Below are positions 1 through 64,000 of a stretch of DNA of 64,000 nucleotides, one piece after another; the stretch's first letter is position 1; each line of letters begins with the position of its first letter. The translations under genes and the position numbers were made by a program. Source of the stretch: Luidia sarsii. Taxonomy: Eukaryota > Echinodermata > Asteroidea > Paxillosida > Luidiidae. The notes under the pieces were generated by a model. It ran no database searches and had not been told where the DNA came from. It saw nothing but the letters and a program-made list of their open reading frames with translations. The stretch lies in NCBI GenBank assembly GCA_949987565.1, contig OX465102.1, forward strand, positions 18,178,968 through 18,242,967, written 5' to 3'.

Positions 1-1085
1 CAGCTCGGTGGTCTAGTTGGTTTTAAGATCTCCACAGGTACATTCAGACAGCGTTTTAAATTTGCTAAAACTACAGTTGTAAAAATGTGTGTCTGAACGC
101 TGCAACGCCGTTTTAAATTAAAAACCGATCCTGTTTGACTCGCTGCTAAAACGCAAATTTTAAAACTGCTCGAGAGGAGGGTTTAGCGCTAAAACCGATC
201 TGGTTTAGCCGCTAAAACGCAGTTTGGATACAATCGCCTTTCAACATACATGGTTTTAGGCAGCGATGCTGACCCGCCTGGCTGCACAGCTTGCGTAACA
301 GGTAATAATGTGCGATGTGTGTGTAGCGCGCTAAGTGGAAGTCCGCACTGGATGTGGGGCAGAGTGCGTGACCTTTTAAAACCGAAAATAAAGCTTAACC
401 GGTTTTAACTGCTTGCTGTAGGACGCTGAATGAATGCACACGTATACCAGTAGTTTTAATTTTTTTTTTTTTTTTTAAATTAATTTACTAACACACTGTC
501 TGAACATACTGTACATGTACACACATGTACAGTACATTGTACATGTAGCCCACTAGAATGCAGGGGCTGTGAACTGTGAGTTTGAGTTCTGGTACTGAAC
601 ATACTGTACAGCGTTAATTACATATGTACACAACTGTACTGGTACATAATGTAGTTAAGTAGGGTTAACCCTTAATCAGAGAAAGTACAATGAGGGTTTG
701 TCCTTTCTACATGTGTACTAGTATGTTACTTTACATTAGCACTACGGTATTCACTCAGTGCTTTTCCTAATTGCCACCTTGAACTTTGCTTTTCACATGC
801 CATTTGGAAGATTTGTTGGGGTGGAGTGAGGGAGAGATTGGACTTCCGGATACAAATGACAAATAATGTAGAAAGGCTTGATTGCAATGTTTGGTATTTC
901 ACAGTTGAGTAATCGCCGAACATGCTTGCTACCGTGGGAAACAAAACATCCTGCCATCTTTTGTTCGCTAAAAAAAACATCTTTTGTCTGGGATCAAAAA
1001 GGCAGAACAGGATCCAAAAGTGTTCGTTCATTCACTTCTGGGTTTCCGACAAAACTATTTTTGGGGCTGGAAAGGCCATCATCTA

Positions 1086-1330
1086 AGGGCAGGATAGCCC
1101 AGATGATAATATGAGTGCTGGTATGCAAAACCAGAGGTCTCAGGTTCAAGTCCCAGCCCTGTCAAAGCTTTCTTTGCCATTCGTCGAAAAAGTTCCAAGT
1201 CAGTTTTTCCCCTTTTTTTTCTCTTCAAATGAAAAGGCCGCATCCACTTTGTCTGATACTCGAGCTGCTGTAGCCAGGTTTACAATAATTGGTTGTTGCA
1301 TCTGAATGAAACTGAAAGTGCTGGAGATGT
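1086..1330 (+). mobile_element. tRNA-derived SINE copy (family 1)
   Basis: A tRNA-like head (GGATAGCCCAGATGATAA, then GGTTCAAGTCCC as the B box) is followed by the family body: TTTGCCA, the CAGTTTTTCC segment, GTAGCCAGGTTTACA and GCATCTGAATGAAA. The A box is degenerate. Confidence 0.7.
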
Positions 1331-2114
1331 GCGGCAGTTAATGGCTTTCAAAACTATTTTTTTGAAAGATGGCAAAGAAAGCTTTGACTGGACCAGGACT
1401 TGAATTTTGTGATCTTATTTTTTTGTTTACACTGTACCAGTACTGCCACTGCCAAATTGTATTTTCCCAAAACAGGCCAGCTAGGCAAGTGGGGATGCCC
1501 TTTCAACAGGCCAAAGATAGTCACTGGAAAATATGACTGTCAGCCAGGAATTTCACCATAGACGAATAAAGCCTTAAGAGTCTGGTTGTTTTGTCTATTG
1601 TATTTCTTTACACATGTTGCTGTTGGCTGCTCTAAAGTTGTAATACAAAGCCAATTTGGAGTTCTTTGGGGAAAATGTCACAAGTCTGTGTAAAAGTGTG
1701 TATGGTGTATGAATACGAGGTCGTCCACAACTTCAAAGGGATCACAATGGATGCGTGAAGCTGTGACATGCCTCTGGGGGTGTGGATCAAGTCCGCAGCC
1801 TGCCCTTGAAATTCCGCAACGATGATGGCAAGGGTGTGAAACTATGTCAGGCCAAAGTTTCACAACATCATCATCTTGCAGTTACATACATACCAACCAG
1901 GCAGGCCTACAAGTACAGAGACTGGGAGGGGGGGGGGGGGAGAAGGGACCTTGTTAGAAGGATTGTGTTCTCTCATGTTTTCTTGCAGTTGCCGACACCT
2001 TGATGTTTATGGAGTGCCCAATAGGGCAAAACAGACAACTGTCAAATTTTAAGCTTGAAGTTAATACAAACTGCTCACTGACTAGGATGACCTGCAATAC
2101 ATGAGTTTCAAAAG

Positions 2115-2210
2115 TTAGAGGGCCTGACGTTTCGATACTACATGTAGCTGGACCTTTTTCAAGGTCCTGCTAGGATCGAAACATCAGGCCCTCTAACTTG
2201 TGAAATTTTA
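2115..2210. repeat. Foldback repeat, family B
   Basis: Two arms of about 40 bp face each other; each carries GAGGGCCTGACGTTTCGAT and a GCAGGACCTT-type segment. Other family B copies or halves in the window: about 4415-4530, 10395-10500, 14275-14400, 17215-17275, 19755-19880, 21120-21200, 22330-22430, 26150-26280, 34975-35035, 35460-35910, 36650-36785, 37035-37100, 40340-40440, 47615-47680, 53050-53100 and 53610-53770. Confidence 0.8.
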
Positions 2211-3534
2211 AGCTTACAACTGCAACACAGATACAATGCTGAACCAAAAGACAATGCAAGTGTATGTACGTGGAAGACGATGCCCTTGAAAAATAGAACA
2301 CGACACCACAAATAAAGGACAATTTGAAAAATGCCAAAGAAAATGATCAGAGCTGAAGACCTTGGCTTATTGTACCAGCACTCTAACACCTGAGCTACAT
2401 GTACATGTACACTGTACATGTATGTACACGAATGTACATGTACATGTATCCAGCCTTTAGATAACAGCCTTCTAAAAGAGTCAGAAGCCCTTCAGAAATA
2501 AAAGACTTTCATTTTGGATGTGGGTGTCATTTTGCAGTAGTCTTTTATATTTGGTGTTGTTCATTATTTGTTGCGGTTATTTATTTTTTGAAACTGTATT
2601 GAATTTGTTAGGGCGTTTTCTTCTTACTTTCTGGCATTTTCATTGCTTTTGCAAATTGGTAAGCTAAAACAATTCTACTCATGGGAAGGATCCCCCTAGG
2701 ATCACAACTGATGAGATTTGCATTGAGTCATTTGAGAGAGATTTAGAGATTTCCGTACATCACTCTCAGTCTCAGCTTAAAATTTGATGGTTGTTTTTTA
2801 TGTCCTTTTGGCTGCCCATAGTGGTTGGCGGCTCGTGTCAGATGGGGACTTCTGAGACGCATCAAAGCCACCACCAATATGTCTGCTTCTTTGTCTGCCT
2901 CAAGCGAGGATACTCATTTGATGAGACAAAACAAAACTAAAACTGCTCAGCGAGGTAATATTTCAGGGGGATTTGATTAGAAACCAGCGGGGAGGGAGGG
3001 AGGGAGGGAGGGAGGGAAAGAGAGGGGTTTGGGCTAGCACCTCTGGGCTAATCATGTCCCTGGTGCTAATGAAAACATTTCTGAGCAAATACAGAATTTA
3101 ACAGGGCCTGGAATGAAAACATTTCAGTACAGTCTATGTTGCCTGTGTTGTGCAAAAGTTTGGATGGCTGTAATTCCTGTCAAGGTGATGAAACTTTCGT
3201 CCTGGGTGCGTGATAAAAATTACCCAAGTATTTTGTAGCATTTTTTTTTTAAATGCAAAATCGCCCAAAACAAGGCTGAAAAGTCACTTAAGGTAAGGGC
3301 TAGAGAGGGACTCAGGAAGATACCTTGATGCCTGATGGTAAACATGTACATGTACCGGTATACATGTACTGTACATTCATAGTGATGTTTTATTCAAACG
3401 TTTTGATCTGGGCGAGATATTCTTGATGGCAGATAAAGGTCCTCTTGGGATTGAAACTGCTAGGATGTGTTTCCAACTAGTAATCCTTCCTTTGCCAAAC
3501 AGATAGAGGAAAGATAAGATAAGTCTCCTGATGA

Positions 3535-3660
3535 CGGGCAGAGTACACATTACATGTACCTGAAACGTTGAGTTACCGGCTCTTTTCAGAGCCACACTCC
3601 TTCTTGAAAGAGAAGTGCTACCAGTACATGGTGTCACCGCAAACCTTCCACTTAAATAGA
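3535..3660. repeat. Foldback repeat family A with histone-type stem-loop
   Basis: This is one arm of the family A inverted repeat. It contains GGCTCTTTTCAGAGCC at 3578-3593, identical to the consensus metazoan histone-mRNA 3' stem-loop, then ACACTCC and TTGAAAGAGAAG. The flanking arm sequence (CAGAGTACACA, GAAACGTTGAGTTAC before; GTGTCACCGCAAACC after) is shared with all family A copies. Confidence 0.8.
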
Positions 3661-4414
3661 GGGAAAAACTGACTGGGATTTTTTTTTTCAAGTTTGATGT
3701 GACTGGTCCAGTCAAATTTTGTGAACTACCAGTACAAGTACATGTATTTTTTCAAATTTTCCACAAAATATTCTCATTCAGATTTCCTTTGGTTGAAAAA
3801 AAAAGGATCTAGGCCTAGATAAATACATTGTACATTAATTACATACATGTACAGTGTACAAATGTATGTAATTGTACTGGTACAATTTGGGGGTAACAAC
3901 TCTTTAAATGCACATACATGTATGTATGAATACACTGTACATGTGTACATGTTGATGTTAGTATAGAGGGGAAAATAAAAACATAACTTTTTTTTACAAG
4001 AGAATCACGGTCAAAGAGCAGGCTAGCAGTCACCTTTGTTGTGGTGACCCTGGAAAAGTCCCAACCCTTGCAGTGTTTGTTGTTCCAAGATGCAAGCAAA
4101 TCACGCGCCCACGAGCGCACTTTGTCCGCCAGCGCTCACACCCCAAAGATCAACCGCCGAAAGGCCCTCTATTGTTGGCACTGGGTTAGTCTGGAGGCTC
4201 CCCCCCTCCCCCCCCCCCTCCTTCTGCCTTGATCCGCCGTGTTTGGAATAAAAACAGATCAAGTGGCATGGAGCCAATCTGGTGTCGCCATGACAAGGTG
4301 CATACGTGTATGTATTGCTTGATACTGGGAAGCAAAAACTAACAACACACCCCAGGGAGATCTGGGCAGAAAAAAAATCCTCCAGAATCATTATTTTACA
4401 TTTTTCTTAAAATT

Positions 4415-4530
4415 CTATTCTCAAAATTTAGTGGGCCTGACGTTTCGATTCTAGCAGGACCTTTCTCAAAGGCAGAGAAAGGTCCTGCTAGGATCGAAAC
4501 GTCAGGCCCACTAAATTTTGAGATTTGCAA
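4415..4530. repeat. Near-perfect family B palindrome
   Basis: Arms of roughly 45 bp are joined by a centre of only a few bases. AAATTTAGTGGGCCTGACG on the left is mirrored on the right with almost no mismatch. A full hairpin is expected if single-stranded or transcribed. Confidence 0.85.
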
Positions 4531-5279
4531 TGAATTTTGGTAATTTTAGTCAGTAAGCAGTTTGCAACATTTCTGTATAGGCCTATCACTTAATTTTTGT
4601 TTATTAAAAGTAAGATACCCAAATGTTGCAAACTTGCTTACTAGCTTAAGTGGACCACAATGCAAATCTCCAAATATACATTGTACATGTAAGAGTGTCT
4701 GACGTTTCAATCCTTATGTGTACATGTATACATGTACATTTCATATACCCGTATGTGTGCATGTCTAGTACCCTGAGCCTGTCAAGGCCACTTTGATTGG
4801 TGCAGACTTTGGTCGTTTCAAAATAAAATGAAGGCTTAGGCTCGAGTTTAGGCTTCGGTCATATTTATCTTACTCATTACAATATCAAAAGACAGGCATC
4901 TAAAAACAAGCATTTGGTCCCAGTTTCTTGGTGAATACACCTATCAAGCCAACAAACCTTCAAATTCGGAAACAAACCACGACCTGGATTGTCAAGTTTT
5001 GTGAGACGGAGACGAAGCCTGAGCCCCAGCCTAAGCCTTCATTTTGAAAATGGCCTGGATGATATTGGGCTCTGGTCCTCAGATCATCAATAGCATCCAT
5101 ACAAATGGCATGAAATCCAATGCAGCATCAGTATCTCTGCCTTATAAATGTCTAGTACCCAGACCCAGTGAAACTCAAAGCCACTTCACTCAGAGCGGAG
5201 AACCTGTTGTTCTGAATTAAACCAGTTGTATGACATTGGGGCCCTACTGTTAGTCCTGAGAGCATTTTAACAGTGCATG

Positions 5280-5345
5280 TAAAAGTACATGTACATGTAC
5301 ATGTACATGTACATGTACATGTACCGGTACAATGTACAGGTACAG
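5280..5345. repeat. GTACAT hexamer microsatellite
   Basis: About seven tandem units of the self-complementary-containing hexamer GTACAT, followed by degenerate units with CCGGTAC variants. Confidence 0.9.
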
Positions 5346-6529
5346 TACAATAGGCCTATGTACATACATGTATCAGACCAAAATCAAATGTTACTATCTG
5401 GTTATCTACATTGGGTTTAGTATCCAGACCGCTGTCAATTGGTGCAAAGATTATTTTGAACTAAATCAGCTCTATGCAATTGCACTGTGGCCCTCAGACC
5501 TTGAATAGTGTCTACAAAAGTGGTCTGGTGCCACGAGGCCCAATGTACAGTATCGCAGCCTAATCAAATGTTACTATCTGCCTCACGTGATGTCCTTGCA
5601 CAATGTACAGTACATGTATGTCTAGTACCCTGAGTCTCAGACCCCCTGTCCCAACTACATCAACCAGTAAAGACGTTATTTTCCTTCCTCCGTGGAACTT
5701 CAAGTGATCATAGAGGCTGTATGAAGTAATTAACATCCTGCTGTGATGGCCCGGTTGGATGCTGAGCGACCCCACGCTGCGATCGGTTGGCATAACCTCC
5801 ATTACAGACCAAATCATAAATTGACTTCCAATTGCCGCCTAATTCCCTCTCAACACCAGCCGATTAATAAGTGCCTGGTGTCACAATGGATGGATGGCTC
5901 CGTGACTTGCAAGTTCCAGGAGTTTTCGGTCTGATGATAAATCCCAGTGACCAGGGGAAACCCGGGCTGCTCATAAAGTGCTCCTTGATGGAAATCCAAG
6001 AGCAGGACATATTGACAAAAAGATCAATCACTGGCATAATGTGAGGCCATTCTATGACCCCAGACATTTTTGGGGTTCTGGTGGGTTTCTCACATTTTTT
6101 GTTTAACCCCCTCTTCTCTCCCCACCCCCCCCCCCCCTGCCGACTGCCACTTATTAATTCCTTGAGGCTTTGAGGAATCAAGGATGTCTGGAAATGTGGT
6201 TCAGCCATCAGAGAGATGACATTTACAGGTTGACGAATTGGAAGGACTTGGGGTGGACATTGCCTGTATTTAGAGGTACACCCTGTTCACTGACTTCCAT
6301 CCAATACCCATTATTTGTGCACTGTACACGTGTATGCATGTAACATGTACAGTGTGTACATGTAGTACTGTACATGTACATGTACGTGTACAACTTCAAT
6401 AGATTACAAGAATTGATCAGTAATGCACTGGTACGCCACAATAAAAAGGACAATATTAACATACATGTAAATAGGACAGAAACTAAATACACACGTTATT
6501 ACACAGTATACATGTACATGTGTACATCA

Positions 6530-6790
6530 ATCATTCAATTAATCAACCAATCAATCAATCCAACAATCAATTAAAACAGATGTACAGACAGACAAACCAA
6601 CAAACAAACCAATCATTCTCGATCGCAATCAATCAAACAAAGAAGTCTAGCCTGCACTTGGATTCAGCATTTCTCCATTGAGATGGCAACCTAATATTGC
6701 AACACCCCCTTTTGAACACTTGAAGAGAGACAGGCAGACAGACAGACTGACAGATAGGCAGACGGACAGATTGACAGACCAACAGATCCA
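6530..6790. repeat. AATC- and GACA-type microsatellites beside Shroom exon 2
   Basis: 6530-6640 is an imperfect (AATC)n tract with AAACAAACC interruptions. 6727-6786 is an imperfect (GACA)n tract. On the Shroom transcript the latter reads as UCUG/UGUC repeats, starting about 10 bases after the splice donor of exon 2. Confidence 0.8.
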
Positions 6791-6795
6791 CTCAC

Positions 6796-6944
6796 CTCTG
6801 GATGACAAGGTGCAGCACATTGGGGGAGCCCTTCACCAGCTGGACGGCTTCGCTATGCGACTCGCACTCCGTGCTATTGATGCTCAAGATGATGTCATCC
6901 ACATTCAAGACTCCTGATTGGCTGGCCTTCCCTCCAGGCTCAAT
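6796..6944 (-). CDS. SHROOM: Shroom coding exon 2
   Basis: It encodes 49 residues plus 2 bases, the second half of the PDZ domain (EPGGKA, GDE-like VDDIILSIN, then EAVQLVKGSPNVLHLVIQ). The acceptor is TTGTTCAG before ATTGAG, and the donor is CAGAG followed by GTGAGT. A TCTG-type tract lies immediately inside the following intron. Confidence 0.87.
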
Positions 6945-9900
6945 CTGAACAAAGACAACGAAACAACAAGCATGATACCAAAACAATTTCATTTTCAATA
7001 GGTCTAACATTTGTCAATGCTAATTTGCTCAATGTTACACATCACAATAACTTCTGCGATAAACTCGGCATTCGGTTTCTGCTTTCCAGAAGGGTAGCAT
7101 AATTTGGAGCGTCAGTAGAAAGAGTGATGAATATGCAAGACACTATTCGTGCACCCGCGCTTATGAATAATTCATTAGCCCTATACTGCATGCACAGTCA
7201 TGTACATGTCGTCATATTGCATATTCATTACTCGTTTTAGTTGACGTCACTATTGCATATTCATCACTCTTTCTACTGACGGTCCTTGTTATGCTACCTT
7301 CCAGAAGGCTAAGATCAAAGCATCATGCCCTCTCAATGTCTTCTGAGAATTTTGTCCTTTAACAAGGTCTTACCAACACCTCCTTGGTCTTACTAAGATC
7401 ATCCAAACTAAATGGAAAGAGACTGACGACGGGCTGAGTACACACTCTCCGAAATGTTGAGTAACGGGCTCTTTTCAGAGCCACACTCCTTCTCGAAAGA
7501 GAAGTGCTACATTGTGTCACCGCAAACCTTCCACTTGGTATTTCCACCATGCAAACCTTTGGACAAGTCTTACCTAAGATCCAAACTTCAAGTCCATTAA
7601 ATTTAGAGTAATATACAAAAATGACATTACCAGAATGCAAATCTCAGAGATTAAGGGCCTGATGTTCTGATCCTAGCAGGACCTCAATCAAAGGAAGGTT
7701 CCGCTGGGATTGAAACATTCAGACCTCTGCATTTCTGAGTCCCGAAAATTGGGGAGAAGTCTGCCTTGAGGGCCTTTCCCACTATAGCAAAAAACAAGGG
7801 TCCTTCGTCATTGGCGACAGTCGTCTAGCGGCTCTGCCTTTGGTGATTTTTTTAACAGACTTTCACACTGCACTACAAACTCTCGTAACTTCACGCTGTA
7901 ATACCGTAATACTGTACTTCACGCTGTCTGCGCATGCAGGGTGCCGCGCTTAAAACAGACATTCTCACACATTGTTTCTCATTACGCGTCCCCGTGATTT
8001 TTAACATCGATACGATTTTTTGGAGGTCTGGATCTCAGTGTTTCGTAACACAGGACCCTCATTTTTGCTTGACATGGATTACTTTCTCACTACTCAGATT
8101 TCTGATTTTATAATATCAATGTTTTTCGTCGCACAGGACCCTCATTTTTTAGCAGTAGTGACAAACAGCCTTTGGAGAGAAATCCGATAAGATTGAGACT
8201 TTGGGTCCTCTAACTTTTAGAGAATGTACCTTCTAGGCAGGTTCTGAAACAGGACAGGATTGAAATGTCCCGCCCTCTATTAAACTGTATGGGAAAAAAC
8301 TGAATGGAAAATTAGAGTACAATTTCCTCATCGCTGGTCAAAAGGCCTTTAAATAAACAAATTTGAAGCCAGACACAATGATTTCCTTACAAGTGCAGAA
8401 CCAATGACTGTGCACTCTTGTGTTCACAGATCCATCGATTGAAGTCTGGAACTTGTTTTCTTTTTCTTTTTCGGTAACCAAGCACAAGCCTGCATCCCCA
8501 TCGGGTGAGGTGCAGCGGGTGTCTAGGAGAGAGTGTGAGTGTTTGAGATTAGTCGTTATTTGTCTTGTCTGCCATTCAGCTTTGGGGTCTTTCACACCTG
8601 GAGGCAGGGACCCCTGTTGACACGGATGTCCTCGGGCCCTGAAAGACTGAGCCAGGTTTTCAAACTGAAAGCCCTGCGACGTTGCGGGTCGCCATCATTT
8701 GAGGGGACCGCTATTACCCCACCCCCCTAGGCTATACGGATGAATAAAGGCAAACGCTGACAATAGCTAGATGATGTTCGGGTACCGGCTTCAGATAATG
8801 TGGGGCAGAGACGGAACAAAAGACAGGCTGGATATATTGATACTGGAATGAAGTCATCCATCTTTTAAGATTTTAATCCCCCTTACCCCTCCGCCCTGCG
8901 GTTTAGTACAGACTTGTTTGGGGCTGCTGATTGGGAGCCACCCAAACTGCCCCGTTGCTTTTTAAGGTTCTGCTAGCTGGGTCTATATTTGGCTCATGGT
9001 CTCACAATGCAAAAACAAAATACACCACTGTCTATATGAACAAGGGGAGTGTAACCTTCAGGTGAATGTACATGTAGGTGGGGGAGGGGACATTTCGACA
9101 ACTATCGCCATGTTTGATATCAAAAGTGTAAGGGCAATTGCACTCCATACTTCAGCAAATGACTCACCTGCATTTTACCCCTGGCAAAGATAGATAACTT
9201 TTTTGGGAATGGAAGGCCACCACCTGGATAACTCAGGTGGTAAGAGCACTGTTGCGTCAAACCAGAGGTCTCTAGTTCAGTCAAATCTTTTTTGCCATTA
9301 AAAAAACAAACACCTGTTTTCCCTTCATGAAAATAACATTTTCAGATGTCTCACATGGATTTCACAAGATGGAATACTACAATTCACACCTTGAGAATGT
9401 TTTCCAAAAACGTTCTGATTTCAGGGGACCTAACACTAACACTTCAATTCTAGTAGATCCTTTTTCAAACAAATCCACATTATGAGGACAATACTGGCCC
9501 ACACTTTTGTTCCATAGCAAGACAATGTTCTCACCCTGCATGAAAACTCAAATGAACATCATTTTCTACTTCTAAAAAAACCACACACCACAAATGTATC
9601 TTATTTCATATCCCTCTGTCCCAGACGATCTCTTGTCAAGTTTCCTGAATAATTTCCTCATAAAGTTCCATGTAGCCTAGATTTCCCACAACTCATACAT
9701 TGTTTGTTTACATGTAAGTATTTACTACCCTGTCCTTATTTCTCAGCCAGCATCAATGTTGTTGACAGGGCTTTGGGAATTGGCTGGGATTTCTGACAAC
9801 CCATTAGTCTTGCTGCCCGTTGGTCCTCTGAGCACTTCTGTTTCTTCTGGGATGGAATAAAGTACATCACAGCGCAATCAATGTTACTTTCTAGACATGT

Positions 9901-12900
9901 AGAGGGTTGTTTCAATTCACTCATGACTTTGCAATCTTGGCAGCATTAAGATGCGCTATCCTCGATTTAGTGGGACAGCAATCTTATATAAGATTTGAAG
10001 GTTTGCATGGTGGGAATACCAAGTAGGAGGTTTGCGGTGACACCATGCATATCATCTCATAAGAGAAGGAGTATGGTAACTCAACGCTGTACTCTGCCTG
10101 ACGATGGGCAGAGTACACACTGCCCGAAACGTTGAGTTACTGGAACTTTTCACAGCCATACTCCTTCTCTTAAGAGATGATATAGATGGTGTCACCGCAA
10201 ACCTCCTACTTACTGTACACATCTTTTAAGATATGTGATTATGTCTCTGTTCTGTCTTTGTCATTCTGCCATTGAGAAATGTCGGGATCAAAATGTCATA
10301 CCTTCTGAATATTTTCTGGAGATTTTGGATAATTTGGGTCAGGTTAGTTAGCAAGTTGTGAGAAAATCTGACTTAAAAAAAAAATGAATCTCAAAAATGT
10401 AGAGGGCCTGACATTTTGATCCAAGCAGGATCTTTCTCAAAGGCAGTACTGTACATGTAATACTTCTGGTAGGATAAAAACGTCAAGCCCTCTAAGATTT
10501 TCATTTGGTCATTGTCAATCAGTCAGTGGGCTGAGAATTGTTTTTGAGATTTTGAAGCAGGTTGCTACAAAATTGCAAACCAATAACAGAGAGCACAAGT
10601 ATGTATGCATGTAGCTACTAGCTACTGTAACTTTAAACTTGTAATCCATTTTTTAACAATTTTGATGTTTTTAAAGCCAATCAAAATATCAAAATAAAGA
10701 AACTTGTCCAACAGTTAGGCCTACTAGGACATGTACAGTGTGTAGGTATGAAATAGCAATGTGCGAAAATGCTATCCTTCATAAATTGCTCAAAATTTCC
10801 ATGTCACTTACAGTGTATCCTTTCCTTTATTAGATTGGAAATGAAATAAAATAATTGTTATTGCAGAAAGCACAGCTAAATAGATTCTGATTATCTGATT
10901 TGAAAGATGTGTCTATTGTCTAACTCTCTGAATGGCCTGACACGTCCAATATGGTCTGTGTAACTGAACATACACAGTGCATGTACATGCAGTTCACCTC
11001 TTTCAACATAGGTCATTCACTCTTAATGATCTGTTGAGATGTGGGATTTCAAAGGACTTTGTTATAAACTCTTGATGTGGTATAAACAAAGATAATTGAA
11101 AAACAGGATGTCTTGGAGGACAAATGGGGTCAGCTTAGCAGGGGCGAGGATTTGTTGATAAATTTTACTCAATTATCTGGAGTGTTCAACCAGATTGGTT
11201 ACTGTATGAATAACCCAAAACAAATCCCCATTAATTTTATTTTTTTATTTTTCATTCAAATTACATACAGAATAGATAGTATAAAAACTAAGAAGCTGCA
11301 TTCACATTGAGTGATCCTTGAAGCTTTGTGGCAAAGTTTACGGCAGGCTGTTGTTGGCATCTGAATGAAAATAAGGATGTGATCCCTCAGGTGGATTTCA
11401 CAAAGCCTTATGATGCATCGCAACTCAACTTACGATGGATTCCGGTAACCCATTGTAACATACACAGTATGGATTCTGTGCATTGCTCATCACCTTCAGA
11501 TTAATCGTATGTCACAATGAGTTTGGTGAAATCCACCCCTGGAGATGCAGGTACAGTACATGTACTGTATGGTACGTAATGCATTGGTAGTTGACTCTTT
11601 GAGAAGGCTACATGTACTATCTAAGGCCAGGATAGTTCAGGTGGTAAGAGTGCTGGTACATATAAATTTATCATAATCCAGTCAAATTTCCACTTCCAGT
11701 CAAATTTTGTATTCTGTTTTAAAAAGCAGAACTTTGTACATGTAGAGGATACCTACCGTACACATGTACATGTACATGCACTGAACATGTACTTTATATG
11801 TTGTACTGTAAGTCACTGTCCTTTTCGTTGCCTGTTTGAAATCGAAGCATCTTTGATAAATCAATGTGAATCAACCCAAAGCAGTGTTTACATTATAAAT
11901 TTCCTCTCAGGCAATCCGGCAAAGCACTGAGCATGTATTACAGTGCTAAACTGCTAATGACATGTCCACCACACCCTCACTGAATTACACTCTCCTCCAT
12001 GCCAAATCATATCACATTCACAACGATGCAACGTGATGCATTATGTACATGTATATGTGTATCTATGATGCAATGTGATGCCCACCACCATACAGATTTG
12101 AATCCACCACACAACCTCGACCAGCTCTTAAGCCTTAGTCCATCGTGGGATGATCCAGCAAAACATTCCAAAACTGTCCATGTAACACTGTATTTCGGAA
12201 CACACAAAATGTAAATTTATGAAAATAAGGCTAAAAATACTGAGATTTCAAAACACGTTGTTGCCTGTCGAACAATCTGCACAGGTTTTTTTTTTACAAA
12301 GTTTTAATATTACGGCCTTTTTACGATCTGAAAGCTCTGAAATATGCACGTGATGTCATCCTTCAGAATTGTGAATGACCAATGAAATCACGCGATTATC
12401 ATCCTCGTTCACATGTAGGTCGAGTGGGTAAGACTGACTGGTTACTTTTTTTAAAATTTAGACCAGGACTTGAACCCGAGACCTCTGGTTTTGCGTGCCA
12501 GTGCTCTTACCATCTGAGCTATCCAGCCCTTCAATCAACTAATCATTGCCAGTATGGGGGCACCATTTTTTTCTTTTTCTTTTGTCTGATTTTTATTTCT
12601 GGCTGATTTTTTTTTTCATTCTTCCATATCATCAAATCAGGGTAATTTGGCATGATAAAAACAGGCCCAGATTTACTATTAGAAAAAAAATGGCCTTGGC
12701 TAGAAGAACGGCCAAACCATTGTTATTTGTTACTGTATGATGAGTACACATCTGACGTAACGATTTGTCCGGCACAAAAGCGTTGACTATTCCAGTGTCG
12801 TTGTCACGCACAAAAACTTTCCAGTTGCGTTTTCAATTCAAACATCGGGACCAGACTCCATTGTTTGGCTTGTGGATGTGTTGGTCTTTGGGGTTCTTTT

Positions 12901-15900
12901 TTTGTCAAACGATATTTGCTTGCAGCATACATGTACATGTAGTTCATGTAGTCGGCCCTTTACAAACAATGTTTGCCTATACTGTGGTGAATGTAAAATT
13001 TGCAGTGGGTCATATCCAAACAGTGTCTGCCCATTTCAATGCAGAGTGGGTCATGTATACAAGTACATACAAGTACATATGTACTGTACAGTACAGGTAC
13101 ATGTACATGCACAGGTATGTACAGTACATGTACACCTGTACGTACCGTACATGTACGTACATACATGTACATGTACGTACGGTACTTGTACATATGCAGC
13201 TCATTGACAGTGTAATCGGTCATATCCAAAAAACATTTGCCTTTACCCCAGTACATGTACATGTACCGGTAGGTGAATACATACATGTACAGTACATGTA
13301 CATGACGTACAGTATGTACATGTACTGTATAATATTTGAACATCATTATGTACATTGTACATGTACATGTACATGTACATGTACATGCAGTACGCTGTCA
13401 CTGTACTGTTTGCAGGGAATGTCTCTGACATGGACACTCTGACCAACAGAGGGCGCTATTCCTAACTGTGGATGCCACAATGTATTCCAGCATAGGGCAG
13501 GCTAATGGGTAATCCCAGGTTTTTTTGGATTTTTTCAAAGACCAGTCTGGGCTCACAGTTTCAGTTCCTCTCATGCACATGCCTCGCATTCCTTGAGGCT
13601 TGCAAGAAACAAAACAACTTCCCCATGCGCAGGGACAAAAGGTTAACAAAACAGAACAGCTTGCTTCTCATCTGAGCTACTGTAGGCCTACATGCACTGT
13701 GGTAGCATAGGCCTACAGTACTGTATCGCTTGTAAAAGAATCTTGTCTCATTGAAAAAGACTTTGATCCTATTTCCGAGTTTTGGGGTGGATAAAATACT
13801 TGGATTTCACATGAAATAACATGGGTATGGGGGAACAGCTGATAAGTAGAAAGTTTGCGGTGACACCATGCACAGTACATGTACACGTACATGTACACGT
13901 ACATGTATGTACACATACTGTATGTACATGTGTGTTGTATCATTGTTCATGTACATGTACATGAAGCACTTCTCTTTCAGGAACGAGTGTGGCTCTAAAA
14001 AGAGCAGGTAACTCAAAGTTTTGGGTAGTGTGTATTCTGCCTGTCAACAGGAGACTGTACACACTAGCCGAATACAGGTAGAGTACACACTATCCGGAAC
14101 GTTGAGTTCCCGGCTCTTTTCAGAGCCACACTCCTTCTTGAAAGAGAAGTGCTACATGTACACGTATGATGTCAACGCAAACCTCCCACTTAGTACAGTA
14201 TTTCCACCATGTAAACCTTCAAGTCTTATAATAACACCTGATGAGTTTCCATCTCTTGAAATATGAAAAAAAATATGTAGAGGGGCCGATGTTTCGATCC
14301 TACGTACAGGTAGCAGGACCTTTCTCAGAGACAGGCAGAATCTGCCTCCGAGAAAGGTCCTGCTCGGATCAAAATGTTGGGCCTTCTAAATTTGTGAGAT
14401 TTGGATTTCATTCATTTAAGTCTGTACAAAGCAGTTGGCAACATTTTGAACAGTGTATACATGCTACACTGTACTTTAAGGATTTTCATGCTTAAAAAGC
14501 AATTTTGTGTGATTCAGCAGCTTTATGAAATTTCCATGCCAGGGTACACTTACTATTGCTTGGCTGCCTTTTTACATGTTTTATGTTCTTATCTGTCAAA
14601 TAACCCACAACATACAGTAACATGAAATGTACATGTACATGAGTAAATGTTGGCTAGGCCTACATGTACATGTACATGTACAGTATGTTCATAAAGTATG
14701 TTGTATTATAATTGTACATTGTACATGTACACGTGCACAATGTTTATGAAGAAAATGGTACGAGTAACATTGTCTTGCCCAGTTAAGAAACAATGGACAG
14801 GGATACACTAATACATGTAGGCCTATATTCTCATGCACAGTAAATGTGTACACAGTGTATGTAGTGTACTGTACATGAACATGAACATTTGCTTGCAAAA
14901 CTGAATACCCCAAATACCTTCATGGCTGATATCCCATCAAGAATTCAAGAAAAAACAATGAAACCTCAAACATTCAACAATGACAGCGTCATTTTTTCTT
15001 TCCCTAGAAGACCTTTGTCATACATTAACATGTAGTTATAGACATGCACATGTATGTACACGTGTATGTGAGTTGGCTATTTAGTTTATTTGCTTACCGA
15101 CAACAAGAATGTTTCTGCCATGTTCCATGGATGGCACGCAAGGCCAGAGTCCATGTTCTCACAGAAATGATTAACCTGGATATCATGTTCTTCACATTGT
15201 ACGGGCACTCCAGTTATCGTTTTGCATTCAGCCCCTCCTAAGGTCAATTCCTCCGAAATGTTTAGAGCCCGGTCGGATGTCTCGATCCTAGCAGGACAAA
15301 GTATAAAATCATGTGATGATGCACACTTCATGCACTCAACGAAAATGAGTAGCTTCTCGCAGTCCTTTTCCACACACAGGACAGCTGAAAGTTGCGGTTG
15401 ACAGAAAATTATCAAAAACTTACCGGTACCTCATTTTCTAATTTTGGTTTAAATTGCTTTGTCAGTGTTCATATTTTCATGTTTGCTGATTGGAAACTGG
15501 ATTTTTAATGTACATGTACATGTAAGACTTGAAATAAAAGTCAAACAAACAAAGGAAAAACTGACAGGGAACTTTTGAACAAATTGAAAAATTGGCAAAG
15601 AAAACTTTGACTGTCAGACCGGGAGCAAGTCAAAGTTTTCTTTGCCAATTTTGCAAAGCTCTTTAAATAAAAGGCAGATTGGTGGTATACATGTAAATCC
15701 CTGAAAGACCCTGATCATGATTTTTACGCCAATCTGGCTCATTTTTCGCATTCTCGGCGACAGTGCCAAGTTTTATCCAACCTTCTTGAAGATTCCATGG
15801 CTTTTCCGTAAATTCCTGCGCTAAATGCAATTGTACAGTACTTACACAAATTACCGGTATGTGCAATTTGTTGAAGACAGTACAGGGGCGGATATCACAA

Positions 15901-18900
15901 TGCATCGTGACTCAATGTACGATAGATATTCTGTGCATAGCTCATTGCCTTGAAAAATTTGTTCGTAAGTTACGATGGGTTTATGAAATCGACCGCAGTC
16001 CACACAATTTCTACCTTTGGGAAAGGTCCTGCTGGAACTGTGGTGGCCGAAATTTTAGGCAGCAAGACTTTTCATGCTGTTGTGCCAGATGTGAGGAAGT
16101 CGAAAGTGAAACCGGTTGCCTAATTGGCTCTTTGATACATCAGGACATCCATGGGACTGGACTGGAAATAGGGGGTGTTAGGTTTGGTGGTGTAGGTATT
16201 CATGGTGCATTGAAACCAGACCTAAAGAATGCTAGACAAAGGGGTGTAGGGTTGGCCTGTAGGGTAATTTGGGGGCAGATACAAAGGAGGCATGGGCGTG
16301 TCAGGACTTGCCCAAACAAGAAATGTTCAGAGCATCAGACCATGTTCAGACTAACTACATATGTACTTTTCCATTGCTCTACACTAAAATTTAACCGAGA
16401 CGATGGTTGAATATCCAAAGGTCAAATTTGAACGTCGTTCCCACTTCGACTTTTAAGTCGGTCAATTTAACCGAGACAATTGTTAAAGAAAATGATGTGG
16501 GTCCTGTGTGTTAACGTTTTCCCTTAGGAAAAGCAACTAATGTGAACGTCAGCAGATTTTTACCCACCTATTTTTTACACCCATTTGGGTCCTTTGGAAA
16601 GGGCGCCCTCCGTTTACACATTCCCCAGGGATTGATGACCAGTCTGAAACGACATGCATATTCCCAGGAAACAGTGTCCCTGGGAGTTACCAAATGGGTC
16701 CAGTGTGAACGGTTGCGGGGGTGTTGGTGGGAGGGGGGATTTATTCCCCGGGGATTGGCTCTTTAGTGTGAAAAGGGCTTAAAAAACTAACAAAGCAAAA
16801 GGACGTTTTGTTTCGACAGCAGAGGAAGAGGCAATGGATTATCGGATGCTCATGACCATATCATTTTCATTTGATTAGGTTTTATTTTTTTCCTGGGCTG
16901 CTGGGAAGATATTGTGCTGGGTACTAGCACATCACGTACACGTACCGGTACACGTGTGCGTCACAGTGCACTATTGTCTTTATTTAGCCTGGGGTATGCC
17001 AATTATGCTATTACAGAAAACTAGTCATGTGCATGTACACGTGTGCAAGTAATTCCGGTACACTATAATTGTGTACATATCTATAGTCTACATACACGTG
17101 TATATTCATGTATACGGTATACACTGTAGAGTGTACACACAAGCACATTGCACATTTAAATTCATTCTAATTCTTAATAGATTTACAACTTAAAATTTAA
17201 AATTAATTCGATTTAACACTTAAAATTTAGTGGGCCTGACGTTTCAATCCTAGCAGGACCTTTTTCAAAGGCAGAGTCCGAAGACGCTTCATCCACATTT
17301 TCTCACGGCTAAGACGGACAGCATTAATACTACGGTGACCAAGAGATTCTATGCCCAGTACGTATATATACACTCATACATGTACATGTATCTGATATTG
17401 AATGATCAGGGAGATTGAAGTGATACCCAACAGGGGTGTCCATTTTACCGGTTTTGATTGTAGACCTTGGTGAAGTGTCCAAAGGGGGAACCTCTGCTCA
17501 GACAATTAAGTCACGTAGGTTACGGGGGCATCTGAAAGCCAAAACAGGCGAATTTGGAATGGCATCAGCCAGACGATCTGAAGTGTGGAGAATATGTTGG
17601 TTTTCCTTAGTTATCTTCCTGAGATGAGAGGAGGAAGAGAAGGGTGGTAGGAAGTAAGTAAGGGAACCAATATGTAAATTCATGTACTTTTAAATCATTG
17701 TATTAAATGGGGTTTTGTCAGCGACTCTAATGTGGCTGCCTATCCTGTACATTTTAAATGAATAAACCATAATAATGAAAATAATCATAATAATAGTTGA
17801 TGACATTGATACGTACAAGTGTGTAATATGTGTGTGTACATGTACATTGTACGTGTGTACCGGTATGTACATGTACACACTGTACATGTACAGTACATCC
17901 CTGATGTACACATGTACATGTACATGTACAGTACATGTACCTGTTGTGTACAATGTACATGTACATGTACATGTACACACACCCTGTACCGGTTCATGTG
18001 CAACAGTATGTACAGTACATGTAGTGTTACAATGCAATTCATGTATGGGTGCAGTGTACCGGTATGTACATTGTACACGTACACATGTACGTACACTATG
18101 TACATGTCCTCAAAAGATGTTTTGTTTTCTTTACAGCAACAACTTCATGCACTTCATGCACATTTTCAGTCTTATGACGATGAAAACCCTTGGACCATGT
18201 AATGATGTACGATGTACATACTGTACAGAATGCCATAAAGGTAAAGTCAACAAACTCGAGTCTTGAGTTAAAGTCATTTGTCATTGTGACTCACATCCAA
18301 AGTTTCTACATGTAACTCTCAAATCTACAGGTTGGCATTTACACAGTTGGCAAGTTCCACAATCCTTGAACAAAACTAGACCATGTTTGCATTTACTGCC
18401 ACAATTCACAGGCACCAGTGTACCATGTTGCTCTTTCATCTTAAAAAGTCGAACATTCACGCATGACTAAGATCTACACTAGCCACACGCACAATGGACT
18501 TCATGACAAATGTTCAAACAAATTAATTTCAATCAATTTCCATTGGGCCACATGACAATGACATCTCGCCATTACACAGTGTGGAATTGTGGATAGTTTC
18601 AATTCCTTCTCCCCCCCAAAAAAAGAACAACAAATCATATCAGGGTAACATATCCGGTGGAAGTCAGTATTGAGCTGAAAACAGGCAATCTATAACTCAA
18701 TCTGACAGGGATTGTTGCACAATGGCATGTTGCAGGTTGTATAGGCCTACATACATGTACATGTACACAATAACTGTAGCCAAGAAGTTTAACTTGTTTT
18801 CCTGCAAGTTTACTCAGAAAGCACGGAGTCACTGTTATTCCAGCATATTGTGGAATGGCCTTTGCGAGTGCGTTGGGGCACAAACAAAGCCAGGGCCTCA

Positions 18901-21900
18901 GCCCCTTCTCCAGCTGAATTACTCCTGCAATCTTTCTTTTTTTCACCCCAACTGGATGTTGACATGCTTGGCGTCACGCCTAAACCCTACAGCTGCTTTT
19001 TTTTTCTTTTTCGCCGGTCGGGCGCCAAGCGGACAGGGTTGGGCTCTTTGTGACTAATTCTTTTGTGTGCGAGGATTGAGGCGAAAGGAAGAGACATTTC
19101 TTTCTTTCTTGTTTTTTTTTTTTTTTGGTTGAAGTGGAAGGAGGGAGGGAAGAGGTTTCATGACATGATAGCAGCAACCCAATAGGCCATGCCTTCTTGC
19201 AAACTGCAATAGATACAGAATATCTGGACTGAATACCAGTACAGGAAGGATTCGGGAATGTCGTAGTGGCCCTGTGGATGAATGACAGTTCAAATACTGA
19301 GAGTCTGAGGTCCAGTTGAAGGCCATTATCCAAGTGGGCTAGATGGCCAGTTGGATGAACACTAGGCAATCTCAATACCCATTGTATAGGGTAGAGCAAT
19401 CATGGTTTGCTTACGAGTCTTCAAATAAAGCGTTCAAGGAGGTTATTCAAAAAGAGACATTCTTTCCACAACTACTCTTTTTGTGATACAGTGGAACGTC
19501 ACTATAACGAATACGAGTACATCCCGGGATCCATAAAAAATTGTTCGGTATAGCAGTCGGTCGTTATAGCATGTGGCCACATATTTTGTACACAAATATC
19601 GATAGCTCAGGCAGCACAGGCAGGATTCGAACCAGCGACTCCCACTTTCTAGGGCAGACGGGTTTGAATCCTGCCTGAATCTCTGCTCCTCTTTCCTTCT
19701 ATTCTTCCTGTCAAAGCAAAGTTCTTCCAAACTACATGTATCTTTTCTCAAAGCTCAACAGTAAGAGGGCCTTGTGTTTCGATCCTAGCAATAGCAGGCT
19801 GCCAGGACCTTTCTCAAAGCAAAGCCTTTGAGAAAGGTCCTGCTAGGATCGAAACGTCAGGCCCTCTAACTTTTGAAATTTATATATTGCAGGTCATTTA
19901 GTCAGTGAGCAGTTAGCAATGTTCATTTTTTTTTTCTCAAAGCTGATACTTGAACCAAATTGGCAAAGTTTGATCAAATATTTTCTTCCAGCACATTAAC
20001 AATGGAGGAAAATTAACAAACCTCTGCTCTCAGCAAAGATCAATGTTTAACTCGGGAGTTAATGTGTAAACCTATTGCCCCACAAGCAGTATAAGATTGT
20101 CCACAGAAAAACTAGGTTATCCACATTCTTGACTATCACTGTTGTTATACATTTTGGCTGATAAACCAGGGTGTCAGTCATTGGGAACAGGTGTCAGAAA
20201 AACAACCATGCACATGATACACATACATGTACACAGTAGCAACAGTAGTGGGCACAGTGAGGTACATATACAGGTACATGTACAGTGTACTGTACATTAC
20301 AATTTTTTACATGCACCCATACATGTACAATTTGTACATGTACACATACATGTACAATGTACTTTATGTACAGTACTAGTAGTAGTACATGTACATGTGG
20401 TACATGTGGTACATATGGTGATTGGAATGGTCTCAGGCCACTTTAACACTATCCACAACTGGCAAAGCAAATAACTTTTTATGAAGATTTTGAATTTAGC
20501 ATTGGTCTAGGCTAGTCCCTACTCCCTAGAGGCCAAATGGCAGTTGAAGTTGTCTCTAGGGTCGAAGGCCGCTGCCAATGAAGGAGAGAAGGCAGTCTTC
20601 TACCCCTCTCCTACTACGGAATCTCCAGGTTATCGCGGGGGTAATGGCAAGCCTCAACCCCGAGATACCCCGCGTTGGAAATGGTTGCCAGAAGGTTTCC
20701 CACTACACATTTCCAGCCACAGGTTGAGATGAAAAAATTGGCCTTTTCCCCGGGGCTCGTTAACCCTGCTCAAGACCAGGGTTTAAGGATGGAAATCTCG
20801 GGGGTTACCGGCTGAAATGCATGGAATCTTCCTTGCCCCGCTCCCGGGTTAAGCGAAACTCCGGGTTGATGCGACAGACGGGAACAGAAAACTGGGTTAT
20901 CACGAACCTCGGGGTAAGAAATGCTTCCACCTCCAACCAAGTTTGAAATGTGGGGCCTGGAGTCGAACTTGAAGAAATTGGCTGGCCATTAAAAGTGACA
21001 GTCCAGATGGTGAACAAGCTGATCAGAAGTTATGATGGGTTTGGTGAAATCAATGCCTGAAGTTTGGATCCAAGCAGGATCCAAGCAGACATATTGGTCA
21101 AATAGTATGGTAGGGGACCTTTTCAGAGGCAGAATTCTGCTTAGACTGAGCAAGGTCCAGCTACATGTAGGATTAAAACGTCAGGCCCCCTCTACTTTTT
21201 TTTTGCATTTTGTCTTTTTAGTCAGAAAGCAGTTTTCAACATTTGTGTATACTATACATAGATATCCAAATTTCCAATACATGTAGAATGCGATACACCG
21301 ACATCTGCAAACCGAGTGGAAGGGTTGCAGTGACACCATGTACTGTAGCTCTTCTCTTTCGAGAAAGAGCTGGTAACTCAATGTTTCGGGCAGGGTGTAC
21401 CGGTACTCTGCCTGTCATCAGGAGCCACACTCCTTCTTAAAAGCGAAGTGGTACTTGGTAGTCACCACAAACCTTCCACTTAGTGTTTCCACCACACAAA
21501 CCTTCAAGTCTTATCTGCAGACTGACTTTAATGGCCGAAAATGTGGAGGGTGGCCTGCCATTTATATCCCAGCTGACCCAGCAGGACCTTTCTCAAAGGA
21601 ATTACATACGGTATGAAGTGTGGATCCTTGATAAGGGAAGGGTAGAGGGCATGACATTTTCTAATCCCGGCGACCCCTATCAAGGACTTCAAGTTTCAAC
21701 CCAGTATTTCCAGGTTATGATGGATGAAAAGGTCTCAGCCAAGAGGGTTTTTCTCTTCTTTTTGGAGGTGGGGGAGGGGAGAGGAGTTGGACGCCTGTGC
21801 ATGTTGCCGGGGCATTGACCTACAATGACATTACCAGTCTGTTCAGGAATCAGGAACAGACCTGCTTTAGAAGAGAGAAAGAGAGAAAAGGACCCTGATT

Positions 21901-24900
21901 TCATTTCCCTTTTCATGACCAGCGGCTTGAATGGGGCTTATGAAAGGATTTCCTGTGAAAATGGAAAAAAAAAAATGGGGTCTTGATTTCCCATTTAGAA
22001 CCCACTGGCAAAGCAAGGCAGCAAGTGGTTCATATACAAACAGCTTCCGATAAAGGTTAATATCAATACCAGGGGGAGTGATTGAGGAAATGAATATGAG
22101 GAGGAAACGGGCGATACAGGACATCTGGTGAATGACAGGTGATGTCAAATAACGGCAGTGTGTTGTCTGAAGAACTCAGAAGTCCCCCATGCCACTCTGC
22201 TAGGTGCAGGGTTAATCTGGTATTTCGATAAGATCTCTAAAAAATGAGAGACAAAAAATCTATCCTAAAGCCAAAATGTGGCAATCTGCGTAAGACTGAC
22301 TTCAATGACCCCAAAATATACAGATTCCTCTTCCACCTGGCCTGATGTTCCAATTCAAGCAGGACCTTTCTCAAAGGGAGCACTGCCTTTGAGAAAGGTC
22401 CTGCTGGGATCGAAAGGCCAGGCCCCTCTAAAAATGCATCACAATGAACTTCCGCCGACTCATTAATCTAAGCCAAGGAGTTGAAAAAAAATTGACGCCT
22501 GTTGCCCAGGGCGACTGAAAACAGCCAACGGGTCACTGCAGAGCTACTGAATCTTTTTTTTTTTAGAAACATTTACATTTACTGTTTTACTACACATTGT
22601 GCAAACCAACTATTTGGATGATGATATCCAGATAAGATTTGAAGGTTTGTATGGTGGAAATACCAAGTAGGAAATTTGCGGTGATACCATGTACACCTGT
22701 ACATCATAAAGAGAAGGAGTATGGCTCTGAAAAGAGCCGGAAACTCTGGCTCTTTTCAGAGCCATACTCCTTCTCACAACTGAGATGTTATCCAGGCAGG
22801 ACAAGCAAGCAGATTGGGCCTGGGGTGCAGCTAGGATCGAGGAGCTAAAGGCGGTCACACTAGTTGGCGTCAAGATGGTGTCAAGACACGATAGTGGCGT
22901 CAACACACTCAATTAAGTTGCGTTCGAAATTACCAATTAGCAGTACAGCAGACTTTTTATTACTGGCCAAAAAAATGTTTGGGCTTGAAAAAGTGAGATA
23001 AGGCGTACAGAAATTGCCATTCCCATTTTAATTTAAGCACTGCTCTCTCTGAAGCTCCGTAATTGGCAGCCATCTTGCCTCACATTGCTATAGTGCTATA
23101 TGGACCATACCATTATGCTACAGGGGTGATAAAGTCAGCGGATGTGCTACTTTGCGGTGACTCTTTTCAAGATAAAAACACCTTTTTTGTAAATGAAATA
23201 TAACCCAAAACCCGATGCAAATCCTCTCTGATCATATTTATCATAGTCTGGTGTATTTATTTCCGATGTACATGTATGGTACATTCTGAATGTGACATGT
23301 GTTGACACCGTGTTCGCGCCACTATCGTGTCTTGATGCCAATTAGTGTGACCCGCTAAAGGCCTTTTCAGACGACGCTGAAAAAACTTGCAAGGCTTGAG
23401 AAAATGTCCCGTGCCTGAGAAATCTTACAAAAGTGCCATCGTGAGAAAGGTGACCAATGCTTGGTAGTGACAGGCATCCCTGGTGAACCCTTGAGAGATT
23501 TTGTCGCAGGTCCCGACCTCCGCCAAATCTTCCTCTATCAAAGGATTTCTCAAGGGACCCTTGACAATCGATTGTGTGAAGGGAGGAACTGTTTATTGTA
23601 CGACATCCCATGCTATACGCTAAATTCTCTCTCAAACAATGTAAGTTTTTTCAGCGTCGTTTGAAAAGGGCTTACGGTAAGTCCTTGCCAACTAGTACTT
23701 TGTTGTCAACCCATGAATATGAAGTCAATGCAAAATGACTACGGTACTTGCTAGGGCCTAGCTAGGCTAGGCATTTCAATCCTGACGAACCTTTGAGAAA
23801 GCCACTGCCAATATCGTGATTGTAGCATCATGGTCATTCACTGTCATCACCGATGTCATCTTTGTCATCGTTGTCATCATCTTCGTCAACATCACCATCA
23901 CTGCCATCACCATGCAATGCATTGATTGACCATTCACCATCATCACCGTTCACCATCATCACCATTATCCACCACTCACCAGCACCCTCAATACCATCAA
24001 TCATTTCTGTAACAAAGTGAATGAAGCCGCACTCCCATGTTTGGCCCATAATTTCCAGTGACCATGCAACTTGTATGATTTCCCGGTTGTTGACAAAGGC
24101 CCAATATCTCTGGCAGTGTATATTCAGCCGGCAACGGCATCCACAGGGTGGAGCCCAGAATACCAGCTCAGATATTGGTGGGCAACTGGAATGAACACAG
24201 ACAATGAGTGTCCAGTGCTCTACACAGTGTCCGATGTTGCTTTTAAATCGATTTATTATAATAACAAAAGGAAGGGATTGTCTATAACCTTTCGCCACAG
24301 AGAGATATGAAGTCATGTTCATTTAGAACACAAACAGGATATGAAGCAGGACCAACCCTTTTTAATCTTTAACTTCTGACTCTAAGGCTAAAAAACAACA
24401 CTCAAACAAATAACAAAGATAACATTCATTGACAACAGATTTGCCAATAAAATACTGAGTGAAATAGGCCTGGCCCTAGTCCGAGTAACTTGGAAGTTGG
24501 ACCCGACAAGTCACCCTTTTTTATTGAATTTTGCAATTTTGAGGTTCAGGTGACTCTCAACCAAACCTCAAAATTTCAAATTTCGATAAAAAAAAGTTGA
24601 CTTGTCGGGTCCAAGTTACTCGGACTAGCCTGGCCCTAAAAAGTAACTAAGCAAAGCCTTTTCGTCAATTGCATCCCAGCACAAAATAATTACATCATCC
24701 ATCTGGCATTAGGCATTACATCATTACATGGACATATCGGTTAATTCAATTTCAAGCACATTTCAGACGAGATAAATCGAGGAAAAACTGTGCTTTTCCC
24801 CCCTCCGTCTTACCCGTGCGATGGTGAGAGGGCAGCGGTGTTCCGAGCCACCTTTGACGGACAGACCCCAGGGTGCACCGCCTTGCAGAGTCACATCCAA

Positions 24901-24954
24901 CGTCAGGACCATCGGACTCCCTGCCTCCGCCTCCACCTCCTCCATCTCCTCCAT
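6796..24954 (-). CDS. SHROOM: SHROOM-family protein, 5' coding part (exons 1-2, PDZ domain)
   Basis: Two exons, 24954-24814 and 6944-6796, join in phase 0 into one PDZ domain. Shroom proteins bind F-actin and recruit Rho kinase to drive apical constriction; the PDZ is at their N terminus. Seen: residues 1-15 are acidic, then strand A and the carboxylate-binding loop GGAPWGLSVKGG at about residues 25-36, then LTIAR, then IEPGGKASQSG and the late part ending in LHLVIQ. The pattern QGGAPWG, GGSEH.CPL.I and EPGGKA is characteristic of Shroom PDZs. The start is the ATG at 24954: it has A at -3 and G at +4, and an in-frame TAG lies upstream at 25038-25036 with no ATG between. The coding sequence must continue left of position 1, because exon 2 ends in phase 2 and no further Shroom exon is visible in 1-6790. 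The ASD1/ASD2 domains are therefore outside the window. The paralogue cannot be assigned. Confidence 0.85.
7084..7308. mobile_element. MITE with long inverted termini in Shroom intron 1
   Basis: GGTAGCATAA at the left faces TTATGCTACC at the right. Inside these are longer arms containing CGTCAGTAGAAAGAGTGATG and ATGAATATGCAA. The element is flanked on both sides by TTCCAGAAGG, a probable target duplication of about 9-10 bp. Length is about 205 bp and there is no coding capacity. Confidence 0.8.
7425..7740. repeat. Foldback family A arm followed by family B pair
   Basis: A histone-type stem-loop copy (GGCTCTTTTCAGAGCC) is at 7467-7482, followed by CTCGAAAGAGAAGTGCTAC and the family A tail. 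A diverged family B pair lies at about 7650-7735. The A-then-B order recurs near 14.1, 21.2 and 40.4 kb. Confidence 0.7.
9205..9350 (+). mobile_element. tRNA-derived SINE copy (family 1)
   Basis: GGATAACTCAGGTGGTAAGAG is the A-box half and CCAGAGGTCTCTAGTTCAG the damaged B-box half, followed by the TTTTGCCATT linker. The B box is shortened. Confidence 0.6.
10010..10210. repeat. Complete family A foldback, both arms
   Basis: Arms of about 90 bp meet near 10105 (TGCCTGACGATGGGCA). Both ends carry the GTTTGCGGTGACACCATG motif, in opposite orientation. The histone-like loop is degraded here (GGAACTTTTCACAGCC). Confidence 0.8.
11290..11560. mobile_element. SINE body with a palindromic MITE inserted
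   Basis: SINE family 1 body (GCATCTGAATGAAAATAAGG, GTGATCCCT) is interrupted at about 11391-11536 by an inverted repeat with GTGGATTTCACAAAG at the left and TTTGGTGAAATCCAC at the right. The SINE body appears to resume with CCTGGAGATGC. A related MITE lies at 38875-39012. Confidence 0.6.
12420..12540 (-). mobile_element. tRNA-derived SINE head (family 1)
   Basis: Reverse-strand tRNA-like head: GGCTGGATAGCTCAGATGGT, then CCAGAGGTCTCGGGTTCAAG. This is one of the best preserved A/B box pairs in the window. Confidence 0.75.
12915..13400. repeat. GTACAT-rich array
   Basis: Dense degenerate GTACAT/ACATGT hexamers with CCGGTAC and ACAGTAC variants are interspersed with GTCATATCCAAA segments repeating about every 90-190 bp. 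Long open frames on both strands are artefacts of this low-complexity DNA. Confidence 0.85.
13845..14215. repeat. Family A foldback with histone-type stem-loop
   Basis: The left arm holds a GTACAT array and a decayed loop (GGCTCTAAAAAGAGCAGG). The right arm holds the exact GGCTCTTTTCAGAGCC at 14112-14127, followed by ACACTCCTTCTTGAAAGAG. A family B pair follows at 14275-14400. Confidence 0.8.
15086..15260 (-). pseudogene. Possible B-box-like zinc finger remnant
   Basis: A reverse-strand open frame reads VQCEEHDIQVNHFCENM then GLACHPWNMAET. The CxxH, FCxx and Cys spacing resembles a TRIM-type B box, but the expected Cys after FCEN and a later Cys appear replaced by Met and Trp. Upstream of it the frame runs through a family B repeat. 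This is resemblance by eye only and it may be chance. Confidence 0.2.
17820..18115. repeat. GTACAT-rich array
   Basis: About 300 bp of near-continuous GTACAT, TACATG and CCGGTAC hexamers, giving overlapping open frames in several frames on both strands. No conserved protein is seen. Confidence 0.85.
19488..19572. mobile_element. Fragment of pogo/Tigger-like MITE
   Basis: CAGTGGAACGTCACTATAAC at the left and GGTCGTTATAGCA at the right match the termini of the fuller element at 48041-48218. The middle is reduced. Confidence 0.55.
20220..20415. repeat. GTACAT-rich array
   Basis: Degenerate ACATGTAC hexamers with CAGTAC and GGTACATGT variants. Not coding. Confidence 0.8.
21120..21620. repeat. 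Composite of family B and family A foldback pieces
   Basis: A family B half at 21120-21200 is followed by family A segments at 21300-21500 with a degraded stem-loop, then another family B terminus near 21580. TTTCCACCACACAAACCTTC and AAGTCTTATC link the families as in other composites. Confidence 0.6.
22640..22800. repeat. Family A foldback with two opposed histone-type stem-loops
   Basis: The reverse-strand copy GGCTCTGAAAAGAGCC is at 22723-22738 and the forward copy GGCTCTTTTCAGAGCC at 22748-22763, so the two loops are nearly back to back around a 9-base centre. Confidence 0.8.
22852..23353. mobile_element. MITE with 8-bp target duplication
   Basis: Termini CGGTCACACTAGTTGGCGTC and CCAATTAGTGTGACCC are inverted, with internal GACACGATAGTGGCG arms. 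GCTAAAGG flanks both sides (22844-22851 and 23354-23361), an 8-bp duplication as hAT elements make. Length is 502 bp; there is no transposase. Confidence 0.85.
23356..23674. mobile_element. Second MITE abutting the first
   Basis: AAAGGCCTTTTCAGACGACG at the left faces CGTCGTTTGAAAAGGGCTTA at the right, and the arms continue through GCTGAAAAAACTT. It starts within the 8-bp duplication of the preceding MITE. Confidence 0.8.
23830..24000. repeat. Imperfect ATC trinucleotide tract
   Basis: CATCATCACC-type repeats. On the reverse strand they give an acidic Asp/Gly run at the end of a 162-residue open frame that I do not regard as a gene. Confidence 0.8.
24477..24627. mobile_element. MITE, TAGTCCGAG termini, 9-bp target duplication
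   Basis: TAGTCCGAGTAACTTGGA at the left faces CCAAGTTACTCGGACTA at the right, with CCCGACAAGTCA arms. GCCTGGCCC is found on both flanks. A second copy lies at 38574-38700. A 9-bp duplication fits Mutator-like elements, but no transposase is present. Confidence 0.8.
24814..24954 (-). CDS. SHROOM: Shroom coding exon 1
   Basis: This exon encodes 47 residues: acidic MEEMEEVEAEAG, then the first half of the PDZ domain with the GAPWG ligand loop. It ends at CGG followed by the donor GTAAGA, phase 0. A competing antisense-like reading in another frame over the same bases has no family similarity. Confidence 0.85.
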
Positions 24955-25404
24955 CGTGTGACGGACGATTTCCGATCCCCCCAAACAAGACTCAACCGAA
25001 TCACATCTGACGGCCGCAGGCAAAGTCAGACCGATCTAAGCCTCCGGTATCACGCTAAAATGAGCATTCGAGGAATTTTGACTAGGGATGATTTTTTATA
25101 GGGGGATAGGTTTTCATCGGTGGTGCCTGGTGGTCATCACAGCTGATTAATTTTGGGTCTGGTACCTAGTGTTCGCAAGGGGACCTGTCCATTGTCTACA
25201 ACAAGTGTTCACTGGTACCATGCTCTGTGCTGTGGGGATGAGTTCACCCAATGATACTATACTGGGAACCACCTTGAAATAATGGCACCAATGAATTACA
25301 TACGTTGGCATGGCTTGACAATGTACATGTCTGGTACGCCTCTTTTGTTATGGTCCCTTTAATTTCTGTTTATTTAACAATAGAGGGCGGGCTAACCAAA
25401 TTTG

Positions 25405-25870
25405 AAGGTACATAACACTAAATCGAGCTCCCATGTATTGTACAAAAACACTCACTTTCAAAACCAATTATCCCACAGACACCTAAAAGTCTCTCAGTGC
25501 TTGTAGCTATAATTGTACTTTGGACCTTCATCTCTCAGATTCTTTTCAATTTTAGTGCCCTTAGCCGATAGGATTTTTTGCTAATTACCCCAAGAAAAAA
25601 ACAAAACTAAAATGTGCAGCCATCCAATCTGAATTTCTGCAAGGATTTTGGGATGGACCCCTCCACAGTCTACAGCCAAATAGGGCCATATTTAAAGCCA
25701 GATATGGTCAGAATTACATACCAAATTGAAGAGTGAACCCCCAGGTTGTCTTAAGCTTCACTTATTCTACAATGTATCAGTTAATTACCCTCCAGAGACC
25801 CCTTATTAAAAAAGAAGAAGTAATTGTGGCTCCACACTTTATGATAATCAGCTTGGCGGAGCCATCTTGG
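25405..25870. repeat. Dispersed repeat C, copy 1
   Basis: About 450 bp that matches, in reverse orientation and with scattered changes, 48405-48870. Shared landmarks include CCCCCAGGTTGTCTTAAGCTT, ATTCTTTTCAATTTTAGTG and GATAATCAGCTTGGC (reverse of the other copy). No coding frame, tRNA boxes or clear terminal repeats are seen, so its class is unknown. Confidence 0.7.
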
Positions 25871-26893
25871 ATGGAATTAGTGTGCAGCACCCTGTGACTG
25901 GACTGGAACCTGAGACTGGTAGCTAAATCATGAAGCAACGTACTTCTACCAGCGCTCAAACTACATGTACCTGGTGCCAATTTCATATATTTCATATATT
26001 TGCTTTAAAAAAGGGTCTCTGCAATACTATCTTATCAATTAAATCCATGATACAGAACGGTTTTGCATCATTTCTAACTCAATCAAACCGTTTTCAAAAC
26101 TCGTTCTGGGGTGCATTTGCAAGTTTTAAGTTTTTATGCTAATAAGAATTTCTCAAAAGTTAGAGGGCCTGACATTTTGATATGGTAGCAGGACCCTTAT
26201 CAAAGACAATTGGCTTTGCCTTTGAGAAAGGTCCTGCTAGGATCTAAACGTCAGGCCCTCGATCTAACTTTTGAGTTTTATGTAGGCCTATTGCAGGTCA
26301 TTTTAGTCAGTGAGCAGTTTGCAACAGTTTTTGTATTAACTTAATGATGTTAAACCCCAGTGTTTTCTCCTTCTACCCTACTCCCGAACAGAGGTAAATA
26401 TTGCCCGAGGAAAAGCTTTTCCCCAGGAATTTATTTGGTAGTGTGAACAGACCGACCGACTCCCCCGGGGAATTTTCGAGAAATCTTTGGGGATTTCGTC
26501 TATTGTGAAAGCCCCTTAAGATTGACATGTCAGGCCCTTTGAAATTTTAAGACAATCAAACAGAATGTCAGTCATTCTAGTCAACAATTTACATGCATCA
26601 AAGTAAAGAGTTCTGAACACAAAGAGCCATCTTTTTTAAACAGACATTTCATTGTTTAATTTACCTGATTAACACTGCTTTATTACAATGTATGCACGAC
26701 AAAACAAAAATATAGACAAGCTGTGTAGCTTCAACACATAATAAAAAATAGAACTATCCGAATCAAACATTTTCAAAAAGTGAGCTTTACATAAATTTTG
26801 ATGAACCAAATTCGAACATTTCCTTGCAGTTGGTGGATACTTTCTGGTAAAATAGTAAGCAAATGCTGAATGGCTTATTTCCATTCAACCATA

Positions 26894-27335
26894 TGTGACC
26901 CGCTCCAGGAAAAGGTGATATAAGTTTCACAAAAATCAAAGTTATATACATGACTGGAAAGCCCACATTGTAAGCTTTCTTTTGGCACATGTAGCAGAGC
27001 TGTTTACCCCCTTCCTTTCTGTAGTTATGACATTAGCTGCATATTAATTAGGGTCCATGGAGTTAAACTTACAAAAGGTGAGAAAACAGGCTTTGAAAAA
27101 TCTGACTCTGCTGTGAGGTGTAGGCATGTAAATATCACTTAGTAAACCAACATGTCCCTATGTCATAACCACGTTCATTTTTGTGAATAAAACCTGAGTA
27201 AGCATTGTAGTATAAGCATTGATGATATGATTTCGGAAGGAAAACAAAAATCCAAATTTTATGGAAAATTCCAACCCCTCAACACTGAGCGGGCCATTAC
27301 TTAGAGCATATCACCTTTTCCTGGAGCAGGTCACA
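26894..27335. mobile_element. MITE with TGTGACC termini
   Basis: TGTGACCCGCTCCAGGAAAA at the left faces TTTTCCTGGAGCAGGTCACA at the right, with AGGTGATAT continuing the arms. A related half end occurs near 31975-31995 (CCTGGAGCGGGTCACAT). Confidence 0.85.
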
Positions 27336-27585
27336 TATTTTCATATCTTTTATTCTTTGCTTTGTACTGGCAGTGAGCCAGAGGATTGGCTCAGTGAGGT
27401 ACAATGCTACCTTGCTGGGCTATCATTCATAAATGCCCAGCGTACCAACAATAACAAATCTCCTGGAGGCTTTATGTGAAGGAAGACAGTGCAAGATGCT
27501 TGGTGCTTCATCATGTGAATACAATTTTCAGGATTAGGATTAACCCTGACCTTCCTCAATCCTCCGGGTTGTGTTGGAGGATTGT

Positions 27586-27785
27586 GGAGGATTGAGGAAG
27601 CATGCTACCATGAGATCTTGGAGGATTGAGGAAGGTTGTAAAAATTTACACTGGAGGATTGAGGAAGCATGCAACAATGAGATCTTGGAGGATTGAGGAA
27701 GGTTGTAAAAAAATTATACTGGAGGATTAAGGAAGCATGCTACCATGAGATCTTGGAGGATGGAGGAAGGTTGTAAAATTTATCA
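27586..27785. repeat. 67-bp tandem repeat, three units
   Basis: Units begin at 27586, 27653 and 27721. Each carries GGAGGATTGAGGAAG twice, once followed by CATGC and once by GTTGTAAAA. A reversed partial unit precedes them at about 27549-27565. Confidence 0.9.
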
Positions 27786-27872
27786 AAAATCACAATTATC
27801 AACGAAGATGGTGGATGTTGGAATGTTCCCTGGTAGGTGATTTGATAGATTTAAATATTTGCAATTACAGTA

Positions 27873-28361
27873 TAATGCCGTGTTTCCACTGAACTAAAAT
27901 TTGACCGAGACAATGGTCAAATTTCTAATGGTCAAATTTGACCGTCGTTCCCACTGAGTCGGTCAATTTAACCGAGACGATGTTAAAGTAACCGAGCTGG
28001 CAATATAATTGCTCATGATGGTCAAGTGTCAGCCGGATACACAACGTACATGTACATATACGTGTGTACATTTAGCGTGCGACACGAAGCAGACGTTGTG
28101 CACAGTGCATGTACATATTACGTCATAGGCCGGATGTGGTTTTCTACCAAGTCGCGTTTTACTGAGTGGTGCGTTTCCACAGGACTAATCGGCTCGTACC
28201 TGGTCACTTTTACTGGGCAGAGGTTGGCCGGTAAAAGTAACCATTCGGCTCGGTTAAAGTAACCGAGAGGAAATTTAACTGGGCAGTTTCTACAGGACTT
28301 AAAATAAGAAAAGTAACCATCGTCTCAGTTGACCCAAATAAGTCCAGTGGAAATGCGGCTT
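27873..28361. mobile_element. MITE with GCCGTGTTTCCACTG / CAGTGGAAATGCGGC termini
   Basis: The termini are inverted and internal arms share ACCGAGAC and GGTCAAATTT motifs. A partial relative lies at 16370-16500, and similar ends at 31379-31736 and 45480-45610. Confidence 0.75.
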
Positions 28362-29455
28362 TAGTCATCTCTTTTGAGATGGAGTGTGGCTCTGAAAAGT
28401 TTTTTTCATAATGACTGAACTCCCAAATTTCTTTTGTGCAAATTAGCAACTTGAATAAGTACGTGTCCCTGAAAGGCACTAATACAAAATGACTTAAGTC
28501 ATACTCCTCCGTCCTTTAAAAAAAGAACATAAAAAAGTAGTAAATCTGTCATTGCAAGAGTGAACAATGTAGTGTCCTGTCTAACTAAAAAGCAACGAGC
28601 ATACGGTACTAATTACCCAGTAATTACAAAACAGGAAGGGCAACCCCTAACTGATTTTATCTTTCAATGATCACAGCCTTTATGTCACAACTCTAGAGTC
28701 TTCCTTGGTCCAAGTCAAACATGATACGCTTTGTGCGTGACAATATTCATTGTACACCGCCCGTTCGGATCGAGAGCAAAAATACGAAAATATTAATTTG
28801 AGTGGTGAGCAAAATATATGCAGTATAAAAATCAGCCGGCATTGTACATGTATGTCAACACAGTGCAGTTCACTTTGGTAAGACTTCAATGCATACACCC
28901 AGCAAATGAAGGCAACATTGTCACAATCTTGACATCAGCACTGTACAGGATATGTAGACATGTTTTGGAAAGCATGTCAATGCATAATTATAAGACAAGC
29001 AATGATAGGATAAGTTCATACGAGGGACCAACTTTGAGACTAAACTCGAATGGGTTACCCCGACTGACAAAAGTTGTCGTTTGGACACAATTTTTGGACA
29101 CAATTTTTGGACACAATTTTTGGACACAATTTTTTTAGCACCATGTGACTAAATTTGAGGCTAACCCAATTGAGTTTAGCCTTGAAAATGAGTGGGTCTA
29201 GTCCTGATCCCATGCCCTGTGGGTGTTCCTTTACGACCCACCACCCACTGTGTTATTGTTTGGACAAGGCTTACCCAGTCTCCATCACACACATCTGGTG
29301 CTGGTGGTCCCTAGTGGGTTGCGTAATCATCGGTGTCAGCGGTATCGTATGAGCGTAAGGGGATTTTGGACTTTGCAGTCAGCTACTCGAACCCCGCTGA
29401 GAAAAAAACTAGTCACCGCAAACTAACACCAAAGCCAGTCCCTCGTCTGAACATA

Positions 29456-29557
29456 CCCATAGTTTGACTGGACTGGGATTTCAAGTTGTACCTGAGACAT
29501 CTGGTAAAATGCACCAGTGCTTTACCACCTGAGCTATCCAGCCCTTTAGGTGGTGGC
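29456..29557 (-). mobile_element. tRNA-derived SINE head preceding satellite
   Basis: Reverse-strand tRNA-like head (GGGCTGGATAGCTCAGGTGG, CCAGATGTCTCAGG). Its body continues directly into the satellite at 29571. Confidence 0.7.
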
Positions 29558-29570
29558 CTTCCCAAACAGT

Positions 29571-30460
29571 CAACTATCTTTGCTGAGGTTGGGGTACAAG
29601 TCAAAAAGCACTATTGACTCATTTGACTGTCGAACATTTCCAGGGAATCACATTCCCTTTTTCATTCAGATGCACATTTTGTGCAGCTGGGCTGTGATAA
29701 AGATAACGCTTTGAGTAGACATGCCTGCAATGTCACACACTATGATTATAGTTTCAACAATCAACTATCTTTGCTGAGGTTGGGGTACAAGTCAAAAAGC
29801 ACTTATACTATTGACTGTCGAACATTTCCAGGGAATCACATTCCCTTTTTCATTCAGATGCACATTTTGTGTAGCTGGGCTGTGATTAAGATAACACTTT
29901 GAGTAGACATGCCTGCATTGTCACACACTATGATTATAGTTTCAACAATCAACTATCTTTGCTGAGGTTGGGGTGCAAGCCAGACAGCATTTTATACCAT
30001 TGACTGCCGAACATCTCCATGGAATCACATTCCCTTTATTCATTCAGATGCACATTTTGTGTAGCTGGGCTGTGATTAAGATAACACTTTGAGTAGACAT
30101 GCCTGCAATGTCACACACTATGATTATAGTCTCAACAATCAACTATCTTTGCTGAGGTTGGGGTGCAAGCCAGACAGCATTTTATACCATTGACTGCCGA
30201 ACATCTCCATGGAATCACATCCCCTTTTTTCATTCAGATGCACATTTTGTGCAGCTGGGCTGTGATAAAGAAAACACTAACACTTTAGAGTAGACATGCC
30301 TACATTGTCACACACTATGATTATAGTCTCAACAATCAACTACATGTATCTTTGCTGAGGTTGGGGTACAAGTCAAAAAGCACTTATACCATTGTCTGTC
30401 AAACATTTACAAGGAATCACATCCCCTTTTTCATTCAGATGCACATTTTGTCAGTGATGT
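29571..30460. repeat. 190-bp satellite derived from SINE body
   Basis: Units begin with CAACTATCTTTGCTGAGG at 29571, 29762, 29950, 30140 and about 30337, with periods of 188-197 bp; the fifth is partial. Unit content (TTTGCTGAGGTTGGGGT, CATTCAGATGCA) matches the body of SINE family 1 seen at 43190-43330. There are no spacers and direct units are not separated by unique DNA, so this is not a CRISPR array. Confidence 0.85.
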
Positions 30461-31098
30461 AAGTGACCGACAAAGTCATTTCCTGAAAATCACCGAAGGC
30501 CAATAAATTGTGAGTGAGTGCTTACACAACAGAGAGATGCGATTGTGAGTGAGCGCTTACGTGACTGGGAGATTCAAGGCAGGGGTGCAGGTGCCCTTCA
30601 TTTTTAGGATTTTAACAGATAAAAATGAGCAGTGTGAGATACCTATTTGACATAAAAATATATAAATAAAAAAATGAAATCATGCCATTTCTAGAAGTCT
30701 TACATCCCTGAAAACAATAGGTTCGGGACTTACAGACAATAAGTAAAATACAGACAATTGTGCATTACAGTGCTTTACAGACATCTCACATCTGTCATCC
30801 ACAGAACACTGAGACAGCATAACCATGATATAAGACATGAGGGTTTACATGGTGCACGTGCACAGTTTGCCTTGACACCATGAAATATGTAAGTCATCTC
30901 TTTCGAGACGGAGTGTGGCCCTGGAAAAGAAGCGGTTAACTCAGTGTGTACTCTGGCCGTCGTCAATCAGAACAAAGACTCGGGCCGATACAAAAAAAAA
31001 GAGGAGTACCAGGAATACAAACGGTTAACGTCCACAGGAGGCATTGATATATATGCAGATGGCTTTTGAATATTCATACTATTATAATGAGCTGCAGG

Positions 31099-37707
<6,609 letters not shown>

Positions 37708-38417
37708 TTTCTGTCCAAAGAAATATTCACGATTCAGTATTATTTTGCGCCCGAAACGAAAGGTGGCAACATTTCTTATTTCTGGTTAAAATGAGGACGC
37801 CTTCATTCTACAGTACATGTATCTACTTCTACTTCTATTTTTTTTCTGCTGAATTTTGAGCTACGACGAATACATTACTTTCCAGACATCTGAATTATTC
37901 AATCCAGTTCACTCGAAGAGTTTGTGCATAAGGGAAGGAATTGTGTGCAACTGCAAGCATGGACTGGAGGAAAGGTGCAAGGTTGTCCCGTGTCTTCGAT
38001 CGTCCACTCCAAGTGAAGTGATATTTTCACGGCAACAATAGATTAAACAAAAACACCGATCATTTCTTTCATTTGTGTGTGTACGTGTGGGGCGGGGCCG
38101 GGGGGCGGTGGCTTTCACCTTGCGTGCTGTATGTTTCTAGTAGTTTCAGTCACGTCCGTGGTTTCAGTTGGTTGAAAAGGCAGCCGTGAAAATAGCTCTT
38201 TCGCCCAACCGGTGTTTCCGATGGGATTTCGACGCTAGCTTCAATGTGGTCGTGCATATAGCTGTCGACAATCCCCTTGGCCTTACAGTTACAGTAAGTC
38301 AGTATACACAGCTGTACACGTCATGTGTTTTTCACGTAGCAAGTGCCGGTGAACTAGCTTCGTGCCATCGTGGTGCCCGGAGTTCATCACCAGTTGCCCT
38401 CCAATCGTTTGGGCAAG
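37708..38417. promoter_or_regulatory. Likely bidirectional PTGR2/NFXL1 promoter region
   Basis: This region separates the divergent genes. It contains two Sp1-type GC boxes, GGGGCGGGGC at 38089-38098 and GGGGGCGG at about 38100-38107, in otherwise AT-leaning DNA, with no clear TATA box. The right part (about 38150-38417) is CpG-containing and ends in a strong donor, so it probably includes the NFXL1 non-coding first exon. Confidence 0.5.
38150..38417 (+). other. NFXL1: Probable non-coding first exon of NFXL1
   Basis: It ends GGGCAAG then GTATGTAA, a near-consensus donor. The matching acceptor is the pyrimidine-rich CTTTCCTCCCTCAG ending at 39718, just before the start-codon exon. The 5' edge is a guess. 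A short open frame here has no family match. Confidence 0.4.
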
Positions 38418-38573
38418 GTATGTAAATTCAGTCGATTTTGGTCGCTTTGATGCTTTTTCTTTCAAATCTGTACCTTATGAATCAGTTTGCTCCGTTTTTA
38501 AGCTTTTTTCGCTCGCCGCACACATCATCATGATCATGATCATTCATTCATTCACATGATACATGATGAGATC

Positions 38574-38700
38574 TAGTCCGAGTTCCGAGTAACTTGGACC
38601 CGACAGGTCAGTGAGGTCACCCTTTTTTATTTTATTTTTTTATCGGAATTTCAAAATTCGGAAAAAAGGGTGACTTGTCGGGTCCAAGTTACTCGGACTA
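38574..38700. mobile_element. MITE, TAGTCCGAG termini (copy 2)
   Basis: Same family as 24477-24627: GAGTAACTTGGACCCGACA and its complement frame a short AT-rich middle. The left end has a small internal duplication. No clear target duplication. A further fragment lies near 39160-39185. Confidence 0.75.
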
Positions 38701-38874
38701 TTTATTTAGTAAAAACTAAATGCAAAGTAAAATTAACAATAACTTAATACGTGAATTACACAGTCTGAACTATGATTTTTAAACATCTGTTCCTTATTTG
38801 TCCATCGAATCAGTTTGATTTCGCAGCTCCTGTGGACAGATTCATGGGATTGGTCTTAAATTAAACCTGGTGTC

Positions 38875-39012
38875 GATTTCACTGAACTGGTCGTTACTTG
38901 CGATCAATCGCAAGATGATGAGCGATGCACAGAAGCATATGGCCAATCACAATGGACGATAGGTTATCCATCGTAAGTTGAGTTACGATGCATCGTAAGG
39001 CTTTGTGAAATC
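38875..39012. mobile_element. Palindromic MITE, GATTTCAC termini
   Basis: GATTTCACTGAAC at the left and CTTTGTGAAATCCA at the right, with TTACGATGCATCGTAA and TTACTTGCGATCAAT motifs inside. Related to 11391-11536 and to 15890-16000. Confidence 0.65.
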
Positions 39013-39730
39013 CAATCCAGAGCATTCTGTTTCCTTGTTCAATATTTAAACTAAGTCTAAGGTTAGTTTGATCACAACTAATCCAGTTGTTCTATAATAT
39101 TTAAGTTGTTATTATTGTTACAGTTGCCCCTTTTTCCTCCAAATAAAAAAAAATGGTTGACTAGTAAGGTCCTAGTAACTCGGACTATAGTTGTAATACA
39201 AATAATACAACGTAGTTATATAATAATACTGATAATAGACTGAAAAGTATTGTAATCAAGTCTGATAATTAGACTGGACCCAGATCCTCGCTGTTTAAAG
39301 CCACCTTTTAAAACCAGTTAATACATGTAGGTAAGCTAATTTAGTAATAGTACCAAATTTTCATGAGCATTGTTACTTTTAGTGTCATTGCACAGACTTT
39401 ATATGTACGCAAACTTTCATTCGTCCTTGAGCAAATTTGTTTTTTTTTCAATGGCAAAATCTACCATTCTGAGAAGTTTTTCTTTTAGTTTGATTGTGTC
39501 GTGACAGTGGAGCCGTCAATTATTCTTTTGCAGTTTTCTTCTTAAATTGCCAAGTCTAGAGAGGTGTGCACATTATTGGGTGAATACAAGGTAGGTTGAA
39601 TGGCGCTGGTACGTCGTTAAACTAGGGGTCTCCGGTTCAAGTCTTGGTCCAGTCAAAATTTCTTTGCTATTTTCATAGATTGTTTGATCAGTGAATTGTA
39701 CGCTTTCCTCCCTCAGCTAGCCAGTTGTGA

Positions 39731-39736
39731 ATGTGA
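39731..39736 (+). promoter_or_regulatory. NFXL1: Start-stop upstream element in NFXL1 5' UTR
   Basis: ATGTGA is a start codon followed directly by a stop, ending 6 bases before the NFXL1 start codon. Its context is weak (T at -3, T at +4), whereas the main ATG has A at -3. Start-stop elements are known to stall initiating ribosomes. Confidence 0.5.
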
Positions 39737-39742
39737 GGAACC

Positions 39743-39926
39743 ATGTCCAGTCGGTCAGGGTTGTCCCTCCCCCCCAAGGGAGGAGGCAGAGGCCGAGGCA
39801 GAGGCAGAGGCAAAGGCAGAGGCAGGGACAGACAGAATACGCCAGCCCAGGCTCAAGACAATCCATGGTTTCAAGAACAAGGCAGTCGAGGGCGCCAGGA
39901 CCATGGAGAAACAGAGAAGATGCAAG
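39743..39926 (+). CDS. NFXL1: NFXL1 coding exon 1
   Basis: Residues 1-61 plus one base: MSSRSG, then a [14 protein letters not shown] stretch and a Gln/Asn-rich segment. The donor is CAAG then GTGTGT. The purine-rich GGCAGAGGC repeat gives open frames in all phases, but only this one joins to exon 2. The 5' UTR part of the exon starts at 39719. Confidence 0.85.
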
Positions 39927-42900
39927 GTGTGTTGCCATAGATACAAGCAGGGTTTCCCCTGCGCCCCCTAGGCTCTTTCACTAGGAAGCATACCTAACCC
40001 AACAAATTCCAACATTTGGGCAGAAATAAGGAACCCATTGGTACCCAACCTCACAGAATTCAACAGTCTGCACGTGTTGGATTTTGTTAGGTTGGGTACA
40101 GATGTGTATCATGCATTGTTGCATGACTACAGGGGATTGTCAAGGGTTAGGAGTTGCTTTACCGTCCTTGTCATCCACTATTAGGTAGTTCTCTTGATCC
40201 AGCAAAATTTTGCAGCCCCTCAAAAAAAAAAAAAATTTAGGCATACCAGATTTTGAAGTAAATACCAAAAAACGTTTGCAAACAGTGAGCCTAAAATGAC
40301 CTGCAATACATAAATCTAAAAAAAAAAAAAAAAAAAAAAAATATCGAAAGTTAGAGGGCATGACGTTTCAACACTGCCTTTGAGAAAGGTCCTACTAGTG
40401 CTAGGATCACAATGTCAGGCCCTCTACATTTTGAGAGATGTGATTACTCTAAGTGGAAATTAGTCTCTGTCTCTGAAATAGTGTGGCTCTGAAAAGAGCC
40501 ACACTTCTTGAAAGAGAAGAGCTACATGGTGTCAGAGCCACACTTCTCGAAAGAGAAGAGCTACATGGTATCACTGCAAACCTTTCACTTAGTATTTCCA
40601 TCATGCAAACCTTCAAGTCTTATCCTGTGATTACTCTAATAGCTGGGAGATCCAAAGAGACAGATGAGGAGAGGTTCCTCCAGGCATCGGCGAAGATCCA
40701 CCAGGCAGTGAAGAGACACACCGGCAACGATGCGGACGGGGACTCCTCCTCCTCCTCTGAAGATGAAATTGACAACAGTGAAATCCTGCAGAGTACATTC
40801 AAGATGTACGCTAATGTAACAGGTCAGTATCAGTGAGACATGAAGGTTTGCTCAGTGGTGAAATCTTGCATAATACATTCAAGATGTACAATCACGTGAC
40901 GGCTCAGTATCAATGAGACATGAAGGTTTGCTCGGTGGTGAAATCCTGCAGAATACATTCAAGATGTACACACATGTGACGGGTCAGTACAATGAGGCAT
41001 GAAGGTTTACTCAGTGGTGAAATACTGCAGAGTACATTTAGTTTATTACTTGTGAGTAATAAACTATTTCTTGCACTACAGAACGGTGCAAAAGCCGTGA
41101 CATTTTTTTTCCTTTTTCTATTTTCTCAGATTACCATAGGAGCTAAAACCTTCGTAGGGTTTCTTTTTTGGAATGTTTAATGGTTTAACTTACAAACTGT
41201 GGCAATCTGTTGACCTTTTACCGATGTTGTACTGGGCCTTTGAGCAGCTCTATGCAAATGGGTCCTAGCCCTGTGTTTTTGTTCAGGTTCAAGTGGAGTA
41301 TTTTTCTCTTTGTATGTGACACACAGGTGGCAGTTCAGATGTTTTTGATAAAACCACCCAATATTTACTGGACGCCTGTCAGTCAGGAGCCAACGTATGT
41401 CTCGTGTGCATTGGCAGAGTCAAACGAGTTGATGCTGTGAGTATGTTGCAAATTTTTCATATTTTCTCAAACATTGCTGCAGTCTGTTCAATAAACCTTT
41501 TCGACGTTCACAAAGCATCATGGGTAAAGATGACAAACTGGCCTTTTTTTTTATTGCACAACTCTATGGCGAAGCATGTAAGGTCGTGAATTGTAAAAAA
41601 AAAATTCTCAAAAACTAGATGGAGTTCAGAAATGACACTCACCCAGAAAATTTGTCTAGATACCAGCAACAAAGCAATTTTTTTGTTGAAACGTTGAGTG
41701 GGTAGTTTCGGAGAAAATAGTGGGGATTCCCTTGGTGACTGGATGGCAAAGTCAGCGCGCACATGCTGCTAGCGGCAAGCGGCAAGTACAATGCATGAAC
41801 AGCGCAACACTAGCTGCACGCGTGCACCGCATTTGCCATCCAGTTACCAAGGTAATCTCCACTGATTTCTCTGAAACTACCCACTCAACTTTCCAACAAA
41901 AAATATGGTTTGTTGCTGTTATCTGTACGAAAATTCTGAGATCAACAAAAGAGAGTATTCAAGGTACAGAGTATGCAGTAGAGATTGAAGGATTGACTTA
42001 AGACAAATTTTATTTGCAGATATGGAGTTGTAGTAAATGCTTCTGCATACTCCATCTATCGTGTGTCCAAAAATGGGCGCAAGAGGGCGCCCTGCGGAAT
42101 TCTATCCTGACCGATGACGACCCAGCGGCCCATCAAAGCAGGCTGTGGTCATGGTAAGTTGAACCTTTACCAAACGTTTCCTTTGCTCGTCCTGGTCATT
42201 GGTGAACCACAGTGGGAAGCATTTGATCCCGAATGGAAGTTTTCCCAGGAGGGTTTTGTCGTTCGATCCTAGCCGGAGGCGGAAGGTCTGCTGTAACACC
42301 ATGTAACAGATCTCTTTTGAGAAGGAGTGTGTGGCTCTGAAAAGAATGGGCGCGAATCTAGTGCCTTGTGGAGACCTAGTCCAATAGGTTAAATCAGGTC
42401 TCCACAGGGAAATTGTAAAGGTGTATAGGTCTCCACAAGGTTTTCTCAAAACTGGTATTTGGAAATGACTCAAAAACAGGAAGTTTGTGATGGGTAAGAA
42501 TCTCTCGCAAACTGAAGTGTTACCGGGTATATATAAGGGACATACGGTCCAAATTTCCTACCCAGGAAAGTGAATGTGGTTGAAATGGGAGCTTTCTTAA
42601 AACATTGTTTCTCGTTTGGTTGTATAGTGCACAAGAACAAAGCAATGTCTCCACAAGGATAAAAAGATTAGTATGTGTGGTTCGTCCATTGTGTATTCTG
42701 CCCACCGTCAGGAGACTTTGGTGTCACCGTAGACCTTCCACAAAATTGTCTATCATTTATCTTCTTCCCCATTTCCCTCCTTTCCATTCCTCTCCCCGAT
42801 TTTTCATCAGTCCAAAGTGTCGACACGAGAGGGCTTCGTCGGACGTCCCCAAACGCTACGCCTGCTACTGCGGCAAGGTCGTCGACCCCCCGCTCCATCC

Positions 42901-45900
42901 CTGGCTGACGCCCCACTCCTGCGGCGAAACGTGCGAGAAACCGCTGCAACCAAAGTGCGGACACAGATGCCTCCTGCTCTGCCATCCGGGTCAGTTCATC
43001 CATTTTTTATTTTTACATTTTTTATTCATTGTTTGATTTGTCAAACAAACTTACTGGGAACTTTGGAAAAAAAATTAAAAAATTGGCAATGAAAACTTTG
43101 ACTGGACCGGGACTTCTGAATCCAAGACCTCTAGATTAATGTACCGGTGCTCTTCCATCTGAGCTACATGTATCCAGCCCTCAGATGTTGGCTTCCCTAA
43201 TAGTCAACTAGTCTTTGCTGGGGTGGGGGCGCCAGTCAGAAGCAATTCAACCATTAATCGCCGTACAGTATATCTCCATGGATCACACCCACACTTTCGT
43301 TCAGATGCAAACAACCAATTGTTGTAAACCTGGCTACAGCAGCTCGGGGATCACACAAAGAGGATGCAGCTTTTTCAATTCAAGTCAAACAAACCAAGGA
43401 AAAACTGACTGGGAACTATTGATCAAATTGAAAAATTGGCAATGAAAACTTTGACTGGACCGGGACTTGAACCCAAGACCTCTGGATTAACCTACCAGTG
43501 CTCTACCATCTGAGCTACCCGGCCCTTAGATGGTGGCCCTTCCTAATAGTCAACTAGTCTTTGCCGGGGTGCGGGCGCCAGTCAGAAGCAATTCAACCAT
43601 TAACTACGGTAACTACTGGATTATCTGCCATCCCTCAGGCGGAGTTGTAACTATCCGATCACAGCTCGTCGCCTAAGTTTGTGCTTTTAACTTTCAGGCT
43701 GCAGGCCTGAGGAAGGGGATGGGATAGCAGGCATGTAAGACTTCCGGAAATTTCAGGATTTCCGGAATTGGTGTGATTTCATTTTTTTTTTTTGGGGGGG
43801 GGGTCAAACAGGTATCTCAAACTGCTAATTTTTATCTGTTAAAACCCTAAAAACTGAAGGGTGCCTGCACACTTGCCGTGAATCTCTCAGTCATGTAAGC
43901 GCTCACGTAAGCGCTCACTCAGAGTCACATCTCTCGGTCATGTAAGTGCTCACTTGCAGTCGCACAATTTATTGGCCTTCAGTGATTTTCATGAAATGAC
44001 CTTGTCGGTCACTTACATCCCTGGGATGGGCAAGATAGCAAAAAAGAAAATAAATTGTTTTTGAGTTTGAGTTCTGAATCAGCGAATAACAATGGTTTGC
44101 TTACTTACACAGGCCCCTGTCCCCCGTGTCCCAAGATGGTGCGTTCCGCCTGTCATTGTGGTCGTCAGGCCCCACAGCCAAGACGTTGCAGCAGCAAGGC
44201 TTGGTCCTGTGGTCAGCCCTGCGGCAAGACGTTGTCGTGCGGCCAGCACTCCTGCCAGCAGCCGTGCCATGCCGGTAAGGAAAGAACTCCATTCCTTCGT
44301 AGAGGTGACCTCTTCCAGAGCTTGTAAATGTCAGCCGAGTATGGTAGTGGATTAAGAGCAAAAAAATATGTGGTTACCAGCAAGGAGGTCACTGGTGCCC
44401 TGCACAAGACCACCAAGTTGTCTGCACATTGTCACTGGTGCCCTGCGCAAGGCAACCGGTGCCCCGCCCAATACCACTGGTTCCCTGCACAGGGCAACCG
44501 GTGCCCCGCCCAATACCACTGGTTCCCTGTACCGGGCAATCGGTGCTCCGCCGAATACCACTGGTTCCCTGCACAGGGGAACCGGTGCCCTGCCCAATAC
44601 CACTGGTTCCCTGCACAGGGCAACCGGTGCCCCGCCCAATACCACTGGTTCCCTGTACCGGGAAATCGGTGCTCCGCCGAATACCACTGGTTCCCTGCAC
44701 AGGGGAACTGGTGCCCCGCCCAATACCACTGGTTCCCTGCACAGGGCAACCGGTGCCCCGCCCGATAACACAGGCCTCAAACATACATCAAATTAAAGCT
44801 CATTAAATGGTCTTTCCATTGGTGTGTGAAGAAAAATTTTGAGAAATTGCAACTTAAGTACCTTTTTTTGCAGAGTGGGTCACAAATGTTAAGAATTGAG
44901 TTCATGAGCGCCAGTCAGTTCGGAGGTAACAGTAGTCATTCTGCTTCTGATAAAAGGTCCAGCTAGGATTGCAAAATGTCAAGCCCTCTTAAACTTCCCC
45001 TTTCTCCTCCCTCGCAGGTTCGTGCGAGTTATGCCCCAGGACCAGCCAGCAGCGATGTCGCTGCGGCCGACTGTTTGCCACCAGAGAGTGTGCATCGCCC
45101 GACTGGCAGTGCGGTCTGGTTTGCGGCAGACTGCTGTCGTGCAAGCATCACGCCTGCCAGCAGGTCTGCCACGCCGGGCCGTGCGGGGACTGTCCCAGCG
45201 CCGGAGAGAGGCAGTGTCCCTGCGGGAAGACCAGTGAGTTGCAGTGTCTCAACAACGTAGAAGGGGCCCGATGTTTCGATCCCAGTAGGGTCTCTCTCAG
45301 CGGCTTTCTACCTCGTTGGGATAAAAATTTAGTCAGCGAAACGGAGGATGACGATATATATTTTGAAGATGGCTACCGGAAACTTTGTAAAGACGCGCGC
45401 TTGAGGTCATCGGGTCAATGCACAAAAGGTCGTGTAAAGCGCCCTTATGAGCCACAGTATTGACAGCTCAGTGATTGTCCCCCGCGTCACGGTTAAGTTA
45501 CCCGAGTCGAGAGTCCAAGTGCGGACACCGGTAATATTTGCCCATTTTCTATTTACCCATCGGCTCGGTAAAATCCCTGGAAAAAAAAGTCCAGTGCGGA
45601 CAGGGCTTATGGCTTAAGACCTACAGAACGCTGTGCAGTTCTTACAATAGGCAGTGTCAATTTAATTCAGTAATTAATTAATTCATTAATTAATTTATTA
45701 ATTCGCCCCTGTATTTTTTTTATAGCTTCTCTGTGATTTTTTTTTCTGCATACTGAGGCTTTATGACTTTTTGGCCAGCTTTTTAGGCACATTTTGACAC
45801 CAATTTTTATTAAAATTGGAGATGCCGTTCTCTGACAGTGAACATTTTTCAGGGCCAAAGTGTAGTTTGATGCATTGTTTTCCATCAAACTACATAAAAG

Positions 45901-48900
45901 CATAGCATGCATAATGCATGGTGTATGTTTTCAGGAATTCTTTTGAGTTTGGGTTGTCTAACAACATGAACAGTTGCTGGTTCTTCTTGTTTCATTATCA
46001 TTGTAAAACTCATCCAAAAACTGCAGACAGCTTCTTTGATATGGGAAATTCAATAAAAACACTGAAAGATGAAAAAAAAGCCCCAATATTGAATCTTAAA
46101 CAAGCTATAATTAGACAAAAAAAATTATGTATTCAAATAAAATTTTACCCAAATGTTTATTATGGTATGTGATTCTCTATTACCCTGTCAAATATCATTG
46201 GAATCTATCATTTAACAACCAAGATCTGAAGGAGGGGGTGCTGGCTGTGAATAACCTGGCTCTTTGAGGGTTAAGCCAGTATTCAAGTGGCGGTGTGTCA
46301 ACTGTCTTGTATCGCATTTTTGTCTGAGTTGCTGAGATTTAAACCCCTGCATTTGAATCCTTGGCAGGTTTTCAGCTTCCGTGCACCGAGAACATTCCCA
46401 CGTGCGGTGATACATGTGACAAACTCCTGCAGTGTGGCCTGCATAAGTGCACACGGAGGTGCCACTCTGGGTCCTGCGAAACAGTAAGTCTCCCTCTTCA
46501 GGGCTCGAATTTCAGATTTTTGTTTGTTTACTAAACAACAGGTCTAGTAACGGAAGACTCTTACTGGACCTGGGGCCGATTTCACTAACGCTTTGCAATC
46601 ATTGCAAATGCCAAAATCGATCGGCAAGTCTGAAATCCGTGGCAACTTAGTGATACACCGATCACTAAGTTGCGATGGATTTCAGACTTGCCGATCGATT
46701 TTTGCATTTGCAGTGATTGCAAAGCGTTAGTGAAACTATTTTGACAAAACCCATGCCATAATTAAAAACCTTAATTAAATTTGCACCCGATACCTATTCC
46801 TTTGTTTTCCTCAGTGTCGTCAGTTGAGCGTGAAGAAATGCCGTTGCAGACAAAGAGAGAAGTCCATTCTGTGCTGCAAGGAATATCTGTGTGATTTCAA
46901 ATGCCAGAAGATGAAGGATTGCCAACGTCATCAGTGTAAGAGAAAGGTAAGCTGACAGTCGGTCAAGTCGAGAGTAACAAACAAAAAGGACTGCTGATTG
47001 ACTTTAAAGTTATACTACACAAAGTCAGAAAGAGCATGAGCTTTATTTTGATGCAAGTTTGACCTCTGTAGCATGTTCCATTCCTGAGATATATCAAAAT
47101 TCATGTAGTGCTACAGTATGTGTCACTGAAATTGAAACGCCTTATGACATTGTGTTGGCATGCTGCCCAACGGTCGTCGGTCAGGCATTGGAATTCCACC
47201 CACATTCTTCACCGCAATCTGTACGCTCGGTTGTGGCCGACCAACTCGAAGATTTGACTGCCTGGAGTGGAGGCTGGAGTCTGCCGTCAGGGATTGACAG
47301 CACCATACATGCACACACGCACACAAGTCTGTTACGGTCCATTGACGACGCACAATGGGCCCTTTTTCGAACAGATAATCTCTTGACAACAGCCACAACA
47401 ACGTCCGAATTGTGCCAGGTTTTACTCTCTTGTACCCATAGTATACCCTTATCGATTTATTTCACAGAAATATATTGTTCCGATTGTTTCAGTGAGATTT
47501 GAAAATTATGCATTGTTTCTAACCCCCCGTATGGCGATCATAGGCGCTGAAAAACCACCTGGCGCAAAGTGGTTAAGGGCCTTCTTTGCAGAGCCAGTCA
47601 CAAATGATCGAAACACAAATCTCAAAAATGGAGAGGGCCTGACACTTTGATCCTAGCAGGACCTTTCTCATTGGCCAATCTTGTTTGCTGCACATACACA
47701 CACTACGCATCCCATTGCCTTGTCACCATTCTATTCCTAAGAAGGTGGCATGATGACATCAGTGCATTGGGTCTATGCGGAGTCTTCTCGAGTGCGTTGC
47801 CTTCACGCAGAGATCATGGTCCTTGTAGCTCAAGAGTTTGGTTTGACATTTTTCTTTGTCTTTCTCGCGCAGTGCTGCGACGGCTCCTGCCCTACTTGCG
47901 AGCAGCCGTGCGGTCGCCAACTCCCGTGCAAAAACCACAAATGCCCCTCCAAGTGTCATCCAGGTACAAGCATGCCACGCTTCCCTTCTTGTAACTCTGC
48001 AATCTTGTCTAGAAGCATCAAGTCTGTATGGATACATGTACAGTTGGAACGTCGCTATAACAAACACCGATATACTGAACATTCTGCTATAACGAACATG
48101 CCCTTTGACTCCCGATTTTACGTCCCTGGATATGCAGCCGTAACTGATATAACGAACGACCGCTATACCGAACAATTTTCATGGATGCCATAATGTTCGT
48201 TATAGCGATGTTACACTGTATTCTGGCACATACGTACATGTAGACTAACTTAATGTAGAGACTGTATGAGGTTTTTTTAGTATCATAGATTTAATATGAA
48301 ATTTGCATTGAGGAGAATGTAATACACAAAATTGTTGCAAACTGCTTACTGACTAAAATTACCAGAATGCAAATCTCAAAAATTTGTGGGCCTGACGTTT
48401 CTGCCGAGCTGATTATCATAAAGTGTGGACCCACAACTTTTGTTTATAATTAGGGGTCTTTGCAGGCTAATTATTACTGATACATTTTAGAATAAGTCAA
48501 GCTTAAGACAACCTGGGGGTTCAGTTTTCAATTTGGTATGTAATTTGGACCATATCTTGCTTTAAATGGTTCTATTTGGCTGTAGAAGTGGAGGGGTTCA
48601 TTCCAAATCCGTGTAGAAACTCGGCTTGGACGACTACACATTTTAGGGGTGTTTTTTTTGGGGGGGGGGAATTAGCAAAAAAATCTAATCGGCTAAGGCC
48701 ACTAAAATTGAAAAGAATCTGAGAGATGAATGTCCAAACTAAAATGTTCAGTATAGCTACAAGAACTGAGAAACTTTTGGGCATGGGATAATTGGCTTTG
48801 AAACTGAGTGTTTTTGTACAGCGTTCAATGGGAGCTTGATTTAGTGTTCTGCACCAGTATGCAAAATGTCACACAAGCATAAATGAAAGGAGTGTTACAT

Positions 48901-51900
48901 GTAAGACCGTCTGGAAATGCTTCTTGGTTGCAGGCATGTGCTACCCGTGTCAGGAGGTTTCCACCATCAAGTGTTTCTGCAGCTCAACCGTCATCACGGT
49001 GCCCTGCGGACGAGAGAGGTCCACCAAGCCCCCTAAGTGCAGAGAGAAATGCAGGTGGGGGCTAAGGTCAGGGGTCAACATCATAGAGCTGCTTAAAGGC
49101 CCAATATAACATTGGGAAGATTGGAAAACATCGATGTCCACAGTTTTCCTTCTAATTTTCACAGTTTGTAGATGGTCATGATAGAACCCTCATGTTGAAA
49201 TCTTACGGTCTGGGATGCTGCATTGTTGGAGAAATTTTCACTTAAACATGGACAAATAGTTTATTACTCGCGAGTAATCATCATAATTTGTTTAACACAC
49301 AAAAGCAATCTTTTGACTTTGACCAATGTTGTATAGGGTCTTTAAGCACCAAAAACCAGAATCAGGGCCCATTTTCATGGGTTTTCAACCCCTGACGGTG
49401 TTGCTTTACCTCCTTTGCTGAAAATAATTTGAAAAACATGGACAAGACAACAATGCACAGATTTATTTTGCATTCCAGGTAGGGAAGCAATTCACGCATG
49501 CGTGTAGTGAATAATTTTGCGCTTTACGGAAGCAAGAAATAATATTTTCCGTGAAATACCCTTACGTCAAGCGCGGAATTTTTGCAGACGTCAGCGAAAA
49601 AGTAAGCAGAGCCAAGTGGCACTTGGATTTCATGCAAATTTCAAGTCAAGTACAACAAGCATCAAGTGATATATGGTCGGCAATCCAGGGCTCGAAATAT
49701 CCACTAGACCGTGGACCGAGTCTAGTGATTTCAGCGTCGGTCTAGTGCCGATTGTGACTGCACTGAACAGTCTGTCTAGTGGGTTTTTTCTTGCACCATG
49801 AAGAAAACGGCACTCAAATATAACTTTGACCTTGACCTGTACAAGTAAACAGCATTTTCTTATGGGAATCCTTTTACTGCGTGCAAAATGTTTTTTTTCC
49901 CCTTATATATGGCACAGGTCTTGTAGAAATAGTTCAGGTCCAGTTTTAAGTGTTGTTTAGCAAATCTTTTTCTGAAATTCAAGCCCTGCAATCTCATTTT
50001 AACCATACACACTTGTTTGATTTGTGATTTGTAATTTTTTTTGATTGGGTCCATTTCTGGTAGGATTCCAGCCGACTGCCACCACGCGGTGCGTGATCCT
50101 CATCGCTGCCATTTCCAGCGCTGTCCGCCCTGCCGGCAGATCTGCGACAAGCCGCTGACCGACTGCAACCACAGATGCCTGCAGAAGTGCCACAGCGCCG
50201 TTCTGGTCAACCAGTTTGAGAACAAGGTCGGGGGTCAATCTCACAGATTTGGCGCTGGGCCACTTCTCGGTACCCATGACCAAAGATCCTATAGCGCGCA
50301 ACATAGCCTACTCGTGCTAGATCACACGCATCCGGATGAAGTATGAACTGGATGCCATTTTTTAGTAAGCATAGGCGCACGCGTGCGCTCCATCGCATGG
50401 TCACATCACATAAAAAAGTTATCACGTTCTGTCCACGCATCCAATGTTGTATCTTTGTCACTGTTTGTGACTTTCCCGCTTCACGTCCGGAGCACCGGAA
50501 GCAGACGACAGAGGACTCCTTGCTTACTAAAATGGCTGCTGAACGACTTTTTGTGTAGGGTAGGCTATCTTGCGCGCTTCTCGCTATAGGATCTTTGCCC
50601 ATGAATGCCACACAGTTATTTTTCTTTTTTCAAAAACTTGCTAAACAATTGGGAACACTAAATAAAGCAGAGAGGATGCTGGTACATGTATGTAAATTTT
50701 GAGCGGAGTCTTAACCGTTATTTCTTCTTTCAATCGGAGTCGATCCCAAAATTGTTTCCGTGAGATTGGAAGCAAACCTTTGGGCTACACAATGTAAATC
50801 TGTAAAGAGCACTGTATTTTCCTTTTCTGAAAAAAAAAGCATGGTGGATTCGAATCATAAGTATTTGAGATTTTTGCGTTTACACAGGAAAAAAAAATGG
50901 AAATGGAAAAGTGACAAGGTTTTTTGTACTGGTGTGAATGCTCCTAATGAGCCTATTCAGCTGGCCTCTTTTACCTCCTCCCCTTAATCTTTCCTGTCAA
51001 GGTTTTGACTGTCAGTGGTTGACATTACAGTGTGGTTCTCTTGTCTCCAGGCCACCAGACTGGCGCCTTGGGATCCGTTACCACAAGTGAAACTGACTGT
51101 CATCGACAAGCCCTGTCCGGCCTGCCAGGTTCCCACACCGATGCAATGTTACGGAAAGCACGAGGTATCAAACAAGGGACATCTGTTCATTAACCCTAAC
51201 GCTTTGCACCTCCCGCACAGGACACACACTGTATACCGCAATTTACCACAGTGCCCTCAGGGGTGTAGGCTCACATACCACAGGACACCACAAAAACCCC
51301 GCTGTGGAATGTCCTGTTGCATGGCCCTTATCCTCCCACAGGAAAAACCATGTGTGGTTAATTGTGGTTTCAATGCTGGTTAGGGTTAAGAGATATTTCC
51401 TGGAATTGGATTGGCATTTGGATTCCAATGGGACTTTTGGGAAAGGAACTACCTACTAGAATTGACACCTTCAAACCCCCTGTTTTTAAGGCCTGGTGCG
51501 GCCAACACAGCAAAGATACTTGATTGTTTGTTAAGGCTGCCACCTGGATAGCTCAGGTGGTAAGAGTGCTGGTCCGTTAAAGCCCCTACACACCATCGGT
51601 AAAGGTCTTAGAAACGCGTCCATACTGTCTAATCCAGCATATGCATGAAATAATACACCTGTGAAAGTTTCAGCTCAATCCGTCAACCAAGTCGCGAGAA
51701 AACGGTGAAAAACTGGCTCATTTTTTCATTAAACTGTGTCAGCTTCCAGGATCGTAAAATGCACCTAGCAGAATTTTCAATAGGTTTAAACCGGAAAACT
51801 GCGCATAAATCTTGAAACAGGTGTCGGTAGTTTCGATTGGATCATGTTAGATTTGTTCACAGCATGTCTGATACTGGTATCTCCTTCCACTTGAGTAAGT

Positions 51901-54900
51901 TACTTTAACAAAATTTCTCAGGTTGAAAATTGGATTTGTGCAAATGGTGTGTAGGGGCTTTAAGGCCGAGATCACAGGCCTTGTGAATGCCCTTCTCTAA
52001 TAAGGCACATCCCCTATGCTGAAATGATAGTCTGGGACATCCTTTTTTTGTTTTTAACTCGTCTGATCTCTCTTTGTAGATACAAGATTTGCCGTGCGCT
52101 TTTGCCCGCCCATTCTCGTGCAAGAGAGAGTGTGGCCGACTCCTGGCCTGTACCAACCACTCCTGCAGGCTGGAGTGTCACACAGTGACAGGAGCTGAGA
52201 GTCCCACCCAGGTTAGTGAGTTACGCAGTCTGCTCACTCCCAGTTGAGCTCCACCTTGACCTCATGAAATGCTGTGGCATGCCCCCCCCCCCTCCTCCAG
52301 TCTGCCCACAGCTGGCCTATCGGGAGTCAGTAAGGCTGTTCCCACTACGAAAATAATCGCGATTTGAATCGCGATTAAAAAAACGGCCAAAAAATCACGT
52401 CACATAAAAATCGCGAGTGAATCGCGATTCAAAATTCGGCCCAAAAACTGTGTCACAAAAAAACGCGAGCCGATTGTGGCTAGCAGTTGTGGTCAAATGT
52501 TGGATGTGTCCTTGAGGGTGGCCCATGCAGGCAGACATATAAACAAGCACTGTCAGTCAGAGCGTGAGTGGTGCATTGTGGGATTAAAAAAAAAAATGGT
52601 GCGATTCAGCGGAGCGTTCCCACACACACCAGAATGAAAGCACTCGGTTGTTATCACGTCGAACAAGGGCAAAACCTCATTAAATTACATTCTCCTCGAC
52701 GCAAACATCATGTTGTATCTATGATTCAAATCCCGATACAAATAATCGCGTTTATTTGGTGTAGTGGAAACGGCCCTATCGTCGTCTGTCAGTCAAAAGT
52801 TCCGCCCAAAATCCTTGTGGCCACAACAAGAAAGCCTTTTTTTTTTCACTTCTAAAACAGTTTGGCAAAGAGTGTGCAACCTGCGAGGAGGGATGCAGCA
52901 AGGCCAGACCCAAGGGCTGTTCACACAGGTGTCCTAAACCATGCCATCCAGGCCCCTGCCCAGAGTGCAAGCAGAGTTTCAAGCAGAGATGCCACTGCAA
53001 GATGATGCTGCTCCACATTGAATGCCAGTTAGTGCATACTTGGAATCTTAAAATTCAGCGGGCCTGACGATCCTAGCAGGACCTTTTCTCAAAGGCAGAT
53101 TTATTGTAAAAATTGGCAAAGAAAACTTTGACTGGACCGGAGGATTTGAACCGGAGACCTGTGGTTTAAGGTATTAGTCCTCTTCCATATTACAGTCAGT
53201 TGACTCAGTTCCCAGTCTGTTTTTTCCTTTGTTTGTTTGATTTGCATCCACTTTGCATCCACAAAAGTTGCATCCACTTTGTGTGATCCTGCCGTAGCCA
53301 GGTTTACAGCAATTAGTTGTTTTCATCTGAATGAAAGCGAGGGTTTGAACCCTGGAGATATGTATACAGCAGTTAATGGTTGAATTACTTCTGACTGGCG
53401 CCCCCATCCCGGCAAAGACTAGTTGACTATTTGGGAGGCCACCATCTAAGGGCTGAATAGCTCAGATGGAAAAGCTCTGGTACGTTAATCCAGAGGTCTT
53501 GGGCTCAAGTCCCGGTCCAGTCAAAGTTTTCTTTGCCTTTTTTTTTCAAAACAGTTAATTAGTTGCTACACCTTATCCACGTTCTGAAGATAAAAAGGAA
53601 TTGACAAAGTGATATACAAAAATGTTGCAAACTGCTTACTGACTAAAATTACCAAAATGCAAATCTTAAGATTTAGTGGGCCTGACGTTTCAATCCTAGC
53701 AGGACCTTTCTCAAAGATTTGCATTTTGGTAATTTTAGTCAGTAAGCAGTTTTCAACATTTTTGTGTATCACTCAAAGGCCATTGGCATTAGAAAGAGGG
53801 CCAGCGCGAAGTGGTTCACTCCTAGTTTGTACATGCAAGTCACCCTTGATTTCTCCACAGCAAATGGACGTCGGCCAATGCCGCTGAGAGAGCTGAGCTG
53901 TCATCTTGTAAAGGACCCTGTACTAAGGAGTTACCCTGCTCCCACGTGTGCAGTAAATGTTGCCATCCGGGAGACTGCTCCAAGACCGAGGATTGCAGCC
54001 ACAAAGTCTCCGTCAAGTGTGCTTGTAAACGGAGAAAAAAGGTGAACTCAGATTTTCTTTTGGTTAAACTTGATTTAAAGGCCGTATACAACGTCGGTAA
54101 AGGTCAAAAGATTGCCACAGTTCGTGTGTTAAACCATTAAACATTCCAAAGAAATCCTGCTAAGGTTTTTGCCCAAATGGTGATCTGATAAAGTCGAAAA
54201 AGGCAAAAAAGTGTCACGGTTTTCACACCCTTCTGTAGTGTCAATGTTTGAGTGAAGATTTCTCGAGAAGTACAGCACCCAAGACCATAAGATTTCAACA
54301 TGAGGATTCTATCATGACTATCTACAAACTGTGTGAATTAGAAGGAAATCTATGGACATCGATATTCCCAATAGTGTATTCGGCCTTTAAAGAGCAGTTT
54401 GCAATTGATTTAGTTTTGGTATTGCTGGTTCATTCACTTTAACATACTCATTTTGGTTTGTGATGATTCCATTCGGGGCCTTCTCCAGGGCTTTCCGTGC
54501 AAAGACGTGAGGGCCGGCCTGGTCACGGTGGAGTGCGATAAGTCCTGCAAAGAGGTCACCGCGAAGCTGGAGAAGAAGAGGGAAGACGAGAAGATGCAGA
54601 AGGAGAAAGAGGAGGAGGAAAGACAGCAGGTGGGTGACGGAGCTGGGCTGGAAAAGTTTGAAATGTTTAAAGCCCAAGGGGTTTTTGTTTTGCAGTTTAA
54701 TACAAAACCAGAGAATAAATTTAGGTCAAAGTCTGCTTTATCGATTCAGTCGTGGAATTCCATATAGGGGCTTCGTGTCTACACAGGGCGCGAATCTAGT
54801 GCCTTGTGGAGACCTAGTCCAATAGGTTGAATAGGCCTCCACAGGGAAATTGTAAAGGTGTAAAGGTCTCCCACATGGTTTTCAGGAAACTAGTATTTGG

Positions 54901-55470
54901 AAATAACTAAAAAAAATGGGAAATTTGTGATGGGTGCGAAACCGTGGCAAATTGAAGTGTTATATATAAGGGACATAGGCCTACGTACGGTCCATATTTC
55001 TACCCAGGAAGGGGAATGTGGTTAAACTGGGAGCATTTTTTAAACATCGTTTCTCAGACGGTTGTATAGTGCACGAGCAATGTCTGCACTGGGTAATGTG
55101 TGTTGTCATTGCTCCTATGTTTCCCAGCATGAGAGCTGTGTGACTTAGCTATGAACACGCAGACAACTAATAGGTCTGCTGCCCTCGGGGGTCTCAAAGT
55201 TGCGCATTGAATGTGCACAGGGATAATGAATGATTGTACTTCTGAAGAAGACACAACTTGATGCATAGATTGTATTGTATTGTATTGATCCTACAGAGAG
55301 ATCTTGAGGAGTACGAACGGTTGACCCGAGGAAAGAAACGACGAGAACGACGAAGGAGAGAGACCACGTCCCAGTCCAGCTTCTTACAAGACAACAAGAA
55401 ACTCATCCTCCTCTCGCTAGTAGTGGTCGTGATCTCAGTTGCTATTGGTTACTTTACAGTCTTCACTTAA
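39743..55470 (+). CDS. NFXL1: NFXL1, NF-X1-type zinc finger membrane protein, complete
   Basis: Eighteen coding exons join with every phase closing into 898 codons plus stop; the human protein has 911. Seen in order: Gly-Arg repeat N terminus (residues 13-28); a serine-rich acidic patch (SSSSSEDE, about 95-102); a RING-type finger with Cys146, Cys149, Cys162, Cys165, His170, Cys173, Cys203 and Cys206; about twelve NF-X1 fingers (CG..C...CH.GPCPPC type) from about 220 to 790; a Lys/Glu-rich coiled segment about 818-865 with a polybasic KKRRERRRR; and a hydrophobic anchor at 877-897 with only one residue beyond it. The gene differs from NFX1 in lacking an R3H domain and having this tail anchor. 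Function in the family is poorly known: probable ubiquitin-ligase or transcription-related role, membrane associated. The start is the ATG at 39743; an in-frame TGA lies three codons upstream. Most of its exons lack ATG codons, and introns carry many MITEs. Confidence 0.96.
40643..40822 (+). CDS. NFXL1: NFXL1 coding exon 2
   Basis: Residues 62-121 plus one base: [15 protein letters not shown], then [19 protein letters not shown]. It aligns with the human segment around SSSSEEGDED and ILANTF. Acceptor CTCTAATAG; donor ACAG then GTCAGT. Confidence 0.9.
40779..41040 (+). repeat. NFXL1: 80-bp tandem duplication of exon 2 3' end with its donor
   Basis: Units begin with TGAAATC at 40779 (exonic), 40859, 40939 and 41018, with periods of 80, 80 and 79. 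The donor GGTCAGT is lost in unit 2 (GGCTCAGT), kept in unit 3 (GGGTCAGT), and unit 4 stops before it. Confidence 0.95.
41327..41436 (+). CDS. NFXL1: NFXL1 coding exon 3
   Basis: Residues 122-158, ending [13 protein letters not shown]. It supplies the first two RING cysteines. Acceptor GACACACAG; donor GCT then GTGAGT. Confidence 0.93.
41653..41929. mobile_element. Inverted-repeat element in NFXL1 intron 3
   Basis: The left arm GTTGAAACGTTGAGTGGGTA faces TACCCACTCAACTTTCC, and inner arms share TGGATGGCAAA and TTTGCCATCCA. It ends about 90 bases before exon 4. Confidence 0.8.
42020..42153 (+). CDS. NFXL1: NFXL1 coding exon 4
   Basis: Residues 159-202 plus two bases: [20 protein letters not shown], the middle of the RING finger, then a TDDDPAAH spacer. 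Donor TCATG then GTAAGT. The split codon with exon 5 makes Cys203. Confidence 0.93.
42345..42655 (+). repeat. Dispersed repeat E, copy 1
   Basis: About 300 bp matching 54787-55085 in the same orientation: CGCGAATCTAGTGCCTTGTG, CAGGGAAATTGTAAAGGTGT, TATATAAGGGACATA and GTTGTATAGTGCAC. No coding frame or tRNA boxes are seen; class unknown. Both copies sit in NFXL1 introns. Confidence 0.8.
42811..42989 (+). CDS. NFXL1: NFXL1 coding exon 5
   Basis: Residues 203-262 plus one base: CPKCRHE closes the RING, then [17 protein letters not shown] and the first NF-X1 finger [12 protein letters not shown]. Donor CCGG then GTCAGT. Confidence 0.95.
43020..43615 (-). mobile_element. Tandem SINE family 1 units, about 355-bp period
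   Basis: Reverse-strand heads at about 43090-43180 and 43445-43530, each with CCAGAGGT and a GATAGCTCAGATGG-type A box, are separated by the full body (GACTAGTTGACTATT, CATCTGAATGAAA or complements). AAAATTGGCAATGAAAACTT recurs at about 43079 and 43434. It lies in NFXL1 intron 5. Confidence 0.85.
44113..44274 (+). CDS. NFXL1: NFXL1 coding exon 6
   Basis: Residues 263-316: [32 protein letters not shown] and CHAG, that is NF-X1 fingers one to two. Acceptor TTACACAG; donor GCCG then GTAAGG. Confidence 0.95.
44380..44766. repeat. 42-bp minisatellite with 126-bp higher-order unit
   Basis: Seven clean units start at 44471, 44513, 44555, 44597, 44639, 44681 and 44723, preceded by degenerate units. 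Variants follow the order A-B-C-A-B-C-A. Each unit is an imperfect hairpin: CACTGGTTCCCTG faces CAGGGCAACCGGTG. Because 42 is divisible by three, all frames stay open; this is intronic, not coding. Confidence 0.95.
45018..45233 (+). CDS. NFXL1: NFXL1 coding exon 7
   Basis: Residues 317-388: [46 protein letters not shown] and CPCGKT, covering fingers two to three. The correct frame contains no ATG, so a simple ORF search shows only the wrong frames. Acceptor CTCGCAG; donor ACCA then GTGAGT. Confidence 0.95.
46368..46483 (+). CDS. NFXL1: NFXL1 coding exon 8
   Basis: Residues 389-427: [20 protein letters not shown], then [15 protein letters not shown]. It matches the human LPCTEDVPTCGDSC segment. 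Donor ACA then GTAAGT. Confidence 0.94.
46580..46735. mobile_element. Near-perfect hairpin element in NFXL1 intron 8
   Basis: Arms of about 73 bp (TTTCACTAACGCTTTGCAAT on the left, mirrored on the right) are joined by about 6 bases, with only a few mismatches. Confidence 0.9.
46815..46946 (+). CDS. NFXL1: NFXL1 coding exon 9
   Basis: Residues 428-471: [18 protein letters not shown], then [20 protein letters not shown]. Acceptor TTTCCTCAG; donor AAAG then GTAAGC. No overlapping long frame exists. Confidence 0.94.
47873..47963 (+). CDS. NFXL1: NFXL1 coding exon 10
   Basis: Residues 472-501 plus one base: [19 protein letters not shown], then HKCPSKCHP, a complete NF-X1 finger. Acceptor CTCGCGCAG; donor CCAG then GTACAA. 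Confidence 0.94.
48041..48218. mobile_element. pogo/Tigger-like MITE with TA duplication
   Basis: CAGTTGGAACGTCGCTATAA at the left and TTATAGCGATGTTACACTG at the right are inverted, flanked by TA on both sides. GTTCGTTATAGCG-type ends are typical of pogo-related Tc1/mariner derivatives. No transposase. Confidence 0.75.
48405..48870. repeat. Dispersed repeat C, copy 2
   Basis: Reverse-orientation partner of 25405-25870, here in NFXL1 intron 10, ending about 65 bases before exon 11. A G-run at 48660-48668 interrupts it. Confidence 0.7.
48934..49054 (+). CDS. NFXL1: NFXL1 coding exon 11
   Basis: Residues 502-541 plus two bases: [17 protein letters not shown], then [19 protein letters not shown], nearly the human [19 protein letters not shown]. 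Acceptor TGGTTGCAG; donor GCAG then GTGGGG. Confidence 0.95.
49097..49341. mobile_element. TTAA-flanked MITE in NFXL1 intron 11
   Basis: AGGCCCAATATAACATTGG at the left and CCAATGTTGTATAGGGTCT at the right are inverted, with TTAA at 49093-49096 and 49342-49345. This is piggyBac-like target use; no transposase. Half ends of the same family lie near 32600-32625 and 41210-41240. Confidence 0.8.
50064..50226 (+). CDS. NFXL1: NFXL1 coding exon 12
   Basis: Residues 542-596: [19 protein letters not shown], then [18 protein letters not shown]. It corresponds to the human CHH..EKHRCHFGSCPPC region. Acceptor TCTGGTAG; donor AACAAG then GTCGGG. Confidence 0.95.
50281..50597. mobile_element. hAT-like MITE, copy 1, in NFXL1 intron 12
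   Basis: CAAAGATCCTATAGCG at the left and CGCTATAGGATCTTTG at the right are perfect 16-bp inverted termini. Flanks CCCATGAC and CCCATGAA form an 8-bp target duplication with one mismatch. Length 317 bp. Copy 2, inverted, is at 57553-57874. Confidence 0.9.
51051..51164 (+). CDS. NFXL1: NFXL1 coding exon 13
   Basis: Residues 597-634: [20 protein letters not shown], then GKHE, matching human PCPPCQVPIPMECLGKHE. Acceptor TGTCTCCAG; donor GAG then GTATCA. Confidence 0.95.
51581..51959. mobile_element. TTAA-flanked MITE inserted in a SINE
   Basis: AGCCCCTACACACCAT at the left and ATGGTGTGTAGGGGCT at the right are inverted, with TTAA at 51577-51580 and 51960-51963. The left flank is a SINE family 1 head (GGATAGCTCAGGTGGTAAGA) broken at its GTTAA. 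Confidence 0.85.
52080..52211 (+). CDS. NFXL1: NFXL1 coding exon 14
   Basis: Residues 635-678: [20 protein letters not shown], then [17 protein letters not shown]. It matches human LPCHAVGPYSCKRVCGR. Acceptor CTTTGTAG; donor CAG then GTTAGT. Confidence 0.95.
52861..53027 (+). CDS. NFXL1: NFXL1 coding exon 15
   Basis: Residues 679-733 plus two bases: [31 protein letters not shown] and [13 protein letters not shown]. Acceptor TAAAACAG; donor GCCA then GTTAGT. Confidence 0.95.
53096..53560. mobile_element. Opposed SINE family 1 units with complete body
   Basis: A reverse head at 53106-53195 and a forward head at 53450-53530 (AATAGCTCAGATGGAAAAGC, GGGCTCAAGTCCC) enclose a body with GTAGCCAGGTTTACAGCAAT and CATCTGAATGAAAGC. 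It lies in NFXL1 intron 15. Confidence 0.8.
53861..54041 (+). CDS. NFXL1: NFXL1 coding exon 16
   Basis: Residues 734-794: [31 protein letters not shown] and [10 protein letters not shown], the last NF-X1 finger and the basic stretch of human RCPCKRIKK. Acceptor TCTCCACAG; donor AAAAAG then GTGAAC. Confidence 0.95.
54079..54386. mobile_element. TTAA-flanked MITE in NFXL1 intron 16
   Basis: AGGCCGTATACAACGTCGG at the left and CAATAGTGTATTCGGCCT at the right are inverted, with TTAA at 54075-54078 and 54387-54390. Same family as 49097-49341. It begins 37 bases after exon 16. Confidence 0.75.
54489..54629 (+). CDS. NFXL1: NFXL1 coding exon 17
   Basis: Residues 795-841: [20 protein letters not shown], then a Lys/Glu-rich helical segment. 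It aligns with human VSIECDTTCKE and the charged region after it. Acceptor CTTCTCCAG; donor CAGCAG then GTGGGT. Confidence 0.95.
54787..55085 (+). repeat. Dispersed repeat E, copy 2
   Basis: Partner of 42345-42655 in the same orientation, here in the last NFXL1 intron. GCGCGAATCTAGTGCCTTGT opens both copies and GTATAGTGCAC lies near the end. Confidence 0.8.
55297..55470 (+). CDS. NFXL1: NFXL1 coding exon 18 (terminal)
   Basis: Residues 842-898 and TAA. A basic run (KKRRERRRR) is followed by the membrane anchor [20 protein letters not shown], one turn from the end, as in a tail-anchored protein. Acceptor ATCCTACAG. Confidence 0.96.
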   Translation, partial: RDLEEYERLTRGKKRRERRRRETTSQSSFLQDNKKLILLSLVVVVISVAIGYFTVFT

Positions 55471-55533
55471 GGGCTGGATACAGGTTTGTCGGTCGTACAA
55501 CATAGTGACCTATCTCAGTGATTTGCAGTCTGG

Positions 55534-55539
55534 AATAAA
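55534..55539 (+). terminator. NFXL1: NFXL1 poly(A) signal
   Basis: AATAAA lies 64 bases after the stop codon, so the predicted 3' UTR is about 85 bases. Confidence 0.75.
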
Positions 55540-55555
55540 GACATAATTTTTCTTT

Positions 55556-57552
55556 TTACTAGTTTCTTCTTCTTCTTCGTCTTCTTCTTGTGCCCATTCT
55601 TCTACGCTCGAAATCTAGAGAACCACAGAAGAGTCTTCAGCCAAACTTGAAAATTTGAAACTTAAAAAACTTTAAAAATACATAATAAATCAAAGTTACA
55701 TCATTATGCAAAGTTGGTGACAGATATGAACTTTGTGTTCACGATATTAGGTCAAGGTCCACTCTCTAATCAAAATTAATCAGCTTTTGACCGGAGTCGG
55801 TCGTTCCCCAGAAAGATAAGAAAAGGCAAAGCCCTACACTCTGTTACAACAGACGTAGATTTTTAGTTTTTAATGAAACAATTTTGTTTCATCTGACAAG
55901 GGGATATTTTGTGCTCAATTGGAGGCCTGTTATATTTAAAATTAAGAAAAGATTCTTAAAATGTCAAATGCTGAAGGTTTGTTTATAATGGAGAACAGAA
56001 ATAAACTAGAAAACTAGTCAAAAATTCAGACAGGTCCTATTGTGGAGCATCTGAGAAATTGACCCAAATTGGATATGCAACTAACATTGTCATTGATATT
56101 GGAAAGAATATAGATATTATAGATATTATTAGAGTACCATCTAAGAGGCAAAGAGTTCAAGGGAAAGGCAAGGTGCACTCACATGAAAGACATGGCTGAT
56201 GTAATTTTTTGGGAAAAAATTACATCAGCAATGTGAAAGCTCCAAAAGGCAGCTGTCTGTACAAGTTTTTGAAAACAATATTTCATGATATCATATCCAG
56301 TCTCCAACTTGGATCTTGTTCTTGTACTACAAAATTTAAATCCCTACTAAATGCATATGTAATGACACAAGTTTTCAATGACTAATTTGTTCTTTTCTAG
56401 TTTTACTCCCATACTTCTTGTCTTTAACATTGCTGCGCCTTGAATACCCAGTAAGGTGGATGTGCAAGCATTAAAAGTGTTTATTATTATTATTCGTATT
56501 AAGTTTGAATCAATCTTGGCCAGTGCATTTTCAAAAAATAAAGATTCATGTGCTTACTGGCATTCCATATGGGATACCATTATGGATCGAATATTGAAAT
56601 AAGGTGCCAAAACTCAAACGATGTGATACTTCTATGCAAAGTAGTATGTGCATGTTGCAGGCAACAGAGGGTGCTATTTACAGTTCAATGTCAATACCAG
56701 TTCAAAGTTGATTGCACCATCATTATGCATCAATGCTCAAAAACTACTTGAACATAATCAAAGGAGTGCATTGTAAATGAATGCATGATGTTGAAAAGAA
56801 TGCGATCCAGAACAACTTAATTCTTTCTAAAGAATGATTGAATACTCAGTGAAAAGAAGACTAGACTGTAAATCATTTAAACTAATGAAACTAAAGTGAT
56901 ATCAGAAGTATTTCAAAATCCCTTGTCCCTTTTCCTTTCATAGGAAGCACCGATTTACACTTCTGTAATTACTAAGAGGGGATTTTAAATTAAAGTGAGG
57001 AAAGATATTGGTTTAATAATCACTTAAAAGGGTGGAAAAACCCCTAAAGACTATATAGACCAACTTATTATGTAGAGAAAAGACAGTCTGGCACAAGCAC
57101 TTTAAAAAAAAAAATGGACTTGCAGTATTCCCCCAAATCATGATTTTGTGACACGTATTTGTCAATCGGAGAACGGTCAGCAGTGATAGCAGGCTCTGTG
57201 TACAGAACATGCACATTTGTGCCACAAAAATCACACATTTTGTAAAAACTGCAAGTCCAATTTTTTTCGGCAAGTGGTTATGCCAGATCATGGATGTTGT
57301 CTATATTACAATTGGTGGTTTAATTTGGGGAGTTAAGGTTTTTCCTCAGTTTTTTATAGTGAGGCAATTAAACTAAAATCTTGCCTAAAGAAAAAAGAAA
57401 TTGCGTTCAACTGTCAGAAGTAATGTCAGAAGTATATTTCATCCGTTCCCCAATCATGAGGTACAACAGGCAGGAGATTTCCATTCATGGAGTGGTCTCC
57501 ATTGATAATTCCAGGTTCAACGATTCAATGATTAACGACCGACATTCCATGC
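55556..57552. other. Intergenic, no gene seen
   Basis: AT-rich DNA nearly free of the foldback and SINE families that crowd the rest of the window. A CTTCTTCTTCTTCGT run is at 55564-55588, and the pair ATGTAATTTTTTGGGAAAAAATTACAT forms a small hairpin near 56199-56225. No exon is recognisable. Confidence 0.6.
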
Positions 57553-57874
57553 CAAATGTCCTATAGCGCGAAGCGTGCAAGATAGCCTACTCGGCACAAA
57601 AGGTGAAGGCGATCGGCGGCCATTTTAGTAAGCAATGAAGTCTCTGTCGTCTGCTTTCGGTGCTCCGGAAGTGAAGCGGGAAAGTCAGTGACAAAGATAC
57701 AACATTGGATGCGTGAACAGAATGTGATAACTTTTGATATGATGTGACCACACAATGGAGCGCACGCATGTGACTTTGCTTACTAAAATGGTGTCCAGTG
57801 CGTACTTCATCCGGATGCGTGTTATCTCACAAGAGTAGGCCATCTTGCATGCTTCGCACACTGTAGGGTCTTTG
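57553..57874. mobile_element. hAT-like MITE, copy 2
   Basis: Inverted relative to 50281-50597. Termini are CAAATGTCCTATAGCG and CACTGTAGGGTCTTTG; the flanks TTCCATGC and TTCCATAC are an 8-bp duplication with one mismatch. Internal ATTTTAGTAAGCAA and GCATCCAATGTTGTATC motifs are shared. Confidence 0.88.
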
Positions 57875-57937
57875 TTCCATACTAGGTTGATGTCAATAAA
57901 AGAAATTGAGTCACAGACGGCCTTGTAGTTCATTGGT

Positions 57938-57943
57938 TTTATT
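57938..57943 (-). terminator. Possible poly(A) signal of the ETS gene
   Basis: AATAAA on the minus strand at the left end of the repeat-poor block. If used, the ETS transcript has a 3' UTR of about 5.6 kb. Other AATAAA copies could serve instead. Confidence 0.3.
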
Positions 57944-60900
57944 GTCTCAAAACAATGGAATCATCAGTATATCAAGTAGGAAATGTCCTTTACTATTTAC
58001 AATTATAAAACCTCCAAATTCCATTTTTAGGAAATAACAAAAAAATTGTAAGTTCATATACATGTCTGTTGTCATTAAGTTGCATATTACTTCTTGGTGC
58101 CTGACACTGGAATGTCAGTACCAGCCCTTTCTGGTCAAGTGAATGTAAGACTGGTTAACAGTGGGATGAGTGCGGCTACAAGCCAGGAACTCGGTGCACA
58201 AGGTCACTGGTGTTGCCAACTCTGTGAAGCCCGTGTACAAATTCAGAATCACTAGCGCGTATGCAGTTTACCTACCCCTTCAACAAAAATTGTACACAAT
58301 GAAAACGTCTACACGTTTGATATAAACTGCATTGTTATCACACAAGTACTTAGTGCACTATGTCCACAAGTTTCTTTCGCATGTTGTCTTACTGGAGCTA
58401 GGTATTTGATCATTTGCAATTGTGACATCATGCATGGAGTGCCCGACTTCTAGCCACACTGCATTGGGACACCTTGGGCCGTTTCAAAACTATGGCCCAG
58501 GTTCAGGCTTGGTAGCCATCTCTGGTATCCAATTTTGACCACCATGAGATACAAGTTTAGTGATACTCTTCTGTACCTGAGAACAACACTTGAAGTTCGA
58601 AGGGAATTTTTAAACAAACATTATCTAAGGTCAGAGCCAAGGGATAAGGCTTCAATACGGCCCAAATTTAGACTCTGTTTACTCCAAGTTGAGGCCAAAC
58701 TTTCAAATTTATATAGGGCATCCTCAAGTTCACCCACGGCTGGCCTATAAGGAGTGGTTATCACCCAGTCAGTCAAGAGAGGCTGAACAATTCCACATGG
58801 CCCACACAAACAACAGTGCATAACCCAGAATGGTGTTGTGAATATGCTTGAGCTCTGCTTGCAGTGAACAAACCTTAGACCAAAAATCCCCAATCCGTCT
58901 TATCCCTTTCCCTTCCAGTCGCTGCACACCCCTTTGTCACATCTTCATATCATTCACACACAAGAACACAAGAATTGTCATTAATTTGAGTTCCTCTGGG
59001 GAGTTTTCTTAATACTTGTCATTAAAATGAAATTTCAGGCCTTTCATGGTCAAGGTACGACTAGTTTGCGGTGGTGCTAACGAACACGATCTATCCAATG
59101 GGCGTGTGCAATTCAACAAATGGCAAGAGTCTCCACTTTTTTCTCCTCAGAAACACAACAAAGAGTGATTAGATGAAAGGGATTGGCGAGCAGTGCCACT
59201 TGAGACTATTCTCAACTTGTCATAAAAATGGTGGGCTCAGGATAGTGCTATGAATGAATACGTTAGGAAGCAGGGGCACATTTCACAAACTGCAATCATC
59301 GCTAACGGTAAAAAAAAAAAACTCCATTGCAAGCCAAGAAATTGATTGATTGATTTGTCAAAAAGTTATAACACAGATGTCTATGAAATTTCCCAAAGAG
59401 ACAACTGTCAACCAGGAATTAAGTGCAGTAAGCCCTATGTCCAGTCACCATCAAATGAGTACAGACGACCCTGTCCATTGAGTAAATGCTTTACAGCTTG
59501 GGTGATAAGAAATTCTTTAAGGAAGCTTTTTCTAAATCATCTTGAATCCTTTCAAACCAACTGCCGAATACCCGGCCCCCATTTCATTCAAATAAACTAA
59601 AGCAATCCAGTCAATCATATAAAATAGAAATCTAAACGACTACCATGCACAAAATGTACAATGCTCACTCGCCTAGCATTTTGGTCAATACTACCCAGCT
59701 TCTAAGTCCACCACCCAAGGCTGACGCTATCCAGTCTGTATGTATATATATCAACATTATTTTACACTATTAAAAGCACCATCAGTTCAAACAGGGCAGT
59801 CATCAGGCATCCATTTCAATCGATTGAAGAGATTCAATTTCCAAAATGAGATTCATATCTTTTTGATTAAGAACCCTCTGTTGTCTCAATTTCATTTCAA
59901 ATTTGAGCTGTGTTCTTTGAATCAAAGTGATTAACAAATCCACAAATAAACCCAGTCCTAGTGAAAAGGTTACCTTTATAGTAGAAAGATTCCACCTCTT
60001 TTTGAACGAGGTAAAACTCAATCGTTTCTGAAGAAATGGATAAATGGCATTTTGGATGTAAAACTCATATACACTACTACCCCCCCCCCCCCAAAAAAAA
60101 ACCCACAGCAAATAATATGCTTAGGCTGCTTGAGCATCAGTACATTTCACAAATTCAGACTGATTTGGTAGGGTTTAGAAATTCATTATTTGACGCAATA
60201 ATTCCTGAGTCCACTAAAGGTATTGCGTGGAGCTTTCCTAGGTCCACGAGTTTCTATACACAAATTAACTTGGTCGAACAAAAAATAAAATAAAAAATAA
60301 ATAAATAACCAAATCGGGTTTATCATGCACCAAACTTTCCTGTTTTCTCGAAGACTTGGGAAAGGTCAAAAATAAAAAAAGAGAAGACTTAATGGTGCTT
60401 TATTCTTCAGTTGCTAAGGTCGGTGCGACGATAAAAATATGGTTTGGTTGAAATGCCTAAGGTCAAAGGTTTATACTTGCCAGTGTGGTTTCACAATAAA
60501 ACCCTCGGCACTTATCTGAAAAAAAAAATGCATGACCATATCACCATGGCAACATCTAATGTGACATCGCACTTTGGTTGGCAAAACAAAGAAATCCCTA
60601 CGTATTTAGGATTAGTCAGAGTCCTTTGGGAAAAGAAGCTATCATGCTTGGTGTAATGCTAATGTGTAATATTAAAGTCATTTGCTAACCAGTGCTTACA
60701 GTAACCATTCATGTGCACCCAATTTCAAGGTATGTGTGCACTTACATCTAATTAGATGCTGTCCTTTTCATGCCTTGATAAATTCAGCACGTAATGTCTT
60801 CCCTGAAGTCTACTGCCCCAGGTATTACATACTAGCATATGTCTGTGCATGAATTGATGAGTTGATACATCATCATCTTGTCATTCAACCAACAGATACA

Positions 60901-62560
60901 TTCTGTGGTAAAGATGAATTCTCTACTAGGCTATATGGAGTCAAGCCAAAAACTCAGGCCTTTGCAAACTAGATTGTAACCTGGTTAACACTGATGCTTC
61001 ACCTTTGAACCTATTTATAACTAATACACAACCTGTCATTTGAAGGAAATCCAGATTGACTTTCTTTTTATAACATGGTTAACCCATGCTTTACCTCTCA
61101 ACCAGGTTGCAACTAGTGCTTAACCCGCAAAACAAGATTGATTTCATTAAACCCGGTTCACACAAATGTCTGATAATCACTTCATAACTAGTCTAGTCAA
61201 GTGGTCATTCTATGTCATCTATTGTGTCCATAACACAATTAAATCATCTAAATACTGCATGTACACTCACACAAGCGAAGTAATTCATAGTTTATAGAAA
61301 ACGGAAATTGTAACGAAAGATTGAAACTACTGTAGCAAGCGCCACCCCTCCTTGTCACTGAAACCTCAAATTATGGGACCGCAAAACCCCTTTCTTAACA
61401 AACACAGGTCCAACAAATATTTACAAAAGAAAATCTTTGTACATTTGCTTTTTACAGATAAACAACTGTCATTAGTTTTAAAACTCTCGAAACCCATGTT
61501 TACCAGCAACCAAACCCTTGAAAATGTTGCAGGTCACCAGACTTAACATAAAAATAAACTTTCTTTCCTTCTATTTTTCTGTCTGTACTTAAAAACACAC
61601 TCTCTTTTACTCACTAATATCCTTCAACAGAATTCAACTTTTTTTGGTTTTTTTCTTTTTCTCTTTTTTCTACAGATATTTACAATGTGTTGGCAGCAGA
61701 CATTTCATTTCCTAAGGCAAGGGACAGGCTTTGATGGTTGGAGAGAGACAAAAGAAAGTACATCTCCCCAAGATGAAAATGTCACCGCACACATTTTTTT
61801 TTCATCCCTGCTCGAGTCATTTAACAGATGCTGTATTGAGATTAAACAGAATATAGGTCAGTTCTCTTATCAAAATATACATATACATGTACATGATTCT
61901 GCCATTGGGAAAGGTGTGTGCTGGGAATCCAACCTGATTTGTCAGATTTGACAAAAGAGAGACAATGACATTGCTCATTGGGTATTGCTCCAAAAACGGC
62001 CCCCAAAGAAGATTTGAAGAGGAAGTGTTCTTCGACCATTCACAAAAGTCGGAAATTACTCTGGGACAATGAAGGACTCAATCAATATCCATCTTGTCGT
62101 TCTGCAACATTTGTGTATGACACCAGACAACGCTCCGGAGGCATTTGTACATTTCGTTATTGAAATGTACAACTGGGCTTCAATTATGAAGAGCTTTCCT
62201 CCACGATGCAAAGTATCTACTCAGGGGAATCTGTGGAATTCATTTTTTGTTTTACAAGCCAGACTCCCAGTCATTTGACAGATAGGAGGTTCTGGATCAC
62301 GTATCATCTATTAAAGCACTTGGCACTTCAGAAAGCAGATAGGTTGTACTTGTGCTTTGAAGGTTACGGCAGTGGTTCGGTAGAGAAATGGACAGAGACG
62401 TATGTATCTATGCTACTTGTACCACAGCATAGTTGCATAGTCATTGCACTTTGGAAGAGTGCGTACTGAGCCCGCAACTTAACCACTTCCTGAATGGGCT
62501 GGCAGTATTGAAACAATACACGTCTATTGTTTATGACGCATGGACTGGGGTGCTCATTCA
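57944..62560 (-). other. Repeat-poor stretch, candidate 3' UTR of the ETS gene
   Basis: No exon is recognised on either strand. It lies downstream of the ETS stop codon, is AT-rich and nearly lacks MITEs, SINEs and GTACAT arrays. That is consistent with transcribed 3' UTR, but this is inference from repeat depletion alone. Confidence 0.35.
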
Positions 62561-62635
62561 GAGTCACAACATGCTTAACTCAGGTTGGACACGATGGGCA
62601 GTTGTGTCTGCCCCAGGCCAAGCATTCAGCCATGA

Positions 62636-63225
62636 ATGGCCCATACCGGGCACCTTGGCCTTGTAATGGCCTATACCTGGCACCTTGGCCTTGTAATGGC
62701 CCATACCGGGCACCTTGGCCCTGTAATGGCCCATACCGGGCACCTTGGCCCTGTAATGGCCCATACTGGGCACCTTGGCCATGTAATGGCCCATACCGGG
62801 CACCTTGGCCCTGTAATGGCCCATACCGGGCACCTTGACCCTGTAATGGCCTATACCGGGCACCTTGGCCCTGTAATGGCCCATACCGGGCACCTTGGCC
62901 CTGTAATGGCCCATACTGGGCACCTTGGCCATGTAATGGCCCATACCGGGCACCTTGGCCCTGTAATGGCCCATACCGGGCACCTTGACCCTGTAATGGC
63001 CTATACCGGGCACCTTGACCCTGTAATGGCCCATACCGGGCACCTTGGCCCTGTAATGGCCCATAACGGGCACCTTGGCCATGTAATGGCCCATACCGGG
63101 CACCTTGGCCCTGTAATGGCCCATACCGGGCACCTTGGCCCTGTAATGGCCCATACCGGGCACCTTGGCCCTGTAATGGCCTATACCGGGCACGATGGCC
63201 CATACCGGGCACCTTGGCTCAGCGG
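62636..63225. repeat. 30-bp minisatellite with 150-bp higher-order unit
   Basis: About 19 units of CCCATACCGGGCACCTTGGC plus CCTGTAATGG. Marker variants recur every five units: ATACTGGG/CCATG at 62760, 62910 and (diverged) 63060; TTGACC at 62820 and 62970; CCTATA at 62850 and 63000. It lies 350-940 bases past the ETS stop. Long open frames on both strands follow from the unit being divisible by three. Confidence 0.95.
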
Positions 63226-63572
63226 ACATCAACTCTGTGTTTGCAGTCCCCCAGCATGAATTTACAAAATCTATTGGACATTTTCCCCCAATTATTTCAT
63301 TCTGTTTGAATCTGCCCCCATGAATTTGATGCAGCACTCACGTGGCACTAACTGCGGAACCAAGTTCTCTTCTGTGGGACCAAGTTCTCTTCTTTGAATA
63401 GGATCCAATCCATACCAGCTCAAGGCAGGCCATACCCGAACAAATGTCTTCGTCAGACGGCTGAAAGCAAAACAAAATTCAATCTGACAAAAAAAAAACC
63501 CCACTGAACTTTGTGATAGGAATGAAGCAGGAGTCTTACGTCGGCCCCTTCAGGTCAAGCCAGGACCAAGAC

Positions 63573-63675
63573 TCAGCTACACTCCACCTCGATGATGTTC
63601 TTCGGGATCTCGCAGAATTTGTAGACGAGGCGTTGGCCATCGACCTTTGCCAGGATGCCTCTCTGATAGTAGTAT
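63573..63675 (-). CDS. ELF: ETS transcription factor (ELF/E74 type), last coding exon, partial gene
   Basis: After the acceptor CTCTTTACAG the exon reads, from its second base, [20 protein letters not shown], then [13 protein letters not shown] and TGA. This is helix 3 and the last strands of the ETS DNA-binding domain, with the tyrosines and arginine that contact [23 protein letters not shown] marks the ELF1/2/4 and Drosophila E74 subfamily. The protein ends about 13 residues after the domain, as in E74, unlike vertebrate ELF1/2/4 which continue for hundreds of residues. The first base completes a split codon, presumably the conserved Arg before YYY. Upstream exons are beyond 64000. Confidence 0.9.
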
Positions 63676-63867
63676 CTGTAAAGAGATAAGGGGAAAAATG
63701 GGCATTGTGAACATTTAGATGGCCATACATCATCTCTAATAGAGAAACACTCAGGAGAACAAAATTAAAATGGATCAGTGAAGTAAGCACCATCGATATA
63801 TCAATTTCACGTCGATATCGATATTGCTGATATACAGTTTTTGATTAAATCGATTTATCAAATTTTT

Positions 63868-64000
63868 CGACAGTGCTTACAGTGAAGAGGTCAAAAGAAA
63901 ACTTAGGTGGAAATGGATTGGCCGTGTGCTAAGAATGAAGGAATAGAGCCAGTGTTACTGCACTTTCCTGGGCACCAGAAGGCAAAAGGAGAGTGGGGCG
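63868..64000 (+). mobile_element. Non-LTR retrotransposon 3' tail fragment
   Basis: Plus-strand translation gives LRWKWIGRVLRMKE then a stop, and in another frame ALSWAPEGKRR. This is the usual C-terminal tail of LINE reverse transcriptase ORFs (RW.WIGHVLRM...P..AL.W.P.GKR.RGRP). It has a stop and a frameshift and runs off the window. Confidence 0.65.

Follow-up and report, generated by a model that had tools for sequence, protein, structure and literature searches.

A foldback repeat of the sea star Luidia sarsii suggests a Penelope-like element borrowing the host's histone RNA-ending machinery

The window, that is the whole stretch of 64,000 nucleotides analysed from Luidia sarsii (contig OX465102.1), contains dispersed copies of a repeat family in which a 16-base sequence of histone stem-loop type had been noticed. 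A window scan finds the exact 16-mer at all six positions, and on the strands, given by the earlier note. There are 6 exact matches and 10 at up to 3 mismatches; the shuffle expectation is 0.36 and 0 of 100 shuffles reach 10. The site that drew attention lies in a foldback. Its right arm, with a tail, matches the family profile on the plus strand at 14069-14228 and carries the reported stem-loop at 14112-14127 (exact 16-mer, matched by RF00032) and an HDE-like core, AAGAGA, at 14142-14147. Its left arm on the minus strand (13960-14056) has a stem-loop with 2 mismatches at 13991-14006 and an HDE-like core at 13971-13976, and an outer piece at 13828-13874 (minus) also matches the profile. This arm (13828-14056) has apparently been split by a TACATG-rich microsatellite at 13875-13959.

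Two copies of pseudo-LTR (pLTR) type are single arms on the plus strand. The one at 3522-3654 (profile match, E 8.4e-35) has no tail; it contains a hammerhead-like core CTGATGA at 3528-3534, the exact 16-mer at 3578-3593 and, 14 nt past the stem-loop, AAGAGA at 3608-3613, for which the duplex with a U7 candidate has -11.9 kcal/mol. The one at 7423-7572, a profile match with a tail, contains CTGACGA at 7423-7429, the exact 16-mer at 7467-7482 (28.8 bits with RF00032) and AAGAGA at 7497-7502. Further foldbacks lie at 9989-10223, with a degenerate stem-loop at 10142-10157 and an HDE-like core at 10172-10177; at 21309-21512, with a right-arm tail and ATCTGCA at both 21303-21309 and 21513-21519; and at 22634-22794, with stem-loops at 22723-22738 (minus) and 22748-22763 (plus) and the 7-bp repeat TATCCAG at 22625-22631 and 22789-22795. 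A rearranged foldback at 40464-40621 has its stem-loop at 40485-40500 (minus) and a 14-bp target duplication, TGTGATTACTCTAA, at 40439-40452 and 40626-40639. The remaining profile matches, all on the minus strand, are a fragment (28364-28399), a single arm (30832-30965) and a degenerate arm (42231-42346). Thus the 16-mers starting at 14112, 22723, 22748 and 40485 are in inverted repeats as had been claimed for all six, but those at 3578 and 7467 are in single arms. The downstream order ACACTCCTTC then TGAAAGAGAAG holds exactly for the copies at 3578 and 14112 and differs by one base at 7467 (CGAAAGAGAAG); the copies at 22723, 22748 and 40485 lack it.

Other repeats occur in the window. A second foldback family (4418-4523, 36687-36775 and 14304-14369) has a GAAACGTC-like motif (GGATCGAAACGTCAGGCCC) and, by eye, no histone stem-loop; it is maybe another Penelope-like element (PLE), and in Rfam it draws microRNA matches below the cut-off. 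Minisatellites with several long open frames lie at 44348-44796 and 62564-63337, and a long imperfect palindrome of 124 bp at 24494-24617.

The 16-mer is abundant far beyond the window. Genome-wide there are 3,083 + 3,086 = 6,169 exact occurrences in 470.9 Mb, and a variant with a compensated stem, GGTTCTTTTCAGAACC, occurs 8,907 times; the reversed controls of both are 0. The profile gave 19 matches in a sample of 18 stretches of 10 kb, spread over nine contigs and placed at round coordinates, and the matches lie in 6 of the 18; this very roughly extrapolates to 50,000 family arms in the genome.

The modules of the repeat are ordered as a hammerhead-like CTGANGA, a covarying hairpin, GAAACGTY, the stem-loop, AAGAGA, CATGGTGTCACCGCAAACC and an optional tail of about 30 bp ending near AAGTCTTATT. 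The hammerhead-like core CTGANGA...GAAACGTY encloses a covarying stem II and has an unusual extra C between core and stem II. We take the variable N of CTGANGA to be the position that is free in hammerheads; an Rfam search of the repeat gave no hammerhead match. PLE hammerheads are usually minimal and lack helix III, according to the accessible part of PMC6155905.

Many copies consist of two arms placed head to head, and 5' truncated copies are also present. The arms end at different model positions, and copies end at two points, about 50 and 85 nt beyond the stem-loop; counted from the ATG of the hammerhead-like core, the arm ends are at about 110 and 140 nt. Of 30 foldbacks, some of them retrieved through the 16-mer, 27 have a tail on one arm only, 2 have none and 1, a composite, has two. 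Independent tails would give about half. The other arm of the 27 one-tailed foldbacks ends at model positions 110-135 in 20 cases and is shortened in 7. The flanks have at least 9 bp in common in 12 of 44 pairs, compared with 2.1% for swapped flanks; again copies fetched by the 16-mer are included, and several of the 44 pairs are array artefacts without a common word. Clean target duplications of 9-14 bp are found in 10 of the 44 pairs after two matches inside the array at L021 were dropped. A MITE or foldback DNA transposon, for which symmetric terminal inverted repeats and a duplication of fixed length are expected, was rejected in view of the asymmetric arm ends and of duplications that vary between 9 and 14 bp.

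This anatomy can be compared with the Anolis PLE, PAc, as far as the available part of its description goes (PMC11167929). There, two neighbouring internal sites serve as starts of reverse transcription, with the tail as the interval between them, and both target strands are cleaved and extended. The ORF begins within the hammerhead, the commonest start is 111-118 nt into the ORF, in a stem-loop, and the ORF's first 172 nt are required as template (PMC11167929). No ORF of the present family was recognised next to the copies in the DNA examined, so that PLE membership rests on anatomy, and by its anatomy the repeat looks like a PLE pseudo-LTR.

Several related arrangements were seen in the other loci. 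A tandem array of units of about 115 bp at L032:676-1414 has the exact 16-mer in three units (676, 791 and 1136), and its spacer to the purine tag is shortened. Another array, at L006:782-1432, is built of units of about 29 bp made of the pLTR tail region. The plus strand of L001 carries a different hammerhead-like motif, CTGATGA...GAAACGTC, with no stem-loop in the letters inspected. At L040:6968-7276, in a repeated region, there is a GIY-YIG-like endonuclease frame of some PLE-like element. This frame has 30 protein relatives, one of them named GIY-YIG; a Pfam scan of a longer frame at L040 gave no match, and a PDB search in this analysis gave 0 matches.

The genome's own histone genes provide the standard for comparison. 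A search with PF00125 gave 150 scored matches from 253 candidates, mostly in a tandem array on contig C18 (6790790-6974565) with a period near 4.2 kb. The array unit L051 contains H3, H2B, H2A and H4, and the protein of its H4 reads VTYCEHAKRK, an echinoderm-like form. An amphioxus source was rejected; a search for GFP domains gave no candidate, although it gave none in any control genome either. Further histone units are on C52, and dispersed matches at the score of the array H3 are on C4, C5 and C19; the match on C5 ends like H3. The 3' ends were read from one array unit (L051) and one dispersed H3 (L052). In the array they are GGCTCTTTTCAGAGCC-ATCAAACTTTCCCAAAAGAGA for H3, GGCTCTCTTCAGAGCC-ACCACATTTTCAAAAAAGAGA for H2B, GGCTCTTATCAGAGCC-ACCACAACTTCCTGAAAAGAGA for H4 and GGCTCTGACGGAGCC-ACCACATATTCACTAAGAGA for H2A, and in the dispersed H3 GGCTCTTTTCAGAGCC-ACACATTTTCAAAAAAGAGA. 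The stem-loops of H2B and H4 are one loop base off the 16-mer and the loop of H2A is shortened. The animal's own genome bears out the identification of the 16-mer as a histone stem-loop, since the H3 of the array unit and the dispersed H3 both carry it unchanged. AAGAGA follows 14-16 nt past the stem-loop in these genes.

With RF00032 the five histone ends score 43.2, 38.7, 38.5, 36.7 and 25.1 bits. All six exact copies in the window match over the full model, five with 27.2-31.5 bits and one with 24.7; the best is the copy at 3578, and none reaches the gathering score of 34. The stem-loop of the repeat has the features of this family, with a 6-bp stem, a UUUC-type loop and conserved GG and CC ends; the expected A-rich 5' flank is absent. 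The letters before the stem-loop are AAAC, CAAC and CAATC in the own histones and TACC, CACC, CTCA and CTCC in the repeat.

The 16-mer is not the whole of the likeness to the histone 3' ends of the species, which also takes in the spacing and the core of the downstream element. Repeat copies read, among others, GGCTCTTTTCAGAGCC-ACACTCCTTCTCAAAAGAGA and GGTTCTTTTCAGAACC-ACACCTCTTCCTTTAAGAGA. The distance from stem-loop to AAGAGA is 13 or 14 in 36 of 51 copies, some of them fetched by the 16-mer; 5 have another distance and 10 have no intact AAGAGA. Conservation past the stem-loop was taken from 96 copies not chosen by the 16-mer, with letters in 50-66 rows per column. The counts leave out copies fetched by the 16-mer, L031 (which overlaps L029/L030), the L032 array and the L030 duplicates of L029, and ruined copies may be under-counted because the profile used to find copies contains the stem-loop. 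The same exclusions apply to the counts of changes within subfamilies; the duplicates were still present in the set from which the module order and the conserved blocks were read. Conserved in 11 of 20 columns are A, A, C, T, C and AAGAGA (0.90-1.00), compared with 0.48-0.70 between the conserved letters and 0.36-0.51 in the five columns after AAGAGA. The dispersed H3 equals the repeat at 11 of the 11 conserved columns and at 4 of the 9 variable ones. Aligned on AAGAGA, the other histone ends equal 10 (H2B), 9 (H3), 8 (H2A) and 7 (H4) of the 11, and when the alignment is slid by 1 to 3 at most 8 are equal. Shuffles of the 20 letters reach 11 conserved columns in 0 of 400,000 trials for any of the five histone ends. 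Most of the weight of this match is AAGAGA at the right distance, since the five conserved columns outside it have by themselves a p of 0.027.

For the post-stem-loop sequence of the dispersed H3, 0 of 20,000 shuffles do as well against the consensi of subfamilies A and C; for Ap and B the figures are 1.7% and 1.9%. The C consensus had one T too many here and in the spacer, post-tag and duplex comparisons, and its shorter form was used in folding. In the next stretch, with 8 conserved columns, the dispersed H3 equals 5, H2B and H3 3 each, and H2A and H4 0. When the five histone ends were made into a profile from which the stem-loop was left out, 12 of its 39 matches fell on the family, whose share of the searched DNA is 3.7%. 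Of these 12, 4 had been retrieved through the 16-mer; no match is individually significant, and the best three lie outside the family. Neither the spacer alone nor the post-tag stretch alone gave convincing histone likeness (lowest p 0.047 in 40 comparisons). The earlier note had offered capture of a histone 3' end or chance. The likeness beyond the 16-mer supports a shared signal; given how little the spacer and the post-tag stretch by themselves resemble histone ends, it does not prove common descent, or capture as opposed to convergence.

Pure chance likeness in a DNA-transposon-like foldback appears very improbable. Foldback families with short hairpins are common, which counts in its favour, and the single-feature tests (histone-end profile, spacer and post-tag stretch, duplex) are weak. 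Against chance stands the joint match of stem-loop, spacing and tag, and the asymmetric ends with their duplications of variable length are unlike a terminal-inverted-repeat transposon.

The stem shows a compensated change. The third pair of the stem is UA in 18, CG in 11, UG in 5 and unpaired in 4 of the 38 copies with letters, and the loop is TTTC in 31 of 42 copies. In the alignment of 42 copies (from 48 rows, without two duplicates, window 40469, window 22745, L006 1973 and L006 2683) the named stems are paired in 84.3% of cells, compared with 80.8 in shuffles, and 0 of 500 shuffles are as high. Covariation is 0.140 compared with 0.101 in shuffles (0 of 500 as high) and at most 0.057 in slid versions, although tests of this kind are inflated by relatedness among the sequences, and a small number of events may lie behind many cells. 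Two of the five measures are hardly or not exceptional, namely the 7 pairs changed on both sides (33 of 500 shuffles as high) and the 17 pair types (397 of 500). RNAalifold on the gappy alignment returned 0 consensus pairs.

Slower evolution of the stem-loop than of its flanks depends on the subfamily. It is largely absent in subfamily A, where the stem-loop window ranks 40 of 139 with CpG removed (17 changes in 240), and is seen in subfamily B, where it ranks 7 of 142 on few counts (1 in 228). The decay in subfamily A fits dead copies, and constraint would have acted on source or master elements. CpG columns in subfamily A diverge by 0.28 and the other columns by 0.10, an excess as expected from methylation decay. 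Other blocks of the repeat (CATGGTGTC and CCGCAAACC) are likewise conserved, and the region may thus be constrained for another reason.

The 16-mer could be conserved as coding sequence at the start of a PLE ORF, as the consensus of subfamily A is open to the end of the tail when read from an ATG within the hammerhead-like core. In the GGTTCT subfamilies, however, the distance from the stem-loop to CATGGTGTC is mostly 25, 26 or 27, with 7, 6 and 3 copies in the three modulo-3 classes, while the letters of the stem-loop are unchanged. Coding cannot fix these letters because the distance takes all three frames; coding constraint on the 16-mer was rejected and is hardly credible.

Another possibility is that an element captured the 3' end of a histone gene and carries it as a functionless passenger. 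A single best-matching gene exists, the dispersed H3, with all conserved columns equal and no shuffle as good against A and C. A passenger would however not retain the signal alone. Across subfamilies the spacer and the five columns directly behind the tag are variable (0.36-0.70), but the stem, the loop, TC and AAGAGA keep values of 0.83-1.00 except for the covarying pair, and the stem has changed in a compensated way. With spacer and post-tag parts that by themselves resemble no histone convincingly, a passenger is improbable, though less so than chance.

The host factors that could read such a signal were also searched for. The RNA-binding domain of SLBP is encoded on C14 (52.4 bits). The best U7 candidate in the Rfam search is below threshold, with 26.3 bits against a cut-off of 34 and E 0.27; the 50 letters read comprise TCTCTTTT followed by AAATTTCTCAAG, which resembles the U7 Sm site. 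The proposed comparison with U7 agrees with the histone reading in that this below-threshold candidate pairs alike, and at about the same place, with the own histones (-7.9 to -10.1 kcal/mol) and with the repeat subfamilies (-7.0 to -10.5 kcal/mol). The purine tag of the repeat is at histone spacing and complementary to the candidate; single duplexes have p-values of 0.016-0.10, as shuffled controls reach these energies in 1.6-10%.

The most serious competitor is that the hairpin and AAGAGA form a template structure bound by the element's own reverse transcriptase, with coincidental histone likeness. The hairpins covary and lie in the stretch that corresponds to the template need and start of the Anolis PLE, as far as its available description shows (PMC11167929). 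AAGAGA can also pair in a second hairpin in subfamily A, in another register in B and weakly in C. The idea that AAGAGA is merely an arm of this second hairpin was toned down; the inner helix, in the register tested, is paired in 69.6% of cells. Binding to its own enzyme predicts neither the histone letters in stem and loop nor AAGAGA, ACAC and TC at the positions of the species' own histones. Nor is such a stem-loop seen in the letters inspected of one other hammerhead-like element (L001, plus strand) or, by eye, in the second foldback family of the window. A template structure of this kind is rather unlikely.

The preferred reading, to which we give a probability of roughly 0.58, is that the repeat is a PLE pseudo-LTR and that its signal most likely persisted through use, the master element having relied on SLBP and U7 for a non-polyadenylated 3' end, with a tie to S phase. 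It is based on the sequences of the repeat and of the host genes. The RNA of the element would present in order the hammerhead-like motif, the stem-loop GGYTCTTTTCAGARCC, ACAC, a TC and an AAGAGA able to pair with the U7 candidate. SLBP and the U7 snRNP would form the 3' end in the downstream pseudo-LTR, linking the element to the S-phase pathway of histones. The stem-loop would sit between the presumed hammerhead cut point and the starts of reverse transcription, the copy ends about 50 and 85 nt past it being read as the two starts known from PLEs. In a tandem PLE transcript the stem-loop of the downstream pLTR could end the mRNA, and the upstream pLTR might supply starts from which only short copies of the pLTR arise, like those found here. 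The chief objection is that cleavage after the stem-loop would detach the downstream starts from the template, so that processed RNA could not serve for full-length copies, which would require read-through. Each foldback would then record priming on both target strands, one from each start, and what is left would be roughly tens of thousands of short copies, mostly dead and many of them head-to-head pairs.

The broader suggestion, that a retroelement took over the histone 3'-end pathway of its host so that its RNA ends without poly(A) and in S phase, when copies form, is more tentative, and we hold it at somewhat less than even odds. If true, PLEs with this SLBP/U7 signal would possess a cell-cycle timer and a defined end of their RNA and would compete directly with the histone pathway, and dispersed copies could, where transcribed, titrate SLBP or U7. 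The numerous one-tail foldbacks would document in nature the priming from two starts and on two strands that has been observed in vitro.

Compared with a histone mRNA 3' end, the repeat is similar in stem, loop, spacing, AAGAGA core and complementarity to the U7 candidate, and has ACAC as in the dispersed H3. It differs in having no histone ORF upstream, no A-rich 5' flank and a score below gathering, and in lying within a mobile element. To our knowledge, histone-type 3' processing is found almost nowhere outside histone genes. Retrozymes and other hammerhead retroelements resemble the repeat in that a hammerhead-like core is found in a short repetitive retroelement; we know of no histone signal in them, and we take the inverted arms and the tail to fit PLEs rather than retrozymes. 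Among the papers listed in a literature search, judged by titles, term counts and the beginnings of abstracts, none joined PLEs or other transposons with the histone stem-loop, SLBP or U7. GIY-YIG PLEs have an ORF for reverse transcriptase and endonuclease, whereas the present family is known here without a visible ORF. EN+ PLEs (the Penelope/Poseidon clade, the Pen families of A. vaga and PAc of Anolis) share with the repeat a hammerhead-like motif that starts the ORF region, judging from the accessible parts of their descriptions. These parts also report head-to-head inverted pLTRs with an optional tail of about 30 bp on one of them (PMC3846280) and short target duplications (PMC3846280, PMC11167929). 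The histone-type stem-loop with its AAGAGA tag sets the repeat apart from the PLEs in the same parts of these descriptions (PMC3846280, PMC11167929). The copy ends nevertheless lie at a distance that fits the two internal starts of reverse transcription of PAc, within what is available of its description (PMC11167929).
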